Below, piece after piece: positions 1 to 64,000 of a DNA stretch of 64,000 nucleotides. Under the pieces are notes generated by a model. That model worked only from the letters and a program-made list of their open reading frames with translations, ran no database searches and was not told where the DNA came from. A program made the position numbers and the translations under genes. Origin of the DNA: an uncultured Roseburia sp. (lineage in GTDB: Bacteria > Bacillota > Clostridia > Lachnospirales > Lachnospiraceae); contig CAMXSH010000001.1 in assembly GCA_947246475.1 (NCBI GenBank), forward strand, positions 62,001 through 126,000. Reading direction: 5' to 3'. Numbering within the stretch: position 1 is the first letter of the stretch; each line of letters opens with the position of its first letter.

Positions 1-2
1 TG

Positions 3-752
3 GCAGGAATCAGGGACATCCTGATTATATCCACGCCGATGGATCTGCCTAATTTTGAGCGTCTTCTTGGAGATGGTTCCCGTCTGGGAATGAATCTGGA
101 ATACAAAGCACAGCCTAGTCCAGATGGGCTGGCGCAGGCATTTTTAATCGGTGAAGAGTTTATTGATGGGGATTCCTGTGCAATGGTACTAGGAGATAAT
201 ATTTTTTATGGAAGTGGGCTCGGCCAGCATCTGCGGAATGCGGCGGCGAGGCAGGAAGGGGCTACTGTATTCGGGTATTATGTGGATGATCCAGAGCGTT
301 TTGGCATTGTGGAGTTTGATAAAAACGGAAAGGCGATATCTATAGAAGAAAAGCCAAAAGTTCCAAAATCAAATTATTGTATAACTGGTTTATATTTTTA
401 CGACAACCGGGTTGTGGAGTTGGCAAAAAGAGTAAAACCCTCGGCGCGGGGGGAACTTGAGATCACAGATTTGAACCGTATGTACCTGGAAGAAGAAAAG
501 TTGAATGTGGTTACATTGGGACGTGGATTTGCCTGGCTGGATACTGGTACTATGGATGCCTTGGCGGATGCCAGTGATTTTGTCCGTGTCATTGAAAAAA
601 GACAGGGAATTATGCTTTCAGCAATAGAAGAAATTTCTTACAAAAATGGATGGATCGACAGAGATAGATTGATCGAGGAAGCCAATGCCTATGGAAATTC
701 CAGCTATGGGAAACATCTGATGCAGGTGGCAAATGGAAAGATCCTGCACTAG
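3..752 (+). CDS. rfbA: Glucose-1-phosphate thymidylyltransferase, 5'-truncated by window edge
   Basis: Open frame continues upstream of the listed ATG (AGIRDILIISTP|MDLPNFERLLGDGSRLGMNLEYKAQPSPDGLAQAF); nucleotidyltransferase motifs GDNIFYG, EEKP, WLDTGT. Confidence 0.93.
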   Translation, partial: AGIRDILIISTPMDLPNFERLLGDGSRLGMNLEYKAQPSPDGLAQAFLIGEEFIDGDSCAMVLGDNIFYGSGLGQHLRNAAARQEGATVFGYYVDDPERFGIVEFDKNGKAISIEEKPKVPKSNYCITGLYFYDNRVVELAKRVKPSARGELEITDLNRMYLEEEKLNVVTLGRGFAWLDTGTMDALADASDFVRVIEKRQGIMLSAIEEISYKNGWIDRDRLIEEANAYGNSSYGKHLMQVANGKILH

Positions 753-860
753 AGCCGTGCTGTATTTCAGAAATATTTACCAGACCTAATTTACTTACAA
801 ATTGTATAATCACCTGAATTCAGGCAAGAATATAGATAAAACTTGAATTGAGGTGATAAA

Positions 861-1574
861 ATGTTTTATAAAGAAAAAGGATTTTATATATCGCTGATCT
901 GCGGGATCGTATGTCTGGTGGCATTTGGTGCGATTTGCATGAATGTTTTCTCGGATAGTGGAAAAGATCAGGGCAATTTATCAGTGGTGCAGGAAACGCC
1001 TATGCCGACGGCTCCGGCAGAGGCGGCAGTGACCCAGGAACCACAGACGGAGGAAACGACTACGGATAATGTAAAATCCGAAGTGAAAAAGAAAACTCCG
1101 GCGCCAACTCCGAAAGCAAAGACTACGATGAAAAAAGTGTCAGCTGAAGACCGGCTTCATTTTGACCAGGAAACGGGACTTTTGTGGCCAGTAGAGGGAG
1201 ATGTTTTGATCGAGTACAGCGCCGATAAAGTGGTATTTTTTCCAACCCTGTCACAGTTTAAGACCAATCCGGCATTGATCATTGGCAGCAAAGTGGGCGA
1301 AGATGTAAAGGCAAGTGCTGCTGGAATTGTGAAACGCATAGAGAAAAATGACGAGACAGGTACAACGGTGACGATGGCGATAGGCGACGATTTTAAAGTG
1401 ATCTACGGTCAGCTGAAAGATGTGACGGTATCAAAAGGAGACGAAGTGAGTGAGGGGCAGGTGATCGGTAAGATTGCCAAGCCTACGAAGTATTATTCCG
1501 TAGAAGGTGCAAATTTATACTATCAGGTGAAGCAAAAGGGAGAGACGATAAATCCACTGGTGCTTCTCCGTTAA
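861..1574 (+). CDS. Membrane-anchored degenerate M23/LytM-like (SpoIIQ-like) protein
   Basis: N-terminal TM, Pro/Thr-rich linker, C-terminal LytM-like fold (VKASAAGIVKRIE...GDEVSEGQVIGKI...LYYQVKQKGETINPLVLL) lacking the usual catalytic His residues. Confidence 0.7.
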   Translation: MFYKEKGFYISLICGIVCLVAFGAICMNVFSDSGKDQGNLSVVQETPMPTAPAEAAVTQEPQTEETTTDNVKSEVKKKTPAPTPKAKTTMKKVSAEDRLHFDQETGLLWPVEGDVLIEYSADKVVFFPTLSQFKTNPALIIGSKVGEDVKASAAGIVKRIEKNDETGTTVTMAIGDDFKVIYGQLKDVTVSKGDEVSEGQVIGKIAKPTKYYSVEGANLYYQVKQKGETINPLVLLR

Positions 1575-1583
1575 CAAATTTTA

Positions 1584-1650
1584 TAAAAAAAGAACGTCCA
1601 TGTGGACGTTCCATTGAAGGGGCGCGTTTCTCAGCCGCCCCTTTTCTTAT
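1584..1650. terminator. Two adjacent hairpins between convergent genes
   Basis: GAACGTCCATGTGGACGTTC and GGGGCG...CGCCCC followed by T-rich sequence. Confidence 0.6.
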
Positions 1651-3052
1651 TGGAAATCTGCTGGAGAACCTGGTGGACGTCAGAATCATCCTTTTCTTTT
1701 AATGCAGTGGTCTGTTCATCATTGATACCCTGTGTAGATTCCCGTTTAAATATGATTTTCATTGTCATGAGAATAAGTTTTATATCGAGCCAGAGAGAAT
1801 AATGTTCAATATAAAATAGATCTAATTTCAGTTTATCGTAAGGAACTGTGTTATATTTTCCATAAATCTGGGCAAAGCCTGTAAGACCTGCTTTAACACG
1901 CATACGAAATTCAAACTCTGGCATTTCCCTGCAATAGTCTTCAATGATCTCCGGGCGCTCAGGCCTCGGTCCCACAAAAGACATATTACCCCTCAAAATA
2001 TTAAAAAGCTGAGGCAGCTCATCAATCCTGGTAGAGCGTATCAGTTTTCCTACTGGGGTGATGCGCGTGTCATGGGAGGAAGCTAATTTGGCAACACCAT
2101 CTTTTTCGGCATCTTCGATCATGGAACGGAATTTGATGATAGAAAAAATCCGACCCTCCCGGGTGCAGCGGGTCTGCCGGTAAAGTATGCTCCCTCCGTC
2201 GTAGAGCTTGATAGCAGCGGCAGTAATGAGCATGATCGGAGAAGAAAGCAGGATCATTGGTATCGAGAGAAAGATATCCAGTGCCCGCTTCATAAAGCGC
2301 TGATCAAAGCTCAGAGAATATCCTTTGGCAAGAAGAAAGGGGGTGTCAAAAATATGAATCCGGTCGCTGCCCATCATTATGATATCGGATATCTTGGGGA
2401 TGACATATGCCCGGATACCATTGCCATAACAAAATTTAAGTACATCATTTCTTTGATGGGAAGGAATATCTCCAATGATCACGGCTTCAAAATCTTTTAC
2501 TTTCCTGGCGATAGCCTCCATTCCCTCATTTACATTAATGGCGTCATGAATGGCATATTTATCACGCCGTTCTTCTACTTTATAAACAAGGTCCGTAGCA
2601 GGACGGTCTCCGTAGATAAGAAGAATTTTCCAGGATTTAAAAATGCGCCCATAAATCCGTCCTGCCAGAAATGTCCATAGAGTTGTAATCACAAAATCAC
2701 CCATGGTCATAAAGAGCATGGGGACTAAGTTGACAAAACGAAATGCCAGCAGGGAAATGATAATATACGTGATCAGATTTGAGATTAATATGGAAAGATA
2801 TTGGGATAAAATAACCTCAATGCGACGTAATTGACCTATTTTCATTGCGCCGTACATACGGGTAAAGAAAATGAGGAAAACGGCATATAGGATGATGACG
2901 ACATAGTTTCCTCTTCGGTAAAATCGAAAAGTGTACATGGTTTCCGCAAAATAGTGATACCAGAAATAAGAAAACAGTACCGTCATCAAAATGATATTCA
3001 GCAGGGATAAAAAGAACAGAATTGTCTTTTTATATGGATCAAAGTTTCTCAT
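1631..3052 (-). CDS. Polyprenyl glycosylphosphotransferase (exopolysaccharide sugar transferase)
   Basis: Multiple TMs plus C-terminal sugar-transferase domain: KRALDIFLSIPMILLSSPIML, IIKFRSM, RIDELPQLFNILRGNMSFVGPRPERPE. Confidence 0.93.
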   Translation of the reverse strand: MRNFDPYKKTILFFLSLLNIILMTVLFSYFWYHYFAETMYTFRFYRRGNYVVIILYAVFLIFFTRMYGAMKIGQLRRIEVILSQYLSILISNLITYIIISLLAFRFVNLVPMLFMTMGDFVITTLWTFLAGRIYGRIFKSWKILLIYGDRPATDLVYKVEERRDKYAIHDAINVNEGMEAIARKVKDFEAVIIGDIPSHQRNDVLKFCYGNGIRAYVIPKISDIIMMGSDRIHIFDTPFLLAKGYSLSFDQRFMKRALDIFLSIPMILLSSPIMLITAAAIKLYDGGSILYRQTRCTREGRIFSIIKFRSMIEDAEKDGVAKLASSHDTRITPVGKLIRSTRIDELPQLFNILRGNMSFVGPRPERPEIIEDYCREMPEFEFRMRVKAGLTGFAQIYGKYNTVPYDKLKLDLFYIEHYSLWLDIKLILMTMKIIFKRESTQGINDEQTTALKEKDDSDVHQVLQQISNKKRGG

Positions 3053-3082
3053 GGTACACCTCTGTTTTCATGTTAGTATTTA

Positions 3083-4990
3083 TTATTGCCGGTCGCCTGA
3101 CCGGATGATGCGGTTTACCGCATATCCGGTGCCCAGTAAGGTCCAATAGATCACCTGTGTACCGATGATCGTATCATTGGTAATACCCGATACGGCGAAG
3201 GAGAAGATCCCCACCAGGAGTCCAAGTCCAATCATATCGATGCTGCGGTATTGTCTCCTGCGCCAGAAGATACGGATTCCGCTTATTATATAGAGAACCC
3301 ATAGCCCAGCGTATGCCAGCGCAGACAGTCCGCCTGTTTGTATATAGATCTGAAGAAAGGCATTATGAGGCTTATCTACAAGAGTAGTAGTGTCGCCCAC
3401 ACGCTTAGATCCGACAAAGTCGTCGTTTGGAAAGGCAATAATAAAAGCATTTGGCCCGATTCCCTTAAACCAATAGTCCTTCATCAGAGGGATGGTCCGG
3501 GACCAGATAAATCCACGACGGTTTGCGATATTCTGATAATCTTCAAAACCAAAGCTCTCCACTTCATGAAGTCGGGTAAATTTACCAAAGGGAGTATAGT
3601 ATCTCCATTTGCCATCTTTAAAAACAAAAGTCCAGGAGATGCTGTTGGGAGCATCGATTAGTTTAAATCCAGAATAAACCTGGTTTTCAATACTAAAATT
3701 ATTAATATTCAGTGTAAGCATAGAAAAACGTTTGTCGGAAAAAGTATATTTACCCTGTTCAGCTGTCTGCTGAATATTGATCGGTTTCTTAGAGTCGTCA
3801 TAGGCGGTAATGGTAAACTGACCATTTGCATCTACCTTTGGAGCCAGAGTAAAATGTGTGTCATTCCGCAGTGTAATATCCAGTTCATCCGCTTTATTAT
3901 TGACGATAGAAGCGACATTTCTTGTATCGTTTCCTCCTTCAAGCAGTTTGCTGATGGTATTCTGGACGTAACTGCTCTGGAAAGAGAAGATTCCTGCGGT
4001 GACCAGAACAGCTGCAGCACACAGACCGATGATAAGCCCTTTTTTACTTTTTTTATGGGACTGACTGTTGGAATCGGATGGATCTTCTATTTCCGGGCGT
4101 CTTCCCCAGAATACACCAGAAAGGATCAGGAACAGTGCCAGTAATACGCCCGCTGCAACGGAAATGATACCAGCAGAGGAAGAAGAGCCAACCAGTGTTC
4201 TGACCAATCCAATGACTATCAATGCACCTGCTATTTTGGCTAAAATAGCTTTGTTCCTGTCTTCTGATGCCCGAAGAAAGATAAACGCTGCGGAAACAGG
4301 TAGGATCAGTGCTATATAAGGACCGACGTAGTTAGGATTGTTAAAAGAAAGGATAACGTTGGATACTCCCTCTTTAAAGTCGATGCCCTCTACGTCACTT
4401 TGGCTTGTGATGATATTCTGCACCCATTTCCAGCTGAGAGGATTGTGTCCCAGTGTCTGCAGGACACCCATCAGCGCCAGAATACCGGTGGTAATCATAA
4501 GAAATTTAATGGTGAGCAAGCCCCGTTTTTCAGAGTTGATGAAAAGATATGCGTACATGAACAGCATTCCATAACCCAGAAGAACCCACATCGTCTGCCA
4601 CTGTCCATATCCCCCTCCGTGAAAAGCGAGATTTGTGTACTGGCTGAAAAGGGAAGAGATTATGACCATGATCAGGTATACTGCCAATAGTATAACAACT
4701 TTCAGATCTACATTTTCAAAAAGCCGTTTCTTTTTCTGCATTTTGCCGTATTCGCTAAAGCCAATGACAGCAGCGGATATGGCACCCATGATGATGACCA
4801 GGATGCCTTTGGCATATTCAAAAGAATCAATTTGATTGAGTTCTGTGTTGTTAAACCATGGAAATTTGCTGAATTCCGTCTGATAATCCTTGGTTAGTAT
4901 GACCAGAGGAATCAGACATAGCGCGATCAGAACGGGAAACAGCGCCTGTATATCTTTTTTTGTTGTATCTTCTTTTTGTACTGTTTTCAT
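3083..4990 (-). CDS. O-antigen ligase/polymerase (Wzy/WaaL-type) membrane protein
   Basis: Many TM segments, large extracytoplasmic loop, GIGPNAFIIAFP...DKPHNAFLQIYIQTG motif. Confidence 0.85.
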   Translation of the reverse strand: MKTVQKEDTTKKDIQALFPVLIALCLIPLVILTKDYQTEFSKFPWFNNTELNQIDSFEYAKGILVIIMGAISAAVIGFSEYGKMQKKKRLFENVDLKVVILLAVYLIMVIISSLFSQYTNLAFHGGGYGQWQTMWVLLGYGMLFMYAYLFINSEKRGLLTIKFLMITTGILALMGVLQTLGHNPLSWKWVQNIITSQSDVEGIDFKEGVSNVILSFNNPNYVGPYIALILPVSAAFIFLRASEDRNKAILAKIAGALIVIGLVRTLVGSSSSAGIISVAAGVLLALFLILSGVFWGRRPEIEDPSDSNSQSHKKSKKGLIIGLCAAAVLVTAGIFSFQSSYVQNTISKLLEGGNDTRNVASIVNNKADELDITLRNDTHFTLAPKVDANGQFTITAYDDSKKPINIQQTAEQGKYTFSDKRFSMLTLNINNFSIENQVYSGFKLIDAPNSISWTFVFKDGKWRYYTPFGKFTRLHEVESFGFEDYQNIANRRGFIWSRTIPLMKDYWFKGIGPNAFIIAFPNDDFVGSKRVGDTTTLVDKPHNAFLQIYIQTGGLSALAYAGLWVLYIISGIRIFWRRRQYRSIDMIGLGLLVGIFSFAVSGITNDTIIGTQVIYWTLLGTGYAVNRIIRSGDRQ

Positions 4991-5084
4991 ACTTTAATTG
5001 CCCCTTTTTGATTTTGTATACAAAGATATCATACTATATTTGTCTTTGTTTATCTACTATTTTTTAAAAAAATAACCAATAAAG

Positions 5085-5127
5085 AAAAATGCTTAAAATC
5101 ATTTAAAAATGATTTTAAGCATTTTTT
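5085..5127. terminator. Intrinsic terminator
   Basis: AAAAATGCTTAAAATCAT / ATGATTTTAAGCATTTTT perfect hairpin with T tract. Confidence 0.8.
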
Positions 5128-5164
5128 TATTAGATAAAACCTCGTATGTTGTATATGCTGTGAT

Positions 5165-6868
5165 TTAAGAATGCCATATTGCAGCCGCATCCATAAAGGA
5201 ATAGTAGGAGGCTTTTGGGTCATTGATAGACTTTCCGAAAAGAAGAGGCTTTGTATCTGCTTTCCAGGAACATTTATCATAAAGTCCCCAGATCGTCACG
5301 CCAGCGATTCCTTTTTGATTTTTGGTGTGGTCCAGATTTTTTTGCTTGGAGACGATCATTTCCATCAAGCTCTTTATATAGTCTGCCTGGTCTTCGTCGG
5401 TCTGTCCCAGATCCATATATGCCCAGTTATCCCATCCATGGGAATCCTGGGTGCCGGTTTTACCGTAGTTGGTGGAGACATCCAGCTCGGAGATGCTGAC
5501 CTCAAGTCCTGTATTCAGAAACTTATCCAGAGTTTCGCCATAGCCCTCTATGGTTGGATAATCCACACAAAGATGGCTCTGCATACCGATACCTCCACAG
5601 ATGTTGACCGTTTTTCCGTTTTTATCTGTAGCATCCTGGTTGATAAAGTTTACGAGAGAAACGATATCATCGGCGCAATCGTAGGTATTGTAGTCGTTGT
5701 AATATAGAACAACTTTATCCTGCACACCATAGCTCTCCAGTTCATCATAGGCAATCTCGAATGCTTTCTTCAGATAGGATGGCTCCAGTCCCATATCGCC
5801 ATATACGTCATGCCAGGTAATATTCGTGGCGTCGTGGGTGCGGTGTATATATTCATTGACCATATCCCATGCATAGACCAGTGTTCCAGCAGACCCGGTT
5901 AATTCTTTTTCTTTATCCATAACATGGCGCATAACATTTCTCACGAAGAACTCCAGTCTCGCATCCATGACTTCAGGTGTCACTTTCTGGTTACCAGAAT
6001 AATTTTTAACAAAGAATTCTACAGGTGTCTGCTGATGCCATACGAAAGTGTGGCCACGCATCTGAAGTCCCTCTTTTTTCAGCGTCTCCAGTGTACTGTC
6101 AACGGTATCGAGGTTTAAGACAGGTACCATTGATTCAGGATAGTTCTCAGGGATATAATAGCCCATTTTTTTTGCCTCATTGAGGGTGAGCGTTTGAACT
6201 CCTATACCCCAGGCACTGAGTATCGCATCTGGCTTCATCTCATTTTCCAGTGTGATGCTGTTGAAATTCTCATTAATAAAATCCAGTGTGCCGCGGGTTC
6301 TCAGCTGATCTTTCTTCTCATCATATCCATAGTAGTTCGCACAGGTACCCATGTATTTGAAAATGCCATCATAAGCTTCCAGAATATTTGATGGTTCCTG
6401 CCACGGCTTATTACTGCCTGCTGGAGGCTGGGATACGGAAGGTGTTCCAGCTGGAGGAAGTGATGTTGCAGCAGCGGTATGTTTCGGAGTGGTGGCAGGT
6501 TTCTTGACTTTTTTAACTGTAACGTTAACAACAGCTGAAACCGGTTTTTTCTTTGATTTCAGATAGATCTTTGCTGTTACTTTTGTAGTGCCGGTCTTTT
6601 TTCCTTTGATACTGGCGGCGAGCTTTCCGCTCTTTTTGACAGTAACAATCTTTTTATTTTTTGCCTTCCAGGTGATCTTCTTCAATTGCTTTTTCTTAAC
6701 GTTCTTAACTTGAACTTTTTTTGATTTGCCAAGGTTCAGAGATATCTTTTTGACACTCAGCTTTGGCTTCGCAGCGGCTTCTGTCTGAGAAGCCTGAGTA
6801 CAGGGTAACACTGCCGAGAGTAAAAGTGTGCCTGCCATCAGCAATGCAATGTGTTGTTTTCGTTTCAT
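5165..6868 (-). CDS. Secreted GH10 endo-1,4-beta-xylanase with Lys-rich Ig-like N-terminal module
   Basis: Signal peptide; Ig-like region KKISLNLGKSKKVQVKNVKKKQ...; GH10 motifs WDMVNEYIHRT and ISELDVS. Confidence 0.93.
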   Translation of the reverse strand: MKRKQHIALLMAGTLLLSAVLPCTQASQTEAAAKPKLSVKKISLNLGKSKKVQVKNVKKKQLKKITWKAKNKKIVTVKKSGKLAASIKGKKTGTTKVTAKIYLKSKKKPVSAVVNVTVKKVKKPATTPKHTAAATSLPPAGTPSVSQPPAGSNKPWQEPSNILEAYDGIFKYMGTCANYYGYDEKKDQLRTRGTLDFINENFNSITLENEMKPDAILSAWGIGVQTLTLNEAKKMGYYIPENYPESMVPVLNLDTVDSTLETLKKEGLQMRGHTFVWHQQTPVEFFVKNYSGNQKVTPEVMDARLEFFVRNVMRHVMDKEKELTGSAGTLVYAWDMVNEYIHRTHDATNITWHDVYGDMGLEPSYLKKAFEIAYDELESYGVQDKVVLYYNDYNTYDCADDIVSLVNFINQDATDKNGKTVNICGGIGMQSHLCVDYPTIEGYGETLDKFLNTGLEVSISELDVSTNYGKTGTQDSHGWDNWAYMDLGQTDEDQADYIKSLMEMIVSKQKNLDHTKNQKGIAGVTIWGLYDKCSWKADTKPLLFGKSINDPKASYYSFMDAAAIWHS

Positions 6869-6897
6869 GATAACCTCCTTAAGTTATATTGATATAG

Positions 6898-8544
6898 TTA
6901 TGATTGATACCATACTTCCGCTGCATTTAAAAACTCATCAAAGGATGGTTTTGGATCGTTGATGGAAGTATCAAACAGTGTAGGACGGCTGTTTCCTTTC
7001 TGCTGGAAACCACCTCTCCAGGAAACACTGTCGCAGAGCCCCCAGATGGTGAGACTGGTGATTCCCTTTGGATTGACTGTTTTGTCCAGGTGTTTCTGGG
7101 TATCTATGACCATTTCCATAAAGTCCCGGACATAAGCTGCCTGGTCTTCGTCAGTTTGTCCTTCATCTTTATAATCATATGCTGACTTGTGATCCCAGTT
7201 GATGGTTACGTCCAGCTCAGTGATCTGGATCTCCAGACCGGTCTCCAGGAACATATCCAATGCCTTTTTGTAGACATCGAGGGTTGGGCGGTCTACGTCT
7301 AAGTGGGTCTGCATTCCGATACCGCTGCAGATATAGGTTTCTTCATCCTCGTTGATATAATCCACGAGTTTCACAAGCTGATCTGCATTGAAATAGGTGT
7401 CATAGTCATTGTAGAACAAAGTCACCTTATCCTGTGCCTCATAATTTACCAGCTGCTCATAGGCAAGTTTATATGCTTTCTTTACATAGGTAGGTTTCAG
7501 ATTCTGTTCACCGTATACCGAAGTCCAGGTGGTGATATTGCCGGCATAGCCGTGGTGAAGATATTCGTTTACCACATCCCAGGCGTAAACAATGCTTCCA
7601 GCCTCTCCGGTCAGTTCTATTTCTTTTTCCATGACATGGGACATAACGGTGGAAATGTAAAATTCCAGTCTCGCGTCCATTACCTCTTTGGTGACAACAC
7701 TCGATCCATCTTTGTAATCCTTAACAAAGAACCACTGTGGAGTCTGGCTGTGCCAGAGCAGGGTGTGGCCCCGCATCTTTAGACCATTGTCGTATGCGGT
7801 TTCAAGGGATTTGTCCAACTGTGAAAAATTGAGCTGGGGTACATAGGTTTCTGTATATGTATCTGGAAGGATGTATCCTTTTTCCTTTGCCTGCTTTTTG
7901 GAAATGGGAGTAGCCCAAAAGCCCAGCAGGGAATTGGGTTTCATCTCATTTTCAAGGGTAAAGCTGTTATAATGTTTTTTTACATGGCTCATTGTTTGGG
8001 CATCCTGAAGCTGCCAGCTGTTAAGGCAGTTTCCAAGGTATGGGAAAATGTCGCTGTATTTCCCTAAAATGCTATTAGGATCCGGTGTTGGAACCGGCGT
8101 CGGTGTCTCTGTAAGCGGTGGAGTAATAACTGGTGCTGGGACTGGAGTTGCAGGGGGTGTATTCGTCGGAACGGGTGTTTTTTTCGATGAATCGATATTC
8201 TTTGACTGCTGGACCGTCACTTTACATTTTAAGGTAGTAGTTTTTTTGCCTTTTTTAACCCGGCAGGTGATCACAGCGTTTCCGCGTTTTACCCCAGTAA
8301 TTTTACAGCCATATTTTCCGCTGGCTTTTACCCTGGCGGTCTTTTTTTTGCTGCTCTTCCAGCTGACCTTTGCCTTAGAAGCGTTTTTAACTTTTAAAGT
8401 TACTGTTTTACCGGTTTTTACGCTAAGCCTGCTTTTTGAAAGTTTTGGTTTTTTGGCTGCACCCTCTGCCCCGGCGGGAACCATAAGTGTGATGCACAGC
8501 GCTGCTGTAAGTACCCCGGCTGCTGTTTTTTTGAATCCTGTCAT
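6898..8544 (-). CDS. Secreted GH10 endo-1,4-beta-xylanase with Lys-rich Ig-like N-terminal module
   Basis: Signal peptide, BIG2-like domain, Pro/Thr linker; GH10 motifs WDVVNEYLHHG and ITELDVT; paralogue of the adjacent gene. Confidence 0.93.
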   Translation of the reverse strand: MTGFKKTAAGVLTAALCITLMVPAGAEGAAKKPKLSKSRLSVKTGKTVTLKVKNASKAKVSWKSSKKKTARVKASGKYGCKITGVKRGNAVITCRVKKGKKTTTLKCKVTVQQSKNIDSSKKTPVPTNTPPATPVPAPVITPPLTETPTPVPTPDPNSILGKYSDIFPYLGNCLNSWQLQDAQTMSHVKKHYNSFTLENEMKPNSLLGFWATPISKKQAKEKGYILPDTYTETYVPQLNFSQLDKSLETAYDNGLKMRGHTLLWHSQTPQWFFVKDYKDGSSVVTKEVMDARLEFYISTVMSHVMEKEIELTGEAGSIVYAWDVVNEYLHHGYAGNITTWTSVYGEQNLKPTYVKKAYKLAYEQLVNYEAQDKVTLFYNDYDTYFNADQLVKLVDYINEDEETYICSGIGMQTHLDVDRPTLDVYKKALDMFLETGLEIQITELDVTINWDHKSAYDYKDEGQTDEDQAAYVRDFMEMVIDTQKHLDKTVNPKGITSLTIWGLCDSVSWRGGFQQKGNSRPTLFDTSINDPKPSFDEFLNAAEVWYQS

Positions 8545-8578
8545 TTTCCTTCTCCTTTAATTTTTTATTGAAATATGA

Positions 8579-9196
8579 TCAATCTGCTACAGATTGTACG
8601 TAGTTTTTGATACATTCAACTGTTTTGTCGATGCCGATGCGGTCACTGCGAAGTGCCAGGTCATAATTAAAAAGATTATCCCATCGCTCCCCAGCGTGAT
8701 AGCGGTAATAATTTCCCCGGCTTTTGTCTTTTTTGGATACAGTCTCGGCAGCATTTTCCGGCGAGAGCTGATCGATTTCAACGGAGCGCTGGATACGAAA
8801 ATCAAGGTTGGCACTTATGAATACATTTACTATATCATCTAAATCTTTCAAAATGTAGTCAGCGCACCTTCCAACGATCACACATGCACCTTCTTCTGCC
8901 ACTTTCCGGATCACGTTGGATTGTGCCAGGAATATCCTGTCATCTAAAGAAAGTCCGGCAAATCCGGTATCCTGACTGGTGAATACGTTCATCCCCATGG
9001 CAATGGAGTAAAGAAGACTGTTTGTCGCCTTATCTTCTACGGATTCAAAAGCGGCCTCTGAAAAACCAGTTTCTTTGGCGGCCCTGGAAATGATCTCGTT
9101 GTCGTAAAATGGAATCCCCAGCTGTTCAGCAAGTTTTTTTCCAATTTCACGTCCTCCGCTTCCATATTGTCTGCTGATCGTGATTACTGTTTTCAT
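8579..9196 (-). CDS. Cytidylate kinase-like family protein
   Basis: MKTVITISRQYGSGGREIGKKLAEQLGIPFYDNEII P-loop; VIVGRCADYIL; RKYYRYHAGE-like C-terminus. Confidence 0.88.
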   Translation of the reverse strand: MKTVITISRQYGSGGREIGKKLAEQLGIPFYDNEIISRAAKETGFSEAAFESVEDKATNSLLYSIAMGMNVFTSQDTGFAGLSLDDRIFLAQSNVIRKVAEEGACVIVGRCADYILKDLDDIVNVFISANLDFRIQRSVEIDQLSPENAAETVSKKDKSRGNYYRYHAGERWDNLFNYDLALRSDRIGIDKTVECIKNYVQSVAD

Positions 9197-9379
9197 TAAA
9201 AATCACCATGCCTTTCTATTAATTTAGAACAAATCTTTAAAAATTCATAACTGATATTTTAATTATACAAAATTTTTCACGGAAATACTAGTGGATTCTT
9301 TGAAAAATAACTTGTCATATCCCAGAAAAGTATTATAATTAAACTTGAAAAAAGACAGGAAAGGGTTCAGGTGAAGAAT

Positions 9380-9757
9380 ATGAAAAAAATAATAGCTACG
9401 AAACAGGCTCCGGCAGCAATCGGTCCGTATTCACAGGCAGTTGAAGTAAATGGCTTGATCTTTACATCCGGTGTAATACCGATTATACCTGAAACAGGAC
9501 AACTTGTGGAAGGGGGTATTGAAGCGCAGGCGGAACAGGCGGTCAGCAATCTGGCAGCGCTGATCAAAGCTTCAGGCGCCAGCCTTGAAAATACGGTGAA
9601 AACTACAGTTTTTATTAAAAATATGGATGATTTTGCTCTGGTAAATGAAATCTATGCAAAATATTTTACAAAAGATTTTCCAGCACGTTCCTGTGTGGAG
9701 GTGGCACGACTACCTAAAGATGTACTGATCGAGATTGAAGCGGTTGTTGAAAAATAG
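9380..9757 (+). CDS. ridA: RidA family reactive intermediate/imine deaminase
   Basis: APAAIGPYSQAVEVNGLIFTSGVIP...PARSCVEVARLPKDVLIEIEAVV; GTG start at 9371 is an alternative. Confidence 0.93.
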   Translation: MKKIIATKQAPAAIGPYSQAVEVNGLIFTSGVIPIIPETGQLVEGGIEAQAEQAVSNLAALIKASGASLENTVKTTVFIKNMDDFALVNEIYAKYFTKDFPARSCVEVARLPKDVLIEIEAVVEK

Positions 9758-9948
9758 AAGAACTGATTTACTGGAAGAATGAGGAATGCCGATAAATCGG
9801 TAATTTTCTTGACAAGGCGGTATAATGTTGGTATACTTAAAATCTGGATGTAATATTTTTGTAATAAATTATTAAAAAATATTAAGATATTAAGAATAAC
9901 TTAGGAGAGTTTCATTATCTGTTTAGAGTACATACTGGAGGGAATAAC

Positions 9949-11370
9949 ATGCAGAAAGGAAGAATCCTTAAAATCTTCTTGGGGGCGGGCATACTTATGT
10001 CTGCTGGAGTAATGGTAAATCACATTACATCAATGACAACTACGATGTGTACAGAAAAAGAACTGGCTGGTATGTCCTATACGTTACAGCAGTTTGTCGA
10101 TACCCAGTCGGCAGGTGCCGCTTCGGATCCAGAGGCGATTGTGGCGTTTCCGGATGATCCATCACAAAATGCTCCTGCAGCGCCAGGCACAGATCCGAAT
10201 GCCCCGGCTGTATCCGATGGCGCTGTGTCGGCAGAGCCGGTACCGTCATCTACACCAAAGCCAAAATCTGAATATGATAAAATCGGCATATCGGTGGCGG
10301 CGGATTATGTGAATGTCCGTAAGAAACCAAATACAGATAGTAAAGTACTTGGTAAACTCTACCGGGGAAGTGCAGCTACGATCAGAGAGAAAACTGGAGA
10401 CTGGGTAAAGATCAGATCAGGGCAGGTAGAGGGTTATATCAAGTCGGAGTATCTTGCCATCGGTTTCAGTGCTGAAAAACTGGTAGACAAATTTGGAACA
10501 AAGATCGCCACTGTAAATACAGAGACTTTGAAAGTCCGTGAAGCTAAAAATACAGAGTGTGCGGTACTTACACTTGTGTCCGGGGAAGAGAGTTTTGAGA
10601 TTCTCCGTGAGGACAAGGAATGGGTAAAGATCATGGTTGACGGAGATACGAAAGGGTTTGTTTCTAAAGAGTATGTGGATATTTCCGTTAAATTTAAGAA
10701 AGCAGTTTCCATCGAGGAGGAGCGTGAGGAAGCCAGGAAGAAGGCGGCAGCGGCGGCAGCGGCGGCGAGAGAGGATATGGCACAGCAGCCATCTCAGCCG
10801 TCCAGTAATTCCAGCAATTCCAGTAGTTCTGGCAGCTCAGGTAACTCCAGCAGTTCAAATGGAAATTCAAGCAGTGGAAGTTCAAGTAACAATTCAGGAG
10901 GAGGATCCTCGATGAAAGGATCTGCTGGAAAGTCCAATCATTCCGATCCTTCAAATAAATCTTCCGGAGGGAGCAGTAGCAGCAACAATTCCAGCAGTAC
11001 CATCGGAAGCGGCGACGGTTCTGCAATCGCTTCCTATGCATTACAGTTTGTAGGAAATCCATATGTGTATGGCGGTTCCAGCCTGACTCATGGTACAGAC
11101 TGTTCCGGTTTCTCCCAGGCAGTATTCCGAAAGTTTGGAATCAATCTGCCGAGAACATCCAGTGCGCAGTCTGGTGTAGGAAAGAAGATCAGTGTATCCA
11201 GCGCCAGGGCAGGAGATCTTATCTTTTATGCCCGGAATGGTCATGTAAACCACGTGGCGATCTGTATTGGTGGCGGCAGGGTCGTGCATGCCAGCAATCC
11301 AACCACAGGAATTACTACGAGCAATCTCAATTATCGTACGCCATACTGTGCTAGAAGAGTGATCGGTTGA
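9949..11370 (+). CDS. Secreted SH3-domain NlpC/P60 peptidoglycan hydrolase
   Basis: Two SH3b repeats (NVRKKPNTDSKVLGKL, LKVREAKNTECAVLTLV), Ser/Asn-rich linker, NlpC/P60 motifs GTDCSGF, VNHVAIC, VVHAS. Confidence 0.93.
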   Translation: MQKGRILKIFLGAGILMSAGVMVNHITSMTTTMCTEKELAGMSYTLQQFVDTQSAGAASDPEAIVAFPDDPSQNAPAAPGTDPNAPAVSDGAVSAEPVPSSTPKPKSEYDKIGISVAADYVNVRKKPNTDSKVLGKLYRGSAATIREKTGDWVKIRSGQVEGYIKSEYLAIGFSAEKLVDKFGTKIATVNTETLKVREAKNTECAVLTLVSGEESFEILREDKEWVKIMVDGDTKGFVSKEYVDISVKFKKAVSIEEEREEARKKAAAAAAAAREDMAQQPSQPSSNSSNSSSSGSSGNSSSSNGNSSSGSSSNNSGGGSSMKGSAGKSNHSDPSNKSSGGSSSSNNSSSTIGSGDGSAIASYALQFVGNPYVYGGSSLTHGTDCSGFSQAVFRKFGINLPRTSSAQSGVGKKISVSSARAGDLIFYARNGHVNHVAICIGGGRVVHASNPTTGITTSNLNYRTPYCARRVIG

Positions 11371-11403
11371 TCCCTTCAATAGAAAATAAAGTGTAAAATA
11401 AAA

Positions 11404-11441
11404 GAATTCCGGTTTCCTTATAAAATAGGGAATCGGAATTC
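11404..11441. terminator. Intrinsic terminator
   Basis: GAATTCCGGTTTCC ... GGGAATCGGAATTC hairpin followed by T-rich run. Confidence 0.7.
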
Positions 11442-11574
11442 AATTATTTTATGTGAAGGTAAACTGAGAATCCAGCGAACCTTAAGTTGAGCTAGCTTGA
11501 CGACGCGAATTTGAACCCTGTTTCGTCCTGCGCTAGCGCCCAAATAGCTAGGCGCTTGTGGTTTAACATCTTAA

Positions 11575-12270
11575 TCAGTCCCGTCTCCGGTTTGTAAGCA
11601 GGATCAGCCGGAACAGCTGCAGGGCCGTTGCGAGAGCAGAAGCGACGTAAGTAAGGGCAGCAGCACGAAGAACCCGTCTTGCGCCAGTGTTCTCATCTCC
11701 ATAAAGGATATTGGTACTTTCCAGTATGTTCAGCGCTCTACGGGAGGCATTAAATTCCACCGGCAGCGTCACCAGCTGAAAGATAAGCACAGCGGAAAAA
11801 AGGATCACGCCAATCTGAGCCAGCTGGACATATCCAAGGATCAGGCCGAACAGGATCAAAGGCATGGAGATGCGGGAGGCGAAATTCACGACTGGTACGA
11901 TGGCGCTTCGGATCGCAAGGGGAGCGTACCCTCTGGCGTGCTGGATCGCATGACCACATTCGTGGGCGGCTACACCGATGGCGGAAACGGAAGAAGAACC
12001 GTAGACAGAATCGGACAGCCTGAGGATCTTTGACCGGGGATCATAATGATCGGTCAGGTTTCCGGATATTCGCTGGATGGATACATCCTGAATCCCGGCA
12101 TTGCGAAGGATCATTTCGGCGGCCTGTTCAGCGCGGATCCCTCTCTGGCTGAAAACCTGGCTGTATTTGCGAAAACTTCCGTTTACATTGGCAGAAGCGG
12201 CGATACTGATCAGTACGCCTGCAATGACAAAAATGTAAGTGGGATCAAAATAAGGGAAAAAGAATGGCAT
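11575..12270 (-). CDS. Zinc metallopeptidase, YugP family
   Basis: HExxH motif in VAAHECGHAIQHARGY; membrane-embedded. Confidence 0.92.
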   Translation of the reverse strand: MPFFFPYFDPTYIFVIAGVLISIAASANVNGSFRKYSQVFSQRGIRAEQAAEMILRNAGIQDVSIQRISGNLTDHYDPRSKILRLSDSVYGSSSVSAIGVAAHECGHAIQHARGYAPLAIRSAIVPVVNFASRISMPLILFGLILGYVQLAQIGVILFSAVLIFQLVTLPVEFNASRRALNILESTNILYGDENTGARRVLRAAALTYVASALATALQLFRLILLTNRRRD

Positions 12271-12441
12271 AATAAATCTCTCCTTTCAATTATAGGATAT
12301 ACAGGAATGGATCATAATACCCAGACCTGCAACGGTATTTATTGACAATAACATATTTTTTTTATAAAATTATGAAGTAATTGCAAACAATAGATTAAAT
12401 CGACAAATAGTCAGGCTAAAAAAATTTGGAGGACATAATTT

Positions 12442-13398
12442 ATGGCAGCATTAATCCCTACTTTTTTACTATTAATCGCAGGTTTCGTACTTCTGATCAA
12501 GGGTGCAGATTTTTTTGTGGAGGGAAGTGCCAGTATAGCTAGAAAACTGAGAGTTCCTTCTCTCATTGTCGGCATGACCATCGTGGCCATGGGAACGAGC
12601 CTGCCGGAATGTTCTGTCAGCATCAATGCCTCATTGACGGGAGAAAATTCACTGGCAGTCAGTAACGTACTGGGATCCAATATATTTAATCTGATGGTGG
12701 TCTGTGGTGTCTGTGCACTATTTGCGCCTCTGATCGTCAAAGCCCAGACCCGAAACCGTGATATCACATTTTCTATCCTATGTGCCGTTTTGCTGGGAGT
12801 TCTTGGATTTTTTGGAATGGAGCTGGAGCGGATGGATGGATGGATTTTTCTCGTGATCTTCATTTTGTTTTTGCTCTATATGGTGATGTCTGCCTTGAAA
12901 GCCAGAGCGGCAGGGCAGGACGTAGAAGATGAAGGTGAAGAGTATGCTGTAATCCCAGTCTGGAAAAGTATCCTGTTCATTGTATGCGGCGTTGCCGCCA
13001 TTGCTTTTGGCGGGGATTTTGTCGTAAAGTCTGCCTCTAAGATTGCCACTACGTTCGGGATGAGCCAGACACTGGTGGGACTGACGATCTGTGCCATTGG
13101 GACAAGCCTTCCTGAACTTGTCACTTCGGTGGTGGCGGCGAGGAAAAAGCAGGTGGATATGGCGCTGGGAAATGTCATCGGTTCCAATATTTTTAACATT
13201 TTATTTGTGCTGGGCATCAGTTCTGCTATTAGTCCCATTGCGGTCATAACAGAGAATCTTGTTGACGTTGTACTTTTGATTCTGATGAGTCTGATCGTCT
13301 GGATCTTTACCTGGACTAAAGAGCGTGTGAACCGCGCCGAGGGCGCCTGTATGGTTCTTCTCTATATAGGGTACTGGGTATATATTTGTGTAAGGTAA
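12442..13398 (+). CDS. Calcium/sodium antiporter (CaCA/YrbG family)
   Basis: Duplicated alpha-repeats GTSLPECSVSINA...GSNIFNLMVV and GTSLPELVTSVVAA...GSNIFNILFVLG. Confidence 0.94.
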   Translation: MAALIPTFLLLIAGFVLLIKGADFFVEGSASIARKLRVPSLIVGMTIVAMGTSLPECSVSINASLTGENSLAVSNVLGSNIFNLMVVCGVCALFAPLIVKAQTRNRDITFSILCAVLLGVLGFFGMELERMDGWIFLVIFILFLLYMVMSALKARAAGQDVEDEGEEYAVIPVWKSILFIVCGVAAIAFGGDFVVKSASKIATTFGMSQTLVGLTICAIGTSLPELVTSVVAARKKQVDMALGNVIGSNIFNILFVLGISSAISPIAVITENLVDVVLLILMSLIVWIFTWTKERVNRAEGACMVLLYIGYWVYICVR

Positions 13399-13445
13399 CT
13401 GTCATTTTTAGTTTGTTTCGTCGAGTTGCGGAAAGGTGTGAAAAA

Positions 13446-14783
13446 ATGAAGAAAAAACTATTGTGCCTGGTTCTTGTTTTGGGCTTGATCCTGGGGAACT
13501 GGCAAACGATAAATGCTGCTAAAAAACCATCTCTATCATTTAAAAAACTTACATTGAATGTGGGGCAGAAGAAAAAGATTGCGATAAGGAACAAAAATAA
13601 AAAAGCAGTGTATACGTTTCGTTCCTCTTCCAGGAAGATCGCGGCGGTCAGTTCAAAAGGTGTGATCACGGCTAAAAAACAGGGCAGGGCTAAGATCACA
13701 GTGATGCAGAAATTGAAAAAAGGTCCTAAAAAATCATCAAAGAAGATAGGGGTAATTACCGTGATCTGCAAAAAGAAAATCATAGATAGGCCATCTATAA
13801 GTCCACAGCCCACAAATGCACCTCAGGTGGCACCGCCGTCAGTGCCTCAGAATACACCGGCAGTATCTCCGCAAACCACACCCCAGGCGACGCCGCAGCC
13901 CACTGAGACGCCTGTGCCAACCCCTGACCTGTATACAAAAAAGGTCATGACAGTAACCGTATCTGATACAGAGTTACATTCTGTAGAAGGAAATACTTGT
14001 CACGTGGATATGCAGTATTTTACAGGTGAAGCAGCTGGGGAATATTTGAATGGGAAGATTATGGGAGAAGGTACGGTTGTTATAAAAGATTATAAAGAGG
14101 GTGAGACACGCCTTTGTTCGAGGTACATGATCTCTGGCGAGGATTCTGAGGGCAAAAAATGTTCCATGTTCATCGAGGACAATGGAACTATTGACGAGAG
14201 CGGAAAGGCCGTCACAAAACCAATTATAATAACGGACAGCGCAGCGCTGTCGTGGCTTGAAACAGCAGATCTGCAGGGGCGCATTACGGACCAGGGCGAT
14301 GGGACAAAGACCATTGATATTTTGTGGAATGAGTCAAACACCGAGCCGGTGTCCCCTCCCCCAGTGATCCGGCCGGATGAGAGCCAGTCCTATACCAATG
14401 AGATCTTTACCTTTACCATCGATATTGGCAAAACCACATCTGTGACAGGAAGCACAGGGAAAGCTTCGATGATCCATTTTGGAGGAGCATCTGATTGTGC
14501 GAATTTTAAGGGAAATATCGTTTCGGACTGTGTGGATACGAGATTAAAATTTAACGGGCAGATCGAAACACTGTCTGCCAGATATATTCTTTCTGGAACC
14601 GATGCCAATGGAAATCCCTGCAAAATATATGTAGAAAATAATGGTATCGATGATAATGGAATGGTTACCGAACCGGTTATTATTACAGATAATCCTGATT
14701 TTGCATGGGTGGAAAACGCGAAGCTGCATGGGACAGTGAGCTGGTCACCGAAGCTTACCATTCATGTGGCTACCACAAAATAG
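13446..14783 (+). CDS. Secreted protein: Lys-rich Ig-like module plus two tandem DUF3237-like domains
   Basis: Signal peptide; KKLTLNVGQKKKIAIRNKNKKAVYTFRSS; repeats (L/S)ARY(M/I)xSGxDxxGxxCxxxxENxGxxDxxG...(I/V)IITDxxxxxWxExAxLxG. Confidence 0.7.
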   Translation: MKKKLLCLVLVLGLILGNWQTINAAKKPSLSFKKLTLNVGQKKKIAIRNKNKKAVYTFRSSSRKIAAVSSKGVITAKKQGRAKITVMQKLKKGPKKSSKKIGVITVICKKKIIDRPSISPQPTNAPQVAPPSVPQNTPAVSPQTTPQATPQPTETPVPTPDLYTKKVMTVTVSDTELHSVEGNTCHVDMQYFTGEAAGEYLNGKIMGEGTVVIKDYKEGETRLCSRYMISGEDSEGKKCSMFIEDNGTIDESGKAVTKPIIITDSAALSWLETADLQGRITDQGDGTKTIDILWNESNTEPVSPPPVIRPDESQSYTNEIFTFTIDIGKTTSVTGSTGKASMIHFGGASDCANFKGNIVSDCVDTRLKFNGQIETLSARYILSGTDANGNPCKIYVENNGIDDNGMVTEPVIITDNPDFAWVENAKLHGTVSWSPKLTIHVATTK

Positions 14784-14869
14784 AGGCAGCATTTTGCAAA
14801 AGTTGTGCTTGCATTTAGGAATTAAGTGTGATAGAATGAGCCTAATTTAGTTAAAGGCATTGAAGGAAA

Positions 14870-15140
14870 CGATTGCTTATGCAGTGAACTTACGACAGGA
14901 AAAGACGTCACCGACTGAGAGCGTCTTGCGAGAGCGGTAAGCAGGAGAACATTCCGGAGCTGGTATGCTGAACCATACAGTAGGTATACCCGGTGGCACC
15001 GTTATATGCAGATTGAGAGGGAGATTATCTTTGAATCGTTAAGAAGATCTTCAACGCGGGTGGTACCGCGGGTTATGGATAAAAGACGTTCATGCCCGTC
15101 CCAGGCGAAACATTTGTTTCACTGGGGCGGGCTTTTTGCG
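14870..15140 (+). promoter_or_regulatory. T-box riboswitch leader upstream of aspS2-gatCAB
   Basis: T-box core GCGGGTGGTACCGCGGG at about 15056-15072 and terminator GCCCGTCCCAGGCGAAAC-ATTT-GTTTCACTGGGGCGGGCTTTTT (15094-15137) in front of an aminoacyl-tRNA synthetase gene. Confidence 0.92.
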
Positions 15141-15204
15141 TGGGCGCTATATTTGTCCCAGATGGAACAAAACCTCAAAAAACGAAGAAAGAGAGGAAAG
15201 GATC

Positions 15205-16536
15205 ATGGAATTTGTTTCAGGACAGACAAAAAAAGATGTAGTGGAAATCTCAGATATCCTAACTGGAGACTATGAAGGCAGGGACATCTCCATGAACGGA
15301 GCGATACACACCATCCGCGATATGGGAGAGGTCGCCTTTGTCATTCTCAGAAAACGGGAAGGGCTGGTGCAGACCGTCTTTGAGACCGGAGCGGTGGATT
15401 TTCCCCGGAAGGATCTGAAAGAAGCCGCCACAGTGGAGATTCGGGGAACGGTGAGTAAGGAAGAGCGGGCGCCCCATGGATTTGAGGTCCGGCTTAAGAA
15501 GGTCAGGATCTTATCGGAACCGAAGGAACCTGTGCCGATTCCAGTGGGTAAATGGAAACTGGATACTTCACTGGAGACCAAACTTGAACTTCGTCCCATT
15601 GCTCTCAGAAACATCAGGGAGCGGGCAAAATTCAAAATTCAGGAGGCTGTTGTCAGAGGCTTCCGCGATTATCTGTTTTCACAGGGATTTACGGAAATCC
15701 ATACACCAAAAATCGGCGCAAAAGGTGCGGAGGGTGGTGCAAATATCTTTAAGCTGGATTATTTTCACAGACCAGCCATTCTCGAACAGAGCCCACAATT
15801 TTACAAACAAATGATGGCAGGCGTATTTGACCGGGTTTTTGAAACCGCACCAGTATTCCGCGCTGAAAAACACAACACCAAACGACATTTGAATGAGTAT
15901 ACGTCCCTGGATTTGGAAATGGGGTATATCGAAGGTTTTCAGGACATAATGGAAATGGAAACCGGATTCCTGCAGTATACAGTAGAACTTTTGGAAAAAG
16001 AATATGCAAAGGAATTAAGTCTGCTGGAAGTGAAACTTCCCAAGGTGGATCTGATTCCTCAGGTACGATTTGATGAGGCGAAACGACTGGTCTCTGAGAA
16101 ATATGACCGGAAGATCCGCAATCCTTATGATCTTGAGCCAGAAGAGGAGATGTTGATCGGACAGTATTTTAAGGAGGAGTACGATGCGGATTTTGTATTT
16201 GTGACGCATTACCCATCGAGAAAACGTCCCTTCTATGCCATGGACGATCCGGCGGATCCGGCATGCAGCCTCAGTTTTGACCTTCTGTTTGGAGGGCTGG
16301 AGGTAACCACCGGGGGCCAGAGAATACATGATCTGGATATGCTGAAAGAAAAGATGGAGGCCCGGGGCATGACAGAGGAGGGAATGGAGCATTATCTTAT
16401 GATCTTTAAACATGGCATGCCGCCCCACGGGGGACTGGGGATCGGCCTGGAACGGATCACAATGAAGCTTCTGGGAGAAGAAAATGTCAGAGAGACAACA
16501 CTGTTTCCCCGTGACCTGTCACGGCTGGAACCATAA
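15205..16536 (+). CDS. aspS2: Archaeal-type (probably non-discriminating) aspartyl-tRNA synthetase
   Basis: Class II aaRS motifs; FRAEKHNTKRHLNEYTSLDLEMGY and GGLEVTTGGQRIHDLDML typical of AspRS2; start MEFVSG with RBS GAGAGG. Confidence 0.88.
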   Translation: MEFVSGQTKKDVVEISDILTGDYEGRDISMNGAIHTIRDMGEVAFVILRKREGLVQTVFETGAVDFPRKDLKEAATVEIRGTVSKEERAPHGFEVRLKKVRILSEPKEPVPIPVGKWKLDTSLETKLELRPIALRNIRERAKFKIQEAVVRGFRDYLFSQGFTEIHTPKIGAKGAEGGANIFKLDYFHRPAILEQSPQFYKQMMAGVFDRVFETAPVFRAEKHNTKRHLNEYTSLDLEMGYIEGFQDIMEMETGFLQYTVELLEKEYAKELSLLEVKLPKVDLIPQVRFDEAKRLVSEKYDRKIRNPYDLEPEEEMLIGQYFKEEYDADFVFVTHYPSRKRPFYAMDDPADPACSLSFDLLFGGLEVTTGGQRIHDLDMLKEKMEARGMTEEGMEHYLMIFKHGMPPHGGLGIGLERITMKLLGEENVRETTLFPRDLSRLEP

Positions 16537-16584
16537 CAGAGATAAGAGCCGGGGATTTATATATTTAGGACGGAGGAGATTATT

Positions 16585-16878
16585 ATGGCAAATATTATTT
16601 CAGATGAGACGATTGAATATGTGGGCATACTCGCCAAGCTGGAGCTTTCCGGGGAGGAAAAGGAGCAGGCAAAGAAAGACATGGGAAGTATGCTGGATTA
16701 TATAGACAAATTAAATGAGCTGGATACGGAGGGTGTGGAGCCGATGTCCCACGTATTTCCAGTTATGAACGTGTTTCGGGAAGATGTTGTGGTAAATGGG
16801 GACGACAGGGAGCAGATGCTCGCCAATGCCCCACTGAAAAAAGAGGGAACCTATATGGTACCGAAGACATTTGACTAA
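16585..16878 (+). CDS. gatC: Asp/Glu-tRNA amidotransferase subunit C
   Basis: Small protein with [42 protein letters not shown]; gatCAB order. Confidence 0.95.
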
Positions 16879-16901
16879 TCCGGGGGAAGGAGGAAGCGGC
16901 C

Positions 16902-18350
16902 ATGAGTATTATGAGTTTAACGGCAGTAGAACTTGGTAAAAAGATAAAGAGCGGTGAGATCGGAGTGGCAGAGGCAGCAAAAGCAGCTCTGGAAGAGATA
17001 CGGAATTGCGAGGAGCAGATCAACAGCTATGTGACGGTTCTGGAGGAGGAAACCATTCTGGCACGGGCAGAGGAGGTTCAGAAGCAGATTGACAGCGGCG
17101 TACTGGACAGCCCTCTGGCGGGAGTTCCCACAGCGATAAAGGACAATATGTGTACAAAGGGGATTCTGACTACCTGCAGTTCAAAAATCCTGGGAAATTT
17201 TGTACCTTCCTACTCCGCAGAAGCGGTACGGAATCTGGAAAAAGCCGGGGCGGTCATAATTGGAAAGACAAATATGGATGAATTTGCCATGGGCAGTACC
17301 ACGGAAACATCGGCCTATGGGATCACGAGAAATCCCCACAACAAAGGGCACGTTCCAGGAGGGTCTTCAGGAGGTTCTTGTGCGGCGGTAGCAGCCTGTG
17401 AATGTTCTTATGCGTTGGGATCTGACACTGGTGGTTCCATCCGTCAGCCCAGTTCATTCTGCGGGGTAACGGGGATCAAGCCCACCTATGGAACCGTTTC
17501 CCGGTATGGATTGATCGCTTATGGTTCTTCTCTGGATCAGATCGGTCCCATCGCAAAAGACGTAACAGACTGTGCGACGATCCTGGAAGCCATATCTTCT
17601 TATGATAAAAAAGACAGCACTTCCATTCAGCGGGAGGATCTTGATTTTACTTCTGCCCTTGTGGCAGACGTCAAGGGGATGAAGATCGGGATTCCCAGAG
17701 ATTATTTTGGAGAGGGGCTGGATTCCCAGGTAAAAGCTGCGATAGAAAAGGCGGCGGGGGTTCTGGAGGAAAATGGAGCGCTCCTGGAGGAATTTGATCT
17801 GAGTCTTGTGGAATATGCAATCCCTGCCTATTATGTGATCGCTTCTGCAGAGGCAAGCTCGAACCTGTCCCGTTTCGACGGAGTAAAATACGGATACCGC
17901 ACTGGGGATTATGAGGGACTTCACCATATGTACAAGAAGACCCGCTCGGAAGGGTTTGGACCGGAGGTTAAGCGTCGGATTATGCTGGGATCCTTTGTTC
18001 TGAGCAGCGGTTATTATGATGCATATTACCTGAAAGCGCTGCGGACCAAGGCGTTGATCAAAAAAGCCTTTGACCAGGCATTTGAGAGATATGATATGAT
18101 ACTGGCTCCGGCAGCTCCCACAACAGCGCCGAAGATCGGTGAGAGCCTGAGCGATCCCATCAAGATGTATCTGGGAGATATTTATACTATCTCGGTTAAC
18201 CTGGCAGGACTTCCCGGGATCAGCATTCCTTGTGGAAGAGACGACAAAGGGCTTCCCATCGGAATGCAGCTTATTGGGGACTGCTTTCAGGAGAAAAAGA
18301 TCATTCGCGGGGCTTATACATTTGAGCAGAACCGCTCAAAGGAACAATAA
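16902..18350 (+). CDS. gatA: Asp/Glu-tRNA amidotransferase subunit A
   Basis: Amidase signature GGSSGGSCAAVAACECSYALGSDTGGSIRQPSSFCG. Confidence 0.97.
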   Translation: MSIMSLTAVELGKKIKSGEIGVAEAAKAALEEIRNCEEQINSYVTVLEEETILARAEEVQKQIDSGVLDSPLAGVPTAIKDNMCTKGILTTCSSKILGNFVPSYSAEAVRNLEKAGAVIIGKTNMDEFAMGSTTETSAYGITRNPHNKGHVPGGSSGGSCAAVAACECSYALGSDTGGSIRQPSSFCGVTGIKPTYGTVSRYGLIAYGSSLDQIGPIAKDVTDCATILEAISSYDKKDSTSIQREDLDFTSALVADVKGMKIGIPRDYFGEGLDSQVKAAIEKAAGVLEENGALLEEFDLSLVEYAIPAYYVIASAEASSNLSRFDGVKYGYRTGDYEGLHHMYKKTRSEGFGPEVKRRIMLGSFVLSSGYYDAYYLKALRTKALIKKAFDQAFERYDMILAPAAPTTAPKIGESLSDPIKMYLGDIYTISVNLAGLPGISIPCGRDDKGLPIGMQLIGDCFQEKKIIRGAYTFEQNRSKEQ

Positions 18351-18364
18351 AAGGAGGGGATATC

Positions 18365-19798
18365 ATGGCAAAACAATATGAAACAGTGATCGGACTGGAA
18401 GTTCATGTAGAACTTGCGACAAAGACAAAGATTTTCTGCGGCTGTACTACGGAGTTTGGCGGTGCACCCAATACACATACCTGTCCTGTCTGTACCGGCA
18501 TGCCGGGGGCTCTTCCTGTATTAAATAGGCAGGTGGTGGAATATGCCATGGCAGTGGGACTTGCCACCAACTGCAAGATCACCCAGTACTGTAAATTTGA
18601 CCGGAAAAACTATTTTTACCCGGATAACCCGCAGAACTACCAGATCTCCCAGCTGTATCTGCCGATCTGCCGGAACGGACATGTGGATATTGAGACGCCG
18701 GCAGGAAAAAAATCCATCGGGATCCATGAGATTCATATGGAAGAGGACGCTGGAAAACTGGTGCATGACGACTGGGAGGATTGTTCCCTGATAGATTTTA
18801 ACCGTTCTGGGGTGCCGTTGATCGAGATCGTGTCAGAGCCAGATATGAGAAGCGCTGAAGAGGTCATAGCCTATCTGGAAAAGCTTCGTATGACCATTCA
18901 GTATCTGGGGGCCTCGGATTGTAAGCTCAATGAGGGCTCCATGCGGGCGGATGTCAACCTTTCTGTCCGTGAGGCGGGCGCTTCCGAGTTTGGGACCCGT
19001 ACCGAGATGAAGAACCTGAACTCCTTCAAGGCAATATCCAGAGCCATCGAAGGAGAGCGGGCGCGTCAGATTGAGCTGATCGAGGAGGGCAAAAAGGTCA
19101 TCCAGGAGACAAGACGCTGGGATGATAATAAGGAATATTCCTATGCGATGCGCTCCAAAGAGGATGCTCAGGACTACCGCTATTTTCCAGATCCAGACCT
19201 GGTGCCTGTCAGCATCAGTGAGGAGTGGATCGCGGAAGTAAAGGCGCGCCAGCCGGAGTTTCAGCAGGAAAAGGCTGCACGCTATAAGGAAGAGTTTGAT
19301 ATACCCGAATACGACATCAATATTATTACCAGCTCAAAGAGCTTGGCAGATATGTTCGAGGCGGCCACAGCGATCTGCCACAATGCGAAAAAGGTATCCA
19401 ACTGGCTTATGGTGGAGACTATGCGTCTCTTAAAGGAAAAAGAGATGGAGCCGGAGGATATCACCTTCACGCCGGAGAACCTGGCAGCGCTCATTCAGCT
19501 GACCGATGAGAATGCCATTAACTCTACTGTGGCGAAGGAAGTATTTGAAAAAATGTTTTCTGAGGATATTGATGTGGAGCAGTACGTGGAGATGAACGGA
19601 CTGAGGACAGTCAGTGATGAGAGTGCGCTCCGGGAGACGATAGAGAAAGTGATCGTTGAAAACCCACAGTCAGTTTCGGATTATCAGGCAGGAAAGACCA
19701 AAGCGATCGGTTTTCTGGTGGGACAGACCATGAAAGCCATGAAAGGCAAGGCAGATCCGGGAATGGTAAAGCAGATCCTCAAAAAATTGCTGGATTAG
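18365..19798 (+). CDS. gatB: Asp/Glu-tRNA amidotransferase subunit B
   Basis: ETVIGLEVHVELATKTKIFCGCTTEFG...HTCPVCTGMPGALPVLN. Confidence 0.98.
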   Translation: MAKQYETVIGLEVHVELATKTKIFCGCTTEFGGAPNTHTCPVCTGMPGALPVLNRQVVEYAMAVGLATNCKITQYCKFDRKNYFYPDNPQNYQISQLYLPICRNGHVDIETPAGKKSIGIHEIHMEEDAGKLVHDDWEDCSLIDFNRSGVPLIEIVSEPDMRSAEEVIAYLEKLRMTIQYLGASDCKLNEGSMRADVNLSVREAGASEFGTRTEMKNLNSFKAISRAIEGERARQIELIEEGKKVIQETRRWDDNKEYSYAMRSKEDAQDYRYFPDPDLVPVSISEEWIAEVKARQPEFQQEKAARYKEEFDIPEYDINIITSSKSLADMFEAATAICHNAKKVSNWLMVETMRLLKEKEMEPEDITFTPENLAALIQLTDENAINSTVAKEVFEKMFSEDIDVEQYVEMNGLRTVSDESALRETIEKVIVENPQSVSDYQAGKTKAIGFLVGQTMKAMKGKADPGMVKQILKKLLD

Positions 19799-19884
19799 TT
19801 GTTCAGATTGTCAAGAAAGTTGTTGACGTAAAGCGGTTTCTAAGAGATAATAATAGTAACAGTTTGTGCAAAGGGGGACTGGTT

Positions 19885-20226
19885 ATGATTGAGATGAGAA
19901 AAGAAAAGAGATGGCCGGCAAAACTGGAACTGGAGATCTCTTCATTGTTTAAACAGGATAATGTAAAAGTAGAAGATATCAATGCGCCGATCGAGGTATT
20001 TGATGTCTCCAAAGTGGGGATTGGATTTAAGACCAAAAGCGTTCTGCCGGTGGGATATTATTTCAATGCCAGGCTTGTCCTAAGTGACAGTGGTGCGTTG
20101 AATTGTGTGGTACGCATTGTGCGCCAGCAGGAGATGGAGGACTATAATATCTATGGCTGTGAGATCGTAGGAACGGCATCTATTATGGATTATGTTTTTA
20201 ATGACTATGCGGCTACGCTGAGTTAG
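19885..20226 (+). CDS. PilZ domain protein (putative c-di-GMP effector)
   Basis: RKEKRWPAKLELE ... VFDVSKVGIGF matches the RxxxR...(D/N)xSxxG arrangement. Confidence 0.8.
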   Translation: MIEMRKEKRWPAKLELEISSLFKQDNVKVEDINAPIEVFDVSKVGIGFKTKSVLPVGYYFNARLVLSDSGALNCVVRIVRQQEMEDYNIYGCEIVGTASIMDYVFNDYAATLS

Positions 20227-20273
20227 TTGGTGCGCCGTTGTTCTGGTAGTGACATCTTAATATTTGATTACTA

Positions 20274-20313
20274 AAAACATGGGCGGTCTGGCAGAGCTGG
20301 GAGTCCATGTTTT
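20274..20313. terminator. Probable terminator downstream of the PilZ gene
   Basis: AAAACATGG ... CCATGTTTT inverted repeat. Confidence 0.55.
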
Positions 20314-20531
20314 GTCCGTTTGCTCCTTTCATTAGTTATGATAAAGAATAAAATGATCAGAAGCGTGTCTGATCGTGAGTTTGGATCAGACAATACAAAT
20401 GAGATTGTGCTTTTATCTGATTATTGTGTGGATGGAGAAAGTAAATCTTCTGAATGGGAAATGAAATCCTGTGGATACGCATAAGTGATGTAGTATATAT
20501 GCGTTCCATAATAAATATAATATGTAACAGA

Positions 20532-20566
20532 GAAAAAGATGGTTGATGTTGACCATCTTTTTCATT
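20532..20566 (+). terminator. Intrinsic terminator in a 0.5-kb intergenic region
   Basis: GAAAAAGATGGTTGATGTTGACCATCTTTTTC hairpin followed by T-rich sequence. Confidence 0.65.
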
Positions 20567-20612
20567 TTAGGAATATACAGGGAGAGTGAGACTCAAAACG
20601 TTACTTTTTACT

Positions 20613-20639
20613 TGTCGAATTCTGTCGATATATGTCGAA
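20613..20639 (+). promoter_or_regulatory. Three tandem putative Spo0A (0A) boxes at 10-bp spacing
   Basis: TGTCGAA (20613), TGTCGAT (20623), TGTCGAA (20633), just upstream of TTGTTG-N17-TATAAT. Confidence 0.65.
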
Positions 20640-20648
20640 CTGTTGTTC

Positions 20649-20677
20649 TTGTTGTGTTATGCCAGATTAAGTATAAT
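20649..20677 (+). promoter_or_regulatory. Putative sigma-A promoter of subtilase gene
   Basis: TTGTTG (20649-20654), 17 nt, TATAAT (20672-20677). Confidence 0.55.
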
Positions 20678-20753
20678 GTAAGTATCATTTATAATACCAA
20701 TGCACAAATATAGGAGATGTTGCAAATAAGCAGCAGAAAGGAAAAGGTGAAAT

Positions 20754-23306
20754 ATGAGAAGAATTTTAGCAATACTATTATTTATCGGAATGATGCTGTC
20801 AGGGGTATGCCAGCCATTCAGCAAAACGACCTGCTCTGCAGGAACAGACCAGCAAACTACAACCTATGCAGGAGAAAATTTCAGGATCGAGTATCAGATC
20901 GTATCCCAGTGGGACCACGGCTACATAGCCAACGTGACCATATTCAATACAGGCAGTACAACAATTGAAAACTGGGAATTATCCTATCAGTCCTCGGATG
21001 AATACGTCAATATATGGAACGCCCATATTGACTATCGCGGGGCAAAATATTACAATATAAAAAATGCGGGACATAACCAGAACATCCGACCGGGAGAATC
21101 CGTTTCCTTCGGCTTCCAGGCGGCATACAAAGAAGAATCCGTGGATATTCCCCGGTCCTATAAAATTCTGGGGGACAGGCTTGTGGTGAACAATAAGGAA
21201 TGCCGGATCCAGTTCGATGTGGTAAACCAATGGCATGACGGCTGTATCATGAACGCCACCCTGTATAACAACTCGGATAAAAATATCGAAAACTGGTCCA
21301 TGGAGTACGGTTTCGATTTCGAGATACAGAACATTTGGAGAGCAAAAATAGAGAGCCGTAACGGAAATACATATAAATTAGCCAACTGTGAGTACAATTC
21401 GGTGATCCGACCTGGGGAAAGTGAAACTTTCGGTATGCAGATCCATTTTCCCGAGGGAACAGAGTTCAAAAAACCTTATGACATCAAATTATACCAGTAC
21501 CGGAAGGATGACTGGTATCTTGATTTTGACAAGGAATGGAACCGGACCATGATTCGTGCCAACGATGATAAAGTACTGGCAGCGCTTCAAAAAAACAAGA
21601 ACACGATAAAAATAGGTGTCATCGATTCGGGAATCGACTATTCCTCGAATATAAAAGTGGCAGCAGTTGAAAATTTTGTCACTGCCTATACCGAAAAGAA
21701 CCCGATCTTTGGGGACTTATCGGGACACGGGACAGCCGTGGCAGGGATCCTCGCTTCGGATCCATCCCGGAATGAAGATTCTTACCAGTTTGACAACAAA
21801 TACTTAAAGCAGCTGACCACAGAAAAAGTCAGTGGAATCAATCCCTATGTGAAACTCTACTCCGCCGAAGTTCTGGACGAATCAAACAAAACCACCGTGG
21901 ACCAACTGGTGAATGGAATAAACTGGGCCGTGGAAAAGGGCGTTAAGATCCTGAACATCAGCTGCGGACTGGAAAAAGATTCAGCTAAACTGCATAACGC
22001 CATAAAAAAAGCCTCTGCCAAAGGGATCCTGATCGTTGCCGCAGCGGGGGATGGAAAAACCGTCCAGTATCCAGCGAAGTATGAAGAAGTGATGGCCGTG
22101 GGCTCAGTAAAGTGCAATGGAGAGCAGACCGGATCCTCCCCCACTGGAAACGAGATCGAGGTTGTCGCACCGGGGGAAGACGTAACCACCTATGGTCCTT
22201 TTGAGATCTTGACAAACCAGTCAGGCACCAGCATGGCTGCCCCCCAGGTGTCCGCCCTGGCCACTATTTTGTGGCAGCAGGACCCTTCCCAGTCCGCCGA
22301 TTTTATCCGGAAGCTGATCGGTGCTTCTGCACATCCCCTTGGGGAACCTGCAAAGTATGGGTACGGCTTGATCGACTGTGCCTACGCCCTGGAGCAGTAC
22401 GGTAAATTTGCGGAGGGATATCATGCAGCAGGTGCGGAGAAGATGTCCCTGCTGGCGGATAACGACCATACATTACTGCTGACAGATGAAGAAGTGGTAC
22501 GGGGGTACTGGAGTGGTGTAAATCATCAAGCCGTTGCAAAAGGAGACTTTGATTTTCTAAAAAAAGGTGCAATATGGTCTGATAACAAAAAATCCACAGT
22601 GAGGGGAATGAAGGACCACCCGGAATTTCATGGATATTTCAAAAAAAATTATGTGGATGCCTACATTACCATGACTGAAGCGGCTTCAAAACTGTACAAA
22701 AATGGGAAATTCCCCAAATTAGATAAGGATTATTATAATAGTTTTAAAAAGGCTGCCAATTTAGGGTTTAAAAATTATAAAATAACAAAGAAAGAAGATA
22801 AGGCAAACTTTGTATATGGAATGGCACTGCATACGGCGGCTGATATATTTTCCCACAGCACGACGGGAGTGAAGGGAAATGACCGAAAAAATTTGAAAGA
22901 AAAAAAATTAAAAGTTCTTTGTAAACAGTGGGATGTGTTAAAGCATGGTCCCAAAGATTCTAATGGTAAATTTAGTGCAGATAAAAACTTTGCGGATTCC
23001 ACGAAATGTATATCAAGCAGGTATAGTAAAAGTGCAAAAAACGTATGCAGTGCCATCATAAATCAGGCTGTGTTGAAGCATAAAAAGGGAAACAAAAAGG
23101 TGTTTGAATACATTTATTATTATAAGTCTGTTAAAAAAGCGTCGAAGATCAAAAAAGAATCGGATAAGAAAAACTATGTGATAAAATCCTATGGAATACT
23201 GAATTTAACAAAGTATCTAAAACCAGGAGATAATAACAAGCTTAAAACAGTCGTAAACAATGCTGGGAATGCAAATATCAAGAAGGTGGTGGAAGGATGG
23301 AAATAA
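20754..23306 (+). CDS. Secreted multidomain protein: two CBM2-like domains, S8 subtilase, C-terminal zinc-phospholipase-C-like domain
   Basis: Two copies of QWxxGxIxNxTxxNxxxxxIENWxxxY...IRPGES(V/E)xFGxQ; subtilase triad IGVIDSGID, SGHGTAVAG, GTSMAAPQVSA; C-terminal NHQ...FVYGMALHTAADIFSHS. Confidence 0.82.
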   Translation: MRRILAILLFIGMMLSGVCQPFSKTTCSAGTDQQTTTYAGENFRIEYQIVSQWDHGYIANVTIFNTGSTTIENWELSYQSSDEYVNIWNAHIDYRGAKYYNIKNAGHNQNIRPGESVSFGFQAAYKEESVDIPRSYKILGDRLVVNNKECRIQFDVVNQWHDGCIMNATLYNNSDKNIENWSMEYGFDFEIQNIWRAKIESRNGNTYKLANCEYNSVIRPGESETFGMQIHFPEGTEFKKPYDIKLYQYRKDDWYLDFDKEWNRTMIRANDDKVLAALQKNKNTIKIGVIDSGIDYSSNIKVAAVENFVTAYTEKNPIFGDLSGHGTAVAGILASDPSRNEDSYQFDNKYLKQLTTEKVSGINPYVKLYSAEVLDESNKTTVDQLVNGINWAVEKGVKILNISCGLEKDSAKLHNAIKKASAKGILIVAAAGDGKTVQYPAKYEEVMAVGSVKCNGEQTGSSPTGNEIEVVAPGEDVTTYGPFEILTNQSGTSMAAPQVSALATILWQQDPSQSADFIRKLIGASAHPLGEPAKYGYGLIDCAYALEQYGKFAEGYHAAGAEKMSLLADNDHTLLLTDEEVVRGYWSGVNHQAVAKGDFDFLKKGAIWSDNKKSTVRGMKDHPEFHGYFKKNYVDAYITMTEAASKLYKNGKFPKLDKDYYNSFKKAANLGFKNYKITKKEDKANFVYGMALHTAADIFSHSTTGVKGNDRKNLKEKKLKVLCKQWDVLKHGPKDSNGKFSADKNFADSTKCISSRYSKSAKNVCSAIINQAVLKHKKGNKKVFEYIYYYKSVKKASKIKKESDKKNYVIKSYGILNLTKYLKPGDNNKLKTVVNNAGNANIKKVVEGWK

Positions 23307-24283
23307 AAAAGTGGACCATGTTGTTGCTCTGTATTATTTTGTGTACAGGCAGTATCCCTTGTAATGCTGCAGCAAAAAAGACCAGTGGAACAGATGGAAA
23401 CGGTAATACCTGGGTGTATGATGTAAAGACGAAGACCCTCACTTTTTCTGGAAATAAAGGTATAGAAGATTTTACGATGGATGGCCATAGTCCGGAACCA
23501 GACTGGTATGTCTGGAGTGATAAGGCAGAACACATCATAATAAACGATGGAATTACTGGAATAGGACAATGGGCATTCTATTCATTTGTAGACTTGAAGA
23601 CCGTTGTCATGACTGATTCGATAACGTGGATCGGAGATGGAGCATTTATATTTTGTATGAATTTAACGTCTGTCAAGTTATCTGCAAATATTAAAGGTAT
23701 ACAGGGGGAAGCATTTTATGGTTGTAACAAATTGGAACACCTCACACTGCCCGATACTCTGAAAACCTTGGGATCATTTGGTTCATGTTCAAAACTGAAA
23801 GAAGTTATCATACCGGATAGCGTGTCCAAGACATATGAGTCGCTATTTGTTGGATGTACATCCCTTACAAAGATCAAGCTGCCAAAAGGCATGAAGGAAA
23901 TTAAGCAGTATGATTTTACCAATTGTAAGAACCTGAGAACTTTGGATATCCCGGAAGCTGTGACCACTGTGTCCATGTCCGCTTTTTCTGGCACAAAACT
24001 GAAAAAGATCACGCTGCCGAAAAATGTAACAACAATAAAAAAAGGGATGCCTTATCGTGGAAAAGATAAAGTTTTTGCTGTAAATAATGATTCCGAGCTG
24101 CCAACCAAAGACCTCCGCCTGATCGAAATAAAATCAAAAAAGGTAAAAAGCATTGCCAAAGGTTCCTTTTCTGGTCTGTCTTCTAAAGTAGTGATCAAGG
24201 TGCCGAAAAGCAGGAAGAAAAAGTACACGAAAATGTTACGGAAAAGCGGATTGGAAAAAAAGGTAAAAATCCGGACACTGTGA
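23297..24283 (+). CDS. Secreted BspA-like leucine-rich repeat (LRR_5) protein
   Basis: Signal peptide; repeats such as GITGIGQWAFYSFVDLKTVVMTDSITWIGDGAF; duplicated in the next gene. Confidence 0.85.
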   Translation: MEIKKWTMLLLCIILCTGSIPCNAAAKKTSGTDGNGNTWVYDVKTKTLTFSGNKGIEDFTMDGHSPEPDWYVWSDKAEHIIINDGITGIGQWAFYSFVDLKTVVMTDSITWIGDGAFIFCMNLTSVKLSANIKGIQGEAFYGCNKLEHLTLPDTLKTLGSFGSCSKLKEVIIPDSVSKTYESLFVGCTSLTKIKLPKGMKEIKQYDFTNCKNLRTLDIPEAVTTVSMSAFSGTKLKKITLPKNVTTIKKGMPYRGKDKVFAVNNDSELPTKDLRLIEIKSKKVKSIAKGSFSGLSSKVVIKVPKSRKKKYTKMLRKSGLEKKVKIRTL

Positions 24284-24304
24284 TGAAAAGAAGGTGGTGG
24301 AAGG

Positions 24305-25297
24305 ATGGAAATAAAAAGATGGACAGCAATCTTACTCTGCATTATTTTATGTGCAGGAAGTATCCCTATCTCTTGTAATGCTGCAGCAAAAAAGACCAGT
24401 GGAACGGATAGAAACGGTAATACATGGGAGTATGATGTAAAAACAAATACCCTCACTTTTTCAGGAAATAAAGGGATAGAAGATTTTACGATGGATGGTC
24501 ATATACCAGAACCAAGCTGGTATGTTTGGAGTTTTAAGACAAAACACCTCGTTGTAAACGATGGTATTACAGGAATTGGTAAAAGTGCATTTGAAGGTTT
24601 TACAAATTTAGAAACAGTCGCTATGTCTGATTCAGTAACGTATATCAAAAATGGGGCTTTTACATCTTGTAGAAGTTTGCGTCTTATATACCTATCGAGG
24701 AATATAAGATATATAGAAGGGGAGGCATTTTATGCTTGTGAGAGATTGGAACACCTCACACTGCCGGACACTCTAAAAACCCTGGGAACATTTGGCTCAT
24801 GTTCAAAACTGAAAGAAGTTATCATTCCAGACAGTGTAACCAAGATATATAAGGCGCTATTTGTTGGCTGTAAATCTCTTACAAAGATCAAACTGCCGAA
24901 ATACATGAAGGAAATCAAGCAGTATGATTTTGCCAATTGTAAAAACCTAAGAACTTTAGATATTCCGGAAGCTGTGACGACCGTGTCTATGTCCGCTTTT
25001 TCCGGGACAAAACTGAAAAAGATCACGCTGCCGAAAAATGTAACAACGATAAAAAAAGGGATGCCTTATCGCGGAAAAGATAAAGTTTTTGCTGTAAATA
25101 ATGATTTTGACTTGCCAACCAAAAACCTCCGCTTAATTGAAATAAAATCAAAAAAAATAAAAAGCATTGCCAAAGGTTCCTTTTCTGGTCTGTCTTCCAA
25201 AGTAGTGATCAAGGTGCCGAAAAGCAGAAAGAAAAAGTACACGAAAATGTTGCGGAAAAGCGGACTGGAAAAAAAGGTAAAGATCCGCACACTGTGA
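24305..25297 (+). CDS. Secreted BspA-like leucine-rich repeat (LRR_5) protein, tandem paralogue
   Basis: Near-identical C-terminal half to 23297..24283; GITGIGKSAFEGFTNLETVAMSDSVTYIKNGAF. Confidence 0.85.
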   Translation: MEIKRWTAILLCIILCAGSIPISCNAAAKKTSGTDRNGNTWEYDVKTNTLTFSGNKGIEDFTMDGHIPEPSWYVWSFKTKHLVVNDGITGIGKSAFEGFTNLETVAMSDSVTYIKNGAFTSCRSLRLIYLSRNIRYIEGEAFYACERLEHLTLPDTLKTLGTFGSCSKLKEVIIPDSVTKIYKALFVGCKSLTKIKLPKYMKEIKQYDFANCKNLRTLDIPEAVTTVSMSAFSGTKLKKITLPKNVTTIKKGMPYRGKDKVFAVNNDFDLPTKNLRLIEIKSKKIKSIAKGSFSGLSSKVVIKVPKSRKKKYTKMLRKSGLEKKVKIRTL

Positions 25298-25337
25298 TGT
25301 CATAGATTAGTAAATGGCAAAACCTGGAAATCCCATG

Positions 25338-25398
25338 AAACAGGAATCTCCCACAGAATCCCAGATAAACGCTGGATTCTGTGGGAGATTTCTGTTTT
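25338..25398. terminator. Bidirectional intrinsic terminator
   Basis: AAACAGGAATCTCCCACAGAATCC ... GGATTCTGTGGGAGATTTCTGTTTT. Confidence 0.85.
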
Positions 25399-25416
25399 GG
25401 ATAAAAGGTCGTTACA

Positions 25417-26895
25417 TTAAGCCTTTAACGTATCATACAGATTTTTCACTGTCGGATAGATTTCCTTGAATTTAGCATATTTTGCATCGTACTTAGCTGT
25501 GAGGGCAGCATCCGGCTCTACACAGTCTATGACTTTAACAATTTTAGCAGCAGCCTCTTCCACGGAAGTGTATTCTCCGCAGGCAACGGCAGCCAGCATG
25601 GCGCCGCCAAGACCGGGACCTTCTTCGCTCTCAATAATGTTTACTTTGATTCCCAGAACGTTAGCGATAATCTTTCTCCAGAGCGGGCTCTTTGCACCGC
25701 CGCCGCAGATCTTCGTCTCTGTGATGTTGATGCCGAGATCCTTAGCGACTTCAAAAGAATCACGGATGGCGAATGCCACACCTTCCAGAACTGCCTGTGT
25801 CATATCCGCTCTTGTGGAGTCCATGGACATGCCGATAAAGAGGGCGCGGGCGTCTGGATTGTTATGGGGAGAACGCTCACCCATCAGATAGGGGAGATAA
25901 TACACATTGTTCTCGCCCAGTTTGTCATCGGTGATTGGCTTCTGCTCTGCCGGATAATCTTTTGTGCCAATGATATCGTCCATCCACCACTTGTTACAGG
26001 AAGCAGCGCTGAGCATACAGCCCATGAGATGATAATTTCCGTCGGCGTGGGCAAAGGAGTGAAGGGCGTTGAATTTATCCACACCGAACTCCTTGCTGGA
26101 AATAAAGATGGTTCCAGAGGTTCCGAGAGAAATATTACATCCGCCGTCGCCCACGGTTCCCGTTCCGACAGCAGCAGCGGCATTGTCTCCGGCGCCGGCA
26201 GCGATCTTACACGTTGTGGTAAGTCCCAGCTCTGCGGCAGCAGCATCGGTGAGAGCGCCCGTAATCTCATAGCTTTCAAAAAGCTTAGGAAGCTGTTCTT
26301 CTTTGACAGAGCAGATCTCCATCATTTCCTTTGACCAGCATTTGTTCTTTACGTCCATAAGGAGCATACCGGAAGCGTCGGAATAGTCGCAGCTGTGAAC
26401 GCCTGTCATTTTATAGGCGATATAATCTTTTGGAAGCATGATCTTTGCAATCTTTGCAAAGTTTTCTGGCTCATTTTCCTTAACCCACAGAATCTTTGGC
26501 GCCGTAAAACCGGCAAAAGCGATATTCGCTGTGTACTGGGACAATTTATCCTTACCGATGACATCGTTCAGATAATTGGTTTCTTTTGTGGTACGTCCAT
26601 CATTCCAGAGGATCGCAGGACGGATTACATTGTCATCTGCATCCAGAATCACCAGACCGTGCATCTGTCCGCCAAAACTGATGCCTGCCACCTGGGAAGC
26701 ATCAAAACCGTCTGTCAGTTCTTTGATTCCTGCAACAACAGCATTCCACCAGTCTTCCGGGCTCTGTTCTGACCAGCCTGGATTTGGGAAAGACAAGGGA
26801 TATTCTTTTGAAACAATGTTTTTGATCGATCCATCTGCCTCCATGAGAAGAAGTTTCACTGCGGATGTACCGAGGTCAACACCTATGTAATACAT
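25417..26895 (-). CDS. xylB: Xylulokinase (FGGY family)
   Basis: MYYIGVDLGTSAVKLLLMEADG; GISFGGQMHGLVILD; ICGGGAKSPLWRKIIANVLG. Confidence 0.94.
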   Translation of the reverse strand: MYYIGVDLGTSAVKLLLMEADGSIKNIVSKEYPLSFPNPGWSEQSPEDWWNAVVAGIKELTDGFDASQVAGISFGGQMHGLVILDADDNVIRPAILWNDGRTTKETNYLNDVIGKDKLSQYTANIAFAGFTAPKILWVKENEPENFAKIAKIMLPKDYIAYKMTGVHSCDYSDASGMLLMDVKNKCWSKEMMEICSVKEEQLPKLFESYEITGALTDAAAAELGLTTTCKIAAGAGDNAAAAVGTGTVGDGGCNISLGTSGTIFISSKEFGVDKFNALHSFAHADGNYHLMGCMLSAASCNKWWMDDIIGTKDYPAEQKPITDDKLGENNVYYLPYLMGERSPHNNPDARALFIGMSMDSTRADMTQAVLEGVAFAIRDSFEVAKDLGINITETKICGGGAKSPLWRKIIANVLGIKVNIIESEEGPGLGGAMLAAVACGEYTSVEEAAAKIVKVIDCVEPDAALTAKYDAKYAKFKEIYPTVKNLYDTLKA

Positions 26896-27055
26896 ATAAA
26901 TCCTCCTAAATAAACTTAATGTTTGGAAATAACTGCCAGCAGTGAGCAATTATAATGCCAGACAGTTATAAAAAAGCAGCGGCCAGAGAGGGGCGAGGTG
27001 CCGACCTCAGGGCCGCTGGCATGTAAATTACAAACGATTATTCAACTGCATGTAC

Positions 27056-28543
27056 TTATGCAAATGGATTTTCTGTTGGATAGCGAACGCCTGCTGGCTG
27101 ATTGTATCCGATCTCATTTACATCTACGCCGATATATTTGAATACTTCGTACAATGTCTTTCCGAAATGTCCAAATGCAACTGCACCGTGATGTGGATAG
27201 TTGCCCTCGATCAGTACGTGGCGGTAGAATCTTCCCATCTCAGGAATTGCAAAGATACCGATAGCACCAAAGCTTCTTGTAGCGACCGGAAGTACTTCAC
27301 CGTGTGCTATGTAAGCACGGAGTTTGGTATCTGCGGTACTCTGAAGACGGAAGAATGTGATGTCTCCAGGAACAATATCCCCCTCAAGCGTTCCGTTGGT
27401 AACTTCGATTGGAAGGGAACGGGCCATGATCTTCTGGTACTTCATCTCACAGAAGGACAGCTTGCTGGAAGCGGTATTTCCGCAGTGGAATCCCATAAAT
27501 GTATCTTTCAGTGTATAGCTGGCATATTTGCCCTTGATATCCTCATCGTACAGATCCTGTGGTACGGAGTTGTTGATGTCAAGAAGGGTTACAGCATCCA
27601 GGCTTACAGCAGTTCCGATAAACTCAGAAAGTGCCCCGTAGATATCTACCTCACAGGATACTGGAATGCCTTTTGCTGTCAGACGGCTGTTTACATAGCA
27701 TGGTACGAAACCAAATTGTGTCTGGAATGCAGGCCAGCATTTGCCAGCGATAGCAACATATTTGCGGTAGCCTTTGTGATCTTCGATCCAGTCAAGAAGA
27801 GTCAGCTCATACTGGGCAAGTTTCTCAAGGATCTCAGGTTTTTTATTACCTGCTCCCAGTTCTTTTTCCATATCTTTTACAACTTCAGGAATTCTTTCGT
27901 CGCCTGCATGATTATTAAATGCCTCGAAAAGGTCAAGTTCTGAATTCTCTTCGATCTCGATGCCAAGATTATAAAGCTGTTTAATCGGTGCATTACAAGC
28001 AAGGAAGTTAAGTGGACGAGGACCAAAGCTGATGATCTTCAGGTTTTCCAGTGCATATACGGCACGGGCAATCGGAAGGAATTCATGGATCATGTCAGCA
28101 CATCCCTCAGCAGTTCCTACTGGGTACTCAGGAATATATGCTTTTACATTACGCAGCTTCAGGTTGTAGCTTGCGTTAAGCATACCACAGTAAGCATCTC
28201 CACGTCCGTCTAACAGACTGTTTCCGGTCTCCTCAGCAGCAGCAACGAACATTTTAGGTCCGTCAAAATGCTTTGCAAGAAGAGACTCAGAAATTTCAGG
28301 ACCAAAGTTTCCAAGATATACACAAAGTGCGTTACATCCAGCTTTCTTAATGTCCTCCAAAGCCTGTACCATATGAATTTCACTCTCTACGATACAGATC
28401 GGACACTCATAGATGTCAGCAGCATCGTATTTCTTCGTGTACGCCTCAACTAAAGCTTTTCTTCTGTTTACAGAAAGCGTCTCTGGAAAACAGTCACGAC
28501 TTACTGCAACAATTCCGATTTTCATTTCTGGCATGTTGTTCAT
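27056..28543 (-). CDS. L-fucose/L-arabinose isomerase family protein (probable pentose isomerase)
   Basis: Fucose/arabinose isomerase-like architecture; start at MNNMPEMKIG preceded by GGATGG; next to xylulokinase. Confidence 0.82.
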   Translation of the reverse strand: MNNMPEMKIGIVAVSRDCFPETLSVNRRKALVEAYTKKYDAADIYECPICIVESEIHMVQALEDIKKAGCNALCVYLGNFGPEISESLLAKHFDGPKMFVAAAEETGNSLLDGRGDAYCGMLNASYNLKLRNVKAYIPEYPVGTAEGCADMIHEFLPIARAVYALENLKIISFGPRPLNFLACNAPIKQLYNLGIEIEENSELDLFEAFNNHAGDERIPEVVKDMEKELGAGNKKPEILEKLAQYELTLLDWIEDHKGYRKYVAIAGKCWPAFQTQFGFVPCYVNSRLTAKGIPVSCEVDIYGALSEFIGTAVSLDAVTLLDINNSVPQDLYDEDIKGKYASYTLKDTFMGFHCGNTASSKLSFCEMKYQKIMARSLPIEVTNGTLEGDIVPGDITFFRLQSTADTKLRAYIAHGEVLPVATRSFGAIGIFAIPEMGRFYRHVLIEGNYPHHGAVAFGHFGKTLYEVFKYIGVDVNEIGYNQPAGVRYPTENPFA

Positions 28544-28656
28544 GTTTGTAAACCATCCTTTCATTTATTATGTTAAAATTTAATCAAAATCAATAATCTC
28601 ATTTTAAAGCATTTATATAAAAAAATCAATAAAAAGCCTCATATTTGTAAAAAAAA

Positions 28657-28684
28657 ATTTGTGCAGTGTACATATTGCACAAAT
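28657..28684. promoter_or_regulatory. Palindromic operator candidate between divergent genes
   Basis: ATTTGTGCA-N10-TGCACAAAT perfect 9-bp inverted repeat. Confidence 0.5.
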
Positions 28685-28790
28685 GAAGGTTTCGTAGTAT
28701 AATGAATTTGTATAACCAGAGTTTTAAGTTCACTTTACATGGAGGTAGGACTTTACTTCAGGGTATTTTAAAAAGTAAAGAGGTGATTTC

Positions 28791-29414
28791 ATGGTTGAAG
28801 CATACAATTATTTTATAGGGGGATATATTCCGAAGGTATCTCCGAAGACAAATGTACATGATAGAAAAGAACTGAAAAATAAATATAAGAGCATTGTTTC
28901 GCTGAATAATGCAAATCCCCTTGCCATGATCCAGCTTTCTGCGGATACACAGATTTATGCACTTGATGTAAAGGAAATTTCCATGGAGATGGGAGAGGCA
29001 GCGCAGAATACACTGGATGGGAAGCCGGAAGAGGCTGAGGAACATGCGGAAAAGACATTGAAGCTGTTTAATAAACTGCTGTCAAGAAGTGATGAGTATG
29101 GGGAGTTAAAACACAAACCTTCGCGTCCGGGATGTGAGCTGCGAAATCTGGTGGCGGCGAATAGAGAAGACCTGGAGGCGGCAGGATTTACTGTTGAAGA
29201 GGATGGATTTCTCAGTATCGACAAGGAAAAAGAATTTCAGGTCCCTGTGAAGTTTATGGAAGAGCTGAAGGATAAATGTGAGTATATGAGTATGAATCCG
29301 ATGGAGTATGTGGAGAAAAAAGTGTTTAGTTATGCGCACCTTCACCGCAGTGATATCGGGTATGCCTATGCTTCCTCTGTATATACTGGAATGTTGTTTA
29401 ATTCCTATTGTTAG
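28791..29414 (+). CDS. Hypothetical cytoplasmic protein, no recognised family
   Basis: 207-aa ORF with good codon texture and upstream AAAGAGGTGATTTC RBS; no signal peptide or TM seen. Confidence 0.75.
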   Translation: MVEAYNYFIGGYIPKVSPKTNVHDRKELKNKYKSIVSLNNANPLAMIQLSADTQIYALDVKEISMEMGEAAQNTLDGKPEEAEEHAEKTLKLFNKLLSRSDEYGELKHKPSRPGCELRNLVAANREDLEAAGFTVEEDGFLSIDKEKEFQVPVKFMEELKDKCEYMSMNPMEYVEKKVFSYAHLHRSDIGYAYASSVYTGMLFNSYC

Positions 29415-29486
29415 TGTTGGTCTGTTGGCGCCATTGGGTCGTTTTGCAGAAACGGCTGATTGGTTTGTTGAAATCGTATATCTTTG

Positions 29487-29526
29487 AGCTGCAAAGTCTT
29501 AAAAAGGAGGCTTTGCAGCTTTTTTA
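29487..29526 (+). terminator. Intrinsic terminator
   Basis: AGCTGCAAAG ... CTTTGCAGCTTTTTT. Confidence 0.8.
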
Positions 29527-29729
29527 TTAAACATGATGAAGTAGTATCGAAAACTATGTATTGAAGTATTTATATTGACATCATAAAAAGTTTGTGATAC
29601 TCTCATACTAGTAAAATGTGAAATGATTCACAGAGGCGGTCAGGTTATAAAAAGGACCCTTAACATAAGGAGATATTGAACTGGTTTGTTGCCGATGAAG
29701 CCGGCATATCGGATTAGGAGGAAAGCTGT

Positions 29730-30569
29730 ATGAATGGATTGGTTTTAGAAGGTGGGACATTTCGCCCGGTATTTAGCTGCGGGGTGATGGATGCATTACT
29801 GTCTGAGGATATTATGATGCCTTATTGCATCGGGGTGTCTGCTGGAATATCAGATGGTGTGTCTTATATATCCCGTCAAAAGGGAAGAAATCTGGAGATT
29901 CTGCAAAAATATAGAAATGATAAGAGATATATGGGAAGATCCAATTACCGGAAGCACCGGAGCCTGTTTGGACTGGACTTTGTGTTTGGTGAGATTCCCA
30001 ATAACCTGGTCCCTTTTGACATGGATACATTTAAGAAGTATGAGGGGACATGTCTGGTTGGCGTGACAAATGCTTCCACAGGGGGAGCGCAGTACATGGA
30101 CGCCATGGATATGGATGAACGGTATTCGATGCTTCGTGCTACCTGCGCCATGCCGCTTTTTTTCCCAGCGATCGATTTGAACGGGGAGAAGTATTACGAT
30201 GGTGGAATCTCAGATCCCATTCCGTCAGAGAAGGCATTTGAGGATGGATGTGAAAAGCTTCTTGTGGTGCTGACCCAGCCGAAGGGGTTTGTCAAACGTC
30301 TTGGGAAATATGATAAGCTGGGGGCGAGGATTCTTGCCAGGAAGTATCCGGCTGTCAGGGAGGCGATATTGTCCAGGCCAGACCGTTATAATAAGATTGT
30401 CCGCCGTTGTGAACAATGGGAGAAGGAAGGGAAGGTCATGATCCTGCGCCCCAATTATCTGCTGAATAGTTTTGAGAGCAATGTGCAGAAGCTGGAGACG
30501 GCATACTGGCACGGATATCGCATGACGAAAGAAAAGATGAAGAAGATCCGGAGGTTTCTGGGGCTTTAG
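29730..30569 (+). CDS. Patatin-like phospholipase family protein
   Basis: MNGLVLEGGTFRPVFSCGVMDAL...IGVSAGISDGVSYISRQ; YYDGGISDPIP (DGG motif). Confidence 0.88.
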   Translation: MNGLVLEGGTFRPVFSCGVMDALLSEDIMMPYCIGVSAGISDGVSYISRQKGRNLEILQKYRNDKRYMGRSNYRKHRSLFGLDFVFGEIPNNLVPFDMDTFKKYEGTCLVGVTNASTGGAQYMDAMDMDERYSMLRATCAMPLFFPAIDLNGEKYYDGGISDPIPSEKAFEDGCEKLLVVLTQPKGFVKRLGKYDKLGARILARKYPAVREAILSRPDRYNKIVRRCEQWEKEGKVMILRPNYLLNSFESNVQKLETAYWHGYRMTKEKMKKIRRFLGL

Positions 30570-30680
30570 TACCTCCAGGGCAGATTTCCGCTGCTGCCAG
30601 GCTGGCTTAACAGTACCTGTGAGATAAAAAAATAGAAATGTTGACACAGGCTTATCTTTTCTGTTATAATATCTATACTT

Positions 30681-30762
30681 GCGGTTATGGCGGAATTGGC
30701 AGACGCGCTAGATTTAGGTTCTAGTGGGGGATCCCGTGCAGGTTCAAGTCCTGTTAACCGCA
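30681..30762 (+). tRNA. tRNA-Leu (anticodon UAG)
   Basis: GCGGTTA acceptor pairs TAACCGC; anticodon loop TTTAGGT within CTAGA/TCTAG stem; variable arm; GGTTCAAGTCC T-arm. Confidence 0.95.
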
Positions 30763-30783
30763 GATTCTAATTTTCGTGTACGA

Positions 30784-30840
30784 AAAGCAAAAGGGGCGGT
30801 ATTGATATATGATACTGTCCCTTATTATTTTGCTTTTTTA
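30784..30840. terminator. Intrinsic terminator after tRNA-Leu
   Basis: AAAAGCAAAAGGGGC ... GTCCCTTATTATTTTGCTTTTTT hairpin. Confidence 0.75.
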
Positions 30841-31019
30841 GCCCTTTTTCTTAACCAAATGGCGCTATAGGGATAAAAAAGGGTAAAAAATAGTGATTTA
30901 CATGTAATATAAGTATGCGTTACACCAAAACAGTGTGAATGCGCAGCTTGCTACGTATATTTGATGTGAAAAAGTCTCATATTTACATATATGCTATATT
31001 GTATAAAGGATGTGTGCGT

Positions 31020-31373
31020 ATGAGATTACTGGAATTGCGTATTTCGAATAAATTATCGCAGAAAGAGCTTGGTAAAGCCCTGGATCTGACGCAACAGCGT
31101 ATCAGTCTGCTTGAGCAGGGTAAGAGTTATCCAAATTCTATCGAGATCACAAAGTATGCGACGTATTTCGATGTATCAGCAGATTATGTGCTGGAGATCA
31201 GCCCAAGAAAAAATCCTTTTGCAGAGATGGAGGGGCTGGTGCGTGGAAACAGAGAGATTCTGTTATTAAAGTATTATTCTAAACTGAATGAGAACATGAA
31301 GAAATACATTCTGGAAATGACACAGAAGGCGCAAAAATATCAGGGAAACGACGAAACGGATACATTGTCCTAA
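31020..31373 (+). CDS. XRE-family HTH transcriptional regulator
   Basis: MRLLELRISNKLSQKELGKALDLTQQRISLLEQGKSYPNSIEITKYATYFDVSADYVL. Confidence 0.92.
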   Translation: MRLLELRISNKLSQKELGKALDLTQQRISLLEQGKSYPNSIEITKYATYFDVSADYVLEISPRKNPFAEMEGLVRGNREILLLKYYSKLNENMKKYILEMTQKAQKYQGNDETDTLS

Positions 31374-31403
31374 ATAATATGGATAATATATCCGTTCTCT
31401 TTG

Positions 31404-31432
31404 TTTACATTTTATCACAATACAGGTATAAT
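31404..31432 (+). promoter_or_regulatory. Putative sigma-A promoter of the two-component operon
   Basis: TTTACA (31404-31409), 17 nt, TATAAT (31427-31432). Confidence 0.5.
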
Positions 31433-31519
31433 ATGGTCAGGGGAACAGCTCGCTTCATCCGCTTTTTGAGATGAAATCGTTGAGCTGATACGTTCAGTGA
31501 AAGTGTTAGGTGAGATGAA

Positions 31520-32266
31520 TTGAAAAACATACTTGTACTTGAAGATGAAGTTGAGTGCAACCAGCTGTTATGTGATATTGTTACTACAAGCAAGGAAAGA
31601 ATAACAGTTTATCCAGCTTTTAATGAAAAAGAGGCGATGCAGATTGCACTTGAATGTCATATGGATCTGTTTCTTGTCGACATTTCATTACATGACCTGC
31701 AGGGAAATGATGTGTCGGGCGTAAAATTTGCCAAACAGATTCGCAATATTGATTATTATGAAGTTACGCCAATTATCTTTGTGACATCTATTGCCAATCT
31801 CGAACTCCATTCTTATCGCGAAGTTTCCTGTTATAGCTATATTTTAAAACCGATTGATGATGAGAAGCAGAAACAGCTTGCTGTGGAAATCGACAAACTT
31901 CTCAAGGACAGAAAGTCTGTCGCCAGAGAGCAGTATCTTTATTTTAAGGTTGATTCTGTTTTTTATCCTATAAAAGTTGATGAAATTATAACCATCCGCT
32001 GTATTAATAGAAGATTGCTCATACATACAATATCGGATAAATTTTATGTGAACAAGCTGACGTTAAAACAGATTCAGAAAGAATTGAATGCCATGGGGTT
32101 CAATCCTTTTGTAGAGTGCCATCGTGGGATTCTGGTAAATCTGGATCATGTGGAACATATCGACAGAGTTAATAAATATGTGAAAGTGTACAAAGAAGAT
32201 CAAATGATTGATTTTGGAAGAACCAAATGGTTTTCGGAAATACAAGGAGTAATTGAGCGTGATTAG
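31520..32266 (+). CDS. LytTR-family response regulator (AgrA-like), TTG start
   Basis: Receiver domain (VLEDEVECNQ...LFLVDISLHDLQG...ILKP) plus LytTR domain (YLYFKVDSVFYPIKVDEIITI...FVECHRGILVNLDHVEHIDR). Confidence 0.92.
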   Translation: MKNILVLEDEVECNQLLCDIVTTSKERITVYPAFNEKEAMQIALECHMDLFLVDISLHDLQGNDVSGVKFAKQIRNIDYYEVTPIIFVTSIANLELHSYREVSCYSYILKPIDDEKQKQLAVEIDKLLKDRKSVAREQYLYFKVDSVFYPIKVDEIITIRCINRRLLIHTISDKFYVNKLTLKQIQKELNAMGFNPFVECHRGILVNLDHVEHIDRVNKYVKVYKEDQMIDFGRTKWFSEIQGVIERD

Positions 32267-33533
32267 TAATATTTTAATGGCAGGGATAGAGCAGACGGCG
32301 GTATTTATTGTTATCGACAGCCTGTTCGGAGGCGGCCAGAAAAAAGACATTGGCAAAAAAATAAGCATAATCCTTATGCAAACTACTATTTTAGCTCTTT
32401 TCAATATGTTCCAACTGACTGGGGTGTGGATGTTTCTGGTTTATGCTATATTGATAGCTGGTGTGAAGCTGATCTATCAAAGCAATATAAATATCAGTGT
32501 CTTGTATTGTATCATAGCGTTTTTGATGGTAAGTGCCATTGAACTTCTGCTCTATATTCCCTTTGCCTTTTTCTGGAAGGAGATGGTGGGAGATTCCCGG
32601 GCAGGTCTTATCGGAACCGGCGGCGCCCTGCTTGTGGTGTGCGCTGCCCGCAGAAAGAGGTGGATCAACTGGAATATGATCCAGGATTTTGTAAAATGCC
32701 GTTACAAGATGCTGTGTTATATCTGTGCGGCAGTGGGAAGTATCATGCTCTTTGCCGTGTCGTATTTCCGGGTTCTGGAAAGTATGCCGATTTACAGTTT
32801 TATCTTTTTGATCCTGATGATCGTTATCTTGTTTCCAATGATGTCTCAGTTTATCAAAAATGAGGTTGAATTAAAGGAGCGCAGCAAATTTGAAAAACCT
32901 ATGCGGGATGTGATCACAAGGATCCGGCAGCAACAGCACCAGTTTGATGCCCATCTGCAGGCAATTTATGGAATAATCAATCGGTGCCAGACTTATGATT
33001 GTCTGGTAGAGACACTGGAAGGTTATATGTCTAAGATTCAGAGAATGGACGCCTTTTACAGCCTGATCAAGGTGGAAGATCCAGTGCTGTCGGGTTTTCT
33101 CGGAGTCAAATTTTCGGAGGCAGTAAACCGGGGTATTCATATTTCACAGGAGATATCAGTGAAAAAGATATGCACCAATATTCCCCTCACAGAGCTGATC
33201 GGTACCTTTGGGAACCTGATCGACAATGCCATCGAGGAGGTTGAGACCAACTATCTCAAAAAGGAGATCCGGCTGTCTTTGCACGAAGAGGGGGACTGGT
33301 ATGAATTCATTATATCGAACCCGATCCGGAATACAAATATGTATGAGATCACCAATTTTTCCAAGAAAGGATACAGTACAAAGGAAAATGCAGAGATGCG
33401 TGGGCTGGGACTGTATAATGTGCTGGATACGCTGAACCATTATAAGGGACAATTGTACATGAATAAGTACACAGTAGAAGAAACGGATTGGTTTGCAGTG
33501 CGGATCAAAATAAAAAGGCTTACATGTAAATAA
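32253..33533 (+). CDS. GHKL-domain sensor histidine kinase (AgrC-like)
   Basis: Polytopic N-terminus; HQFDAHLQAIYG phosphoacceptor region; FGNLIDNAIEEVE and GLGLYNVLDTLNHYKGQL. Confidence 0.92.
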   Translation: MSVISNILMAGIEQTAVFIVIDSLFGGGQKKDIGKKISIILMQTTILALFNMFQLTGVWMFLVYAILIAGVKLIYQSNINISVLYCIIAFLMVSAIELLLYIPFAFFWKEMVGDSRAGLIGTGGALLVVCAARRKRWINWNMIQDFVKCRYKMLCYICAAVGSIMLFAVSYFRVLESMPIYSFIFLILMIVILFPMMSQFIKNEVELKERSKFEKPMRDVITRIRQQQHQFDAHLQAIYGIINRCQTYDCLVETLEGYMSKIQRMDAFYSLIKVEDPVLSGFLGVKFSEAVNRGIHISQEISVKKICTNIPLTELIGTFGNLIDNAIEEVETNYLKKEIRLSLHEEGDWYEFIISNPIRNTNMYEITNFSKKGYSTKENAEMRGLGLYNVLDTLNHYKGQLYMNKYTVEETDWFAVRIKIKRLTCK

Positions 33534-33541
33534 GCCTTTTT
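33513..33541. terminator. Bidirectional terminator between convergent agrAC-like and agrBD-like operons
   Basis: AAAAAGGCTTA-CATGTAAA-TAAGCCTTTTT. Confidence 0.8.
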
Positions 33542-33586
33542 ATTATAGTGTCTGGTTGGTTTAATTTTTTTTGCGTCTGGTTTTTA

Positions 33587-33715
33587 TTAGTCTTCTGTTG
33601 GATAATCCGGCTCACCCCAGAAGCAAAGACTGATAACGCCGGTGGTCATCATGGCAGCCATGGCAATGCATAAACTGCAGATTTTAAATAAAAGACTGCT
33701 ATTGAATTTTTTCAT
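33587..33715 (-). CDS. agrD: AgrD-like cyclic (thio)lactone autoinducer precursor peptide, 42 aa
   Basis: MKKFNSSLLFKICSLCIAMAAMMTTGVISLCFWGEPDYPTED: amphipathic leader, Cys, acidic P-x-x-P tail; strong RBS AAAGGAGGGAAGA; overlaps the agrB 3' end. Confidence 0.85.
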   Translation of the reverse strand: MKKFNSSLLFKICSLCIAMAAMMTTGVISLCFWGEPDYPTED

Positions 33716-34286
33716 TCTTCCCTCCTTTCTGTGCGGCAAAGGCACAAAGTAGTTGTAATGTCTGTAAAACAATAATCCAGAAGCAGATATCTGCGATTGG
33801 AGTTGTTTTCAAAATGATAATAAAAACAGAGTAAAGGAACAAAAGTCCTGTCGCCCTGTTGCGGTACCGGCGTTTGGTCTCTGGTGCTGCGGGGGGTCTT
33901 TTTTTTGCCGCCACTGGTGAAGCCAGAAATGTGATTAGGATACAAAGAGCCAGTATCACAGGTTTGAAAGCATAGGGAACCGATACACAGGCAGGCAGAA
34001 CGATCACTGTCAACAGCATAAATGTCAATGTAAATAAAAAACAGGTAATAAAATGTTCCATATGAAGACCGCCTGAATTGCACCGGATGGTGATAAGTAC
34101 CAGTACACCGATGAAAAATTCGGGAAGATGTCCCAGGTAAAAAAATAAAACGGAAAGCAGCAATGTCTTGACCAGTTCTGAACTTACAGCCTTAAGGGTG
34201 TACTTTAGACGCTTCATTTCCAGATCCGTGAATTGGTAAGATGACTGGATCTGCTCCAGAAACTGTTCCGCGTGAATGACTGCCAT
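33699..34286 (-). CDS. agrB: AgrB-like peptide-processing membrane endopeptidase
   Basis: RCNSGGLHMEHFITC matches the AgrB His-x6-Cys catalytic arrangement; polytopic; start MAVIHAEQF. Confidence 0.9.
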   Translation of the reverse strand: MAVIHAEQFLEQIQSSYQFTDLEMKRLKYTLKAVSSELVKTLLLSVLFFYLGHLPEFFIGVLVLITIRCNSGGLHMEHFITCFLFTLTFMLLTVIVLPACVSVPYAFKPVILALCILITFLASPVAAKKRPPAAPETKRRYRNRATGLLFLYSVFIIILKTTPIADICFWIIVLQTLQLLCAFAAQKGGKNEKIQ

Positions 34287-34349
34287 ATTGCAGTATCCTC
34301 CTTTACGAAAAATATGCAATGCACCGGTGCAGTCGACTTGTTGTGTAAT

Positions 34350-34377
34350 AGTATAGCGGAAAAATTGACAAAAACAA
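34350..34377 (-). promoter_or_regulatory. Putative agrBD promoter
   Basis: On minus strand TTGTTT-N16-TATACT. Confidence 0.5.
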
Positions 34378-34384
34378 GGGGGAG

Positions 34385-34480
34385 TGCGCGAACTGTGCGA
34401 TTTCGTGTCTGAAATCATAAAAAATGGCCTCAAACGACGAAGCATCGTTATTTCAGACACGAAATAACACGGTTCGCGCA
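34385..34480. repeat. 31-bp near-perfect inverted repeat (3 mismatches) between divergent agrBD and BtrH-like gene
   Basis: Left arm TGCGCGAACTGTGCGATTTCGTGTCTGAAAT (34385-34415), right arm ATTTCAGACACGAAATAACACGGTTCGCGCA (34450-34480). Confidence 0.92.
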
Positions 34481-34509
34481 AAAGTATACCATCTTTTTCC
34501 TGTTTCCTG

Positions 34510-34515
34510 TATAAT
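34510..34515 (+). promoter_or_regulatory. Putative -10 element of BtrH-like gene, weak -35
   Basis: TATAAT 38 nt before the ATG at 34553; arm-to--10 spacing 29 nt, same as on the agrBD side. Confidence 0.5.
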
Positions 34516-34552
34516 AATTAAAGAACAAAAGAATTTTAAGGAGGAACTGATT

Positions 34553-35503
34553 ATGGATATGGAATTAGGTATGGAACTAGTATTGGATGCGAACCTCTCA
34601 ATGTGCGAATGTAATAATTGTTTTATGGGATCATTTCTTCAGATGATGCGCTATAAAGGAGTGAGGTTGAGTGAATTGGAGGTACAGCTTCCCTATGCTG
34701 GTGTCAGGCTCAGTTTGTCATATCAGGATGGAATCAGTCTGAGTGCTAATTTTATTCAGGGCATACATTATTTTTGTTCGGAAAATCAGATTGCGTATAA
34801 GACAGGGGAGATTCTGCCACAGCACATAAGGGAAGTGGCATATGAGATTTTGTCAGAGCACGGTGCGTTTATGATTTCGTTGAATTCGAGAGATTATGGA
34901 TATTATAAGGCTTTTGTCAATGATGGGATACAGCACTGTACACTGGTGACAGGAGTGGACAAGGAAGGGCTGCACATCGTGGATGTCTGTGCCTCAACGT
35001 CCCAGCCGACGACACATAAGGGGGTTCTTCCTTTTGGGAACATTCTTGAAATTGGTCAGCATCAGCCGATTCCCATCGCTTACATAGAAGGGGAAGTGAC
35101 CTGGGATAAAAAAGAGAAGGAGATTGACTGGGTACAGGCAAGAAAAAATCACATGGAAGAAAATATAAAATTAGAACAGGGCGGCAGACTTAGGACAGGT
35201 CTGGACTATTGTGAATATCTTTACTCGGATCTGTCTTCTCTAAGGGGATTTGAACTTCGTAAAATTGCCCATAACATTATGACGGATACCCATGTTCCCC
35301 AGTTGAAGATGCTCATAAATCTGTTTGCAGATAAAAAACAACAGGAATATTATATTAAAATAAACCAGCTGTGCAATGACTGGACTCTGATGTCTTATCG
35401 TTTTCTAAAAGGAAGTTTTGAGTATGATTTCGCAGATCAGGAAACCCTTGTCTATAATTACAAAGCGCTTCTAGAGAGAGAACGGGAGATATATCAGCTA
35501 TAA
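34553..35503 (+). CDS. BtrH_N/C39-like papain-fold protein (putative cysteine enzyme)
   Basis: N-terminal CECNNCFMGSFLQMM, then IQHCTLVTGVDKEGLHIVDVCAS (His...Asp) resembling C39/BtrH catalytic order; start preceded by AAGGAGG. Confidence 0.6.
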   Translation: MDMELGMELVLDANLSMCECNNCFMGSFLQMMRYKGVRLSELEVQLPYAGVRLSLSYQDGISLSANFIQGIHYFCSENQIAYKTGEILPQHIREVAYEILSEHGAFMISLNSRDYGYYKAFVNDGIQHCTLVTGVDKEGLHIVDVCASTSQPTTHKGVLPFGNILEIGQHQPIPIAYIEGEVTWDKKEKEIDWVQARKNHMEENIKLEQGGRLRTGLDYCEYLYSDLSSLRGFELRKIAHNIMTDTHVPQLKMLINLFADKKQQEYYIKINQLCNDWTLMSYRFLKGSFEYDFADQETLVYNYKALLEREREIYQL

Positions 35504-36142
35504 AGACTGGTTTTCTCCCTGCCATAGGATCAGAAGGGTTCCGTTTTCCACACTGATACTTCCCTTTTTTCCAGTGGCTTCGTTGCTGATCCCCAAGGGG
35601 AATTGATTTGTCAGGGTGCTTCCTTCAAGTTCATATTTTAATCCTTTGATGGTTACATTCTGACTTTTGTCACTGAGGGAGAATACCGATACATAACCAG
35701 TAAAATCCTTTGGAATTGTAAAACCAGAATTTTGGATCACCGTCAGCACGTATTGATCGTGATGGAGAATTCCCTGGGCGCCTTCGGCGGCAAGGTAGGA
35801 AAGTGCCTGGATATTGGCTATGGAATGGTCCAAACGCCCGCCCAGCCCGCCATAGATCTCGAAAGTGTGGTAACCTTTGGAAAGCCCCAGTTTGATGGCA
35901 AGCATCATATCCGTATCATCTTTTTCCGGAGGATAGGTGTATTTTTCACAGATTGTATCTTCCCATATTTCATGGGATTGAACAGAATCAAAATCTCCCA
36001 GGGCAATATCTGCCCGAAGCCCGATTTGAATCAGGTGGTCATAGCCGCCGTCAGCGGCAATGACCAGATCTTCATCCATAAGTGATATGTCACAGGAGGT
36101 AAATTCCCCCGCGCCAAAAATGTAACAGACAGGAGTGTCCAT
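35498..36142 (-). CDS. thiN: Thiamine pyrophosphokinase
   Basis: VIAADGGYDHLIQIGLRADIALGDFDSV; PPEKDDTDMMLAIKLG; YGGLGGRLDHSIANIQAL. Confidence 0.95.
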   Translation of the reverse strand: MDTPVCYIFGAGEFTSCDISLMDEDLVIAADGGYDHLIQIGLRADIALGDFDSVQSHEIWEDTICEKYTYPPEKDDTDMMLAIKLGLSKGYHTFEIYGGLGGRLDHSIANIQALSYLAAEGAQGILHHDQYVLTVIQNSGFTIPKDFTGYVSVFSLSDKSQNVTIKGLKYELEGSTLTNQFPLGISNEATGKKGSISVENGTLLILWQGENQSL

Positions 36143-36146
36143 TTTT

Positions 36147-37019
36147 CTATACCTCCAGGTTTTCGATGATCTTTACAGCATCATCCATATAATCAAAAGA
36201 AAAATCTTCGATCTTACCGTTGTCTACTGCTTTGGTGAGTTCCGGATTAATCGGAAGCTGGCTTAGGACGATCAAACCATACTGGTCAGCGATCTCCTTA
36301 ACATGGCTTTCTCCAAATACGGAAATATGCTTACCGCAGTCAGGACACAGGGCATAACTCATATTTTCTACAATTCCCAGTACTGGTATATTCATCATTT
36401 CTGCCATCTTTACAGCTTTGCTCACGATCAGGGATACCAGATCCTGAGGGGTGGTCACGACGACGATGCCGTCCAGGGGCAGGGACTGGAATACAGTAAG
36501 CGGAACGTCTCCTGTCCCAGGAGGCATATCCACAAAGAGATAATCTACGTTTTCCCAAAGAACATCAGTCCAGAATTGCTTTACGGTTCCTGCGATGACC
36601 GGTCCTCTCCAGATGACAGGATCGGTCTCATCTTCCAATAGAAGATTAATGGACATGATATCTATATTTGTTTTTGATTTGACCGGAAAAATAGTCGTGG
36701 CATTTCCCATAGCTTTTTCCGTGATCCCAAATGCTTTCGGGATCGATGGACCGGTGATGTCCGCATCCAGGATACCGCAGTGATATCCCTTACGGCTGAA
36801 AGCCACTGCGAGAAGATCAGTGACCATGGACTTCCCTACGCCTCCTTTGCCGCTGACGACGCCGATCACTTTTTTTACACTGCTGTCAGGATGTGGTTTT
36901 TCCAGAAAAGATCCAGGCTCTCGCTCTCCACAGTTTGAACTGCAGCTGGAACAATCATGATTGCATTCACTCATAGTACTACAATGCCTCTCTTTCACAG
37001 ATTTATGGTTGTGCGACAA
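36147..37019 (-). CDS. Mrp/NBP35 family iron-sulfur carrier ATPase
   Basis: VVSGKGGVGKSMVTDLLAVAF; Cys-rich N-terminus CNHDCSSCSSNCG; VDMPPGTGDVPLTVFQSL. Confidence 0.95.
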   Translation of the reverse strand: MSHNHKSVKERHCSTMSECNHDCSSCSSNCGEREPGSFLEKPHPDSSVKKVIGVVSGKGGVGKSMVTDLLAVAFSRKGYHCGILDADITGPSIPKAFGITEKAMGNATTIFPVKSKTNIDIMSINLLLEDETDPVIWRGPVIAGTVKQFWTDVLWENVDYLFVDMPPGTGDVPLTVFQSLPLDGIVVVTTPQDLVSLIVSKAVKMAEMMNIPVLGIVENMSYALCPDCGKHISVFGESHVKEIADQYGLIVLSQLPINPELTKAVDNGKIEDFSFDYMDDAVKIIENLEV

Positions 37020-37167
37020 CCGTTATTAATTTACTTTAGTACGAAACCTTGATTTTGTCAATAAAATGTGGCAGGATGAAAGAGAGAGAAATGAGGAAGC
37101 TCAGTGGTACTGCTGAGCTGGATCAAAGATATGAAGTTGTATTATCGTTTTAAAGGAGGAGAAAAAA

Positions 37168-37656
37168 TTGGAATCCAGAAAAGAAAAAGCAATAGAATTA
37201 TTTAAGAAGGGATATAACTGCTCTCAGTCAGTGGTGCTGGCGTATGCCGACGTGCTGGGGCTGGACTGGGATCAGGCGGCAAAAATGTCGGCTTCCTTTG
37301 GGGGAGGCTTAGGAAGGCTCCGCCATGTGTGTGGTACCGTATCCGGAATGGCAATGGTTGCGGGGATGATCACGGCATCCTCAGACCCGAAGGACAAAGA
37401 ACAGAAAAAAGAGAATTATGAGATGATACAGAAACTGACAAAAGAGTTTGAAAAACAGAACGGCAGTATTATCTGCCGGGAACTGCTGGGACTGGACGGC
37501 GGGCAGGCCACGGTGTCAGAAGAATACAGGACAGGGGCTGTTCCAGAACCGCGGAGCTCCGAATATTACAAAAAGAGACCCTGCCCGGAACTGGTGGGGC
37601 AGGCTTGTGAAATTTTGGATCATATGCTGTTTGGCGCGGCGGAGCCGGAGAACTGA
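37168..37656 (+). CDS. C_GCAxxG_C_C family redox-associated protein
   Basis: KGYNCSQSVVLAYADVLGL...SFGGGLGRLRHVCGTVSGM...CPELVGQACEIL. Confidence 0.9.
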   Translation: MESRKEKAIELFKKGYNCSQSVVLAYADVLGLDWDQAAKMSASFGGGLGRLRHVCGTVSGMAMVAGMITASSDPKDKEQKKENYEMIQKLTKEFEKQNGSIICRELLGLDGGQATVSEEYRTGAVPEPRSSEYYKKRPCPELVGQACEILDHMLFGAAEPEN

Positions 37657-37795
37657 ACCAGTTCGATGGCGCTGCCGGAATAATGGGAGACGCCGCTGTC
37701 AGGCTAAGGAAATTCTTGCTTAAGGATTAAATATATGATAAAATAAACAGAGGTATTGACGATTTTTATCTAAAAACAAGGCAGGAGGCATATTT

Positions 37796-38638
37796 ATGTT
37801 CAAAATTGTAGAGAAAACGTCCCTGAACCCTACCGTTTCTAAAATGGTAGTGGAGGCTCCGCTGATCGCAAAAAAAGCTGAACCGGGACAGTTTATAATC
37901 TTTCGCGCCAAAGAAGACAGTGAAAGAATTCCGCTGACAATTGCGGATTATGACAGGGAAGCAGGAACGGTTACGATCATTTATCAGATCGTTGGAGGAT
38001 CTACCATGGAGTTAGATACTCTGGAAGCAGGGGGATATATTCACGATTTTGTGGGACCTCTCGGGGTTCCTACTCATACAGAGGGATTGAAAAAGGTTGC
38101 TGTGGTCGGCGGAGGTGTCGGCTGTGCCATTGCCTATCCAGTGACGAAAAAGCTGCACGAATTGGGAGCAGAGGTACATTCTATCGTTGGATTTAGAAAT
38201 CAGGATCTGGTGATCCTGGAGGACGAGTTTAAGAATGCAAGCGATAAACTTGTGATGATGACAGATGACGGAAGCTATGGTGAAAAAGGACTTGTTACCG
38301 ATGCCCTTGAAAAACTGATTAATGAAGGAAATGAATACGATGAAGTGATCGCCATCGGACCATTGATTATGATGAAATTTGTATGTCTTACGACAAAGAA
38401 ATATGGGATCAAAACGATGGTCAGCATGAACCCGATCATGATCGACGGTACTGGTATGTGCGGCGGGTGCCGTCTGACCGTGGGCGGCGAGACAAAGTTT
38501 GCCTGTGTGGACGGTCCAGACTTTGACGGTCATCTGGTAGACTTTGACGAGGCGATGCACCGCGGAACCATGTATAAGGAATTTGAGACGCATGCCCGCG
38601 AAGAAGCCTGCAACTTGCTGAAGAAAGGAGCAGAGTAA
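37796..38638 (+). CDS. nfnA: Ferredoxin-NADP+ reductase alpha subunit / NfnA
   Basis: FAD/NAD-binding reductase with C-terminal MCGGCRLTVGGETKFACVDGPDFDGH; adjacent to NfnB. Confidence 0.9.
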   Translation: MFKIVEKTSLNPTVSKMVVEAPLIAKKAEPGQFIIFRAKEDSERIPLTIADYDREAGTVTIIYQIVGGSTMELDTLEAGGYIHDFVGPLGVPTHTEGLKKVAVVGGGVGCAIAYPVTKKLHELGAEVHSIVGFRNQDLVILEDEFKNASDKLVMMTDDGSYGEKGLVTDALEKLINEGNEYDEVIAIGPLIMMKFVCLTTKKYGIKTMVSMNPIMIDGTGMCGGCRLTVGGETKFACVDGPDFDGHLVDFDEAMHRGTMYKEFETHAREEACNLLKKGAE

Positions 38639-38639
38639 A

Positions 38640-40034
38640 ATGGCAGAACGTAATATGGATGTGAATAAATGCCCGATGCCGGTACAGGATCCGGATGTAA
38701 GAAATAAAAATTTTGAAGAGGTAGCTCTGGGATATACCTATGATATGGCAGTAAATGAGGCCAGAAGATGTCTGAATTGTCCGAAAAAGCCTTGCGTCAG
38801 CGCCTGTCCAGTACAGATTGATATTCCTGCTTTTATTGAGAGAGTGGCGAATGAGGATATGGAGGGAGCTTTTGAAGTCCTTTCCAAGTCTACCTCTCTT
38901 CCGGCAGTGTGTGGACGTGTGTGCCCGCAGGAAAGCCAGTGTGAGGGAAAATGTGTGCGCGGGATTAAAGGTGAACCGGTAGGAATTGGCCGTCTGGAGC
39001 GTTTTGTGGCAGATTATCACAGGGAACACTGCACAGATAATCCAGTTATGCCGGAGCAGAATGGACATAAAGTTGCTGTGATCGGAGCAGGACCCAGCGG
39101 ACTTACAGTGGCGGGAGACCTTGCCAAGATGGGATATAAAGTAACGATCTATGAAGCGCTTCACCTTGCCGGAGGTGTACTGGTTTATGGTATCCCAGAG
39201 TTCCGTCTTCCTAAGGCGATCGTTCAGAAGGAGATCGACAATCTGAAAGCCATCGGAGTAGACGTGGAGACAAATATGGTCATCGGTAAAGTGCTTACTA
39301 TCGATGAGCTCTTTGAGATGGGAAATGAAGCGGTATTTGTAGGCTCCGGAGCAGGGCTTCCACGCTTTATGAATATTCCAGGCGAGAGTCTGAAAGGTGT
39401 CTACTCTGCCAATGAGTTCCTGACCCGTATCAATCTGATGAAAGCATATAAAGAAGATTCCAAGACACCGATCCAGCACGCGAAAAAGGTAGCTGTCGTG
39501 GGCGGAGGAAATGTGGCGATGGATGCCGCAAGAAGTGCAAAGCGTCTTGGCGCTGAAGAAGTGTACATTGTATACCGCCGTGGCATGGAAGAACTGCCGG
39601 CGAGAAAAGAAGAGGTTGAGCACGCAGAAGAGGAAGGAATCATCTTCAAGACACTGCATAATCCGGTGGAGATCCTGGGAAATGAGGATGGCATGGTATC
39701 TGGAATGAAGTGTGTGCAGATGGAACTTGGTGAGCCGGATGAGAGCGGACGACGTCGTCCGATCGTGAAAGAAGGCAGTGAGTTTGTGCTTGATGTGGAT
39801 TCTGTGATCATGTCCATCGGAACCAGTCCGAATCCGCTGATCCGTTCTACTACACCAGGACTGGATGCCAATAACCATGGGTGCCTGATCACAAAGGATG
39901 AAAAGGGCGAGACGACCCGCGAGGGCGTTTATGCCGGTGGAGATGCTGTGACAGGCGCAGCTACTGTGATCCTTGCCATGGGGGCAGGTAAATCAGCAGC
40001 CAGGGCAATTGACGAGTATATCAAAAACAAATAA
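38640..40034 (+). CDS. nfnB: NADPH-dependent glutamate synthase small-subunit-like / NfnB
   Basis: CLNCPKKPCVSACPVQIDIPAFI; CGRVCPQESQCEGKCVRG; VAVIGAGPSGLTVAGDLAKMGYKVTIYEAL. Confidence 0.93.
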   Translation: MAERNMDVNKCPMPVQDPDVRNKNFEEVALGYTYDMAVNEARRCLNCPKKPCVSACPVQIDIPAFIERVANEDMEGAFEVLSKSTSLPAVCGRVCPQESQCEGKCVRGIKGEPVGIGRLERFVADYHREHCTDNPVMPEQNGHKVAVIGAGPSGLTVAGDLAKMGYKVTIYEALHLAGGVLVYGIPEFRLPKAIVQKEIDNLKAIGVDVETNMVIGKVLTIDELFEMGNEAVFVGSGAGLPRFMNIPGESLKGVYSANEFLTRINLMKAYKEDSKTPIQHAKKVAVVGGGNVAMDAARSAKRLGAEEVYIVYRRGMEELPARKEEVEHAEEEGIIFKTLHNPVEILGNEDGMVSGMKCVQMELGEPDESGRRRPIVKEGSEFVLDVDSVIMSIGTSPNPLIRSTTPGLDANNHGCLITKDEKGETTREGVYAGGDAVTGAATVILAMGAGKSAARAIDEYIKNK

Positions 40035-40081
40035 TGGGTACCAGGAAACTGGTTCGGTTATAGATGAAGGGAGTGTTTATT

Positions 40082-41446
40082 ATGTTTAAGAGTTCAATAA
40101 AAAGAGTGATATGTATGCTGCTTATCCTGGGACTTGCCTTTTCAAGTTCGTTATCTGTGGCATCCCAGGCGGCAAAAAAGACAAAGCTCAAGACAAAAAA
40201 GATTACGATGAAAGTCGGTCAGAAAAAGAAGATTGTGATAAACGGAAAAAAGAAAAAAGCAGTATATCGTTTTGTTTCATCTTCAAAAGCAAAAGCGAGT
40301 GTGTCTAAGAGCGGTGTGGTTTCTGCAAAAAAAGCAGGAAAAGTTACGATCACGGTAAAAGAAACCTATAAGAAAAAGACAAAGAAGCTTGGAAAGACGG
40401 TGGTTACGATCAAAAAGAAAGAGGATGGGAAAAAACCAGTGCCAACGGCAGTTCCTTCTGCAACTCCAGTGCCAACACCTGTGGTGACACCGGTTCCGCA
40501 GACCAGTGGCCAGCCACAGAATACAGAGGGACCAAAACAGACGGAGGATCCCCAACAGACAGAAGAACCTCTTGAGACAGAGCCGCCGGTATCTGAGATG
40601 AAACCGATCAGACCTTATATCGAGGATACAGATTCCAGTGTGCCGGATGGATTCGACGAAGTGAATGATGAGGCGGCAGGAACTGTTGAGGATATTACAT
40701 ATGACTCGACAGTGATCAAGGAAAATGCTATTGTTAAGAGAAAGGCAAAGGTTGTGCTGCCGAAAGGTTATACCAAGGATAAGAAATATCCAGTGGTATA
40801 TATGAATCATGGGATCGGCGAGAATGAGACTACATTTTATGGAAATAAAGTTCAGAATGTGATCTGGAATGCTGTCGCAAATGGGGATGCAGAGGAAATG
40901 ATCGTAGTATTTCCAAATGGCTGTGCCAATGAAAAGGGAAATAGCAGTGGACTGGAATTCTTTAGTAAGGAACATTATGCGGCATTTGACAATTTTATTA
41001 ACGACTTGAAAGAGTGTCTGATGCCATATATCAACAAGAATTACTCCACGCTGACAGGGCGTGAGAATACAGCGGTATGCGGATTCTCCATGGGAGGACG
41101 TGTCAGCCTGCATATCGGATTTACCCTTCAGGACACATTCCGGTACGTTGGGGCCTTCTGTCCGGCTCCTGGCATCTTTGAACACAATGACATGAATGTT
41201 CATGAAGATGGATTATTTACCCCTGCGACATTTACCCTGCAGGATCAGTACATGGATGATACCCTTGTGATGATTGTGAAGGGAACAAATGATACAACGG
41301 TTAAGAACTTTCCGAAAGATTACACGGATGCTTTGACTGCGAATCAGGTACCCCATCTTTACTTTGAATTGCCAGGTGGTCATGATGTCAGTGTGTACAA
41401 ACCAGGAATGTATAATTTCCTCCGGCGAATTTTCCACCGTAAGTAA
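40082..41446 (+). CDS. Secreted CE1-like alpha/beta-hydrolase esterase with Lys-rich Ig-like module
   Basis: Signal peptide; KKITMKVGQKKKIVINGKKKKAVYRFVSS; VYMNHGIGENE, GFSMGGR, LPGGHDVSVYKPGMYNFLRRIF. Confidence 0.88.
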   Translation: MFKSSIKRVICMLLILGLAFSSSLSVASQAAKKTKLKTKKITMKVGQKKKIVINGKKKKAVYRFVSSSKAKASVSKSGVVSAKKAGKVTITVKETYKKKTKKLGKTVVTIKKKEDGKKPVPTAVPSATPVPTPVVTPVPQTSGQPQNTEGPKQTEDPQQTEEPLETEPPVSEMKPIRPYIEDTDSSVPDGFDEVNDEAAGTVEDITYDSTVIKENAIVKRKAKVVLPKGYTKDKKYPVVYMNHGIGENETTFYGNKVQNVIWNAVANGDAEEMIVVFPNGCANEKGNSSGLEFFSKEHYAAFDNFINDLKECLMPYINKNYSTLTGRENTAVCGFSMGGRVSLHIGFTLQDTFRYVGAFCPAPGIFEHNDMNVHEDGLFTPATFTLQDQYMDDTLVMIVKGTNDTTVKNFPKDYTDALTANQVPHLYFELPGGHDVSVYKPGMYNFLRRIFHRK

Positions 41447-41484
41447 GGATAAAGAAAATTATATTATGATGTAGATCAATCTAA

Positions 41485-41523
41485 AAAACTGCTGTATCGC
41501 CTATGCGATGCAGCAGTTTTTTA
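41485..41523 (+). terminator. Intrinsic terminator
   Basis: AAAACTGCTGTATCGC-CTAT-GCGATGCAGCAGTTTTTT. Confidence 0.85.
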
Positions 41524-41578
41524 TCTAAAGATTTTTAGGGATATAAATCTATAGGAGTCCTATAAACAGGCTGGATTT

Positions 41579-41595
41579 TGTCGATATGTGTCGAA
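41579..41595 (+). promoter_or_regulatory. Two tandem putative Spo0A (0A) boxes at 10-bp spacing
   Basis: TGTCGAT (41579) and TGTCGAA (41589) upstream of TTGAAA-N18-TATAAT (41628-41657). Confidence 0.55.
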
Positions 41596-41690
41596 TTAGA
41601 AAGAAAGAAGCCAGATTGTTTTTTTTGTTGAAATCTTTCCATATATTATAGTATAATTAGACATATATATACATAAAATCAGGAGGTACT

Positions 41691-42992
41691 ATGAAGAAGA
41701 GAGCAGGTTTGAGAAAAAGGCTGTTAGGGGTTACACTTATTCCTATCTTTTTATTCGACATTATGATCATTTTGTACAGCTGTAATCAACTGGCAAAATC
41801 TGTTCACCAGGAAGTGGAATCCGGACTGAAAAATGTGGCACAGTCTGCGGCCTATATGTTTGAAAAAGAGTTTCCGGGAGAGTACCAGCAGGACTCCGGG
41901 AGCACAGGGATATTTAAGGGGGATAAAAATATAGAAGATGCGATAGAGATGCTGGAGACATTAAAAAAGATCTCTGGTGCAGATATAAGCATTTTTTATA
42001 AAGATACCCGTATCGCTACCACAATTTACAACAAAGAGGATAAGCCGATCATAGGATCCAAAGCAAATGCGGTGATCATTAGAGATGTGTATAAAGGAGA
42101 AACAGAACGTTTTTATGCCGATACCAGTATCAATGACCAGGAATATTTTGCGTATTATTGTCCGCTGTATGATTCTCAGAAAAAATGCACCGGGATGATA
42201 TTTGCTGGAAAACCTTCTTACTATGTCCGCGGGATTGTGCTGCAGGGAGTTCTTCCTATTGTTACGATTATTATTCTGGCACTTTTAGCTATGAGTGTGA
42301 TCATGTGGCAGTATTCGGAGCGGCTGACTGGGGCGATGAGAAACCTTCAAAACTTTCTTATGAAGGTGGAACGGGGAGATTTTACAGCAGAGCTGGGAGA
42401 GATGGTGGAACAACGCAAAGATGAACTGGGCAGGATTGGAAAATCTGCCGTGCAGATGCAGTGTGCATTGCGGGAGCTGGTGGAACAGGATTCTCTCACG
42501 GGGCTGTATAACCGGCATTACGGCGAAATCTGGCTCAGAAAGGTGATGGAAGATGCGAAGGAAAAAAGCTCTGCCTTTTCTGTGGCGATCGCAGACATTG
42601 ATTTTTTTAAAAAATTTAACGATAATTATGGACATGACTGTGGGGATCTGGTGCTGCGGAAGGTGTCAAATATATTGAAAAAAAATATGGAAAAACAGGG
42701 GTGTGCTGCCAGATGGGGCGGAGAGGAATTTCTTCTTGTATTTTCAGGGAAAGGGCTGGATACGTCACTGGAAGAAGCCGAAAAGATTTCTGAAAAGATA
42801 CGAAAACTTCGGATGCCTTATGGTGATAAGGAACTGGGGGTTACGGTGACTATTGGAATCATAGAAGGGAATCCCCAAAGAAATATGGATGAATTGATTA
42901 AAGAGGCAGATCAGGCGCTTTATGAAGGAAAGGAAAGCGGCAGAGACCGTGTACAGGTGGGATCTGTAAAAGCAGATGTGCCATCCAGCTAA
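41691..42992 (+). CDS. Membrane diguanylate cyclase with extracytoplasmic cache-like sensor
   Basis: Two TMs flanking periplasmic domain; DSLTGLYNRHYGEIW, ARWGGEEFLLVFSG. Confidence 0.93.
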   Translation: MKKRAGLRKRLLGVTLIPIFLFDIMIILYSCNQLAKSVHQEVESGLKNVAQSAAYMFEKEFPGEYQQDSGSTGIFKGDKNIEDAIEMLETLKKISGADISIFYKDTRIATTIYNKEDKPIIGSKANAVIIRDVYKGETERFYADTSINDQEYFAYYCPLYDSQKKCTGMIFAGKPSYYVRGIVLQGVLPIVTIIILALLAMSVIMWQYSERLTGAMRNLQNFLMKVERGDFTAELGEMVEQRKDELGRIGKSAVQMQCALRELVEQDSLTGLYNRHYGEIWLRKVMEDAKEKSSAFSVAIADIDFFKKFNDNYGHDCGDLVLRKVSNILKKNMEKQGCAARWGGEEFLLVFSGKGLDTSLEEAEKISEKIRKLRMPYGDKELGVTVTIGIIEGNPQRNMDELIKEADQALYEGKESGRDRVQVGSVKADVPSS

Positions 42993-43109
42993 ACAGATGC
43001 GCTGCCAGCCTAAATGAATTGAAAATCATCAGCAATTATGATATGATAAAAATTAGACGTTATAGATTATTAAAAATGCTTGTAAAAGGGCAATGAGAGG
43101 AACGTGCAT

Positions 43110-44183
43110 ATGAGAAGAGTAGCTTTTTTGACCAGTGGCGGAGACTGCCAGGCACTGAACGCGACGATGCGGGGGGTGGCGAAAACTCTTTATGAGGCGG
43201 ACAAGGATGTAGAGATTCTCGGTATATTAGAAGGATATAAAGGACTCATGTATGAAAAATACGTGAAAATGAAACCTTCTGATTTCTCCGGAATCCTGAC
43301 GGAAGGAGGGACGATTCTCGGATCTTCCAGACAGCCTTTTAAACATATGAGAAAGCCAGATGCCAATGGCATGGACAAGGTACTTGCTATGAAAAATACC
43401 TATCAAAAGCTGAAGCTGGATTGTCTTGTCATATTGGGCGGCAATGGAACACAGAAGACAGCCAATCTTCTTAGGGAAGAGGGACTGAATGTGGTAGGAC
43501 TGCCTAAGACCATAGACAACGATATCTGGGGTACAGATATGACCTTTGGATTCCAGAGTGCGGTGGACATAGCTACTAACTGCATCGATTGCATTCACAC
43601 TACAGCTTATTCTCATGGCAGGGTATTTATTGTGGAAGTTATGGGGCATAAAGTGGGCTGGCTCACACTTCATGCTGGTATAGCAGGCGGGGCAGATGTA
43701 ATACTGATCCCGGAGATTCCCTATGATATAGATTCCGTTATATCAGCTATCGAAAAGAGAACGGAGGCAGGGAAGCGTTTTTCCATTCTTGCTGTGGCAG
43801 AGGGAGCTATTTCCAAAGAAGATGCCATGCTTTCCAAAAAAGAATATAAAGAGAAGTTAAAGAACAACCCATATCCGAGCATTTCCTATAAGATCGGAGC
43901 AGAGATTGAGGAGCGGACTGGGCAGGAGATCCGGATCACGGTGCCAGGGCATACCCAGCGTGGTGGAAGTCCATGCGCTTATGACCGGGTGATCTCCAGC
44001 CGGCTCGGGGCAGCGGCAGCAGGACTGATTCTTGAAGGAAAATTTGGTTATATGGTAGGCTTCAAAGGAAATGAGATCGTTCCTGTGCCTCTGAGTGAGG
44101 TGGCTGGAAAATTGAAGATGGTGGATCCAGATTCATCCACGATCCAGGAAGCAAAAAATCTTGGTATCTGTTTTGGTGATTAA
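43110..44183 (+). CDS. pfkA: 6-phosphofructokinase
   Basis: FLTSGGDCQALNATMRG; LGGNGTQKTANLL; PKTIDNDIWGTDMTFGFQSA. Confidence 0.93.
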   Translation: MRRVAFLTSGGDCQALNATMRGVAKTLYEADKDVEILGILEGYKGLMYEKYVKMKPSDFSGILTEGGTILGSSRQPFKHMRKPDANGMDKVLAMKNTYQKLKLDCLVILGGNGTQKTANLLREEGLNVVGLPKTIDNDIWGTDMTFGFQSAVDIATNCIDCIHTTAYSHGRVFIVEVMGHKVGWLTLHAGIAGGADVILIPEIPYDIDSVISAIEKRTEAGKRFSILAVAEGAISKEDAMLSKKEYKEKLKNNPYPSISYKIGAEIEERTGQEIRITVPGHTQRGGSPCAYDRVISSRLGAAAAGLILEGKFGYMVGFKGNEIVPVPLSEVAGKLKMVDPDSSTIQEAKNLGICFGD

Positions 44184-44215
44184 GCAGACCGTAATGTTAT
44201 AAGGAGGAGCAAGGC

Positions 44216-45790
44216 ATGTCTTATCAGGCGCTGTACCGCAGATTCAGACCGGACAATTTTGAGGAGGTAAAGGGACAGGATCATATCGTTACCACTCTGA
44301 AGAACCAGATCCGTGCCGGCCATGTTGGACATGCCTATCTCTTCTGTGGAACCCGGGGAACTGGAAAGACAACGGTGGCAAAGATATTTGCCAGGGCGGT
44401 CAACTGTGAAACCCCGGGGGAAAATGGTCCCTGTGGGAAGTGCGGGATGTGTCAGGCGATCGCCGCAGGGAATTCCATGAATGTGGTGGAGATGGATGCG
44501 GCATCCAATAACAAAGTGGATGATATACGCCAGGTGATCGAAGAGGTTCAGTATTCTCCGGCCCAGGGCAGGTACAAAGTATATATTATCGACGAAGTGC
44601 ATATGCTTACCACAAGTGCATTTAATGCGCTCTTAAAGACATTGGAGGAGCCGCCATCTTATCTGATCTTTATTCTGGCGACGACAGAAGTTCATAAGAT
44701 CCCTATGACCATTCTGTCCCGTTGCCAGAGATATGATTTTAAGAGGATTTCTGTGGAGACCATCGCCGGGAGACTGAGAGAGCTTCTGGACCAGGAAGGA
44801 ATCCCGGCAGAAGATCGGGCGCTGACGTATATCGCCAAGCTGGCAGACGGTGCCCTGCGGGATGGTCTGAGCCTTCTGGAGCAATGTATCTCCTTTTATT
44901 TTGGTGAGGAACTGACTTACGAGAAAGTTCTAAAAGTGCTGGGAACTGTGGACAATGAGGTTTATGCTTCCTTCACGGGAGCCCTGGCAGCGGGAAACGT
45001 GGCTGAGATGATGCAGATCATCGACAGGATCATATCTGCAGGAAAAGATCTGGGACGGTTTTGTGATGAGCTGATCTGGTATATGAGGAATCTCATGATC
45101 GTAAAGAGCACAGAGCATCCGGAGGAAATTATTGATATGTCCCAGGAAAATCTGGATACCCTGAACGGGACAGCGAAAGAACTGGAACTGGAGATGATCT
45201 TCCGCTACATCCGGATATTGTCTGAGGTGGAAAATCAGATGAAATATTCTGACCAGAAAAGAGTGCTGTTTGAGGTGGCGCTGATTCGGCTTAGTCAGCC
45301 GGAGATGGAGAGGGATTATGAATCTATCGTAAACCGGATCCATAATATAGAAGAGAAGCTGAAAAACGGTTTTGCGGCGGCGCCGACGCAGCGGAAGCTG
45401 GAACAGCCTTCTGATAACGCTGTGGAAGAAGTTCTCCAGGAAAAAATTGTGGAGAGTGCGGTACCAGGAGAGGTGAAATCCCTGGCGGGAAACTGGCATC
45501 AGGTGCTGAATCAGCTGGATCCGGTCAGTAAAAATATGCTGAACCATGTGACACTGACAGTGGATGAGGCAGGTGCGCTGGTGATCGCCTTTTCAGAAGA
45601 TACAGCATATGCATATTTCTCTGGTGAAGGGGACCACAAAGAAAAACTGTGCCATGTGGCAGAGGAACTGATTGGAAAGAGGATAAACATTGAATTTCGT
45701 CTGGTGGCAGATCAGAGAGAATACGACGCGCTTCCTGAATTAAGGGGCCTGTTTGCGGACAGCGATATTGAGATAGAGTCTATGGACTAA
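44216..45790 (+). CDS. dnaX: DNA polymerase III subunit gamma/tau
   Basis: MSYQALYRRFRPDNFEEVKGQDHIVTTLKNQI; GTRGTGKTTVAKIFARAVNC; zinc Cys cluster. Confidence 0.97.
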   Translation: MSYQALYRRFRPDNFEEVKGQDHIVTTLKNQIRAGHVGHAYLFCGTRGTGKTTVAKIFARAVNCETPGENGPCGKCGMCQAIAAGNSMNVVEMDAASNNKVDDIRQVIEEVQYSPAQGRYKVYIIDEVHMLTTSAFNALLKTLEEPPSYLIFILATTEVHKIPMTILSRCQRYDFKRISVETIAGRLRELLDQEGIPAEDRALTYIAKLADGALRDGLSLLEQCISFYFGEELTYEKVLKVLGTVDNEVYASFTGALAAGNVAEMMQIIDRIISAGKDLGRFCDELIWYMRNLMIVKSTEHPEEIIDMSQENLDTLNGTAKELELEMIFRYIRILSEVENQMKYSDQKRVLFEVALIRLSQPEMERDYESIVNRIHNIEEKLKNGFAAAPTQRKLEQPSDNAVEEVLQEKIVESAVPGEVKSLAGNWHQVLNQLDPVSKNMLNHVTLTVDEAGALVIAFSEDTAYAYFSGEGDHKEKLCHVAEELIGKRINIEFRLVADQREYDALPELRGLFADSDIEIESMD

Positions 45791-45823
45791 AAATAATAGA
45801 TATTAATTGAAAGGAAAATAACA

Positions 45824-46174
45824 ATGGCAAGACGTGGTGGATTCCAGGGGGGAATGCCTGGAAATATGAACAATCTTATGAAACAGGCGCAGAAAATGCA
45901 GCGCCAGATGGAAGAGCAGCAGAAGGAAATGGAAGAAAAAGAATTTGAAGCGACTGCTGGAGGCGGTGCTGTGACAGTAAAGGTCTCTGGAAAAAAAGAA
46001 GTTCTTTCTGTGAAACTATCAGAGGAGGTTGTGGATCCGGATGATATCGAGATGCTGGAGGATCTGATTGTAGCAGCTACCAATGAGGCACTGCGTAAGA
46101 TGGAAGCCGATAATGCCAAGGCGATGGAAGCGCTTACCGGCGGACTAAATCTGGGCGGAGGATTTCCATTCTGA
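45824..46174 (+). CDS. YbaB/EbfC family nucleoid-associated protein
   Basis: [35 protein letters not shown]. Confidence 0.96.
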
Positions 46175-46770
46175 TGAATTACTATTCAGAGTCGATCAGC
46201 CAATTGATCGAAGAACTGGCGCAGCTGCCAAGTATTGGTGCAAAATCGGCACAGCGCCTCGCTTTTCATATCATAAACATGCCGGAGGAACGGGCAGAGA
46301 AACTTTCTTCTGTTATTCTTTCTGCGAAAAAAAATGTACGTTACTGCAAAGAATGTTTTACTCTGACTGACAGTGAGATCTGTCCCATCTGTGCGAATCC
46401 CAAACGGGATAAGAAGACCATTATGGTGGTAGAGGATACGAGAGATCTTATCGCTTACGAAAAGACCGGGCAGTACGAGGGAGTATATCATGTGCTTCAT
46501 GGCGCTATCAATCCCACATTGGGAGTGACACCAGCCGACATCCGCCTAAAGGAACTGATGCAGCGCCTTCAGACGGATGTGGACGAAGTTATCATAGCTA
46601 CTAATTCATCTCTGGAGGGAGAGGCTACAGCGATGTATATCAGCAAACTTCTGAAGCCGGCTGGGATCAAGGTGACCCGCATTGCCAGTGGAGTGCCGGT
46701 GGGCGGTGATCTGGAATATATCGATGAGGTGACATTATTCCGCGCGCTGCAGGGCAGGACTGAGCTTTGA
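46174..46770 (+). CDS. recR: Recombination mediator RecR
   Basis: [21 protein letters not shown]; CxxC zinc finger; Toprim [26 protein letters not shown]. Confidence 0.98.
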
Positions 46771-47325
46771 ATGGCTTGAGGAGGACGAGGCGTATTCCCG
46801 GATCAGGCTGCGGTTCAGTCCACGGTAGATGAAATCTGCCAGACGCATGACCAGATTCAGCCTGGTGGTCTGCAGAAGCATCTGTCCGCCAAAGCCTGAC
46901 AGGTTCACAATTCCGGTAATAAACAGATCTCCCACAGAGGGAAGTTCTTTGGAGACTCCCACACCAGGGGCGAGGGATCCCTCCCCCACGGTGATATAGC
47001 CGACGTGCTCCGCGATGCCAAGTGAAGCGTCGACGGCGATGATCACGGGGTTTCTGTGATTCTTTCTTATAAATTCAAGAGCATCTTCCAGATTTTTGGC
47101 ATGGACCGGGTTTTCCAGAGTGCCGTAAAGATGGAAGTTTTTTTGATGCATTGCAAGAAAATGCCCGACAATAGGACCTAGAGAGTCTCCTGTTGCCCGG
47201 TCGGAGCCGATACATACAATTACGGTTTCTCTATTTGAAATATCATGTTTTCTCATTAAAATAGATAAAGTTCTTGAAAATTCACTTAATGCGTGCCGGT
47301 CGGCAGGATTAAAATAATAAATCAT
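46735..47325 (-). CDS. yyaC: YyaC/DUF1256 spore-associated putative protease
   Basis: [23 protein letters not shown]...[11 protein letters not shown]...IAVDASLG. Confidence 0.9.
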
Positions 47326-47523
47326 TTGCGTACTCCCTTTCTAAATGGACATGCCACTTCTGGCGGCACGGCCATGATAACTGCTTATCTAAGAAAAGTA
47401 TTGGCAGATAAACGAAAAATACTCATGAAAAATAAAAAATCTGATTTTCTTTTCAGAATGCGACAAAAATTTTATTTTCCTTGTTTTATAATGAGAGCAA
47501 AACGAATAAAACGGAGGGATATC

Positions 47524-48462
47524 ATGGACTGGAAAGCACCAAAAAGCGTACGTCAGATAGGTGATACAAAAGGGAAGACAAAGATATATGTAGAGGACTA
47601 TGTAATGTCTTTTGCCAGAAGGATGTCTAAAGAGAGAAAAGGTACAGAACTGGGCGGTGTGCTTCTAGGACATCGTTTTTATCATGCCAGGGAAAAGGTA
47701 TTTCTTATATCGGGAATGGTTTCTATCAAGGATTTTCATAATCGGGACAGTGATACATTTTCGCAGGAAATGTGGACAGGCATTTATACAGATATCAAAG
47801 AGAATTTTACAGATCTGGATATTGTGGGCTGGTACTATTCGGGAAAAGGACAGAACAGGGATGGGATGGACAGGCTTCTTGAAATACACCGGCGCAACTT
47901 TTCAGAGGGCGACAAACTTCTATATATATATGAAGAAAATGGGGCAGGAGATGATTTTTACCTCTATGAGAACAGTGGTTTTTGCCGCCAGGAGGGATAT
48001 TACATATATTATGAAAAAAATCCCGAGATGCGCAGCTATATGATGGAAGAAGCAAACCGGTTTGTGCATATCGTGGAGCAGGAGGATGACCGGGTGCTTC
48101 GGAACATCCGGGGAGTTCTCCGGGAAAATGAAGAAAAGAAAAAACAAGAAGAGGGAAAATGGACCTATGGGCTGGCTGCGATGGTGGTTGTGCTGGGACT
48201 GGCATTGGGAGTTGTGGCATGGGGAAATAATAACGGTCTTACCGAACTTAAAAACCAGATCTCGGGGCTTCAGTCTGCCGTGCTGGGGGTGAAAAACAAA
48301 GATAAGAAAACCACGGTAGAGACCATAGGCAGTGGTGTGGTCAGTGGAAATGCAGTAGCAGGGACGAGCAGTGCAGCTGTTTCCGGAACAGCTGCTGTTC
48401 CGGAGGTACCAGCTGCTGCGGTCTCCCAAGGCGGTATAGAAGGAGGACAGGCGCCACAATGA
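47524..48462 (+). CDS. Membrane protein with degenerate JAB/MPN-like N-terminal domain
   Basis: TELGGVLLGHRFYHAREKVFLISGMV...DIVGWYYSGKGQNRDGMDRLLEIHRRNF, then single TM and Ser/Ala/Val tail. Confidence 0.65.
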   Translation: MDWKAPKSVRQIGDTKGKTKIYVEDYVMSFARRMSKERKGTELGGVLLGHRFYHAREKVFLISGMVSIKDFHNRDSDTFSQEMWTGIYTDIKENFTDLDIVGWYYSGKGQNRDGMDRLLEIHRRNFSEGDKLLYIYEENGAGDDFYLYENSGFCRQEGYYIYYEKNPEMRSYMMEEANRFVHIVEQEDDRVLRNIRGVLRENEEKKKQEEGKWTYGLAAMVVVLGLALGVVAWGNNNGLTELKNQISGLQSAVLGVKNKDKKTTVETIGSGVVSGNAVAGTSSAAVSGTAAVPEVPAAAVSQGGIEGGQAPQ

Positions 48463-48566
48463 GCTGTCGAGCTATATGGAAGAATCCGATTGAAAAAAAG
48501 GAATTCATATGGTATACTGTCGAATAGATGATGATTTGGATACTGGGAACGGGGTGAAGCTGGCAG

Positions 48567-49742
48567 ATGTATGATTTTTCGGAAAAGGATTTTGAAGATG
48601 AGAGAAAGATAAAAAAGAGACGCCGTTTCCGGGTGCTGGCTATTTCCATAGGAGTGGCACTGATTATTGGAATTGCGGCAATCGTTACCGTATCCTATTA
48701 TTACATGAACCGATCGTTTTCTGGATATGATGTGGTGGGTGAGACTGCCAGGACAGACAGCAACAATGTCACCTATCGTACTTTTCAGAATAAGCTTTTA
48801 AAGTACAGCCGAGATGGGATCTCCCTGCTGGACGGAAGCGGAAAGACATTGTGGAACGGCGGATATGAGATGGAGAATCCCCAGGTAGATATATGCGGGG
48901 ACTATGTGGCGGTGGCAGATATCGGTGCCAAGAAGTTTTATGTGTATAATGGCAGGGATTCAGGAGTTGATATGGAGATGACGTTTCCCATCGGAAGGCT
49001 GAAAGTGGCTGCCAATGGAAAAGTGGCGGTACTGCTTCATGATGAAGATTCGGATGTAATCAACATATATGATCCTTATAACACAGTAGAGCCATTGAAG
49101 GTAGAAGTGCCCACAAACGTTACGGACAATGGCTACCCCCTGGATTTTGATATATCTCCGGATGGTGACAGCCTGGTAGCGGCATATATGCTGACCAGCG
49201 GTGGTGTGGAAAACAAAGTCTGTTTTTATAACTTTACTGAAGTCGGTCAGGATCAGAATACTCTTGTAGGTGGAAAATCTTTTGAAAAGAACATGATTTC
49301 CTGTATCAGATTTGTCGCGGAGGACGAGGTTGCCATCTGCTATGAAAATGGCTTTTCTTTTTTTGAAAATATGAAGAAGCCGGAGATGATATTTGAAAAA
49401 AAATTTGAAAAAGAGATAAAAAGTCTGTCATATGATGAGGATAATTTATTAGTGCTTACGGGAAATCCTGGCAGCACAGAAAATCAGTCTGCACATCTGT
49501 TTTCTTTTCGGGGAAAGGAAGTGATGACTGAGAAGATTGGTTACAAGTATACAGATATTGTTATGGCAGATCAGGAGATTATTTTCACAGACGATCAAAG
49601 CTGTCATATATTAAGAAAGAACGGAAAAGAAAAGTTTTCTTTTGATTTTGGGAAAAAATATGAATACTTTTTTCCCGCACAGAGGGACAATCAGTACTTT
49701 CTTTTGGATGAGACAACGATTAAGAAAATAAAAATAGGCTGA
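48567..49742 (+). CDS. DUF5711-like single-TM beta-propeller-like protein
   Basis: N-terminal TM, extracytoplasmic propeller-like repeats; position next to cvpA. Confidence 0.7.
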   Translation: MYDFSEKDFEDERKIKKRRRFRVLAISIGVALIIGIAAIVTVSYYYMNRSFSGYDVVGETARTDSNNVTYRTFQNKLLKYSRDGISLLDGSGKTLWNGGYEMENPQVDICGDYVAVADIGAKKFYVYNGRDSGVDMEMTFPIGRLKVAANGKVAVLLHDEDSDVINIYDPYNTVEPLKVEVPTNVTDNGYPLDFDISPDGDSLVAAYMLTSGGVENKVCFYNFTEVGQDQNTLVGGKSFEKNMISCIRFVAEDEVAICYENGFSFFENMKKPEMIFEKKFEKEIKSLSYDEDNLLVLTGNPGSTENQSAHLFSFRGKEVMTEKIGYKYTDIVMADQEIIFTDDQSCHILRKNGKEKFSFDFGKKYEYFFPAQRDNQYFLLDETTIKKIKIG

Positions 49743-49774
49743 TCACTGTGGGGAATTGAAAGGAGAAAGGACTT

Positions 49775-50278
49775 ATGTCAGGAGATATGCAGGGACAGGT
49801 ACTGGAGATATTTTTATTCGTGGTCATACTTTGCTGTATTTTGATCGGATCTAACAAAGGATTACTTCTCAGCCTGTACAGTGTGGTTAAAAATCTGCTT
49901 ATTATCGCTGCGACTATCGGTATAGCTCCGGTTATCGCGAATAGGCTTCCCGATACAGTTACAGCGAAAGAAGGTATCGGATATATTTTAGCTCTCTTTG
50001 TGGCCATTATTGTCTTCAATATTGTTGGTAATCTGCTGCAGATCATTGGTGAAGCGCCAGTCCTTGGAGGGCTGAACAAGCTGGGAGGAGCATTTTTTGG
50101 CGTGATTACGGGATTTTTTGTTGTGTGGAGCATACTGGCTCTCCTGGGAGCACTACAAGAGTATGAATGGATCGGAGAGATCGTCAATGCAGCCAGAGAA
50201 AATGACCGGGTAATGTGGTTTCAGAACTGCAATCCGATTCCAAATTTCCTGAAAAGGTTTGATTTCCCAGTGATATAA
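49775..50278 (+). CDS. CvpA family membrane protein
   Basis: Small polytopic membrane protein with CvpA-like GSNKGLLLSLYSVVKNLLIIAATIGIAPVIANRL. Confidence 0.85.
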   Translation: MSGDMQGQVLEIFLFVVILCCILIGSNKGLLLSLYSVVKNLLIIAATIGIAPVIANRLPDTVTAKEGIGYILALFVAIIVFNIVGNLLQIIGEAPVLGGLNKLGGAFFGVITGFFVVWSILALLGALQEYEWIGEIVNAARENDRVMWFQNCNPIPNFLKRFDFPVI

Positions 50279-50303
50279 TGGAAATTTCATCATAAAACTA
50301 AAA

Positions 50304-50340
50304 AACACCCTTGACAAACGCGTGCAAGGGTGTTATCTTT
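50304..50340 (+). terminator. Hairpin terminator that also carries an embedded hrcA promoter
   Basis: AACACCCTTG ... CAAGGGTGTT + T-rich; TTGACA (50311)-N17-TATCTT (50334). Confidence 0.7.
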
Positions 50341-50354
50341 AATTTAGTCAATGA

Positions 50355-50381
50355 TTAGCACTCGATATTGTTGAGTGCTAA
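50355..50381. promoter_or_regulatory. CIRCE element (HrcA operator)
   Basis: TTAGCACTC-N9-GAGTGCTAA, perfect consensus. Confidence 0.98.
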
Positions 50382-50397
50382 CAAAGGAAGTGATTAC

Positions 50398-51426
50398 ATG
50401 GTATTGGATGAGCGGAAGCAGAAGATTCTGGAAGCCATCATCCATAATTACATGGAGAGCGGGGAACCAGTTGGTTCACGTACTGTTTCCAAGTATACGG
50501 ATCTGAATCTGAGTTCCGCGACGATTCGGAATGAGATGGCAGATCTGGAGGAAATGGGATATATTCTCCAGCCCCATACTTCAGCGGGAAGGATTCCTTC
50601 TGATAAGGCATATCGTCTGTATGTAGACACAGTTCTCAAAAATAAAGAAAAAGAAGTAGACGATATGAAAGGAGTGCTGATCGAGAAGGCGGATAAGATT
50701 GATCTGCTTTTGAAACAGGTGGCGAAGCTGCTTGCCGAGAATACGAATTATACGACCATGGTTTCCAAACCGAGATATGAGCATAAGAAGATTAAATTTA
50801 TTCAGCTGAATCAAATATCGGATGTACAGCTTCTTGTCATTGTTGTTCTGGATAATAACCATGTAAATAACAAGTTTATTGATCTGGCATACCCGATTGA
50901 TGATAATATAGTCTCGCAGTTGAATTTCCTCATAAATGCGGCTTTAAATGGTCTGGATGTGACAGAGATCAATCTGGCGATCATGCAGGATATCAAAGAG
51001 AAGGCAGGCGAATACGGAGATCTTGCTTCCAGCATTCTCGACTGCATTGGAGAGGCGCTGAAGGATGAGGAAACATCAGAGATTTATACATCTGGCGCTA
51101 CTAATATTTTAAAATATCCTGAACTTAGTGATAAAGAGAAGATGGTAGAATTATTATCCACTTTTGAGGAAAAACAGAGACTGGAAGCGTGGGTAAACGA
51201 TGAGGCAGATCCGGAAGAGCATGGGATTCAGGTATATATTGGCGACGAGTCTCCGGTAGAAGCCATGAAAAACTGTTCTGTTGTGACCGCTACTTATAAG
51301 ATTAAAGAAGGCGTTTATGGGAAAATAGGAATTGTTGGACCAAAGCGTATGGATTATGAGAAAGTGGTTGGAACTCTGGAAAACTGTATGCAGCAGCTGG
51401 ATGATATTTTTAAATCCAAGGAATGA
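50398..51426 (+). CDS. hrcA: Heat-inducible transcription repressor HrcA
   Basis: LDERKQKILEAIIHNYMESGEPVGSRTVSKYTDLNLSSATIRNEMADLEEMGYI. Confidence 0.97.
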   Translation: MVLDERKQKILEAIIHNYMESGEPVGSRTVSKYTDLNLSSATIRNEMADLEEMGYILQPHTSAGRIPSDKAYRLYVDTVLKNKEKEVDDMKGVLIEKADKIDLLLKQVAKLLAENTNYTTMVSKPRYEHKKIKFIQLNQISDVQLLVIVVLDNNHVNNKFIDLAYPIDDNIVSQLNFLINAALNGLDVTEINLAIMQDIKEKAGEYGDLASSILDCIGEALKDEETSEIYTSGATNILKYPELSDKEKMVELLSTFEEKQRLEAWVNDEADPEEHGIQVYIGDESPVEAMKNCSVVTATYKIKEGVYGKIGIVGPKRMDYEKVVGTLENCMQQLDDIFKSKE

Positions 51427-52073
51427 TAGGTGGAAAGGCGGTAGAGAACGTGGCAGAGGAAAAGATAAACGAGCAGATTGACAATGAGAACGATGCAGAG
51501 GAGATTTCTGCGGAAGAAAAGTCAGAAGATATCCAGGAGGAAGAGAACATGGCTTCTGGTGAAGAGGTGACGCCGGAATCAGAGGAGAAAAAGGATTCCA
51601 AGGCGGGAGCAAAAGAAAAAAAGAAAAAGAGAAAAGATAAAAAAGATGAAAAGATCGAGGAATTAAATGACAGGCTTTTGCGCAACATGGCAGAGTTTGA
51701 GAATTTCAGGAACCGCTCGGAGAAGGAAAAGACATTGATGTTTGAAATTGGCGCCAAATCCGTTGTTGAAAAGATTCTTCCCGTAGTGGATAATTTTGAA
51801 CGGGGGCTGGGGGCAGTTACCGAAGAGGAAAAAGAGAATGCTTTTGTGAAGGGCATGGAAGCGGTGTATAAACAGTTTTCCACAGTGCTTGAAGAGATTG
51901 GGGTTGTCCCCATCGAAGCAGTGGGAAAAGAATTTGATCCAAATCTCCACAATGCAGTGATGCATGACGAGGATGATTCCATGGAGGCTAACATTATTTC
52001 TGAAGAATTCCAGAAAGGATATATGTATAAGGACAGCGTGGTTAGACATTCCATGGTGAAAGTGGTCAATTAG
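51423..52073 (+). CDS. grpE: Nucleotide exchange factor GrpE
   Basis: Acidic N-terminus then LLRNMAEFENFRNRSEKEK...VVDNFERGLGA; ATGA overlap with hrcA; start could be internal. Confidence 0.95.
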   Translation: MIGGKAVENVAEEKINEQIDNENDAEEISAEEKSEDIQEEENMASGEEVTPESEEKKDSKAGAKEKKKKRKDKKDEKIEELNDRLLRNMAEFENFRNRSEKEKTLMFEIGAKSVVEKILPVVDNFERGLGAVTEEEKENAFVKGMEAVYKQFSTVLEEIGVVPIEAVGKEFDPNLHNAVMHDEDDSMEANIISEEFQKGYMYKDSVVRHSMVKVVN

Positions 52074-54017
<1,944 letters not shown>

Positions 54018-54097
54018 AATTGGGCTGATAATATTGAACTGGGGCTCGTGCTGTTGTATTGGCACGAGTCAAAGTTCGTTGTTATGGAGGAGAGAAA

Positions 54098-55201
54098 ATG
54101 GCTGAGAAACGTGATTATTACGAAGTGCTGGGTGTCGACCGAAATGCAGGCGACAGTGAATTAAAGAGTGCTTATCGTAAACTGGCGAAAAAATATCATC
54201 CTGATACAAATCCAGGGAATGCCGAAGCTGAGGCGAAGTTTAAGGAGGCTTCAGAGGCATATGCAGTACTGAGTGATTCAGAAAAGAGACGGCAGTATGA
54301 TCAGTTTGGGCATGCGGCTTTTGAAAATGGCGGGGGAGCTGGTGGATTTGACTTTTCCGGTATGGATATGGGAGATATCTTTGGAGATATCTTTGGGGAT
54401 TTCTTTGGTGGTGGAAGACGCCGTGATCCCAATGCACCTGTCAGGGGAGCCAATCTCCGCGCCCAGGTCAGGATTACTCTGGAAGAAGCATGTTTTGGTG
54501 TAGATAAGGAACTGGAGCTGAATTTGAAAGATGAGTGTAACACTTGTCACGGCACTGGGGCTAAGCCAGGGACAACACCAGAGACCTGTGCTACCTGCGG
54601 AGGTAAGGGACAGGTGGTTACAACGCAGAAATCCCTGTTTGGTATGGTACAGAATGTGACGACATGTCCCCATTGTCATGGTTCTGGAAAGGTGATCAAA
54701 GATAAATGCGGCGAATGTCATGGCACTGGCTACACATCAAGCCGTAAGAAAATTCAGGTATCGATACCGGCAGGCATCGATCATGGCCAGAGCGTCCGTA
54801 TTCGAGGAAAGGGGGAGCCTGGGACCAATGGTGGTGCAAGAGGAGATTTGCTGGTAGAAGTTTTTGTAGAGCGCAATCCAGACTTTGAGAGACGCGATTA
54901 TGATATTTTCTCTACCGCAAAGATATCCTATCCTAAGGCAGTGCTCGGAGGAGAGATCGTCGTAAAGACTATCGATGGTGAAGTGGCTTATACTGTGAAA
55001 GCAGGAACCCAGAATGGAACAAGGGTAAGGCTGAGAGGTAAGGGTGTTCCTTCTCTCAGGAACAAGAAGCTTCGTGGGAACCATTATGTAGATATTGTGG
55101 TTGATGTTCCTACGACGGTAAGCAAGGAGCAGAAGAAACTGTTACAGCAGCTGGAGGACAGTTTCAATGAAAAGGATGGGAAAAAGCATAAGAGGCGCTG
55201 A
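54098..55201 (+). CDS. dnaJ: Molecular chaperone DnaJ
   Basis: J-domain with HPD ([10 protein letters not shown]), G/F region, four CxxCxGxG zinc motifs. Confidence 0.99.
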
Positions 55202-55267
55202 ATATGATGATAAGATAATATCGTCGCCTTGGAAGAAAACAGAGCATAGTTCAATGGCGCGAATGTG

Positions 55268-55312
55268 AACCGTGTATCTGCTGTGAGAGATCAGCAGATA
55301 CACGGTTTTTTA
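55268..55312 (+). terminator. Intrinsic terminator of hrcA-dnaJ operon
   Basis: AACCGTGTATCTGCTG ... CAGCAGATACACGGTTTTTT. Confidence 0.9.
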
Positions 55313-55380
55313 TCTGAAGGAACCAAGTTGATTCTTGAAGAGGTTGCGCCTTTCTCAGTAGCACCCTTTTACATAAAAAA

Positions 55381-55406
55381 CAGGCATCTTCCGGAGAAGA
55401 TGCCTG
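55381..55406 (-). terminator. Intrinsic terminator
   Basis: CAGGCATCTTC-CGGA-GAAGATGCCTG, A-rich on the plus strand (T tract on minus). Confidence 0.8.
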
Positions 55407-55427
55407 TAAAAATTCAATCATAGGAAA

Positions 55428-56357
55428 TTATGCTACAGTAAATCTAGCTTTCAGTACTGTAATTTCATCGCCTACCTGATAAGGACAGTTGTCTTTCAGG
55501 TTCGGGATGTAGAACATGATTGGGTAGTTGATATTGGTATCAGGATCCTTGTCGCCGTTCATAGCGTTCTTAGGAATGGTGTAGCTGAAGGAGTATGTAT
55601 AGGTTTTACCCTTTTTGATCTTAGCTTCTTTAACTACGGCACCTTTATGCTCTTTGTTCTTCTTTACAGAAGCAAGGCTCCATTTCTGACCTGCTTTCTT
55701 TGCAATCTGAGCACGAAGCTTAGAATCGATTACATGGTAAGCAAATGGATAAGAAGCAGCTCCACCAGATGTGTAGTTGAAACAGAAGCCGAGCTCAGCA
55801 AGGTCATTCTTACCAGAGTTCTTAACTTGTACAGTGATGTTGATCTTCTTTCCTCTGAAGTCTTTTCCGCCGTTTGCTGGATCATAGAATACAGCACGGC
55901 AGAGCCACATACTGAAACTGTCATACTTAAAAGTACTGTAAGGACATTTTACTGGCGGTGCAAAAGATTCGCCGGTCTCAGAATTGGAACCAGTTTCTTT
56001 TGCAAGATCATAAATAACAGTACCAGATTTAGCAGCTTTTACTGTTACTTTACATGTAAGTTTCTGGCTCCCTACTTTAGCTGTAATTGTACAGCTTCCT
56101 GCTCCTGTTGCTGAAACAGTAGCGGATTTCCCTTTTCCCTTAACATTAGCTACCTGCTTATTGCTGGTTGACCATTTTGCTTTAGCGCCTGCTTTAAGTT
56201 TAGCATCTTTTCCACCTACTGTAAGAGTAAGTTTCTTCTTGTTCAACTTAGCAGCTGCGGAAGCTTCTGGTGCAGAAACGCTTGCGCAAGATACAGCTAC
56301 AGCCATGATCAATGTTCCTGCTACGATTTTCTTTGAAACTTTTGAGAACATAAACAT
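55428..56357 (-). CDS. Secreted protein: Ig-like N-terminal module plus unrecognised beta-rich domain
   Basis: Signal peptide; KLNKKKLTLTVGGKDAKLKAGAKAKWSTSNKQVANVKGKGKSATV (BIG2-like). Confidence 0.75.
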   Translation of the reverse strand: MFMFSKVSKKIVAGTLIMAVAVSCASVSAPEASAAAKLNKKKLTLTVGGKDAKLKAGAKAKWSTSNKQVANVKGKGKSATVSATGAGSCTITAKVGSQKLTCKVTVKAAKSGTVIYDLAKETGSNSETGESFAPPVKCPYSTFKYDSFSMWLCRAVFYDPANGGKDFRGKKINITVQVKNSGKNDLAELGFCFNYTSGGAASYPFAYHVIDSKLRAQIAKKAGQKWSLASVKKNKEHKGAVVKEAKIKKGKTYTYSFSYTIPKNAMNGDKDPDTNINYPIMFYIPNLKDNCPYQVGDEITVLKARFTVA

Positions 56358-56485
56358 TCTTCCTCCTTTTTAATTTGCTTCCATATTTGTGAAAAATCAC
56401 TAATAGGCAAAGCGATATTGTGAAGACATTATAACATTTTCATAAGGGGAATGCAAGTACTAATGGAAAATTAATATGGGAATTT

Positions 56486-57076
56486 TTACTTTTTCTTATG
56501 AAATAAGTGCTTCTTTTTTCCCTTATTTTTTTCATTCACTTTAGCTACTGCAGCTTCTTGTCTCGCCTTCTGAAAATTTCTTATGGTCTCGTCCAGCTGT
56601 TTAAACCGGGCTTCATCTGACTCTTCACGCTGTCTGACCAGATAGTCGATCTCTTTGCGTACATCATCAGAAACCCGTGAGCTGATATGATCGCTTAGCT
56701 CCCTTGAATTTTCACTCATGGCATCTTTTATGATATTAGTAAGTATAGACTTAAATTGTGTCATTTTGTCGCCATGTGGTGCATCTTCATTAGTTTTTAT
56801 TCCGCTTTGTCCGGAGGGACTGACTGCTGTGTCAGAGGCTTGTCCTGAAGATGGAATCTGGCTTTTGATATCTTTGAGAGAGATATGATTAGCTTTGAGA
56901 TTTTGTATGGATTTAAAGATCTTCAGGTCATCGTCTGTATATATGCGGTGTCCCATGGAGTTGCGGGGAATGTTAAGGCAAAGCTCATCCTCCCAGTAGC
57001 GTAATACATGGGGTTCCACGTTCATGAGCTTGGCGGCTTCCGATATGGAGTAGCATAACTGTACTGGTTCTTTCAT
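56486..57076 (-). CDS. MerR-family transcriptional regulator
   Basis: YSISEAAKLMNVEPHVLRYWEDELCLNIPRNSMGHRIYTDDDLKIFKSIQ. Confidence 0.9.
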   Translation of the reverse strand: MKEPVQLCYSISEAAKLMNVEPHVLRYWEDELCLNIPRNSMGHRIYTDDDLKIFKSIQNLKANHISLKDIKSQIPSSGQASDTAVSPSGQSGIKTNEDAPHGDKMTQFKSILTNIIKDAMSENSRELSDHISSRVSDDVRKEIDYLVRQREESDEARFKQLDETIRNFQKARQEAAVAKVNEKNKGKKKHLFHKKK

Positions 57077-57214
57077 AAAATAAAATCAGTCCTTTCCTTA
57101 ATGTTCTATTTAAGTATAGCATTAAGGATAAGGACTTCAAGTAGTGGTGCGCATATTTTGCAAGATTCGTACGACAGCTCTCGCCGTTATGTGACAAAAA
57201 AAGAAATAAAAATG

Positions 57215-58552
57215 CTAATTTGTCTCCAGGTTGGCAAATTTCGTGTATTCTGCCAGCCATTTTAGTTTAATGGTACAGGTGGGACCATTTCGCTGTTTGC
57301 CAATAATGATCTCCGTTACCCCTTTTTCTTCGGAATCTTTGTGGTAATATTCATCCCGATAAATAAACATGACAACATCGGCGTCCTGTTCAATGGCTCC
57401 GGATTCACGGAGATCAGAAAGCATGGGACGTTTGTCTTCCCGGCTCTCTACCGCCCGGCTCAGCTGGGAGAGGGCGATAACAGGACAGTCAATCTCTCTT
57501 GCCAGTGCCTTGAGAGAACGGGAAATATCAGAAATCTCCTGCTGACGGGACTCGTTTTTCCGGCTTCCTGAGCCTGACATCAGCTGCAGGTAGTCGATGA
57601 TTACCAGTCCGAGATTGTTTTCCAGCTTTAGTTTTCGACATTTTGAGCGCAGCTGCGCAATGCTGATACCAGGTGTATCATCGATAATAAGGGGGGATTC
57701 TCCGAGGAGGATCGTACTTTCTGTAAGTTTTCCCCACTCCTCATCTGCAAGGTTTCCCACGCGGATGTGCTGGGAGTCTACTTTTGAATTCATGGATATC
57801 AGTCTTTTTGCCAGCTGGACCCGTGACATCTCCAGGCTGAAGATAGCAGTGGAAATGTTGTTTTTTATGGCAACGGTCTCTGCGATATTCAGGACAAATG
57901 CTGTCTTGCCCATGGAAGGGCGGGCAGCGATCAGTATAAGATCGGATTTCTGTAATCCGGCAGTCCTGGCATCCAGATCATAAAAACCTGTGGATATGCC
58001 GGTCACGGCGCCCACCGTTTTGGCGGCATTCTGAATGCTTTCAAGAGTCTCCAGTGCCACCTGGCGAATGGGAACAAAATCACTGGTAGAACGGTTTTGT
58101 ACAACGTCAAAAATCTGCTTTTCCGTCTGTTCGAGAAGCTGATCCAGGTTTTCCGAATCCTGATAACATTCATTGGCGATGGATTCAGATACCCGTATCA
58201 GCCTTCTTAGAACAGCTTTTTCTTTCACGATATCTGCATAATACTTAATATTGGCAGAGGTGGGGACAGAGGAAATGATACCGCTGATAAATTCGACACT
58301 GCACAGTTCAGCGGGGACTTCCTGTTCCTTTAATTTATTCTGCAGGGTAACCAGATCTGCCGGTCTGCCCTCCTGATACAGAGCAATCATGGCATTGTAC
58401 AGAGTTTTGAATTGAGGATTATAGAAATCCTCCGCCACTAAGATCTCGGAGGCGGTGATGATCGCCTCCTGATCCAGAAGCACGGCTCCGATCACAGATT
58501 GTTCTGCCTCTGTGCTGTGGGGAAGGATTCGTTTGATCATTTGTTCTTCCAT
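57215..58552 (-). CDS. dnaB: Replicative DNA helicase DnaB
   Basis: LPHSTEAEQSVIGAVLLD; ARPSMGKTAFVLNIAE; DYLQLMSG; SQLSRAVESREDKRPMLSDLRESGAIEQDADVVMFIYRD. Confidence 0.98.
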   Translation of the reverse strand: MEEQMIKRILPHSTEAEQSVIGAVLLDQEAIITASEILVAEDFYNPQFKTLYNAMIALYQEGRPADLVTLQNKLKEQEVPAELCSVEFISGIISSVPTSANIKYYADIVKEKAVLRRLIRVSESIANECYQDSENLDQLLEQTEKQIFDVVQNRSTSDFVPIRQVALETLESIQNAAKTVGAVTGISTGFYDLDARTAGLQKSDLILIAARPSMGKTAFVLNIAETVAIKNNISTAIFSLEMSRVQLAKRLISMNSKVDSQHIRVGNLADEEWGKLTESTILLGESPLIIDDTPGISIAQLRSKCRKLKLENNLGLVIIDYLQLMSGSGSRKNESRQQEISDISRSLKALAREIDCPVIALSQLSRAVESREDKRPMLSDLRESGAIEQDADVVMFIYRDEYYHKDSEEKGVTEIIIGKQRNGPTCTIKLKWLAEYTKFANLETN

Positions 58553-58559
58553 GATGGTC

Positions 58560-59006
58560 TCATTTCTCTTTTACGATTACTTTTAATTCTGCTGTTACCT
58601 TAGGATGCAGCTTTACTGGAACTGTAAAACTACCTACACTTTTAATAGGTTCTGCTAGATTCATTTTCTTTTTATCCAGATCATAGCCAAGCTGGTCCTT
58701 TGCGGCTGCGGAAATTTCTTTTGTGGAGACGGAACCGAAAGCACGTCCGTCCGAACCGGCCTTTATGGAAAGGGTTACCGATTTGCCGGAAAGCTCTTCT
58801 GCAAGTGCTTTTGCCTTTTCCAGATTCTCGGCAGCGATCTTTTCATCATTCTGCTTCTGCAGTTTCAGGTCATTTAGTGCCTTTGGGGTGGCTTCCAGAC
58901 CAAGATTTTTCTTGAAAATAAAGTTTCTGGCATAACCATCGCTCACATTTACAACTTCACCCTTTTTACCAAGGGATTTTACATCTTCTAAAAGTATTAC
59001 TTTCAT
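58560..59006 (-). CDS. rplI: 50S ribosomal protein L9
   Basis: [40 protein letters not shown]. Confidence 0.99.
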
Positions 59007-61057
59007 TGGATTTCACCTTCTTCTTTCATTTTAGTCAGTACATCCAGGATCACAGTCCTGCCCTCCTGAAGGGTACGTCCCTCCAGCTGCGCGCCGGCGC
59101 TGGTGATATGCCCGCCGCCGCCAAGTTTCTCCATGACAACCTGTACATTAAGTTCGTCGATGGAACGGGCGCTGATATATATTTTTCCTTCAAATTCTGT
59201 CAGGACAAAAGACGCTTTGATACCGTCGATATCGAGAAGCTCGTTGGCAATTTTCGCCCCGACAATTGTCGGAGATTCACACTGGTTCGCGTTACAGAGT
59301 GCGACAGCATAGCTGTTCATGAATATTTCTGTGTTCTGGATCGCCTCTGCTTTCACCTTATATTCATCCAAGTCGGCGCGGAAGAGTTTGCGGATCCTTG
59401 TGATATCTGCTCCGGAGCGGCGCAGGAATGCTACTGCTTCAAAGGTTCTCACGCCAGGTTTGTTCATGAAATTATTTGTGTCCACCATGATACCCGAATA
59501 TAACACATCTGCTTCATAGGATTTGAGTCTAACTTCTTCCCCTACATACTGAAGGATTTCTGCTACCATCTCACAGGTAGAGGAAGCAAAGGGTTCGACA
59601 TAGGACAGGGTGGGGTTTTCAAAGGATTCGCCTGCCTGACGGTGGTGGTCGAAAACTACCAGGGAGGAGGCGAGATTTACCAGTTCTGGTTCATCTGTAT
59701 AAGATGGAACATTTACGTCTACGATTACCAGAAGTGTTCCATTGGTCATCAGTCCTCTGGCGCTGTCCCCAGTGATAAACAGATCGTCATCGTAATCCCC
59801 GTTCTTCATCAGCATTGTGAGGACAGGACGAAGGGAAGACGTCACTTTATTTGTGACAATATGAGCCTTTTTACCGAGTGCATTGGCAATGCGGTAAATA
59901 CCGATGGCGCTTCCCATGGCATCCACGTCCGGAAGCTGATGTCCCATAATGATGACCTGTTCTGCTGCTTCTATGGATTCCCGGAGTGCATGAGCCTTGA
60001 CCCTTGCTTTGACCCGGGTATTTTTTTCTTTTTGGATACTTTTGCCGCCATAGTAGAGAATGTTATCTTTTGTTTTTATAACAACCTGATCCCCGCCTCT
60101 GGCAAGAGCCAGGTCAATGGCGCTGCGGGAGTATTCCTGGCGCTTCTTGTAAGTGTCTGCCTGAATGCCGATTCCCATGCTTATAGTGATGGATACATCA
60201 TCTCCTACATTAACGTTCCTGATCTCATCCAAAAGAGAGAATTTATCATTTTGAAGTTCTGACAGGTATTTGTGGCGGAAAAGGAAAATATATTTGTCCT
60301 TTTCCAGTTTCTTTGTAATGGCATCAATCCGCAGCATATATTTATTGATCTTACGGTCGATCAGTGCCACTAAAAGGGCGCGGCGGACTTCATCCACCGG
60401 CTCCAGGGATTCATCGTAATTATCGATATACAGCAGTCCCACATCCAGCCGCTGTTCATTATTTTCCTTCATGTAGCGGATGATCTCAGTCTCATCAAAA
60501 ATGTAAAAAACAAAGAAGTTGTCTCCCAGCCCCATGGTAGCGGAATCTTCCGCAATATTTTGTGTGGTATCAGTGACATTTACTTTTTGGATCACCGCCT
60601 TAAAATATTTTTCTTCTGTATGAAAATGAATCTCTGAGTTTTCTGTGGTACTTTTAGGAAAGGTGTCAACGGTAAGATTAGAGATGACAGAATCGATCGC
60701 AAATCGTTTTTTGGCACCTTCCGGGTAAAAAGTAGAAAGAAAACTTCTGTTACACCAAAGACAGGAACCGGCCCAGTCAGTGATCACAAGGGGAATCGCC
60801 AGATCCCCAGCCAGCCGCTCGGCGGTCTGGTTAAAGCGAACGGCATACTGTACGATATCCCGAAGAAGTTCCCGGCGCTTAAAGTAAAATAACAAAAAAG
60901 CTAATATAATATAAAGAAGAACATATCCGGTCATAAGAGCACCGGCTTTTATGCTCATCGTGTAGATATGAATGTTCATGGCGAGCAGCAGTGGTGAAAG
61001 AAGCAGCGGCCATCTCAGGTAGGAACGCAGTGTCCCCTGAATTCTATTTCCCTTCAA
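59003..61057 (-). CDS. gdpP: DHH-family c-di-AMP phosphodiesterase GdpP
   Basis: Two TMs, PAS, degenerate GGDEF, DHH domain ([25 protein letters not shown]), DHHA1 ([12 protein letters not shown]). Confidence 0.96.
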
Positions 61058-61220
61058 TCATTTCCCTCCATTCCCATTTTTGAATATATAAAGTCATTAT
61101 ACCATCATTTATAGCAAAAGGAAAGAAAAATAAATAAGCCAAAGAATAAAAAATACCACTGCCCATACCTGTTTTTGGTACGCAGTGGTATTTTTATATA
61201 AAAATTAGTTGAAAGAGTTT

Positions 61221-62507
61221 TTAGAATATTCTTCTTACAAAGTTGTACAAACCGTTTTTCCATGCTGAATGGTCATGGCCGACATTCGGAATCTCGTAAT
61301 AATCATGAGGGGTTCCGTTCTTAGTAAGGGTATTGTGGTAATTTAATGGATTCTCACCCACGGTATTATCATTTTCACCTTTGCAGATCATAATGTAGGT
61401 TCTGTCGTTATAACCATCCGGGAGCTTAAAAGTATCCTCTGTAAAAAGACCATCATCCTCATCGTGGTTATATGGAAGTACGCCTGGGGCAGGTTCAAAG
61501 GCGCCAATATAGCCAAAGGTATCTGGAATGGTAAGTCCTATGTAAAGTGATTCACGACCGCCCATGGAAAGTCCGGCGATAGCAGTGTTGGCCCGTCCTT
61601 CAGCAATAGAGTAATTCTTCATGTAAGGCATCAAATCATCCCGCAGGTCATTGATGAAGTTGTCAAATGCTTTAAAGTGTTCTGGTGTATATAAATCGCT
61701 AGGATCTTTTTTGTCATCGGCACGGGCGCGGACATTCGGCATGACTACGATCATTTCTGGTGCCATTTCTTCAGCGATCAGGTTACCGATCACCTGGACT
61801 GGATTGCTGCCGAGCCATTCGGTGTGGTCGCCGCCGATTCCGTGAAGAAGATAAAGGACAGGGTATTTTTTTTCATCCGAGTAACCAGCGGGGAGTATCA
61901 CATTAGCAGTCCGTCTTGTTCCTGTAGTGCTGGAATTATAATGGATCGTGGATAAGGTTCCATAGGTCACACCGCTTTTCTTCTGGTCAAAGCCTTTTGG
62001 TGTATCATAATTATCATCCTCTTCCCGCGGAGGAAGGGTTGGGATCGGAGTAGGCGTCGGTTCCGGGGTTGGAGTGACTGCAGGAACCGGAGAAACCGTG
62101 ACATTTGCCGGTGGCGCGGCTGTGGGTGCCGGAGGTGCAGGTGTAGGTTTTGGAGACGGGATCGATTTTGTTTTGACCCGGATCTGAACCGTTCCAAGAC
62201 TTTTGGTTTTCTTTTTGTATTTTTCTTTCACAGTGATCTTAGCATTTCCGGCTTTTTTTGCTTGGACAACACCTTTTTTGCTAACAGATGCGATAGCTTT
62301 TTTGTTGGATTTATAGCTGTATACCGCTTTTTTCTTTTTGTTTTTGATCTGAATCTGTTTCTTTTGTCCTACGGTTAAATTGATTTTTTTTGCTTTCAGC
62401 GATGCTTTTTTGGCAGCATCAGAGACCGGCGCACTGACAAGACCGATGACCAGGGAACCGAGCATCAGACCTGTTAAAACGCGGGATGATTTTGTGTGTT
62501 TATTCAT
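61221..62507 (-). CDS. Secreted CE1-like alpha/beta-hydrolase esterase with Lys-rich Ig-like module
   Basis: KKINLTVGQKKQIQIKNKKKKAVYSYKSNKKAIASVSKKGVVQAKK; LYLLHGIGGDHTEW, GLSMGGRESL, VGHDHSAWKNGLYNFVRRIF. Confidence 0.9.
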   Translation of the reverse strand: MNKHTKSSRVLTGLMLGSLVIGLVSAPVSDAAKKASLKAKKINLTVGQKKQIQIKNKKKKAVYSYKSNKKAIASVSKKGVVQAKKAGNAKITVKEKYKKKTKSLGTVQIRVKTKSIPSPKPTPAPPAPTAAPPANVTVSPVPAVTPTPEPTPTPIPTLPPREEDDNYDTPKGFDQKKSGVTYGTLSTIHYNSSTTGTRRTANVILPAGYSDEKKYPVLYLLHGIGGDHTEWLGSNPVQVIGNLIAEEMAPEMIVVMPNVRARADDKKDPSDLYTPEHFKAFDNFINDLRDDLMPYMKNYSIAEGRANTAIAGLSMGGRESLYIGLTIPDTFGYIGAFEPAPGVLPYNHDEDDGLFTEDTFKLPDGYNDRTYIMICKGENDNTVGENPLNYHNTLTKNGTPHDYYEIPNVGHDHSAWKNGLYNFVRRIF

Positions 62508-62706
62508 GGGTAATCCTCCTCTGGATCTTCATTTATTTATCCTTAAAGATCATTATACAAAACACCAGACAGGGGCTCAATGATCAATTGTGCTGAATAC
62601 TTGACTTATGTAGCAACGTCGGTTCAGGGGGACCGACATACGAGTGCATTTTGGGCCTGGTTCAAAGGCGTAAAACTGGTTGTTACTTACATTCAGTTAC
62701 GCTGAA

Positions 62707-63495
62707 TCAGCATTCATCTGCCTGATCCAGGATCTCAGGCTGTTTCCTGTAGGCAGAGGGTGACATGCCTTCGCTTTTTTTAAACTGGCGGCAAAAGTGT
62801 TCAATACTGTTATAACCGCAATGTTCGCTGATCTGCTGAATGCTGCTGCTGGTATGTGCCAGAAGAAATTTTGCCTGGTTGATCCGGCTGTTGATTACTT
62901 CGTTAATACAGGTGGTATGAAAAAACTCTTTGTAAAACTTCTGCAGGGAGCGGGTGCTCAGATTCACGATGGATGCCATTTTTTCCAGTGTCCATGCTTC
63001 TTCCGGGCATTGATAGATCAGATTTCTTAATTTGATAAACACATCCCGGTAAACAAAGGGATCAGAGGACATGGCGTAATCATGCAGACGATGGAAAATA
63101 ATATGCATTAACTGTTCATTCACATAACTGGAGCTGTTATATTGCCAGTAATTTTCATTGGCAACCATCTTCCAGTAAGTAACATAGCAGCCAAAATCCG
63201 GGCATACAATGGGAATGCCATAGGGCAGGAAATATTCCGTGTAGAGAGCTTCATTACAGTTAAATCGGATCCAGTTATAGACCAGTTCGCCGGAAGCAGC
63301 ATAATAATGAACACGCTGACCGGGTTTATACAGGATACACGTATATTCCGGACAATGTTCCATGACCCCGTTCACCTCAATCTTTACAGGAACTTCAAAA
63401 AGCATAATCTCGTACTCCCCCGGACCGAAGACCAGATTATCTTCAAAACCTTCTTCTTTGTGGTCTTCCATCATAGCATAAATTATTTTGATCAT
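62707..63495 (-). CDS. AraC-family transcriptional regulator
   Basis: C-terminal AraC HTH: QAKFLLAHTSSSIQQISEHCGYNSIEHFCRQFKKSEGMSPSAYRK. Confidence 0.93.
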   Translation of the reverse strand: MIKIIYAMMEDHKEEGFEDNLVFGPGEYEIMLFEVPVKIEVNGVMEHCPEYTCILYKPGQRVHYYAASGELVYNWIRFNCNEALYTEYFLPYGIPIVCPDFGCYVTYWKMVANENYWQYNSSSYVNEQLMHIIFHRLHDYAMSSDPFVYRDVFIKLRNLIYQCPEEAWTLEKMASIVNLSTRSLQKFYKEFFHTTCINEVINSRINQAKFLLAHTSSSIQQISEHCGYNSIEHFCRQFKKSEGMSPSAYRKQPEILDQADEC

Positions 63496-63712
63496 AATTC
63501 CTCCCCCTTTCAAAGTTGATAATATATCAAAAATTATACACTAGGTTGCGGAATAAATCAAGTTTGTTTCGAGATAAATCATTGAAAAAATAGAGTTTTC
63601 CGTATAGTATTATAACTATATAATTATATCATATATATATCAAGAAAGTATTTCCATTTTGCTTCTTTTGATATATAAAACATTAGTCCTACACTATTAA
63701 GGAGGTATTTTT

Positions 63713-64000
63713 ATGACGAGGCGAACGGGAATGCGGGCAATATCCCTTTTGTCAGCTGCTGCACTGATGTGTGTCAGTGTGTTAGCACCGGGAAATGGTC
63801 AGACAGCTGAGGCGGCTAAAAAAGCTAAGCTGAAGACGAAAAAGATTTCTGTGCAAGTTGGCAAAAAGAAAAACATTGTCATTAAAAACAAGGTGAAAAA
63901 AGCAAAATACACCTTCAAAAGCAAGAAGAAAAAGATTGCAACTGTTACAAAAAAAGGTGTTGTAAAAGGCGTTAAAGCCGGAAAGACGACGATTGTTGTC
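63713..64000 (+). CDS. Secreted protein with Lys-rich Ig-like module, truncated by window edge
   Basis: ATG preceded by AAGGAGG; MTRRTGMRAISLLSAAALMCVSVLAPGNGQTAEAAKKAKLKTKKISVQVGKKKNIVIKNKVKKAKYTFKSKKKKIATVTKKGVVKGVKAGKTTIVV. Confidence 0.85.
   Translation, partial: MTRRTGMRAISLLSAAALMCVSVLAPGNGQTAEAAKKAKLKTKKISVQVGKKKNIVIKNKVKKAKYTFKSKKKKIATVTKKGVVKGVKAGKTTIVV

Follow-up and report, generated by a model that had tools for sequence, protein, structure and literature searches.

The window analysed here is a 64,000 nt stretch of DNA from an uncultured Roseburia species, and it carries an Agr-type locus (Table 1) in which AgrB (PF04647), an AgrD-like signal precursor, an AgrC-like histidine kinase (HATPase_c_5) and a response regulator with receiver and LytTR domains (Response_reg and LytTR) are encoded together. 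The precursor gave no match in a search with family models. The kinase and regulator genes run towards agrBD. Divergently from agrB lies a gene for a BtrH/CtaG-like protein with a cysteine acyltransferase fold. A good ribosome binding site precedes both the agrB start at 34286 (minus strand) and the BtrH-like start at 34553; a longer frame that begins at 34424 crosses the right arm of the repeat described below and is not the start of the BtrH-like gene. The cassette also includes a conserved XRE-type regulator gene (30939-31373), which carries an in-frame stop in one genome (G017).

Between the two divergent genes is an inverted repeat with arms of 31 nt that match at 28 of 31 positions (90% complementary) and are separated by 34 nt. 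By hand calculation, a repeat of such length and proximity (31 positions, at most three mismatches, a gap of at most 100) would arise by chance in 64 kb with a probability of approximately 1e-7. On both sides of the repeat the distance from arm to −10 element is exactly 29 nt. The −35 elements are weak, being TACCAT with a 17 nt spacer on the right, and either TTGTTT with 16 nt or CTTGTT with 17 nt on the left. Both promoters fall below the threshold of a simple sigma-70 scan, in agreement with these weak elements. The original prediction had described the arms, their degree of match, the two 29 nt distances and both −10 elements, all of which were confirmed by the repeat search and the sequence, and its description of the −35 elements as weak was likewise borne out.

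Table 1. Features of the agrBD/BtrH-like intergenic region, its neighbouring genes and the more distant RiPP cluster.
Feature	Position	Strand	Remarks
Response regulator, receiver and LytTR domains, proposed binder	31520-32266	+	
AgrC-like histidine kinase (HATPase_c_5)	32253-33533	+	
AgrD-like signal precursor	33587-33715	-	MKKFNSSLLFKICSLCIAMAAMMTTGVISLCFWGEPDYPTED; named by position and sequence
agrB	33699-34286	-	PF04647, 8.6e-25 (scanned as ORF 33699-34481)
−10 of agrBD promoter	34350-34355	-	TATACT; invariant in six genomes
Left arm, putative activator site for agrBD promoter	34385-34415	-	ATTTCAGACACGAAATCGCACAGTTCGCGCA (written towards promoter)
Proximal half-site, left arm	34388-34396	-	ACAGTTCGC; ends 9-10 bp before −35 position
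Distal half-site, left arm	34409-34417	-	TGATTTCAG; direct repeat at 21 bp offset
Spacer between arms, 34 bp	34416-34449	.	Inverted in G020 (L013); 10/34 columns invariant
Distal half-site, right arm	34448-34456	+	TTATTTCAG
Right arm, putative activator site for BtrH-like gene promoter	34450-34480	+	ATTTCAGACACGAAATAACACGGTTCGCGCA (written towards promoter)
Proximal half-site, right arm	34469-34477	+	ACGGTTCGC; ends 9 bp before −35 position
−10 of BtrH-like gene promoter	34510-34515	+	TATAAT; invariant in six genomes
BtrH/CtaG-like cysteine acyltransferase-fold protein, proposed target gene	34553-35503	+	
Cys-rich-peptide RiPP cluster, one motif copy upstream	L097:4049-12074 (G000:C3)		72-aa precursor at 7183-7401

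Each arm had been credited with a partial LytTR-like half-site at its promoter-proximal end. A half-site is present there, but the arm is not partial, as a second half-site located 21 bp upstream of the first completes it (TTCAGACA versus TTCGCGCA, five of eight bases in common). The two share a TTYRNRCA core at an offset of exactly 21 bp, which corresponds to an arrangement of 9 bp, 12 bp and 9 bp. Comparable pairs occur in a more distant species of the genus (G023), upstream of its BtrH-like orthologue (TTCAGACA/TTCACACA, seven of eight bases in common) and of its subtilase gene (TTCAGACA/TTTATACA, six of eight), and all of these half-sites fit the same core. The 21 bp offset, and with it the 12 bp spacing, is found in all seven distinct sites, among which it gives the highest half-site identity of any offset (mean of 5.4 of 8 bases); permuted distal halves reach this identity with P = 0.001, in a test that was picked after the repeat had been seen. 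The proximal half-site ACAGTTCGC bears some resemblance to AgrA and ComE half-sites, the distal TGATTTCAG less.

Judged by the position of the weak −35 elements, the direct repeat ends 9-10 bp before the −35 at agrB and the BtrH-like gene, and the gap is 10 bp at the subtilase and RiPP promoters described below. With predicted transcription starts 7 nt beyond the −10 elements, near 34343 on the minus strand and 34522 on the plus strand, the site would be centred near −60. Published LytTR sites consist of 9 bp repeats with 12 bp between them and in most cases end 10 bp ahead of the −35, and membership has been defined by direct repeats of about 9 bp, 11-13 bp apart and 4-11 bp (usually 10) from the −35 (PMC6193735). 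At P2 and P3 of the agr system, the proximal AgrA repeats are centred near −60 (PMC4227749). In its spacing, each arm forms a full direct repeat of the LytTR type, with a layout matching that of published LytTR and AgrA activator sites.

Comparison of orthologous intergenic regions, which had been proposed as a check on this arrangement, turned out in its favour. In five further species of the genus the gene order is the same and the region aligns end to end; both arms, the 29 nt spacing and the −10 elements are kept, with arms and −10 elements nearly invariant and the spacer variable, though the five loci are just 3-13% diverged and arm conservation there is weak evidence alone. Invariant columns account for 114 of 124 in the arms versus 124 of 223 in the adjoining gaps and spacers (Fisher 1e-13), and for 57 of 62 versus 72 of 131 at the more diverged subtilase locus alone (P = 9e-8), the columns being not independent in either comparison. 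Because the six genomes are close, the stronger evidence comes from the subtilase sites, from the sites in G023, and from the restriction of the motif within the genus.

The 31 bp motif occurs in seven of the 39 genomes of our genus sample. Each of the six with the agr cassette carries four copies, located before agrB, before the BtrH-like gene and, as a pair, before a gene for a large subtilase with CBM2 domains; neither the 32 other genomes of the genus nor 391 further genomes of the order contain it. The motif, the BtrH-like gene and the subtilase orthologue (at least 60% identity) are limited to the same seven genomes of the genus, the search for the BtrH-like gene having covered 37 genomes and the motif count 39; no BtrH-like relatives were found outside the genus in the order-wide sample. 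Orthologues of the regulator (94-95% identity) are present in exactly the six cassette genomes, the next best relatives being at most 35% identical. Neither the remaining agr loci of the window's genome nor those of G023 yielded a copy. The kinase and regulator genes (31520-33533) also carry no copy, and any feedback would thus be limited to the signal operon.

At the subtilase gene (PF00082, PF00553), the two motif copies form an inverted pair in the interval between it and trpS, with arms about 101-103 nt apart in all six genomes. The subtilase promoter (TTGAAA-17-TATGTT) has the motif at activating distance. The other copy (L017:6793-6823) faces trpS; it has no −10 at that distance and abuts a TTGACA that points towards the subtilase gene. 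We rejected trpS as a further target, given that no −10 lies 29-30 nt from the arm facing it and that the distance to the TTGACT of trpS varies among species owing to an indel.

The window's genome holds one additional copy, which has three mismatches and is located 10 bp before TTGAAA-17-CATGAT. Downstream are genes for an ABC transporter, a subtilisin-like protein, a Cys-rich peptide of 72 residues, an AMP-ligase, a CcpM-like radical SAM maturase and a TIGR04066 protein. By hand calculation, about 1e-4 chance matches per genome are expected at the stringency of this site. A 94% identical RiPP cluster in a related genome (G016) has no motif upstream, which led us to reject the cluster as a conserved target and to regard it as a target specific to the window's genome. 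It is probably a member of the regulon, with less certainty than the other targets. Counting the subtilase and RiPP promoters, there are six activator positions, and in every one of them 29 or 30 nt separate the arm from the −10.

The seventh genome, G023, encodes orthologues of the BtrH-like protein (46-47% identity) and of the subtilase (60%), each preceded by a single motif copy, 30 and 29 nt, respectively, from a −10. The subtilase site is the weaker of the two and was picked up by a matrix scan but not by the pattern search. The motif lies between tRNA-Leu and the BtrH-like gene, where the agr cassette is absent, and the best regulators in this genome are just 32-33% identical to that of the window. 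G023 has sites and no orthologue of the regulator, which implies that the site is recognized in this species either by a distant relative of the regulator or by some other protein. Elsewhere (C54) its genome has a distantly related agr locus whose genes are arranged in the same convergent way (regulator 33%, AgrB 35%, AgrD-like peptide 40%), and no motif was found at the agrB promoter of that locus. The AgrD-like peptide encoded there (L099:7978-8109) has Ile at the ring-cysteine position (SYIFFGEP versus SYCFWGEP). In a simple history, the single sites may be older, and the agr cassette with its mirrored site may have arrived later in the six-species group.

Among the alternatives, the one that survives best holds that the motif is the control site of this same regulon but is bound by another protein common to the seven genomes, either a different LytTR protein or a helix-turn-helix protein acting on ATTTC-N6-GAAAT. 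This 16 bp palindromic core is the best-conserved part of the site, more conserved than a LytTR spacer needs to be, and it persists in G023. The window's genome encodes 12 LytTR domains and five AgrB proteins, and the XRE-type gene lies within the cassette itself. However, the spacing of the half-sites, their distance from the −35 and their centring near −60 all fit a LytTR protein, and the regulator and sites occur together in six genomes. Moreover, the RiPP site alters both symmetric positions of the palindrome such that symmetry is not restored, and the XRE-type gene, interrupted in G017, was not found at the G023 locus. We therefore regard a different binder as unlikely.

Far less probable is that the repeat works not through two protein sites but through a hairpin in DNA or RNA (a cruciform, terminator or attenuator) or by acting as an invertible switch. 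The single strand does fold strongly (−33.9 kcal/mol, z −10.5), and the arms do exchange sequence: in G020 the 34 bp spacer (L013, about 5864-5897) has the opposite orientation to that in the other five genomes, whereas in G016 an AA/CG dinucleotide is swapped between arms with the spacer not inverted. These alignments indicate that the arms recombine or convert, through repeated short inversion or gene conversion. Because the spacer yielded no promoter and one arm is equivalent to the other, inversion should leave regulation unchanged. Both arms are upstream of the predicted starts and would be absent from both transcripts, which argues against a terminator or attenuator, and a riboswitch or other structured RNA was rejected for want of any Rfam match. 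Furthermore, the arm spacing of 34 nt here differs from that at the subtilase gene, and the sites in G023 and at the RiPP cluster are single arms. The weakest alternative, a MITE-like mobile or repetitive element scattered across the genome, can draw on two or three loci with nearly identical copies but is rejected on the genome-wide and order-wide counts. A genome has no more than 4-5 copies, almost all of which keep a fixed distance from a promoter that the distant species shares, and there is a single exact partial match in viral contigs that is a lone core with no second half-site.

The label BtrH-like is reasonable as a statement about fold. The predicted model (pLDDT 61, which is modest) has as its best Foldseek matches CtaG of closthioamide biosynthesis (closest, E about 1e-5), AziU2-U3 and CcbD, proteins with the BtrH-type cysteine acyltransferase fold. 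The window protein shares only about 12-14% sequence identity with them and has no match to Pfam BtrH_N, for which the G023 orthologue (L018:7591-8511) scores 24.2 bits, below the cut-off of 29.7. As to the Cys-His-Asp triad expected of such enzymes, His128 and Asp144 are invariant in a five-sequence alignment. The G023 orthologue keeps both but lacks every one of the window protein's three N-terminal cysteines, and hence cysteine catalysis is not conserved throughout.

Taken together, these findings make it likely that the arms serve a LytTR quorum regulon. Each would be fully sufficient to bind one dimer of a LytTR-type regulator, for which the AgrA-like protein encoded at 31520-32266 is the likeliest candidate. 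As the agrB/agrD signal peptide builds up, the kinase would phosphorylate this regulator, which would then bind both arms and recruit RNA polymerase to the two weak divergent promoters. Through the left arm it would switch on agrBD, giving positive feedback on the signal only, and through the right arm the gene for the BtrH-like enzyme. The same protein would activate the CBM2-subtilase gene elsewhere and, in the window's genome, probably the RiPP cluster. Three points weigh against this model, namely the sites in G023 in a genome with no close regulator, the palindromic core, and the trpS-facing arm that lacks a fitting −10. That agrBD and the BtrH-like gene form one regulon, as originally put forward, is nonetheless well supported by the limitation of the motif to a few promoters and by the spacing kept in G023, and the regulon appears larger than proposed. 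It is a doubtful further step, and one we consider quite improbable, to see here a quorum system of related gut Clostridia with a CtaG/BtrH-like amide- or ester-forming enzyme and a large carbohydrate-binding subtilase as its dedicated output, possibly acting on the signal peptide or on a co-controlled peptide product. A literature search on agr control of closthioamide-type genes returned nothing relevant.

Agr-type systems are frequent among the Clostridia of the gut, and to our knowledge the binding site and target genes of most are not known. Here, a 31 bp site recognized from sequence alone leads to a compact candidate regulon of signal operon, acyltransferase-fold enzyme, secreted-type subtilase and RiPP cluster, which permits a direct test and gives a pattern for finding the targets of other agr systems.

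We view the region as a putative pair of divergent promoters of the AgrA type, whose candidate regulon is small and unusually well defined. Among its closest counterparts is the agr P2-P3 region of Staphylococcus aureus (PMC4227749), which likewise has divergent agr promoters, each weak and with its own direct-repeat site near −60. In S. aureus, however, the second promoter serves RNAIII rather than a BtrH/CtaG-like gene. The two sites described here are near-perfect mirror copies with a different half-site sequence, and the kinase and regulator genes form a separate convergent unit outside the agrBD operon. The LytTR Regulatory Systems HdrR and BrsR (PMC6193735) share the 9-12-9 bp direct repeats located approximately 10 bp upstream of the −35, but HdrR and BrsR have no receiver domain and work with inhibitor proteins in the membrane, whereas the candidate regulator in the window belongs to a two-component system.
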